IMG/VR virus record: IMGVR_UViG_3300030118_006066
Span: 1 to 22,332 of that record
Length of the DNA stretch: 22,332 bases
DNA from: a virus
Reading direction: 5' to 3' (one strand)
This document shows, piece by piece, positions 1 to 22,332 of the stretch (the stretch's first letter is position 1; each line of letters starts with the position of its first letter). A model generated the notes under the pieces. That model saw only the letters and a program-made list of their open reading frames with translations. It searched no databases and had not been told where the DNA came from. Both the position numbers and the translations under genes were made by a program.

Positions 1-4
1 GCTA

Positions 5-319
5 ATGCCATCTCTTAGGTATCATGCAGGCCGAATGGTTTTGTATGAAGATAAACCTAAAGAATGGCGAGTAAAAATAAAAACAAAGCAAGGTAAATTA
101 GACTTACCTTTAGAAAGTTGTGATTTAGAACCCGCTATTTTAGAAGCCGAATATCTATATGCAGATGCTAGATGTATGAGTAGAGATCATCCTTTATGCG
201 TTGACTGTATTCATCATTTAGTAGTAAAAGCAGAATGTGGTCTTGGCATGCCAGAAGGCAAGGCAAGTGGTGGGATATGGGCTAAAGATTGTGCTTATTT
301 TTGGGAAAGAAAGATTTAG
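5..319 (+). CDS. Cys-rich small protein, function unknown (possibly 5'-truncated)
   Basis: This encodes a 104-residue protein that I cannot name. The first visible ATG is only four bases into the window and no stop lies upstream in frame, so the true start may be outside. The C-terminal half carries C57, C65, C68, C78 and C96, with H70-H71 next to the CVDC pair. It ends in an AKDCAYF segment. A CxxC pair followed by spaced cysteines and a terminal DCxxF resembles small metal-binding (zinc or iron-sulfur) proteins I associate with cyanobacteria and their phages; that is inference. Its 3' end overlaps the convergent gene at 282-566 by 38 bases. Confidence 0.6.
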   Translation: MPSLRYHAGRMVLYEDKPKEWRVKIKTKQGKLDLPLESCDLEPAILEAEYLYADARCMSRDHPLCVDCIHHLVVKAECGLGMPEGKASGGIWAKDCAYFWERKI

Positions 320-566
320 CATTGATTTTATCTATATGATCTCCTGCTTGATTAATAATTTTTACTAGTCTGTAATTTTCCTTTGATAATGCACTTATAA
401 GATCTGGTATTTCATCAGGTTCTAAACAATCTATAACGTGTCTTAAAAATACTTCTACTTTTAATTCTTCCTCAAGTGATACATCAGCCATTACCCATTT
501 TTCTACTTTTTTACGTTTTTTGGCTTGTTTTGTAAACCAATCAGACCAAGGCATAAGTATATCCAT
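282..566 (-). CDS. conserved-type phage hypothetical protein, 94 aa
   Basis: This encodes a soluble, charged 94-residue protein with no signal peptide or membrane segment. The N-terminus (MDILMPWSDWF) is followed by a basic patch (KQAKKRKK) and then an acidic and hydrophobic helical region (residues about 28-75) ending with an LVKIINQAGDHIDKI segment. The ATG is the only early start in frame; a second in-frame Met lies four codons in. No Shine-Dalgarno sequence is visible upstream. The gene converges on 5-319 and overlaps it by 38 bases, which is unusual for two real genes but acceptable in phages. The function is not recognisable. Confidence 0.55.
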   Translation of the reverse strand: MDILMPWSDWFTKQAKKRKKVEKWVMADVSLEEELKVEVFLRHVIDCLEPDEIPDLISALSKENYRLVKIINQAGDHIDKINAKSFFPKNKHNL

Positions 567-645
567 AACATGTTCTTTATTTTTAAATTAACGTACTAGA
601 TATATAAGGCAATAAAGATATACTATTTATAGTTACATTTAAAAA

Positions 646-723
646 ATGGAATTACAAACAAGAGGTTATGGATCTTCTAAAAAGAAGAAAACAAAAAAGA
701 CTAAAGTAAAAGTGGGAAAGTAG
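646..723 (+). CDS. lysine-rich micropeptide, 25 aa
   Basis: A 25-codon frame runs from ATG at 646 to TAG at 721-723. The peptide starts MELQTRGYGSS and continues as an almost uninterrupted Lys/Thr tail ending in VKVGK. It is strongly basic and could bind nucleic acid or acidic surfaces. Similar short GYG-plus-polylysine peptides occur in marine phages in my recollection, but this is unverified. Its stop abuts the stop of the convergent gene in a TAGCTA palindrome (721-726). The 79 bases upstream hold no other gene. Only an A-rich run and no clear ribosome binding site precede it, so translation is uncertain. Confidence 0.4.
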   Translation: MELQTRGYGSSKKKKTKKTKVKVGK

Positions 724-906
724 CTATAGGGGCAGTTGACTTACCTTCCTACTAGGAAAAAGATTCTGTTCCAACAAATCAACTAACCTATCATCAACAG
801 TATTGTCTGTTTTTTTGACTAAAGCTCGCATAATATCTAGTGCGAGTTTTTTTATTGCATTTCCACGAAGGAAAGTAAAGACAATAGGTTTTATAATTTT
901 TAGCAT
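724..906 (-). CDS. small phage hypothetical protein, 60 aa
   Basis: This encodes a 60-residue protein with a hydrophobic, basic N-terminus (MLKIIKPIVFTFLRGNAIKKLA), a short amphipathic helix, and a TDNTVDDRLVDLLEQNLFP motif. I associate the TDN-VDD-L-LE-LF pattern with a family of small uncharacterised phage proteins seen near lysis or tail genes. The N-terminal segment is too short and charged to be a certain membrane helix. It starts with ATG at 904-906 and lies downstream of a strong terminator (958-994), so it needs its own promoter or read-through. Its TAG stop is palindromic with that of the 25-aa frame at 646-723. Confidence 0.55.
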   Translation of the reverse strand: MLKIIKPIVFTFLRGNAIKKLALDIMRALVKKTDNTVDDRLVDLLEQNLFPSRKVSQLPL

Positions 907-957
907 AATTTTTATTTATTGCTATTTTAATATTAGCTCACCCTTCACTTTCGAGCT

Positions 958-994
958 AAAAACCTCTTCCTATTCCAAGGGGAAGGGGTTTTTT
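958..994 (-). terminator. intrinsic terminator (near-symmetrical)
   Basis: A 13-bp inverted repeat pairs 958-970 with 981-993, with one G-U type mismatch and a 10-base loop. A run of A on the left arm and T on the right arm flank a GC-rich core (CCTCTTCC with GGAAGGGG). Read on the minus strand it overlaps the stop codon of the gene at 993-1223 and finishes in a U-tract. The symmetry means it could also stop plus-strand transcripts. Confidence 0.75.
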
Positions 995-1223
995 AACGTC
1001 TTGGTTTTATTTCTGCTACTTTAACTTCTACTTCTTTTAAACGATGAAATACTTCTCTCATATCATCGTGCATAATTTCTATTTTATCTGTTAGTAATTC
1101 TATAGCTGTTGTATTTCGCACGAGATCATCTCTTGATTGTCTACCTCTGTATGACATAGAGCCTACAGAGACAAAACAAGCTGTAAGACAAGCTCCACCT
1201 AATGCTGCAATAACCTCTACCAC
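993..1223 (-). CDS. small membrane protein with coiled-coil tail (holin-like candidate), 76 aa
   Basis: This encodes a 76-residue protein with one N-terminal membrane segment (residues about 3-22, with two Cys). A basic stop-transfer patch (YRGRQSR) and a charged heptad-like helix (about 36-72, containing IELLTDKIEIMHDDMREV) follow. One membrane segment plus a coiled coil is a layout seen in some phage holins and XhlA-type lysis accessory proteins. There is no decisive motif, so the lysis role is inference. The start is GTG at 1221-1223, supported by a GAGG ribosome binding site at 1233-1236 with nine-base spacing. The gene is transcribed away from the membrane protein gene at 1267, only 43 bases off, and ends inside a terminator. 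Confidence 0.6.
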   Translation of the reverse strand: MVEVIAALGGACLTACFVSVGSMSYRGRQSRDDLVRNTTAIELLTDKIEIMHDDMREVFHRLKEVEVKVAEIKPRR

Positions 1224-1232
1224 TTTACTAGT

Positions 1233-1237
1233 CCTCT
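1233..1237 (-). promoter_or_regulatory. ribosome binding site that fixes the GTG start at 1223
   Basis: On the minus strand the sequence AGAGG lies nine bases before GTG at 1223-1221. No ATG lies in frame until residue 23, which would remove the membrane segment. This site is therefore the main support for the GTG start. Confidence 0.55.
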
Positions 1238-1266
1238 ATATATGTCTATTATGACAGAAAAAGCCT

Positions 1267-1671
1267 ATGGAAACAGAAAAAAGCAAAAACCCTTTGCAAA
1301 AACTAAAAGAAAACATCACTGATAAAGAAGAACAATTAGCTTTTATATCAGTCGTAGTAAGACTTGTTGTGGTTGGTTGGAGTGGTTTTATCGTATCTCT
1401 TAACTATATAACTATACCTGGTTACAGCAATGAGCCAAAAGATATCACTTTCCCTGCAAGTCTGCTTACGGGGGCGCTAGCCAGCTTCGGTTTAGAGGGT
1501 GCAAAAAAACGTGGTGATGGAACATATAAACCTGATGAAAAACCATTAAATAAAAAAGAAGTAGAACAGTTACTAGCTACACAATCAGGTGGCTATCAAA
1601 CTATTAGAATAGAGACACCACTTAAAATTATTGGTGCTGAAGTTGTGAACAAAAAGGAGGAAAAAAAATGA
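1267..1671 (+). CDS. conserved cyanophage-type membrane protein, 134 aa
   Basis: The N-terminus is hydrophilic and basic (METEKSKNPLQKLKENITDKEEQ). A membrane helix spans about residues 24-47, and a weaker hydrophobic segment about 62-77 contains PASLLTGALASFGLEGAKK. The tail (80-134) is soluble and ends in KKEEKK. I recognise the sequence style, especially the DITFPASLLTGALASFGLEG core, as a protein recurrent in marine cyanophage genomes; its function is unknown to me. One or two membrane helices with a charged tail would fit a holin, but this is not shown. It starts the plus-strand cluster, and its stop overlaps the ATG of the next gene (ATGA, 1668-1671), so the two are probably translationally coupled. 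Confidence 0.75.
   Translation: METEKSKNPLQKLKENITDKEEQLAFISVVVRLVVVGWSGFIVSLNYITIPGYSNEPKDITFPASLLTGALASFGLEGAKKRGDGTYKPDEKPLNKKEVEQLLATQSGGYQTIRIETPLKIIGAEVVNKKEEKK
1654..1660 (+). promoter_or_regulatory. strong Shine-Dalgarno site for the secreted-protein gene at 1668
   Basis: AAGGAGG sits seven bases upstream of ATG at 1668, inside the last codons of the preceding gene. It is the best ribosome binding site in the left part of the window and suggests that the first secreted protein is made in quantity. Confidence 0.85.
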
Positions 1672-2183
1672 AAAAACTACTTCCATTGTTGCTATTAATT
1701 GCAAGTCCTAGTTATGCAGACATAACTCAAAAGTTTACAACTTCTGCACAGATCACAGTAGATATGCCATATAGCGTTACAAATAAGCTTGGTACGACTT
1801 ATTCTTTGTCAGGAAATAATATTACTCCATCTGTAACTTCTGGTGGGAGTACTACTAGTGGTGCAATTGGAGGGCTAAATGTTGGCTCGCTCACTGATGG
1901 AGTGCCTGCTCTCATACAAACTGATAAAGCTATCACAACTGCTGGTTCTGCTTTCTCAATTACAGAATCGGCAACTATTGGGGATGCGACACCATCTGCA
2001 ATAACTCCATCATCAGGAATTTCAACACTACCTCATCTAGGCGGACAGACAACCATAGGATCTGGAGGTACAGCTGGTAACTTAGGGATGAGTAGCCTTA
2101 GTAGTGGTGTCCACTCATGCACTGCAGGTGGCAGTGGTACTAGCTGTATTGGTAGCACTACAGTTACAATCCAAATTGACTAG
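1668..2183 (+). CDS. secreted beta-rich protein 1 (Sec signal peptide), cyanophage-type
   Basis: This encodes a 171-residue precursor. Residues 1-17 (MKKLLPLLLLIASPSYA) form a textbook Sec signal peptide with an AxA-like cleavage site before DITQ. The mature part is Ser/Thr/Gly-rich and low in charge, as in beta-rich extracellular or periplasmic proteins. Landmarks are a TTYSLSGNNITPS segment (about 43-55), a SAFSITESATIGD segment (about 93-106), and a C-terminal glycine-rich end with CTAGGSGTSCIG holding two Cys that could form a disulfide. I recall similar GGTAG...TAGGxGT..IG endings in cyanophage proteins of unknown function. It is followed by a second, related secreted protein whose TTG start lies inside its last codons. 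Confidence 0.8.
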   Translation: MKKLLPLLLLIASPSYADITQKFTTSAQITVDMPYSVTNKLGTTYSLSGNNITPSVTSGGSTTSGAIGGLNVGSLTDGVPALIQTDKAITTAGSAFSITESATIGDATPSAITPSSGISTLPHLGGQTTIGSGGTAGNLGMSSLSSGVHSCTAGGSGTSCIGSTTVTIQID

Positions 2184-2613
2184 ATTTTTTCTACTACTAA
2201 TTATATTGTTACCTGTCAAAAGCCTTGCAAATCCTATTGTACCCACGTTTAGAACAGGTAGCTCTAGCACAAACTCTACTAGCCAATCTGTAGTAACAGA
2301 ATCAATAACAAGCTACCAATATCGAACAGGTTATTCATTAAGTGTCTCAGGCACAAACATTGAAAGTGCTGATGTAAATGGATATATTAATTCAATACCT
2401 ACAGCAGAAGCTACACAATCAGTTAATGGAATTAATTTTTCTTATACGAGTCCTACATTGGAAGGTGTGCCTAGATGGAAAATAGTGAACGAAGGACAAC
2501 CTTTCAGTCTAGTCGAAAGTATTATTTCTCCAGGGATCGACACGATTACCCAAATAGATCGCACCATAAATACAACCACAACAACCACTGTAGAAACTAC
2601 ATTTGGGCAATAG
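2176..2613 (+). CDS. secreted beta-rich protein 2, paralogue of the preceding gene (TTG start)
   Basis: The longest frame would open at GTG 2104, but I place the start at TTG 2176-2178. From there the product begins MTRFFLLLIILLPVKSLA, a clean signal peptide, with the mature protein starting NPIVP. The result is about 145 residues. TTG overlaps the previous stop by eight bases, which fits translational coupling. The mature protein is Ser/Thr-rich and neutral. It has a YRTGYSLSVSGTNIES segment and an EGQPFSLVESIISPG segment matching YSLSGNNI and SAFSITESATI of the upstream protein in the same order, so the two look like an old tandem duplication. The C-terminus is a Thr-rich run (INTTTTTTVETTFGQ). 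The function is unknown. Confidence 0.7.
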   Translation: MTRFFLLLIILLPVKSLANPIVPTFRTGSSSTNSTSQSVVTESITSYQYRTGYSLSVSGTNIESADVNGYINSIPTAEATQSVNGINFSYTSPTLEGVPRWKIVNEGQPFSLVESIISPGIDTITQIDRTINTTTTTTVETTFGQ

Positions 2614-3188
2614 CTCTTATACTTTGTCCTACAAAAGTTTTAGCTAATACCACAGTTGCTTCTCCCAGTAGCCAAGCACAAGGAGTAGTTAATAATAATG
2701 CGACCATGATAGCTCCGCAAAGCACTCCTCAATTTAGGATGTCTCAAGGTATAGTTTGTAGTTCGCCAAGTCTTACAATTACACCCTATGTAACAGATGC
2801 TTGGTCATTTAATAGACCGATAGAAACTGTGACTAGACAAAATATTTACGATGAAGATACTGGTGCTATTAAATATGTACAAGAAACACCAAGATTTGAA
2901 AAAGATAATTATAACTTAAATTATGGAATCTCAGCACAAATTAGTATTCCGTTAGGCAAAGCACCTGACTTATGCCTTAAAGCTACAGAAGTAAATATTA
3001 AGAATCAAGAGTTGTTATATCAAAAGCAAATGTTAGAACTTGCAATGTTTCGTTTGAAGGTATGTGGAGAGCAGGCGAATCTCGGTGTAACTTTTGTTGG
3101 TAAGTATGCAAAAATATGCGAAGGTATTAAAGTAACAGTACCGCCAAATCAGGTCATCCCACATACGCACGAAATAAAGACTAAGTAG
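2475..3188 (+). CDS. secreted or membrane-associated protein 3 (cyanophage-type); start uncertain
   Basis: The only canonical start in frame is ATG 2475, giving 237 residues. However, the first 40 residues overlap the previous gene and read as low-quality His/Asn/Arg sequence. A hydrophobic export-like segment, YIWAIALILCPTKVLA, follows at about residues 42-57 with mature-looking sequence after it. A non-standard start such as ATT 2601 or ATA 2610 would give about 190 residues and mimic the overlap of the two upstream genes. Features of the body are VVNNNATMIAP, a YVTDAWSFNRPIETVTRQNIYD segment, SAQISIPLG, a helical QNQELLYQKQMLELAMFRLK-like region, and four cysteines. I recognise it as a recurrent cyanophage protein of unknown function. 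It converges on 3181-3786 with an eight-base overlap. Confidence 0.65.
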   Translation: MENSERRTTFQSSRKYYFSRDRHDYPNRSHHKYNHNNHCRNYIWAIALILCPTKVLANTTVASPSSQAQGVVNNNATMIAPQSTPQFRMSQGIVCSSPSLTITPYVTDAWSFNRPIETVTRQNIYDEDTGAIKYVQETPRFEKDNYNLNYGISAQISIPLGKAPDLCLKATEVNIKNQELLYQKQMLELAMFRLKVCGEQANLGVTFVGKYAKICEGIKVTVPPNQVIPHTHEIKTK

Positions 3189-3786
3189 ATTTATCTTTTT
3201 TCTTTGTTAGTTTCTTTATTAAATTTTTAACTAATGGTTTTACTAGATTTAAAAGAATAGGAGTAGTCGCAGCCACACTAGCGATAACAGCAGTAGAGAC
3301 AATAGTGCTAGGTTGTGGAATATATTGGTCGATAAAAGGTACTTTTTCCCAGACCGCATTGCACGAACCATCAATTTCTCTTGTATAGTTTAACAGTCTT
3401 TCAAGCCTTAACTCATTTTTAAAATCGCCTTTTCGATATGGTGCATTTTTAGGTGGGCATTGTTTGTATTCCTCTTCTTTCTTTTTTTCTTTTGGAATTT
3501 GTGGTTTTGGTTTGCCTTCTGTTAATTCTTCTTGTTCTGTAAGAGGTGGTTGCTGTTCTATAATAATTAAATTTTGTGCATCATATATCAAAGGTGTAAA
3601 ACTTGGATAAGGACAATTTGTTGTAACACCATTTGGGTCATCTATTAGTAAGTTTCTATTACCTGTATTTTTTGTATCACGATGATAAGAGGTGCAACCA
3701 ATAACTTCTATATCTGAAGTAATAAATGATGGTAATGGTACTTCTGGTATATGAATATCTGGAATAACTATTTCTGGTATTTCCAA
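3181..3786 (-). CDS. Cys-containing protein with C-terminal membrane anchor (TTG start), 201 aa
   Basis: The start is TTG at 3786-3784, directly after the TAA of the preceding gene and in the same frame. The N-terminus is an Ile-Pro repeat (EIPEIVIPDIHIPEVPLPSF). A DIEVIGCTSYHRDTKNTGNR segment follows, then an acidic/basic Pro-rich linker (about 78-108), a CPPKNAPYRKGDFKNELRLER region, and a C-terminal hydrophobic helix (about 161-182) ending in a Lys-rich tail (KNLIKKLTKKKDKST). Cysteines are at 31, 58, 110 and 142. By the positive-inside rule the Lys tail faces the cytoplasm, which would put the Cys domain outside although there is no signal peptide. I recall related proteins in cyanophages without a known function. 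The Pro-rich and Cys features make a spanin-like role conceivable but unproven. Confidence 0.65.
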   Translation of the reverse strand: MEIPEIVIPDIHIPEVPLPSFITSDIEVIGCTSYHRDTKNTGNRNLLIDDPNGVTTNCPYPSFTPLIYDAQNLIIIEQQPPLTEQEELTEGKPKPQIPKEKKKEEEYKQCPPKNAPYRKGDFKNELRLERLLNYTREIDGSCNAVWEKVPFIDQYIPQPSTIVSTAVIASVAATTPILLNLVKPLVKNLIKKLTKKKDKST

Positions 3787-4017
3787 TTATATTCCAAGTT
3801 TTTTAGGTAATTGAATTGATTCTCCTGTTGTCTTTGGTAGTGCATTATTCATAACATTAGGCATAAGTCCTTTTACATTACCCATGACTTGATTCATTAT
3901 TTTGGCTTTAAACTGTTCAGATGTTACATATTTATACCCAAAATATCCTCCTCCAATAACAGAAGTTACCATTATAAATGAAAGGATACTTAAAACATTT
4001 GCAATTTTTTGAAACAT
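3787..4017 (-). CDS. signal-anchor small membrane protein, 76 aa
   Basis: This encodes a 76-residue protein with a short basic N-terminus (MFQK) and one membrane segment (about 7-29, IANVLSILSFIMVTSVIGGGYF). A soluble part follows, ending LPKTTGESIQLPKKLGI. The expected topology is N-in, C-out, putting the C-terminal domain in the periplasm. Its TAA (3789-3787) is followed at once and in frame by the TTG start of the next gene, so the two form an uninterrupted frame except for one stop codon. Its ATG shares the CATG palindrome at 4015-4018 with a plus-strand ATG of a small candidate gene. The family looks cyanophage-typical; the function is unknown. Confidence 0.65.
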   Translation of the reverse strand: MFQKIANVLSILSFIMVTSVIGGGYFGYKYVTSEQFKAKIMNQVMGNVKGLMPNVMNNALPKTTGESIQLPKKLGI

Positions 4018-4165
4018 GGTAAAACAGGCAGTACTAAAAGCAATAGGTCATGTAAGTATTATATCCATGCTCCTAATTCTGCCAACTGTTATACCCTGTT
4101 ACCTGTTTTTATCTATGATGACTAAAACTTATACTTCAAGCCAAGCTTCGTTCCATAAGAATTAG
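4016..4165 (+). CDS. candidate 49-aa membrane peptide
   Basis: A 49-codon frame fills the 104-base gap between the two minus-strand genes here. The product begins MVKQAVLKAIGH and has one clear membrane segment (about residues 14-34, with ISMLLILPTVIPCYLFL). It ends in a polar tail (MMTKTYTSSQASFHKN). A basic N-terminus before the helix predicts N-in topology. Against it: no Shine-Dalgarno sequence, and the last 44 bases lie antisense to the beta-barrel gene. For it: a natural membrane-protein sequence in an otherwise empty gap next to other envelope genes. Without homologues this remains a candidate. Confidence 0.4.
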   Translation: MVKQAVLKAIGHVSIISMLLILPTVIPCYLFLSMMTKTYTSSQASFHKN

Positions 4166-4475
4166 TTGTATCTGTAACGATAGAAAACTCTCCATAAACA
4201 TCAACTTTATCTGAAGCTGTTACAGAACCACCAACTTTACCAGAGAAGTTTGTGCTTGAGTCACCACCATCAGGGTTGTTAAGATACGCACCACCTTGAA
4301 TATAGTAGCTACCAAAGGCATTGCCACCTTCGTACCCTAAATGAGCGTCCGTTCCGCTTCCTGTAAAATTTTTCCCTTGGTAAGATCCGTTATTTTCAAT
4401 ATTTAAATAGAATCCTGCAAAGGCAGGTGTTGATAGTGCTGATGCAGCAACTATAGTTAAAGCTTTTTTTAGCAT
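4122..4475 (-). CDS. small outer-membrane beta-barrel (porin-like) protein
   Basis: This encodes a 117-residue precursor. Residues 1-20 (MLKKALTIVAASALSTPAFA) are a strong Sec signal peptide ending in AFA. The mature part of about 97 residues alternates polar and hydrophobic residues with many Gly, Asn and aromatics (GFYLNIENNGSY, GSYYIQGGAYL, KVDVYGEFSIV, GTKLGLKYKF). It ends in a C-terminal Phe, the classic Bam recognition signature of Gram-negative outer-membrane barrels. The size suits a barrel of about six to eight strands, as in small OmpA/OmpX-like barrels. I recall related porin-like proteins in cyanophages. It probably inserts in the host outer membrane during infection; whether for exclusion, permeability or lysis is unknown. 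Confidence 0.75.
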   Translation of the reverse strand: MLKKALTIVAASALSTPAFAGFYLNIENNGSYQGKNFTGSGTDAHLGYEGGNAFGSYYIQGGAYLNNPDGGDSSTNFSGKVGGSVTASDKVDVYGEFSIVTDTTNSYGTKLGLKYKF

Positions 4476-4523
4476 AATTTATAAAAATTAATTCGTTATA
4501 TGCTAAACGATTCTATTTTTTTT

Positions 4524-4712
4524 TCAAGTTTCTTCTTGTTCTTCATCTTGATTTGCTTTCTTAATTTCCTCAAGAACAGCAATAGCACCCCTAAGTTCAA
4601 TTAATTTAATCTCACAATTTTTTACAACTGATTCAGCTTCTTGATAATTTTTTGCAATCTGTTGTTGTTCACTAAGTAGTGCAGCTAGTTTTTGATCTAC
4701 AGTAAGTGCCAT
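4524..4712 (-). CDS. small coiled-coil protein, 62 aa
   Basis: This encodes a 62-residue, almost entirely helical protein (MALTVDQKLAALLSEQQQ...) with heptad-like Leu/Ile spacing over residues about 5-52 and a very acidic tail (QDEEQEET). It has no signal peptide or membrane segment and one Cys. It could form a homodimer or trimer, or bridge another helical protein. I recall similar short MALT-type coiled coils in cyanophages without an assigned role. It has intergenic spacers on both sides (4476-4523 and 4713-4750), both very AT-rich, so it may be separately transcribed. Confidence 0.65.
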   Translation of the reverse strand: MALTVDQKLAALLSEQQQIAKNYQEAESVVKNCEIKLIELRGAIAVLEEIKKANQDEEQEET

Positions 4713-4750
4713 ATAATAAAATATAATACTAATATTTTAATAAGGATATA

Positions 4751-5338
4751 TTAATATAACAACTCAATCGTTGAATCGCCATCACCAAACATACCTTTAG
4801 GCATTATGTTAAAAGCAAGTGACCGTCTAACCTTTTCTTTATTTGGATTTGAGTAATGGTAAATCCAACTAGGAAATAAAAGTAATAAATTATGCTCAGG
4901 TTTAACAGCTATATCAGAACACATTAAATTAGATTTATATTTACCAATTTGAAATGGGATAGTATTATAAATTGGATTTTTAAATATCAAAGGGCAAGTT
5001 TTATCAGTATATTCATCAAAATAAAAAACACCACTAAAAAAACTATTTCTATGATTATGGTAATGCACTGATTCATTTACCCCTAATTTAGTCATCCATG
5101 AAGTAGTAATATCAAATTCGCAATTATATTCAAAACACTCATTTATAAATGAGTCTATATAAGATTTCAAAACTTTTTTAGCTTTAGGATATAAATTAAG
5201 TACATCCATTTGCTTTTTATAATTTTTTATTGGTTGACCATTTCCACTAACATGCACATCATGTTTTTTTAATTCATTTAAATTTTCTTTTAAAACTTCA
5301 GTTGCAAATAAATATGAAAAAGGTTTAATTAATTCCAT
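4751..5338 (-). CDS. 2OG-Fe(II) oxygenase-like protein
   Basis: This encodes a 195-residue protein resembling the putative 2OG-Fe(II) oxygenase family common in cyanophages (PF13759/TIGR02466 type, named from memory). The iron-binding motif appears as H94-x-H96 in HNHRNSFFSGVFYFD, matching the family's HxHPNSxLSGVYY pattern. The distal histidine is H161 in PSWIYHYSNPN. The 2-oxoglutarate-binding arginine is probably R171 or R172 in RRSLAFN. These enzymes couple oxidative decarboxylation of 2-oxoglutarate to substrate hydroxylation; the phage substrate is unknown. The gene starts three bases after the stop of the 443-aa tail protein gene, so it is probably co-translated with tail genes. This raises the idea that it modifies a virion protein. 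All core residues are present. Confidence 0.85.
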   Translation of the reverse strand: MELIKPFSYLFATEVLKENLNELKKHDVHVSGNGQPIKNYKKQMDVLNLYPKAKKVLKSYIDSFINECFEYNCEFDITTSWMTKLGVNESVHYHNHRNSFFSGVFYFDEYTDKTCPLIFKNPIYNTIPFQIGKYKSNLMCSDIAVKPEHNLLLLFPSWIYHYSNPNKEKVRRSLAFNIMPKGMFGDGDSTIELLY

Positions 5339-5341
5339 ATT

Positions 5342-6673
5342 TTAAGCGATCGTATAGTGAGGTAATGACATATACTCACCATAATCTAAACTGCCACCAT
5401 CTATATTATCTTTTGCATTTACATGTGCTGTTGGTAAAACTAAGAAATATTTATAATCTAAACCGCTTACTGACGATCTTGTAGGAATATTGTTTGGTGG
5501 TGGTGGCGGTGTATTACTTATAGAGGTGACAGTTCTACTAGCATGAAAACCACTACCAATAATACCTGCAACACTTGTAGTTATATCTGCTGCACCTGTA
5601 TTGCCAAGTAATGAATCAGGTATAGTAATATCCTCATTGTCAACAAAATTAGTACCAATTTTTGTCCAATCGTTTGGTGTTCCAGCTATATCCATAGAAA
5701 CACTGCCATCTGTATTAACTGTAAATTCAATATATAAACCACTACCATTACCACTAGTCATAGCATTAGTAACAGTGACATTATAAGTATTGCCAGCTAC
5801 TGAAGCCCTTGTAGAATTTGGTGTTTGTGTATTTCCTGTATATAAATTCATTATACCATTGTTAAAAGTATGGTTAAACTTGATAGTATCGCCAACAGCA
5901 TAACCAGAACCTGCATCCTCAATACTGACATTACCTAAAGCACCGTAATTACCAGAATGAGTTAGAACTTTAACTTTTAACCCTGTACCAGTACCAGTAT
6001 TTACACCAAAACCATCTTGACTTCCAATATTATATGCAGTTACTTCAGTGCCTATTTGATAAGCTAATCCATCATATTGTTGAGTACCACCAGAAGTAGT
6101 TGAATATGCCCCTAAACCAGTTACATAACCACCTGTACCTGATGATGGTGGTGTATAAACAAAAGTATTCAATTGATACCATGCAGGTTTGCACATAAAT
6201 TCATAAATATCAAAACTACTAGTATCTATTCCACTTTTAGATGATGTATATACTTTTGGATTACATGTAAATTCAAGATAATTATCAAAATTATAAATTT
6301 CATTGAATACAGGTAATACATTTGTAGGGGTACTTCCTCCTCCTGATGGTGGTGTATAAACTAATGTGCTATCTAAATACCAACTTGGTTTACATAGCCA
6401 ATATGGAATGTCTAAAGTATCACCACCTGTAACACCACTTTTAGAACCAACAAGTACTGCTGGTGCTGACATATATTCTTTAAAATCTAATGTTGCTAGT
6501 TCTAAATAAGTTGGAAAACCTGATGTATATAATTCTGCTTCTTCTACACCAATCCAATTATAAGCAACTTTTGCTGCGAATCCAATGCCTGTTTTCCAAA
6601 CACCATTTACGTTTACATAGTAATTAGAAACGGTTTTCCATATACCATTGACGTTTACATAAATATCAGCCAT
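5342..6673 (-). CDS. repeat-containing virion/tail protein, 443 aa
   Basis: The N-terminus carries two copies of a short motif (IYVNVNGIWKT and YYVNVNGVWKT, residues 4-28) that I associate with cyanophage structural proteins. A tandem repeat of 67 residues follows (about 44-111 and 112-178), each unit holding a SKSG turn, a CKPxWY segment and VYTPPS. The middle region (about 180-385) contains GTGTGLKVKV and a GNVSIEDAGSGYAVGDTIKF segment, a beta-strand repeat type common in large phage virion proteins. The end (about 400-443) has a third, divergent repeat-like unit with LDYGEYMSLPH. It is probably a fibre or decoration subunit. It begins immediately after the TAA of the 81-aa gene. Confidence 0.7.
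   Translation of the reverse strand: MADIYVNVNGIWKTVSNYYVNVNGVWKTGIGFAAKVAYNWIGVEEAELYTSGFPTYLELATLDFKEYMSAPAVLVGSKSGVTGGDTLDIPYWLCKPSWYLDSTLVYTPPSGGGSTPTNVLPVFNEIYNFDNYLEFTCNPKVYTSSKSGIDTSSFDIYEFMCKPAWYQLNTFVYTPPSSGTGGYVTGLGAYSTTSGGTQQYDGLAYQIGTEVTAYNIGSQDGFGVNTGTGTGLKVKVLTHSGNYGALGNVSIEDAGSGYAVGDTIKFNHTFNNGIMNLYTGNTQTPNSTRASVAGNTYNVTVTNAMTSGNGSGLYIEFTVNTDGSVSMDIAGTPNDWTKIGTNFVDNEDITIPDSLLGNTGAADITTSVAGIIGSGFHASRTVTSISNTPPPPPNNIPTRSSVSGLDYKYFLVLPTAHVNAKDNIDGGSLDYGEYMSLPHYTIA
6144..6361. repeat. in-frame direct repeat within the 443-aa tail protein gene
   Basis: A 17-base identical sequence at 6144-6160 and 6345-6361 encodes the VYTPPS end of each protein repeat unit. The spacing is 201 bases, exactly 67 codons, so recombination between the copies would add or remove one unit without shifting the frame. 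Confidence 0.8.
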
Positions 6674-6919
6674 TTATAAAAGATTTGCTTTTTCCTCATC
6701 TGTCATAAATGCTTCTGTTATAGCTTTATTTATTTTTTCTTGTTTATCTTTTTCAGCAGTTTCTTCAGCAACAATTTGGTCACATTCTGCATCTAAGAAA
6801 TCGTCTGTTTGTGGCTCTTTATAACGCAAAATTACGCTATGCTCTGCATCTAATTGCATGCAATATTCAATATCACCTGCAAAATTAAGACTTTTTCTTA
6901 CTTGTGTGTATTTTGCCAT
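6674..6919 (-). CDS. small hypothetical protein between two fibre genes, 81 aa
   Basis: This encodes an 81-residue protein with a predicted beta-rich first half (MAKYTQVRKSLNFAGDIEYC...SVILRYKEP) and an acidic helical second half (DDFLDAECDQIVAEETAEKDKQEKINKAI) ending in TDEEKANLL. There is no signal peptide. It lies one base after the spike gene stop, and its own stop abuts the start of the 443-aa gene, so it is firmly inside the tail operon. It might be a small virion component or a fibre assembly chaperone; nothing in the sequence decides this. Confidence 0.6.
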   Translation of the reverse strand: MAKYTQVRKSLNFAGDIEYCMQLDAEHSVILRYKEPQTDDFLDAECDQIVAEETAEKDKQEKINKAITEAFMTDEEKANLL

Positions 6920-6920
6920 T

Positions 6921-9695
6921 TTAAGTTTGAGTAATGGTCATGTCATCAAAATAGATAAATCCGCTATTAGTTGTATCGGATAATTCTAATTCTACTGACA
7001 TAATACCTGCTGAAGAAGGTGTTGCTGTAACTGTTAATTCATACCATTGATTAGCTCCACCGTTAGTGCTGTTCATTTCACTTTTAGTAACACCAAGTGT
7101 TGCGTCTGCAGGTATTCTTAAAATTGCAAATGTATTAGTTCCAGTAACAGTACGATAAACCCAAAGTTTTACTGTTACTGTTCCACTACCAGCCACTGCA
7201 ACTTTAGCTATTTCATATTTAGGGGTATAGCTACCACTGGTTTTAGTCATTTTCCAAGCAGTACCACTTGCTGTATGCCTAATTGTTGATTCTGGCTCAA
7301 TAGTCCAACCCTGAGTTAAATATTTACCAGCCCCTGAGACACCATTATGATTAGCAGATAAAACAGTAACCCTTGTACCTAGTGAGTGTTCTTGTGAGTC
7401 AGTAGAGACAATATTATTTATTTTTGCTGGTACGCTAAAATTTATTCTTCTATTAGTAGTACCGCTTAAAACTTGTACTTGGTCACTACCCCAACTAATA
7501 CAATAACTTGCATAACTTGTTGGATATGTACCATGTTTTGTAGTTGTACTACCTTTCTCAAAAGTAAAATCATTAATTGTAACTTCAGCGTTTTGTGTTA
7601 GTGACATTTGATTGTATGTACTCTCCCAGTTTCCTATTGTGAAACCTTTAGTATTTTCAATTGTTACTCCAGTACCTTGTCTTCCAAATAAACCAGTAAT
7701 TAAATTTTGAATAGTGGTATTAATGTAATAATTTTGATTATCAAATTGTATCTGAGGGCCTGCCTCACTTCTTACTTCACTCCATGTAAATCCCGCACAT
7801 TCTCCAATCCTCCAATAATCTTGACCAGAGAAACCCCACATACTTACAGACATTCCACTTGCTCCATCAGCTACATTACTAAAACTATGTGTACCATGCA
7901 TTAATGAAAAACCACCGTTTGATCTGCAATGTATTCTTAAATTTTTTATTCCTCTAGTATTGCTAGACGTAAAATATGTTTGTGTGCAGTTATCCCATAA
8001 AAGATTTTCAAAACGATAATATGTATTTTGGTTACCATAAATACCACATAAAGCTATAATAAAATTTTTCCAAGTTTGATAACTTGCTGATCCACCATTT
8101 TGATACCAACCTTGATAGTATGTACCAGCGTGATTACTTAAGACAGTATTGTCTAAAGGTGATTGTGGTGCTGTTGACATATTAGTGGCATCCCAACCAC
8201 CTGATATTAATTTTGGAGAAGCACTTGTACCGCTACCAAATTTTCCAACACTAAAATTACCTTGCCAACTTTGATTACTATTATTATTATCAATATTGCT
8301 TGTAGGAGTGTTAAAATAACCTATTGGAAATGACTCCATTGCATAAATTGTGCCTGTTGTTGTTAAACTTGTTCCATTTTGTTTCCATTGAACAGACATA
8401 CCCCCACCATAGTAACCATAGTCATCTTTTGATTCTCTAAAATAATTACCATCAGTTTGTAAACGTATAAATTTTCGATCACCGTCATTTTTAAAATATT
8501 TAATACAATAAAAATTAGGATTATCAGTAGTACCAAAACCTATATGTGAAAAATGCGTTAATATATATGACGCAGCAGTTTTATAAGCAATTATATTACT
8601 TAATTTAAACCTAAATGTATTAGAAGTATTACCAGAATGTTCTTTATAAATAGCAATAGATTTGATCGCAGCGTTCATATTACCACCAGTATCAAATTTC
8701 ACATGAAATCTTGAATAATGTTTAGATACAGTCCTTGTATCTATTGGTATTGTATGAACAGAAGTTTGCCCTGCTGTATCAGTACATAATCTAAGACTAA
8801 ACCTACCATGCATAGTGCTACTAACAGGTCGCCAATCTGTACTACTACCACTACCTATTGTTACTTCCATACTTATGCCCTGATAAGTTGATAAGTCTAA
8901 TGTGTTTGGTGTCTCATAATAAGCACATAACCCTTGTGCTGCACCTTGTTGAACTTCAAAGTGATTTGCACCTTCGGGTACTGTCCAATTTGTAAAACCA
9001 CTCCAGTTGTCCTGTTGACACCAAACATCATAAGTAGTTGTATTACTACTAGCTACAAATTTACTTCTATTAGATTCTGGCATTAATTCTTTAATAGGCA
9101 TAACACTATTAGAATCCAATACGACAGTACATCCTGTAACGTCATACCATCTACCATGTTGACTATTTTGGAAGCCACTAGGCCAACCATCATTTTGTCC
9201 TTTATTAAAAGTAGCTGTAAATTCCCTAAGCTTAAACCATTGACTATCTACAACATCTACAGTCCAAATACCGTTTATACCAATATAATTACCGCTTTGC
9301 TGTGAACCAGAACCATCACCATGCGTTGCACTTTCACTACTACCACTCCAATAATATCTATTACCAACAATTTCAATAACATCGCCAGTTGCTAAACCAT
9401 GTTGCTCATAACGCATCATTGATTCACCAGTAGTCGTTGACATTACCCAATATGAATTACTAGAACTAAATTGCGACCCATCATAACCATTTCTAAACCA
9501 ACCACCCCTTCTTTTAACTGTTGCTTGTCCTAATGATCTAGTTGGATTTCTTTTTACTCTTACTTCGTGATCTCCGTCAGGTAAAAATGTACTATTTGAA
9601 CCTAAATCAGAAAAAGTACCTGCCCTATTTGCAAAACTACTACCGTCTTTTGTGCCAGATCCACCTTCTAAATCTACATAATAAACTGTTGTCAT
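6921..9695 (-). CDS. beta-helix tail spike/fibre-like protein, 924 aa
   Basis: Residues 4-30 (YYVDLEGGSGTKDGSSFANRAGTFSDL in outline) match the opening motif of secreted and phage right-handed beta-helix proteins (YVD...G.D..DG.S...A..T...). An HGLATGDVIEI...NGIWTVDVVDSQWFKL module follows (about 99-156). The body is rich in Asn, Gly, Ser and aromatic residues, with repeated strand-turn patterns about 560-780. The last 130 residues look like a jelly-roll carbohydrate-binding module, ending FIYFDDMTITQT. This layout fits a tail spike that binds or cleaves host surface polysaccharide. No catalytic residues can be assigned by eye, so enzyme activity is unproven. It sits among fibre genes and starts 14 bases after the preceding stop. 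Confidence 0.75.
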   Translation of the reverse strand: MTTVYYVDLEGGSGTKDGSSFANRAGTFSDLGSNSTFLPDGDHEVRVKRNPTRSLGQATVKRRGGWFRNGYDGSQFSSSNSYWVMSTTTGESMMRYEQHGLATGDVIEIVGNRYYWSGSSESATHGDGSGSQQSGNYIGINGIWTVDVVDSQWFKLREFTATFNKGQNDGWPSGFQNSQHGRWYDVTGCTVVLDSNSVMPIKELMPESNRSKFVASSNTTTYDVWCQQDNWSGFTNWTVPEGANHFEVQQGAAQGLCAYYETPNTLDLSTYQGISMEVTIGSGSSTDWRPVSSTMHGRFSLRLCTDTAGQTSVHTIPIDTRTVSKHYSRFHVKFDTGGNMNAAIKSIAIYKEHSGNTSNTFRFKLSNIIAYKTAASYILTHFSHIGFGTTDNPNFYCIKYFKNDGDRKFIRLQTDGNYFRESKDDYGYYGGGMSVQWKQNGTSLTTTGTIYAMESFPIGYFNTPTSNIDNNNSNQSWQGNFSVGKFGSGTSASPKLISGGWDATNMSTAPQSPLDNTVLSNHAGTYYQGWYQNGGSASYQTWKNFIIALCGIYGNQNTYYRFENLLWDNCTQTYFTSSNTRGIKNLRIHCRSNGGFSLMHGTHSFSNVADGASGMSVSMWGFSGQDYWRIGECAGFTWSEVRSEAGPQIQFDNQNYYINTTIQNLITGLFGRQGTGVTIENTKGFTIGNWESTYNQMSLTQNAEVTINDFTFEKGSTTTKHGTYPTSYASYCISWGSDQVQVLSGTTNRRINFSVPAKINNIVSTDSQEHSLGTRVTVLSANHNGVSGAGKYLTQGWTIEPESTIRHTASGTAWKMTKTSGSYTPKYEIAKVAVAGSGTVTVKLWVYRTVTGTNTFAILRIPADATLGVTKSEMNSTNGGANQWYELTVTATPSSAGIMSVELELSDTTNSGFIYFDDMTITQT

Positions 9696-9709
9696 TTTCT
9701 TTAATTAGA

Positions 9710-11641
9710 CTAATTGTGTTGAATCCACAAATCACCGTCACTGCCACCAGAAGGGGCATTTGTTGATGTTGTGATTTTACGGTGTCCAGCTACACTACTG
9801 CTAGATGACGTTGCACTAATCGTACCACCAACAGTAAGGTTTGTGCCATCAAAAGTTAAATTACTTGAACCTGCTAAAGCACCGTTTAAATTATATTGAA
9901 TTTGTGTTGAAGAGCCTGCAACAGAAGCGTTTCCACCACCACCACTAGATTGTGCAACCCATGAAGTAACACCATTTCCGTCAGTAGATAAAACATATCC
10001 GCTTGTACCTCCGTTTGCTGGGAGTTGAAATGTTTGATTTCCACTAAATTGAGAATGTGGTGGTGCTTTTATTGCAACAAAATGTGCATTATTTGACTCA
10101 CAATATAAACGTAATTCAGATTGTGACCCTGTATTTTTTATTCCTAAAATACCGCTAGATATAGATTTCGAGTTCATATCCAAATCGCCCCCAAGTTGGG
10201 GAGAAGTGTCATTAACAAGATCAGAATCTATACCTGTAAGGTTTGAACCGTCACCACTAAAAGAATTGGCTGTGACAGTGCCAGAAAAATTACCTGCAAC
10301 ACCGTAAACCGTCTGCCATCTTTTGCTGCTAGTGCCACACATAGCACTATCATCTATAAAAGGTATTAAGTTTGCACCGCCATCTATTTTGATACCATTG
10401 CTACTTTGCCTTTCAAATTTAATTACACCATTACCAGTATGCTTTATTATTAATTCACCTTGAGTACTATTTATGTAAGAATCTTGTCCATCGTGATATA
10501 GCTGTAAATCATCGTGAGAACCAATTTTTAGTCGATCATCAGTAGCACCAGAACTATCGCCAAATTCAATTATCTTACCATTAACATCTAAATTACCTCC
10601 TAACTGAGGAGTAGTGTCATTAACTAATGAAGCTATGCCTGGTGTTATATTTGAAACTGTTGTGTTAAGTGCAGCAATATCTACACCATCAACTGTTCCC
10701 GATAAACTTATATTGCCTGATACATCAAGATTATTAGCTGTAAATACTGATCCGTTGCTAGTTACTGTAAATCTAATACCACCACCAGAACTTTCATTAA
10801 AAATTCTAAAATTACCGCCATCAGAATATAAAGAATAACTTGTACCTGCTGTAGTGTCATTTAGTATTAATTTAGGGTCTCCGTTACTTATTGTCTGGTT
10901 ACCAGTAAAAGTATTAGTACCTGTTGTAGCTAAACCAGTTAAATTAGAGCCATCTCCGTAATAAGTTGTTGCATGTACTTCACTCCATTTTTTATTTGTT
11001 AAACCTAATTTTGTTGTATTTGTATTTTTGGGTTCAATATTACCTTGAAAATTAAGAATATAACCCTGATCTGCATTACCTACTTCTACTGCATGCTCAA
11101 TACCACCATTTCTTGATCTAAGTTGTAAACGAGTGTTTGAATTATCCCACTTAATTGATGAATCAGTACTGTTGCCAAAATAGAAAAATACATCATCATT
11201 TAAAGTTAAATTAGTAGATGGGGATGGAGAGGGTAAATTAGTTAAATTTGAACCGTCACCATAAAATTCTTCACCATATACTCTTTCAAACCTTTTACTT
11301 GGAGAACCTATATCCCTAGCAGCATCAACATCAGGTAATAAATTATTATTAACAGTAGTCCAATCTACTGTTAAATTAGTTAAATTAGCACCTGACCCAT
11401 AGTAAGTTGTTGCATGTACTTCACTAAATCTTTTACTTGTTGAACCTATCTTATAGGTGCTGTCTGTAGTAGGTAAAATATTTTCTCCAATATTACCAAG
11501 ATCACTACCTAGAGCTTTAACCGTTCCACTGTCATTTATATATATAATCTTGGCTTGAGTATCGACCCCAACTTCTCCATTATCGAGATCGCTTGTTGTG
11601 GGTGTACTAGTACCTCTTTTTAACTTAAATTTAATAGCCAT
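9710..11641 (-). CDS. tail fibre protein with GDGSNLTG repeats, 643 aa
   Basis: The head (MAIKFKLKRGTSTPTTSDLDNGEVGVDTQ) is the short beta domain typical of cyanophage fibre proteins. Four repeats of about 35 residues (about 56-90, 101-136, 201-236, 425-471) each hold a [KR]xIG/LG...KRF/KW segment followed by a YGDGSNLTGL-type end. Two LVNDTxPQLGGxLDxN segments lie at about 339-354 and 475-490. A DLQLYHDGQDSYI stretch (about 378-390) and a C-terminal GGSDGDLWIQHN also match fibre proteins I know from marine phages. It is probably a trimeric receptor-binding or connecting fibre. An AGGAG ribosome binding site (minus-strand sense, 11652-11656) precedes the ATG by ten bases. Confidence 0.8.
   Translation of the reverse strand: MAIKFKLKRGTSTPTTSDLDNGEVGVDTQAKIIYINDSGTVKALGSDLGNIGENILPTTDSTYKIGSTSKRFSEVHATTYYGSGANLTNLTVDWTTVNNNLLPDVDAARDIGSPSKRFERVYGEEFYGDGSNLTNLPSPSPSTNLTLNDDVFFYFGNSTDSSIKWDNSNTRLQLRSRNGGIEHAVEVGNADQGYILNFQGNIEPKNTNTTKLGLTNKKWSEVHATTYYGDGSNLTGLATTGTNTFTGNQTISNGDPKLILNDTTAGTSYSLYSDGGNFRIFNESSGGGIRFTVTSNGSVFTANNLDVSGNISLSGTVDGVDIAALNTTVSNITPGIASLVNDTTPQLGGNLDVNGKIIEFGDSSGATDDRLKIGSHDDLQLYHDGQDSYINSTQGELIIKHTGNGVIKFERQSSNGIKIDGGANLIPFIDDSAMCGTSSKRWQTVYGVAGNFSGTVTANSFSGDGSNLTGIDSDLVNDTSPQLGGDLDMNSKSISSGILGIKNTGSQSELRLYCESNNAHFVAIKAPPHSQFSGNQTFQLPANGGTSGYVLSTDGNGVTSWVAQSSGGGGNASVAGSSTQIQYNLNGALAGSSNLTFDGTNLTVGGTISATSSSSSVAGHRKITTSTNAPSGGSDGDLWIQHN
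10962..11425. repeat. 23-base perfect direct repeat inside the 643-aa fibre gene
   Basis: Identical 23-base copies lie at 10962-10984 and 11403-11425 and encode the SEVHATTYY segment of repeat units 1 and 3. They are 441 bases (147 codons) apart, so exchange between them would be an in-frame deletion or duplication of fibre repeats. Confidence 0.85.
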
Positions 11642-11661
11642 TAGCTGTTAGCTCCTATAAA

Positions 11662-12711
11662 TCAAAATGTACCGCCATCAAGAGTTATGTTATCTATAGA
11701 ACCTCCTGTAATACTTACATTATTAGAGTTTTGAGTTGCTATTGACCCCAAACCTAAGTGACTCCTTGCTGTTGTAGCATTTGAAACTGTAACGCTTGAA
11801 GCTCCAAGATCAAGAGCTAATTCAGCATTTTCTATAACAAGTCCTCCATTAGCCTTTAGATCAACAGATAAAGTATTACCTGTTTTCTGTAAACCATCCG
11901 ATGTTATGATTTGGCCTGCTCCTGAGAACTGAGCAAAAGTTAGATTATTAGTTCCAACAAGTGCTGATCCTTTATTACTGGTGCAGACGAACCCATTATC
12001 AGCATTGACTGTGCCTCGTTCTACGAAGGTGAACATCCCCGCTGCGTCCGCACCAGAAGACAAATCTACCGCTCTTGTTGGAGTTGCTGCTACTACATAA
12101 ATACCGTTCTCGGTTGCTGTGTTTTGATCTTTGACTAATACTCGATCTCCGTTTGAAAGAGTAACACCATCTATTGTGTCTCCATCATTAAGTGCAGTAG
12201 ATATAACAATATCCGCAACAGTACAAGCAACACAACTGTCTTTAACATCAAGTCCTTGTGCGGTAGCTTCTACGAAACCACGAGTTGCTGCATCTTGCGT
12301 ATCAATCGGATCAGCTAAGTTTGTTAATCGCTGACTATTCATTGCTACCAATGTTGTTGGAGCAGCCATTTGATCTAGCCTGTTTGTCCTTACACCATCA
12401 TCAAAATCAGAAATTAATGTATGAGGATGAGTAGGTAAGTCCGCAATTTGTAAAGTTCTAAATAAAGGTGATGCATCACTTCCAGACGCAGGGCCTGCTA
12501 GAAATGTATTTGCGACTCTTGTAGTATCTTTATCCCAAAAAGCACCTTTACCGCCAATTTTTATAACACTTGTAGCCGATCCATTAGAACCCCCTGTACC
12601 CTTTCCTATGTAAAGAACTTCATCTAATTCTGTAATAGCTGGTTCAGCATTTGCGAGAGTTGTTGGTGCTGTTTGACCTGTTGATCTTTTAATTCTTATT
12701 GTGTTAGCCAT
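11662..12711 (-). CDS. tail fibre protein, 349 aa
   Basis: The head MANTIRIKRSTGQTAPTTLA with ITELDEVLYIGKG is a fibre N-terminal domain seen in many phages. The middle region has LTNLADPIDTQDAATRGFVEA (about 128-148) and an NGDRVLVKDQNTATENGIYVV segment (about 187-207). Both are conserved in fibre and collar-associated proteins, where they form small beta domains. The C-terminus is SITGGSIDNITLDGGTF, a typical short closing repeat. It is probably a trimeric fibre or fibre connector that relies on a separate tip. GC content in the middle is visibly higher than in the flanking genes, which hints at mosaic origin. It follows the 74-aa gene after about 40 bases. Confidence 0.8.
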   Translation of the reverse strand: MANTIRIKRSTGQTAPTTLANAEPAITELDEVLYIGKGTGGSNGSATSVIKIGGKGAFWDKDTTRVANTFLAGPASGSDASPLFRTLQIADLPTHPHTLISDFDDGVRTNRLDQMAAPTTLVAMNSQRLTNLADPIDTQDAATRGFVEATAQGLDVKDSCVACTVADIVISTALNDGDTIDGVTLSNGDRVLVKDQNTATENGIYVVAATPTRAVDLSSGADAAGMFTFVERGTVNADNGFVCTSNKGSALVGTNNLTFAQFSGAGQIITSDGLQKTGNTLSVDLKANGGLVIENAELALDLGASSVTVSNATTARSHLGLGSIATQNSNNVSITGGSIDNITLDGGTF

Positions 12712-12751
12712 AAGTCAGGAGATTAGAAAGAATGTAGTAATACCAATGGGT

Positions 12752-12976
12752 TCAAAAATTTCCACCATCGACAATGTTTTCTACGGTAACGGAGCTATCT
12801 GCTATAAATTTACCTTCAGATAAGCTAAGACGCAATAAACTACCGTCAACTGCATTAGCATCATCTAAAGTTCTGCCAGAAAGGGAAAACGCAGGGCCTT
12901 GGACTCCTTGAGTCGTTACTGTAAGAACATTATTAACATTCTCAGTAACAGTGACTTTGTTTCTTTGATTAGTCAT
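12752..12976 (-). CDS. short fibre-associated protein, 74 aa
   Basis: This encodes a 74-residue protein starting MTNQRNKVTVTENVNNVLTVTTQGVQGPAF, an alternating beta pattern I associate with small cyanophage fibre-head proteins that carry a GPQGPxF-like stretch. It ends VDGGNF, echoing the LDGGTF end of the 349-aa fibre. It may be a minimal fibre, a fibre whose shaft has been lost, or a cap subunit. ATGA overlaps the stop of the 111-aa gene by four bases (12973-12976), so the two are coupled. Confidence 0.65.
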   Translation of the reverse strand: MTNQRNKVTVTENVNNVLTVTTQGVQGPAFSLSGRTLDDANAVDGSLLRLSLSEGKFIADSSVTVENIVDGGNF

Positions 12977-13308
12977 TCTGTAAAGCCTTCTCTTATAGTT
13001 ATAACACCTTCAAGTAAGTAAGTTTCATCTCCGTTAGGAAAAATATGTTTTACATCATAACTTAATGCATCTGTTAAGAATGTAGCGGTTTGATCATCTG
13101 TCAATGATAATTTAACTTTTCCATTATTTATATCAAGCATAGTTACATTAAAGTCTGCATATTTGAATACTCTATTTTTATCCCAACATTGTGATTTAAT
13201 AGTATGTCCAGTTAAGTTAAGTGCATTATTATCACCATCAGCTATATCAAGTTGAAAATTAAAATCCTCTCTTCTTTTTAATTTAAAGTTGTGTATGCCA
13301 GCCGCCAT
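12973..13308 (-). CDS. BppU/baseplate-like small virion protein, 111 aa
   Basis: The product begins MAAGIHNFKLKRREDFNFQLDI. It has an ALNLTGHTIKSQCWD segment (about 29-43), a NGKVKLSLTDDQTATF segment (about 61-76), and an end with YLLEGVITIREGFTE. The pattern of a short beta-sandwich with DLTGxT and a GxVxLxLT..xTA.L motif is typical of a widespread small phage protein encoded just before fibre genes and related to the N-terminal domain of baseplate upper proteins (family from memory). It probably attaches fibres to the tail tip. It starts four bases after the collar-protein stop and overlaps the next gene. Confidence 0.65.
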   Translation of the reverse strand: MAAGIHNFKLKRREDFNFQLDIADGDNNALNLTGHTIKSQCWDKNRVFKYADFNVTMLDINNGKVKLSLTDDQTATFLTDALSYDVKHIFPNGDETYLLEGVITIREGFTE

Positions 13309-13312
13309 AATT

Positions 13313-14437
13313 TTAAATTTTTATTATATACATCATAGCAATATTGCGAGGTCTAGTTTCAGAACCACCATCATTAGCAACAGATGTAGAAGTTGCAACA
13401 GTAACTCCTGTTGTTGCATTAGCCATTGTTCCAAAATTTGTAGCTGGATAAGAACCTCCTCCTCCAAAACCGATTGTTGTACCACCATTAGCAGGGAATA
13501 AATTTGAGTTATCTACATTAGTTGAGTGAAAATGTCCTGAGTCTGTAACACTAGAAGTTGAAGTTGCAGTGTGACTATGGCTTAAGTTTGAACCGCCTTG
13601 AGAACTAGCAATCGACCTACCTGAGTCTATACCTTTACCATTATCAAAACCTCTTATAAATTCTCCTCTTAGGTCTGGAACATTAAAAGTACTTGACCCA
13701 TCTCCTGCTCCATAAATAACACCAATCACTGCAAACAAAGCAGCGTAAGTTGTTCTACTTACTGCTGAACCATCACATTCTAAATAACCACTAGGAACAA
13801 CATCTACTGCCATACAAAATACAGAACCACTTGGAACACCTTGTACTATTGAAAAACTTAATACACCATTTCCGTCAGTTTTCAAAAATTCACCTGAGTT
13901 CCCATCTACAGCAGGTAAAGTAAATGTTAAGTTTCCATTAAGTGATGAAGGTGCTTGTAAAGCAACAAAAGGAGAACCACTAGAGTCTTGGAATCTAAGA
14001 GGTAATCCATTATGAACATCTAAACCAGCATCACTTACAGAAACTCTTTTAGTACCAGAAGTTGAAAAACCTATTGTATTAACACCTGATCTAAACATTC
14101 CTGTATCTGTATCGTTATCAAACGAATACGATGGAGATATAGCCCCTAATGAATCACTCCCTAAAAGTTGGCCTGTCATCGTACCTCCATCTACAGGTAG
14201 TAGACCTAAATTAGGTGTGTTTACAGAACCTACAGTTGTATATCCATTATTACTTCCGTTTCTTATTTTTAAATTATTATTATCAGCAGTATCTACATAA
14301 GGCATAAATGCTGATGGATTTGAAGGATCAGAACCACCACTATTTAAAGTTTTTATTGCATCCAATATTGCATTTATTTCAGCACGAACTGAAGCTCCAG
14401 AGGCATTAGCTACATTAAACTCTGATACTTGGCTCAT
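13313..14437 (-). CDS. tail collar-domain fibre protein, 374 aa
   Basis: Residues about 1-200 form a fibre-like region with DTGMFRSG and a FVALQAPSSLNGNLTFTLP module. Residues about 203-262 are a phage tail collar domain (PF07484 type): GSVFCMAV...PSGYLECDGSAVSRTTYAALFAVIG, then DGSSTFNVPDLRGEFIRG. The C-terminal part is Ser/Thr/Gly-rich, with two HxH motifs (H287-S-H289 and H302-F-H304), and ends ETRPRNIAMMYIIKI, the usual end of microcystin-dependent-protein-like collar proteins. It is probably a short fibre or tip with a C-terminal receptor-binding needle. The gene begins 23 bases after the J-like stop. Confidence 0.9.
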   Translation of the reverse strand: MSQVSEFNVANASGASVRAEINAILDAIKTLNSGGSDPSNPSAFMPYVDTADNNNLKIRNGSNNGYTTVGSVNTPNLGLLPVDGGTMTGQLLGSDSLGAISPSYSFDNDTDTGMFRSGVNTIGFSTSGTKRVSVSDAGLDVHNGLPLRFQDSSGSPFVALQAPSSLNGNLTFTLPAVDGNSGEFLKTDGNGVLSFSIVQGVPSGSVFCMAVDVVPSGYLECDGSAVSRTTYAALFAVIGVIYGAGDGSSTFNVPDLRGEFIRGFDNGKGIDSGRSIASSQGGSNLSHSHTATSTSSVTDSGHFHSTNVDNSNLFPANGGTTIGFGGGGSYPATNFGTMANATTGVTVATSTSVANDGGSETRPRNIAMMYIIKI

Positions 14438-14460
14438 TTACTCAATACTTTTCTTTTATA

Positions 14461-17400
14461 TTACACCCCTTTACCATAACCGACAGCTTGAAAAGTAAAA
14501 GACCTATCTACAAAACTAGATCCGTTTTTTACGCTTATTGTAAAACCAGAACCAGTTAAATTAGTAATATTGAAAAAGTCTCCTGATTCTGCATTTTGAA
14601 TTGTTACTCCAACAGAAGGCAAATAAGCATTTAATCCTCCTAAAGATGAAGTTCCAACAAAAAACGGTGATCCAAAAACAATATTCTTAGAAGAAGTTCC
14701 TGATTGTTGTGGTGCAATAGAAGTTCCACTACCAGTTTTATAACTTTGTTCTGTCCTAGATTGAAACTCTGCATTGAAACCTGCTTGTTGTACATTCATA
14801 TTTTGAGCAGTATTTGTAGTTTCTAATAACAATTTAAATTTAAACCTTTGACCTTTAAAGACTCCATTAGCAAAGGTATTAAAAGACCCAAAAGTTCCTG
14901 ATGAACTTTGTGATGTTGCTACTTGTATTTGAGTGTTTGTATTATTTGCTGCTGCACCATCAAAATTTCCGTCTGTTGCATAATCATCCCAAAAAGAACC
15001 ATTAGGAATTAATGTCTCAATATTATCTCCAATATTAAAACCTATAGATCGTATAACTCTTTGTAAATTAAGAGAAAACACACCACCAAGATCTAACACA
15101 TTTGAAAATTCATACTCTCCTGTAGCGTTTACAGTTGGATTACTTAATTGTAATGCACTTGTAGTAACATTAAATATTGTATTTGTAGTTGCCCCATTGA
15201 AAGGAGGTGTATCTAAGTCTTCTCTATCTTCTAATATTACTTGCGTATCTATTAAATTAGGAAGATCCATCACTACGCTTGTTTCGCCAACACTAAACCT
15301 ACCACCATCATCTTGAAACTTTAAAATATATTCTCCTTCTAAAGAAGGTACAACTGCTTCTGTTGTATTACCTGATAAGGCTGTAACTAAATCAACTGCG
15401 TTTTGAAATGTACCTGTACCATCAGTTAAATTACTGTGTCTTATATATACAGAACCAAAATGTATTACATCTAAATCTACTGACTTATCCCATCTCAATC
15501 TTACTAATGAATCATTAATAGGTTCTAATGTAAGATTTTGTACATCCGCAGGTGGTGCTGTTTTGCCTTGTGCGTTGAAAGATAAGTTACTTGAAGTAGA
15601 AGATAAATATTGTGCAGCATTATAAGAAAAAACTTTAAATTCATATAACCCAACTTCATTATCTACTATCTCAAAGTCTGATCTAAATACTTTTTGGCTT
15701 GTCCAATTACCACCTGCAAATCTAAATTGAACTTCATATTGACTCACTCCTTTTACAGCAACCCATGAAAGTATTATTTTTGTCATTGCACGATTATTTC
15801 TTACAATCATTCTTTCTGATGCCTGCACATTGGTTGGAGGATCTTTAAGTTCATTTAGTACAGAAATATTTATAGTTGGTAAAGTTATGCCTTGTTCAAT
15901 ATTGTCATACTTACCCGCTACATAACTTAATGCTGAAATTTCATAATTAATCTCATCTTTTTCTTCTACTGAAATAACTCTAAAAGTTTGACCAACAAAA
16001 CTATCACTTTCTAATAACCAGATTGAATTTGTGTTTGGTGTAGAGGATAAGGCTGAAGCTAAAGTAACCACAAGTCCTGATATACCTGTTATAAGTTTTG
16101 TCTCAACAGTTCCATTTGGCATTATTACGCTTATTTTTTTATTATTACCAGTAAAAGTATCAAGATTTTCGCTACTATCTAATGTTATCTGTGTAGTTGT
16201 AGCAGCCGCAATTCTTCCTGATCTTCTTTCTCCTCCTCTAACTGGATCATTGATTGTTATAACTGCACCAGGCCGAACTATTGCTCCAGCGTCCATTGAA
16301 GTTGTGAAGTTTACTACTTCTGATTCATTTTGTTCGCTAAACAATATTGCTTTACCTAATCTTTGAGCTTGACCACGAGAGGTTGTTGCAAATGCTTTTA
16401 CATCCTTAATAACTACTCCTAGCTTGCTTTGAGCAACAATATCTTCTACGACCTCATAATCTATTTGCCTAGTATCCATATTGAAATAACTAACATTAAC
16501 AACAGTATGTCTTTGCTTTAAACTTGAACCAGAATAATTAAAGCCATCAGAAGTTATATTTGACAAACTAAACAAATAACTTGAATCAGTAGGTCTATCT
16601 TGAGATATAGTGACAGAACCAGAAGTCCATATCGGCATACACCTCATCACACTTGCCAAGTCTTGAATGAGATTAAAAGCTTCTTGAGCTGATTGAATAT
16701 TTACGTTGCAACTAAATCTAGCTTCAGTACCTCCTTGACCATCACTTACTAATTCATTTGCATACCTACTAGCTGCGACAAAACTAAATAAATCTATATC
16801 GTTATCTGTAATATGCGTTCCAAATCCATATCTTTCAGTCGTGAGAAGGTCGAGTAGCACCATGCTTGGGCAACTGCACCAAGTCGCTGCTTGCATTGTT
16901 CCGTTAAAAATATAGCCAGAAGGGTAATGTATAAACCCAAAGCTACTGACAGTTCCAAGTCCTAATGCAGTTGCTTGAGTCTGATTTGTAACTACAGTTG
17001 GAGTACCAGAATTAGAAGCACCTGCTCCTGGTATTCTTACTTTTATTCCACGAATACGAAAAGATCTTTGAGGAATCGAACTAAATTGTTCAGAATCCAA
17101 ACGCATATGCGTATATGCACTATTTGGATATGTTTGTACATCTTCAACTATTTCTCCAAGACTAGTCCAAACGAATTGGTCTTGAAGAGAACTATTGGTG
17201 CTATCTGCTGTAACTCGAACAACTCTTATATCAACAGGAAAAGCCCCTGTCAGGCTAAACCTATAATCTTTTTGGTAAGCATCAGCCGACCTACCTGTAA
17301 TAGTTTCTGATACAACATCAGTAAAACCACCATTATTATATTGAACTTGAACTTTCAAACTTACACTCGCACCATCTAAATCACCATTTGACTTTGCTTC

Positions 17401-17868
17401 TTGTAATTGTGGAAATGTAATTGTTACTTTTGCAGCATCTACTTCAGTGTTTGAGATCTGTCTCGTAACTGGAGTAGTTTGTTTGACTGTAATACCAACT
17501 GAGTTTGTTGACTCACTACTTTCTATCCCAGAGATTGCTGTTTGGTTTGCAGTTCCAAATCTAGGAGTAAAGTCAACGCTTTGAAAGTTAAAGTCTGTGC
17601 TTGTGGGATTAGCGGAATTGGCATTAGCTTTTAAAACTGGAGTGTTATTAAAAAACACATCTTTCAAGGCAGCATTGTTATAAGCAGTTGTTCCTTTTGT
17701 TAAGCCTTCTTTAGATGCAGTCGCAAAACCTTCTATCTCACCTTCGGAAATAAGGTCTTGAAGAGTCGCAAACTGACGACTGTTTAAATTATCAGTAGCT
17801 ACTGATGGGGCAGGAGGGGGTGGAGGAGAACCACCGCCACCAGAACCTTTAATAATTTTGTCTGTCAT
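14461..17868 (-). CDS. J: tail tip / host specificity protein, lambda J-like
   Basis: At 1135 residues this nearly matches lambda J (1132). It opens with a Gly/Pro linker (GSGGGGSPPPPPAPS) and the J-type segment NSRQFATLQDLISEGEIEGF (29-48). The central-tip fold typical of J and siphovirus tail-tip hubs follows, including ERYGFGTHITDNDID (about 345-360), AQEAFNLIQDLASVMRC (394-410) and GQAQRLGKAILFSEQNE (499-515). Two fibronectin type III-like domains lie at about 676-765 and 772-868. The C-terminal quarter is variable and beta-rich, the likely receptor-interacting end. J forms the trimeric tip that closes the tail and starts DNA entry. The ATG overlaps the I-like stop by four bases. Confidence 0.92.
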   Translation of the reverse strand: MTDKIIKGSGGGGSPPPPPAPSVATDNLNSRQFATLQDLISEGEIEGFATASKEGLTKGTTAYNNAALKDVFFNNTPVLKANANSANPTSTDFNFQSVDFTPRFGTANQTAISGIESSESTNSVGITVKQTTPVTRQISNTEVDAAKVTITFPQLQEAKSNGDLDGASVSLKVQVQYNNGGFTDVVSETITGRSADAYQKDYRFSLTGAFPVDIRVVRVTADSTNSSLQDQFVWTSLGEIVEDVQTYPNSAYTHMRLDSEQFSSIPQRSFRIRGIKVRIPGAGASNSGTPTVVTNQTQATALGLGTVSSFGFIHYPSGYIFNGTMQAATWCSCPSMVLLDLLTTERYGFGTHITDNDIDLFSFVAASRYANELVSDGQGGTEARFSCNVNIQSAQEAFNLIQDLASVMRCMPIWTSGSVTISQDRPTDSSYLFSLSNITSDGFNYSGSSLKQRHTVVNVSYFNMDTRQIDYEVVEDIVAQSKLGVVIKDVKAFATTSRGQAQRLGKAILFSEQNESEVVNFTTSMDAGAIVRPGAVITINDPVRGGERRSGRIAAATTTQITLDSSENLDTFTGNNKKISVIMPNGTVETKLITGISGLVVTLASALSSTPNTNSIWLLESDSFVGQTFRVISVEEKDEINYEISALSYVAGKYDNIEQGITLPTINISVLNELKDPPTNVQASERMIVRNNRAMTKIILSWVAVKGVSQYEVQFRFAGGNWTSQKVFRSDFEIVDNEVGLYEFKVFSYNAAQYLSSTSSNLSFNAQGKTAPPADVQNLTLEPINDSLVRLRWDKSVDLDVIHFGSVYIRHSNLTDGTGTFQNAVDLVTALSGNTTEAVVPSLEGEYILKFQDDGGRFSVGETSVVMDLPNLIDTQVILEDREDLDTPPFNGATTNTIFNVTTSALQLSNPTVNATGEYEFSNVLDLGGVFSLNLQRVIRSIGFNIGDNIETLIPNGSFWDDYATDGNFDGAAANNTNTQIQVATSQSSSGTFGSFNTFANGVFKGQRFKFKLLLETTNTAQNMNVQQAGFNAEFQSRTEQSYKTGSGTSIAPQQSGTSSKNIVFGSPFFVGTSSLGGLNAYLPSVGVTIQNAESGDFFNITNLTGSGFTISVKNGSSFVDRSFTFQAVGYGKGV

Positions 17869-18497
17869 GGGATTTGATTAGTGTCAACACCAGCAGAAAT
17901 TACTACTGATCCAGTTATAATTTCTCCATACACAATTGGAATTGCAGTTCCAGCTCTGCTGGTATTTTGCACCCCAGAAAAACTAAAAGATACTCTTGGA
18001 TCACCTTCTGGATCAAAACTAATAGGTTTTGGTTGTGGCATTAACATTTCACTTACACCCATCAACGTAAGTCCAATACCAATATTCCCTGCGAGTGCTG
18101 CAAGACTAAACTTACCTGCTAAAGCTCCTGTTGCAGTAGTTGCAGTTGAACCAAATCCAAATCCTCCTCCAGACATAAATCCTGCTCCTGGTGCTGCAAT
18201 TGCAATTCCAATTAAAGCTATGCCTAATAAAGCCTTACCTGTACCACCACCAGCACCACTTATAACTGGCACTATATGTATATCAGACTGACCAATAGGA
18301 TTATGTATTTCATTTTCATCAATATCATCTTTCCCTACTAAAACCTTGTAATATCTATCACTCATATGAGATTCTAATTTTGGAAAATTTGTAATAAGAA
18401 ATTTAATAGCGTCTGCTGTATTTTTAATAGCAGCATCTAATTCTTTATGTCCAATAAAATCTGCAAGCTCTCCATATAATTTGACCTTACGAAGCAT
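17865..18497 (-). CDS. I: tail assembly protein, lambda I-like
   Basis: This encodes 210 residues. Residues 1-80 form a beta-grasp (ubiquitin-like) domain (MLRKVKLYGELADFIG... to SDIHIVPVISGAGGG) as in Lambda_tail_I proteins. A Gly/Ala-rich hydrophobic stretch (about 87-135) follows, then a C-terminal VSEMLMPQPKPISFDPEGDP segment and GTAIPIVYGEIITGSVVISAG, the usual close of this family. In lambda, I acts with J, K and L in tail-tip assembly. It overlaps K-like by 11 bases and J-like by four. All landmarks are present and the length is normal (lambda I 223 residues). Confidence 0.9.
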   Translation of the reverse strand: MLRKVKLYGELADFIGHKELDAAIKNTADAIKFLITNFPKLESHMSDRYYKVLVGKDDIDENEIHNPIGQSDIHIVPVISGAGGGTGKALLGIALIGIAIAAPGAGFMSGGGFGFGSTATTATGALAGKFSLAALAGNIGIGLTLMGVSEMLMPQPKPISFDPEGDPRVSFSFSGVQNTSRAGTAIPIVYGEIITGSVVISAGVDTNQIP

Positions 18498-19188
18498 AAC
18501 GATACCTCTTACCAGTACATTTTAATAACCACTCAGAATATGGCTCTCTACAAGATAGTCTATCGGCTAAATGATGTAAAACCATATCTCCTAAGAAAAT
18601 TGCCACATGATTTAAAGTTGGATGCAATATTGACATCAATAATACATCACCTTTTTGCAATGCTTCATCTTTTGCTAATTCTCTAAATCCAGTATCTTTT
18701 GCATATTTTTCAAATAAAGGTTTTTTCAAAAATTCTTCTGGAGTCATTGATCGTTCATAATCTTTTAATTCTATGTTTTTTTCTTGTTTGTACCAATCTC
18801 TTACTAAACTCCAACAATCAGTAATACCCCATACCCAAGGTCTTCCTAATAAGTCAGGTATATAACCTTCTGGGATACATTCACCCCATTGTTCAGTCTT
18901 TGGATTAACGATATACCAAGGTAACTTACTATGTTCACAACTTATTCTGTCCGCTTGGCTTGGTGTAGGTGGTGTACAAGGATGGCTATGAATTATTGCC
19001 ATAATTTCGCCTAAGTTATCAGCCTTGACATAATCTTCTGGATTCAAAATAAATTCTTGATAATCACTTAATGATAAATTTTCACAAGGATAATACCTTT
19101 CCTTTCCTTTTACATTTAATAACAGACCACATGATTCTTTAGGGTCTTGGTCTTTCGCATGAACCAATGCTTTTTCTTTCCAAGTCAT
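18487..19188 (-). CDS. K: tail assembly protein with JAB and NlpC/P60 domains, lambda K-like
   Basis: This encodes 233 residues and two enzymatic-type domains. The N-terminal JAB/MPN domain has the full JAMM set: E18 in PKESCG, H67 and H69 in HSHP, S77 and D80 in PSQAD. The C-terminal NlpC/P60 domain has C125 in GITDCWSLVRDWY, H194 in NHVAIFLGD and H205 as the likely third residue. K-type proteins are thought to process or open cell wall and tail-tip components during assembly or DNA entry. All catalytic residues are intact, so both activities are plausible. ATGA couples it to the L-like gene, and its end overlaps the I-like gene by 11 bases. Confidence 0.93.
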   Translation of the reverse strand: MTWKEKALVHAKDQDPKESCGLLLNVKGKERYYPCENLSLSDYQEFILNPEDYVKADNLGEIMAIIHSHPCTPPTPSQADRISCEHSKLPWYIVNPKTEQWGECIPEGYIPDLLGRPWVWGITDCWSLVRDWYKQEKNIELKDYERSMTPEEFLKKPLFEKYAKDTGFRELAKDEALQKGDVLLMSILHPTLNHVAIFLGDMVLHHLADRLSCREPYSEWLLKCTGKRYRYAS

Positions 19189-19766
19189 GTACCAAACGTA
19201 CCAATACTAGGAAAGATTAATCGAGTGCATTGACGTTTTGGTGATCTTATCCCTGCCATATCTAAAGCAGCAGCAAGCTCAAACTCAATAACTGATCTGT
19301 TTTCTGTTGACTTTCTATCAATTACAAAAATTTCTCGTCTAAACTCTGCTGTAGGGTCAGGAGTTCCAAATGGATTTACAGACCCAGAAAAATTAGTAGC
19401 ATCTAAAAACTTTGCCATTGTTCTTATCCTTGTCACAACTGCCCCTGTTAAATCATTTCCTGTTGTTGTTTGATTAACTGTTAATAAAATTGCAGACATA
19501 GAAGGTGTTCCCATATTGCTTACACTTAATAAAGGTCTAGGTAGTTGACCACGTTTATAAGCAAAACCTGTAGCTTGAATTGGAAATCTTAAATATTCAT
19601 CACCAGCCCAAACTATTTTACCATTTGCGTTTAAATTACTTCCTGCATGAAATCTATAGACTGTATTAGCACCATGCAAATTAGAATCTAACTGTAAAGA
19701 AAACAGCTCAATAATTGCAGAAGGATTAACCTTTTGTATATCGCTAAAAACAGGGTCAGTACTCAT
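19185..19766 (-). CDS. L: minor tail protein, lambda L-like, without C-terminal Fe-S ligands
   Basis: This encodes 193 residues. The family pattern is clear: an N-terminal VNPSAIIELFSLQL segment, a GFAYKRGQLPRPLLSVSN region (67-84), NPFGTPDPTAEFRREIFVIDRK (131-152), and an ELAAALDMAGIRSPKRQC segment (163-180). Lambda L is longer (232 residues) and carries a C-terminal [4Fe-4S] cluster bound by four Cys. Here the protein stops soon after C180, its only cysteine, with IFPSIGTFGT. The C-terminal domain is therefore missing or replaced by a short end. The stop overlaps the K-like ATG (ATGA), so this end is an integral part of the operon and not a random truncation. Confidence 0.9.
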   Translation of the reverse strand: MSTDPVFSDIQKVNPSAIIELFSLQLDSNLHGANTVYRFHAGSNLNANGKIVWAGDEYLRFPIQATGFAYKRGQLPRPLLSVSNMGTPSMSAILLTVNQTTTGNDLTGAVVTRIRTMAKFLDATNFSGSVNPFGTPDPTAEFRREIFVIDRKSTENRSVIEFELAAALDMAGIRSPKRQCTRLIFPSIGTFGT

Positions 19767-20335
19767 GCGGGTTCAAATTTTTCGGTAAATGTAGCACTAA
19801 TATCAGCAAGATTGGCTACATTAATTGTCTTCGTCCATTGCTCACAAACAAATTTACTTATACCTGTTTTATTTACTGAAACATTACCACTTGTTGTTGT
19901 TCCACTAGTTGCTGTCACAACAAAAACATTTCCATTCGTAACTGAAGAAATAATATACGTTCCGTCAGTAGAATTACCAGAGGTAAAATCTATTACTACA
20001 GAGTCACCTACGAATAACCTGTGATCTGTAATTGTTATAGTTATTGTTGTACTACTTTGCGAGTAAGTTCCTGTTTTTATAAAAGATTCTCTTGGGGGTG
20101 CATAATCAAAAGTTGCTTTATCGAAAGCTCGTTCTTGTAAAAAATAATCAATAGTATTAGCTTCGTCTTCAGTAATATTTTTCCAGTTTAAATTGTATTG
20201 TCTTGGATTTTGATGGCTTTGCAAACCTATGCTTAATCTATGCTCATAACCATCAGCAAAACGCACAACTCTAGTAATAGGTTTCTGTGTTTTTTTAACG
20301 CTATAGCTTGGTTCTATGTTAGGAAAACTTGCCAT
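19763..20335 (-). CDS. M: minor tail protein, lambda M-like, with an inserted beta domain
   Basis: This encodes 190 residues against about 109 in lambda M. The M-type fold is visible at both ends: VVRFADGYEHRLSIGL and NLNWKNITEDEANTIDYFL (about 23-66) with FDYAPP (76-81), then FVCEQWTKTINVANLADISATFTEKFEP (about 162-189). Between them (about 87-157) is an inserted Thr/Ser/Val-rich beta domain containing DHRLFVGDSVVIDFTSG, a DGTYIISSVT turn and TTTSGNVSVN. Such HGLxxGDxVxI...GxxxVxxV modules recur in many phage proteins. M joins the tail tip to the tube. The gene overlaps tape measure by one base and the L-like gene by four. Confidence 0.88.
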   Translation of the reverse strand: MASFPNIEPSYSVKKTQKPITRVVRFADGYEHRLSIGLQSHQNPRQYNLNWKNITEDEANTIDYFLQERAFDKATFDYAPPRESFIKTGTYSQSSTTITITITDHRLFVGDSVVIDFTSGNSTDGTYIISSVTNGNVFVVTATSGTTTSGNVSVNKTGISKFVCEQWTKTINVANLADISATFTEKFEPA

Positions 20336-22272
20336 TAAGCTAATAAACCTCCAGGTCTTTGTTGTTGAATTATCTCAGATTGTATTGCACCTGCTAAAGC
20401 CCTACCAAACTCTTCTGACTGAGCAGAATCGCCTTGAACAGAACTTCCAGAAGCATCTACATTTACAACAATATTACCAACTCCTCCACCAGTTGCTTCT
20501 ACTCCAAGTTTTCCATTCTTACCTCTACGCAAAGGCATGATTGCTTCAGTACCTGCTTCTCCTGCTAAAGCTGCTCCCGATGCTAGTGGAAATATGGTTG
20601 GACGCTCTATTAATCCCCCTTTTGCATACGGAACAATCTTGTTGTTTGCAAATATATTACCTTTTGCATTTTTGATTATATCTGAAAGTTGTAATCCTGA
20701 TGGTTTTGGCATAGGAGCAAGTTTTAATACAGAAGAAGCCCCTCCACCACCAAATATATTTCCAAGTCCTCCTGTCAATGGAGCTATTATTTGTGACCTG
20801 ATAAATATTCTTGTTATGTCAGCAATAATAGATTGAGCAAGTTTTCTAAAATTTAAAGTTCCAGTTTGTACAAACTCAACAAGACTATCTTCAAGTTTTT
20901 TAAATGTATTTACAAAAGAATTTGCTATTTGAGAATTAACATCTCTAACAGATTTTGCGTAATCATCTAAAATCTTTTGTGCTTTATTAGATGAATCCTC
21001 AGTTAATTTAGGCAAGCCATCTGTTGTTGTATTAGATCCGCTACCACTACCTTCGGGAGGTTGTACACCAAAAGCAATATCTTTAAAGAGTTTCATATCT
21101 TTTTGAAAGTTAATTACTAGATCTTCAAATCCTTTTTGTAAAAGTTCCCCTGCCTCTTTTAGATTTTTCTTAACAGTAATCGCAAATGTAATTTTGCTTA
21201 AATCTACTAAAACTCTTACTAATGTTCTAACGAGAGCTACTGTTGAAACTAAGAAGCCACCAAAAACTTTTATACTTTCAGTTAAAGCAACAACAGCCCC
21301 TTCATTTCCTTGAAAACCAAGAAGAATTTCAGAAAATTGCTTTTGCAGAGCAGCTCCAACAGGAATTAAATCTCTACCTATTGTTATTGATAAATTTTGA
21401 AATTGGGTTTGTAATCTTTGCCCCGCATCTGCTGATGAATTTGCGACTTTTTCTGCTGTTGTTGCAAAATCATCATTTAATTTTTGTGCAAACTTAATAA
21501 CTTGATCTAAACCAACAGTTGCCTTAATTGAGTTTGAGACTCCCTCAAAAACAACCTTTGCTTGTTCAATAGATCCACCCGCACCAACAACAGAAGCAGC
21601 TAAAGTTGTAAATTGTTTAGTTGATGCTGCTATTGGCACATTTAATCTTTTAGATGTATTTGCAATTATTTCTAAACCTTTTTTAAAATCTGCTTCTGTC
21701 TTAACTGCACCTCTCAATGCTATTTCTAATTTCTGTACTTGTGATGCTTGTATCGCAGCTTGTCTAGAAAACTGAACTCCACCTGCTACAGCATCAACAG
21801 CAAGGCCAATCCCTGCTCCTTTTACTGCACCTTTAAATCCACTCTCAGCAAAACCTGCAATTCCTCCAAGTTGTGCAGAGCCTGGTAAAAATCTACCAAC
21901 AGCACCACCTAAAGCAGCACGACCACCTTTTCCTAAGAAAGCAAATCTTTCCTGCTTTTTCTCAGCACCAGTAAGTTGATTCATCTTATTTTTTGCTTGC
22001 TCTAAAGCAACACTTAACTGTTTATAAGCTTTGGTGTTTATGCCAACATTATCTTTTAATCTCGTTAATGCACTGATTTGACCTCTTAACGCATTTGTAC
22101 TTAATTTTGTATTACCATGAAATTTCGTTAAACCTTTTACAACTTTATCTACCTCTCTTGCACTTAACTTAACTGTACTTTTAAATTTATTAAAATCTTG
22201 ACCAAGACCTTTAACAGATTTAAAACCTTTTAAATCTAATAAAAGGGTAATTTTATCTACTGATTTAGCCAT
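20335..22272 (-). CDS. tail tape measure protein, 645 aa
   Basis: This encodes 645 residues. The N-terminal third is basic and helical (residues about 1-110, with LEQAKNKMNQLTGAEKK). Gly/Ala-rich hydrophobic stretches follow (about 115-168, and again near 338-352). A long helical central part comes next. The C-terminus has the usual tape-measure close: YAKGGLIERPTIFPLASG...LAGEAGTEAIMPLRRGKNGKLGV (about 558-600). Tape measures set tail length and reach into the host membrane during DNA entry. At about 0.15 nm per residue this length would mean a tail near 100 nm, which is an estimate only. AAGGA (minus sense, 22282-22286) precedes the ATG by nine bases, and its TAATG end couples it to the M-like gene. 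Confidence 0.92.
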   Translation of the reverse strand: MAKSVDKITLLLDLKGFKSVKGLGQDFNKFKSTVKLSAREVDKVVKGLTKFHGNTKLSTNALRGQISALTRLKDNVGINTKAYKQLSVALEQAKNKMNQLTGAEKKQERFAFLGKGGRAALGGAVGRFLPGSAQLGGIAGFAESGFKGAVKGAGIGLAVDAVAGGVQFSRQAAIQASQVQKLEIALRGAVKTEADFKKGLEIIANTSKRLNVPIAASTKQFTTLAASVVGAGGSIEQAKVVFEGVSNSIKATVGLDQVIKFAQKLNDDFATTAEKVANSSADAGQRLQTQFQNLSITIGRDLIPVGAALQKQFSEILLGFQGNEGAVVALTESIKVFGGFLVSTVALVRTLVRVLVDLSKITFAITVKKNLKEAGELLQKGFEDLVINFQKDMKLFKDIAFGVQPPEGSGSGSNTTTDGLPKLTEDSSNKAQKILDDYAKSVRDVNSQIANSFVNTFKKLEDSLVEFVQTGTLNFRKLAQSIIADITRIFIRSQIIAPLTGGLGNIFGGGGASSVLKLAPMPKPSGLQLSDIIKNAKGNIFANNKIVPYAKGGLIERPTIFPLASGAALAGEAGTEAIMPLRRGKNGKLGVEATGGGVGNIVVNVDASGSSVQGDSAQSEEFGRALAGAIQSEIIQQQRPGGLLA

Positions 22273-22332
22273 TACTTTTTATCCTTATTTATCTCAATAA
22301 GAGCTACAGATTCCATAAGTTGTAAGCCCTCT
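22272..22332 (-). CDS. 3' end of the gene upstream of tape measure (partial)
   Basis: An open frame enters from the right edge and ends at TAA 22274-22272, encoding the last 19 residues (EGLQLMESVALIEINKDKK). The stop overlaps the tape-measure ATG by one base (TAATG), the same junction style as the rest of the operon. By position it could be a G/GT-type tail assembly chaperone, but too little is present to tell. Confidence 0.6.
   Translation of the reverse strand, partial: EGLQLMESVALIEINKDKK

Follow-up and report, generated by a model that had tools for sequence, protein, structure and literature searches.

Three unrelated lineages of tailed phages that infect the same hosts, lambda-type siphophages, T4-like phages and T7-like podoviruses, carry a common cassette of genes for envelope-directed proteins, and its genomic context suggests that it probably serves marine picocyanophages as a module for host-envelope disruption, that is, lysis. 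The putative lysis module is best read as having no homology to holins, endolysins or spanins. When cyanophages lyse Prochlorococcus and Synechococcus, a large part of the ocean's primary production passes into dissolved matter, and we know of no identified lysis genes for most marine cyanophages. The cassette supplies named lysis candidates in well-studied isolates (P-SSP7 genes 42-46; Syn9, P-SSM2 and S-SSM5), and the lysis question is therefore testable at once. Cyanophages also form a large block (20 of 91) of the phages described as 'spanin-less' (PMC6139136).

The cassette has been on record since 2010 in T4-like cyanophages, as T4-GC 218, 219, 234, 235 and 237 together with a 'plasmid stability' protein (Sullivan et al., PMC3037559). 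The portion of that paper concerned with the T4-GC cluster assigns it no function and covers no siphophages or podoviruses. New here is the occurrence of the cassette in lambda-type siphophages and of four of its core families in T7-like podoviruses. Also new are its position in podovirus genomes, its reciprocity with endolysins, its adjacency to wall hydrolase genes in two contigs, and a conserved -1-frame gene overlap.

The window, the whole 22,332-nucleotide stretch of IMGVR_UViG_3300030118_006066 that was analysed, belongs to a lambda-type siphophage. It encodes six envelope-directed proteins within positions 1267-4017, as two convergent arms, and the features of the cassette and its surroundings are as follows.

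724-906, minus strand: small protein, phrog_2738 ('IIKP' family); PHROG E 2e-18
993-1223, minus strand: protein with an N-terminal membrane segment and a coiled coil, phrog_26178; optional member
1267-1671, plus strand: inner-membrane protein, DUF6450 (PF20048; T4-GC 218); Pfam E 2e-21, above cut-off
1668-2183, plus strand: exported beta-rich protein, phrog_564 (T4-GC 237); PHROG E 7e-33
2176-2613, plus strand: exported protein, phrog_650 / DUF6322 (T4-GC 236), TTG start; PHROG E 1.5e-30, Pfam E 1e-20
2475-2613, plus strand: overlap of the 650 and 848 genes, 139 nt, read in two frames
2475-3188, plus strand: exported protein, phrog_848/1755 (T4-GC 235); PHROG E 1.5e-57
3181-3786, minus strand: proline-rich four-Cys protein, phrog_570 (T4-GC 234), TTG start; PHROG E 2e-26
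3787-4017, minus strand: signal-anchor protein of 76 residues, phrog_568 (T4-GC 414); PHROG E 1e-16
4122-4475, minus strand: outer-membrane beta-barrel with a signal peptide, Phage_OMP PF24653; Pfam E 4e-36

The open reading frames of a preliminary description of this DNA all lie where it placed them, and hydropathy and family matches agree with its view that many envelope-directed proteins are gathered here. The two convergent groups that it saw meeting at 3181-3188 are real; their stop codons lie in an 8-nt overlap, and across 125 homologous loci this junction has a median gap of -8 nt as well. Family searches of the window matched no endolysin family, as it had also stated. Two of its details changed. 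The third secreted protein, thought to begin at about 2601, has no start codon there, and its reading frame begins with the ATG at 2475, within the gene before it. The barrel at 4122, which had been counted as a regular member, adjoins the cassette in only 8 of 47 siphophage loci. This protein, and it alone, scores above the Pfam cut-off for PF24653 (124 bits against 27); it is a neighbour only loosely linked to the cassette, and the proposed apparatus ending in an outer-membrane barrel is therefore not borne out. The unit should be extended to the left as far as the small gene at 724-906, because this gene lies beside the cassette in 50 of the 51 testable siphophage loci. In podoviruses it comes directly after the 848 gene and before TerS (75 of 83 podovirus loci), and phrog_2738 is present in 11 of 14 cyanophage records. 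The phrog_26178 gene occurs near the cassette in 16 of 51 testable siphophage loci, and the layout of its product is like that of the small phrog_12220 protein beside TerS in S-RIP1, P60 and Syn5. A scan for promoters and terminators gave results near chance and was uninformative.

The multi-part character suggested in the preliminary description is supported, since the genes form one co-inherited unit and are not scattered: order is kept across 138 siphophage and T4-like loci and in podovirus runs. In practically all of the 138 that are long enough, the genes for 564, 650 and 848 run towards those for 570, sometimes 219, and 568 on the opposite strand; T4-GC 219 is absent from the window cassette and was found only in T4-like loci. 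The podovirus order is 570, DUF6450, 650, 848, IIKP and TerS in one direction, with 50 full sets and the rest mostly cut by contig ends. Such conservation of gene order is far beyond chance. Carriers include S-SSM5, S-TIM5, MED4-117, MED4-184, P-SSM7 and NATL2A-133, as well as S-RIP1, SS120-1, P-SSP7, Syn9 and P-SSM2. Homologues of T4-GC 237, 236, 235, 234 and 414 are all present in the window, three rightward genes followed by two leftward, and T4-GC 218 (DUF6450) is there too, at a different position, the head of the plus-strand arm.

In the DUF6450 protein, hydropathy shows two hydrophobic segments, one strong and beginning at residue 25, the other weaker and near residue 66; the protein joins T4-GC 218 of S-SSM5 in iterative searches and has a podovirus homologue (E 3e-32). 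The phrog_564 and phrog_650 proteins each have an N-terminal hydrophobic segment closed by an Ala-x-Ala-type site. They are paralogues in neighbouring genes whose families cross-match; phrog_650 has a podovirus homologue (E 5e-32) and phrog_564 was not seen in podoviruses. On the minus strand, the phrog_570 protein has no N-terminal signal by hydropathy and ends in a hydrophobic segment (161-179) and a basic tail, its C-terminal part being common to podovirus phrog_9426 (hhalign probability 89.7, E 1.9e-6). The phrog_568 protein, not found in podoviruses, consists of an N-terminal anchor and a short tail. Its 'plasmid stability' annotation comes from the PHROG label alone, Pfam giving no credible match, and is unsupported; a misleading label once used to argue pseudolysogeny is thereby removed. 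The genes at 3787 and 3181 are in one frame in the window and in MED4-117. Stop-codon readthrough fusing the two was rejected because other loci have the pair out of frame or split by T4-GC 219. None of the cassette proteins is matched by a functionally characterised homologue or by a relative in PDB sequence profiles, and none has a confident fold (the predicted structure of phrog_564 has a pLDDT of 55); family searches of the cassette recognised no peptidoglycan hydrolase either. These points count against the lysis reading.

The 848 protein consists of a leader of about 45 residues, a signal-peptide core and a domain with four invariant Cys. Its family spans 442 phage records, cyanophage or marine/uncultured throughout among the matches listed. 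The conserved start, ATG 2475, sits within the 650 gene in the -1 frame, and this overlap is kept in all three phage types; over 45 codons the -1 frame is free of stops in 175 of 175 distinct sequences, with about 22 expected from synonymous shuffling. The start codon is ATG in 61 and GTG in one of 62 siphophage sequences, and ATG in 60 and GTG in seven of 71 from podoviruses. Each lineage keeps its start codon at a constant position, which speaks against a -1 ribosomal frameshift fusing 650 and 848. An ATT start near 2601 was rejected because the residue encoded there varies among relatives (Ile, Leu, Val or Phe), leaving no fixed start codon. The 848 gene is a conserved overlapping gene for which gene callers pick the wrong start. 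From a 49-sequence alignment, the 848 protein was predicted as a long beta-hairpin and a 40-residue helix (mean pLDDT 61); against PDB folds the model gave weak matches to long beta-hairpin proteins only (best E 0.17), too weak to be used.

Lysis, superinfection exclusion and nutrient uptake had been offered as possible functions. Of these, lysis fits best because of the podovirus slot, the reciprocity with endolysins and the adjacency to an endolysin or lysozyme in two contigs, while nothing here speaks positively for exclusion or uptake. In P-SSP7, genes 42-46 are flanked by the tail-fibre genes and TerS. The same slot, between tail-fibre genes and terminase, is filled by an endolysin in the relatives P60 and S-CBP42, which lack the cassette, and 14 more P60-like contigs have an endolysin followed by TerS. 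The T7 holin occupies that same slot. Eleven cyanophages with a GH19-type endolysin or T4-type lysozyme (P60, S-CBP42, KBS-S-2A, S-B28, B23, S-B68, S-CREM2, S-N03, ME01, S-PM2 and ACG-2014f) lack 848, and ten cassette phages gave no match to phrog_181, Amidase_2 or M15_4 and a single match to PF00959, within a 953-codon ORF; this is a small, hand-sampled table of phages related to one another, from which S-CAM7 (lysozyme and a distant 848-like protein) was left out as ambiguous. No GH19 endolysin was found in 222 cassette loci, and no peptidoglycan hydrolase of the families tested in MED4-117, the closest full relative. Cassette and canonical endolysins thus appear nearly mutually exclusive. 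Replacement is not absolute, since one contig has a GH19 endolysin within 0.5 kb after the cassette (L259) and another (L148) carries a T4-type lysozyme some 1.1 kb downstream of it, with TerS on one side and TerL on the other. Syn5 has neither the cassette nor any of the tested endolysins, and so another lysis route exists. Also to be set against the lysis reading are the wall hydrolases of other kinds in the virions of some cassette-type myoviruses, such as S-SCSM1 (PMC9602691).

Envelope remodelling or superinfection exclusion, in which an altered or coated periplasm and outer membrane blocks adsorption or injection by other cyanophages, is unlikely. It would suit a set of proteins that are all envelope-directed, are common to phages competing for the same hosts, and follow the host rather than the virion type; the T4-like cassette, moreover, lies among replication genes (gp43, regA, gp62) with no known lysis gene adjoining, a placement that also weighs against lysis. 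Exclusion nevertheless leaves the podovirus endolysin slot and the endolysin reciprocity unexplained, and the cassette has no noteworthy match to known defence or exclusion families. We also think it quite unlikely that the exported-looking proteins are minor structural parts of the virion or act in entry. The podovirus cassette does stand directly 3' of tail-fibre genes, and several phages of the family have unassigned virion proteins (PMC3037559), but the same proteins accompany three unrelated virion types, their conserved N-terminal export signals are atypical of cytoplasmically assembled virions, and the S-TIM5 cassette genes, unlike several of their neighbours, carry no virion structural label. 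A contribution to nutrient uptake or to stress adaptation, such as acquiring phosphate with the help of phage PstS, is improbable: certain T4-like phages have pstS, a phage barrel (DUF680/T4-GC 241) and hsp20 beside the cassette, but pstS occurs in only 5 of 138 loci, all T4-like, near no siphophage locus, and is not annotated beside the podovirus cassettes examined. Least probable is a selfish mobile cassette maintained by the 'plasmid stability' gene, as proposed in 2010 (PMC3037559), since despite the varying position of the block among phage types it contains no recombinase and the protein in question is a 76-residue signal-anchor protein, without Pfam support and not found in podovirus loci.

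If the cassette is a lysis module, the DUF6450 protein would act holin-like in the inner membrane. Also on the inner-membrane side would be the signal-anchor protein (3787) and the Pro-rich/Cys protein (3181), which is anchored by its C-terminal part and carries a cationic tail. The exported 650/564 and four-Cys 848 proteins would form the periplasmic to outer-membrane side, the 650/848 overlap keeping both exported parts co-translated. Late in infection the assembled parts would breach the envelope, doing the spanin's job, and where an endolysin is absent the cassette would help or replace peptidoglycan breakage. More tentatively, marine picocyanophages of all three tail types may possess one lysis apparatus of inner-membrane, periplasmic and possibly outer-membrane parts, unrelated to holins, endolysins and spanins, that took the place of endolysin lysis in the majority and passed as a block from one unrelated lineage to another.

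In its families, order and convergent arms the window is like the cyanomyovirus T4-GC 218/219/234/235/237 cluster, but it is missing T4-GC 219, has DUF6450 at the head of the plus-strand arm and has the phrog_2738 gene alongside. P-SSP7 genes 42-46 and their equivalents in T7-like cyanopodoviruses comprise 570, DUF6450, 650, 848 and phrog_2738 homologues in one run before TerS; they differ in lying on one strand only, in having no detected phrog_564 or phrog_568 homologue, and in a short 570 homologue without the four Cys. The endolysin of P60 and S-CBP42 (phrog_181) is alike in genome position and in its small neighbours (phrog_12220, and phrog_2738 in relatives), but can be recognised as a peptidoglycan hydrolase, whereas the cassette has no such recognisable enzyme. 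The DUF6450 protein is, like a holin, a small inner-membrane protein within the range of one to three segments, a likeness in size and layout only, and these properties do not by themselves make a holin. P-SSM2, P-SSP7, Syn9, S-SSM5 and others are listed as spanin-less (PMC6139136). The cassette differs from spanins and from the T7 17.5-18.7 lysis region in having more components, of unrelated sequence, and no lipobox in any exported protein, none having a Cys preceded by Gly/Ala/Ser in its signal region. Nevertheless, the T7 region has its genes beside TerS, like the podovirus cassette, and two-component spanins (Rz/Rz1), among which a -1 overlap is known, have inner-membrane and exported partners and also overlapping reading frames, two features found in the cassette too.

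The envelope-directed gene cassette of the window is an already known cluster, wider in spread than previously reported. Six envelope-directed proteins are encoded at 1267-4017 in two arms, 1267, 1668, 2176 and 2475 on the plus strand and 3787 and 3181 on the minus strand (genes are named by start coordinate), and the stop codons of the arms overlap (8 nt). The preliminary description had drawn this layout accurately in outline, and the membrane and export features it predicted agree with hydropathy. A lambda-type tail operon takes up the remainder of the window, and the phage is related to the Prochlorococcus siphophages MED4-117 and MED4-184.

Genes in and around the cassette (single numbers are starts)
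5-319, plus: ORF without convincing family match
282-566, minus: ORF without convincing family match
724-906, minus: small gene, phrog_2738
1267, plus: family match to DUF6450 (PF20048)
1668, plus: family match to phrog_564
2176, plus: family match to phrog_650/DUF6322
2475, plus: family match to phrog_848/1755
3181, minus: family match to phrog_570
3787-4017, minus: family match to phrog_568
4122: family match to cyanophage barrel PF24653
4751-5338, minus: 2OG-Fe(II) oxygenase (phrog_81), between cassette and tail operon

The cluster was put on record for T4-like cyanophages in 2010 (Sullivan et al., PMC3037559). The T4-like phage S-SSM5 carries the same genes as T4-GC 237>, 236>, 235>, <234, <219, <414, <218. 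Co-occurrence of the homologues, proposed earlier as a check, is borne out by an essentially invariant order, 564> 650> 848> <570 (<219) <568, across 138 loci, which were fetched through 848 and show that the other genes accompany 848, not the converse. DUF6450 heads the plus arm in siphophages and ends the minus arm in T4-like phages, the only phages among these loci with 219. A 180-residue ORF between the terminase genes TerS and TerL of a podovirus contig (L221) resembles T4-GC 219 (PPVSEYSSYE motif), so this family may not be restricted to T4-like phages. Of 50,697 phage records, 442 contain the 848 family; their names are all those of cyanophages, of phages of Synechococcus or Prochlorococcus, or of marine/uncultured phages. 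The name of phrog_568, 'plasmid stability', previously cited in favour of a mobile cassette and of pseudolysogeny, has no domain match behind it.

The outer-membrane barrel 4122, formerly counted as a member of the apparatus, was left out of the parts list because it adjoins the cassette in only 8 of 47 testable siphophage loci and its family is present at other genome places in many cyanophages. The phrog_2738 gene lies beside the cassette in 50/51 testable siphophage loci and is thus part of its neighbourhood.

Starting from weak matches, the same set was also traced in T7-like cyanopodoviruses, all on one strand, in the order 570> DUF6450> 650> 848> phrog_2738> TerS> (TerL). The run is complete in 50 of 83 loci, most of the others ending at contig edges, and corresponds to genes 42-46 of P-SSP7. 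For DUF6450 (E 3e-32), 650 (E 5e-32) and 848 (E 2e-59) the homology is strong; for 570 it is weaker, with support coming from the C-terminal segment and the basic tail of the protein (hhalign probability 89.7, E 1.9e-6). Phage T7 has, in this order, tail fibre 17, holin 17.5, TerS 18, spanins 18.5/18.7 and TerL 19; the cyanopodovirus cassette lies between the fibre genes and TerS. P60, which lacks the cassette, has a true endolysin at exactly this place (gp37, phrog_181, E 3e-31), as does S-CBP42, and 14 further P60-like contigs carry an endolysin, then small genes, then TerS.

Family 848 was absent from 11 endolysin-bearing cyanophages (P60, S-CBP42, KBS-S-2A, S-B28, B23, S-B68, S-CREM2, S-N03, ME01, S-PM2 and ACG-2014f), and 650 from all ten of these tested. 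Ten cassette phages gave no match to phrog_181, Amidase_2 or M15_4, and their sole PF00959 match lies inside a 953-codon ORF of S-SSM5. For the resulting 11 by 10 table Fisher's test yields 3e-6, a description and not a probability, as the phages are hand-picked and related; what carries weight is that the contrast recurs separately within podoviruses, siphophages and myoviruses. S-PM2, the single cyanomyovirus without the cassette in the 2010 study of Sullivan et al. (PMC3037559), encodes a free-standing lysozyme of the T4 type (PF00959, E 1e-22) that is annotated as a putative lysin. A GH19 endolysin was found in 0 of 222 cassette loci, mostly partial genomes, by a model that recovers 52/52 endolysin loci, the same loci from which it was built. 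There are exceptions: Syn5 had neither cassette nor endolysin by the tests used, and PSS2, described with a lysozyme (PMC2784084), lacked 848 and gave no lysozyme with our models.

S-CAM7 is a further exception to reciprocity, having both a lysozyme and an exported protein distantly similar to 848. At its locus (L295, 4282-4788 and 6538-6981) this protein has an ordinary start codon, and about 2 kb from it a phage gene bears the signature of a type IV prepilin (GFTLIELMVVVAIVGVLS). Two loci hold both systems: L259 has a GH19 endolysin at most 0.5 kb from the cassette, and the podovirus contig L148 a lysozyme of the T4 type, placed between TerS and TerL. A wall hydrolase adjoining the cassette in both points to lysis. 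In L148 an ORF resembling a 2OG-Fe(II) oxygenase (884-1585; compare window 4751-5338) directly precedes the cassette. In L283 (6231-7681) a DUF6450 gene adjoins a GH19-type endolysin without the remaining cassette genes, a pairing that would fit a holin-like partner; DUF6450-like matches also occur in the endolysin-bearing S-B68, S-N03 and ME01.

The 848 frame, which is -1 relative to 650, overlaps the 3' end of that gene, and most 848 sequences have no start codon shortly ahead of the hydrophobic core. Over the last 45 codons the -1 frame is stop-free in 175/175 distinct sequences (about 22 expected by synonymous shuffling), whereas the region just upstream averages 4 stops in siphophages and T4-like phages. 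Counted from the 650 stop, the 848 start keeps a constant position within a lineage: siphophages have it at -136, T4-like phages at -163, -169 or -175, and podoviruses at -205. Family 848 is therefore most likely translated through the overlap, with a leader of about 45-68 residues ahead of the signal core, one rich in Arg, Lys, His and Asn; annotated 848 starts are often wrong.

The inner-membrane side would consist of DUF6450, 3787 and, held by its C-terminal anchor, 3181, with 564/650 and the four-Cys 848 outside. Late in infection these parts together could connect the two membranes and break through the envelope. Four conserved Cys and a basic C-terminus suggest, with some uncertainty, an N-out topology for 3181 despite its having no signal peptide.

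Predicted folds of the cassette proteins are poor, and no solved relatives were found. The open-access papers searched contained no proposal of lysis by the cassette. In contrast to spanins the cassette has no lipobox, and in contrast to holin-endolysin systems no wall hydrolase, so the claim that it works like them rests on position and distribution. The phages sampled are related, and lysis is a strong lead as the putative function of the cassette. The 650/848 overlap, though no proof of function, is like that of spanin genes, in which overlapping exported partners are habitual, the -1 frame included (PMC6139136).
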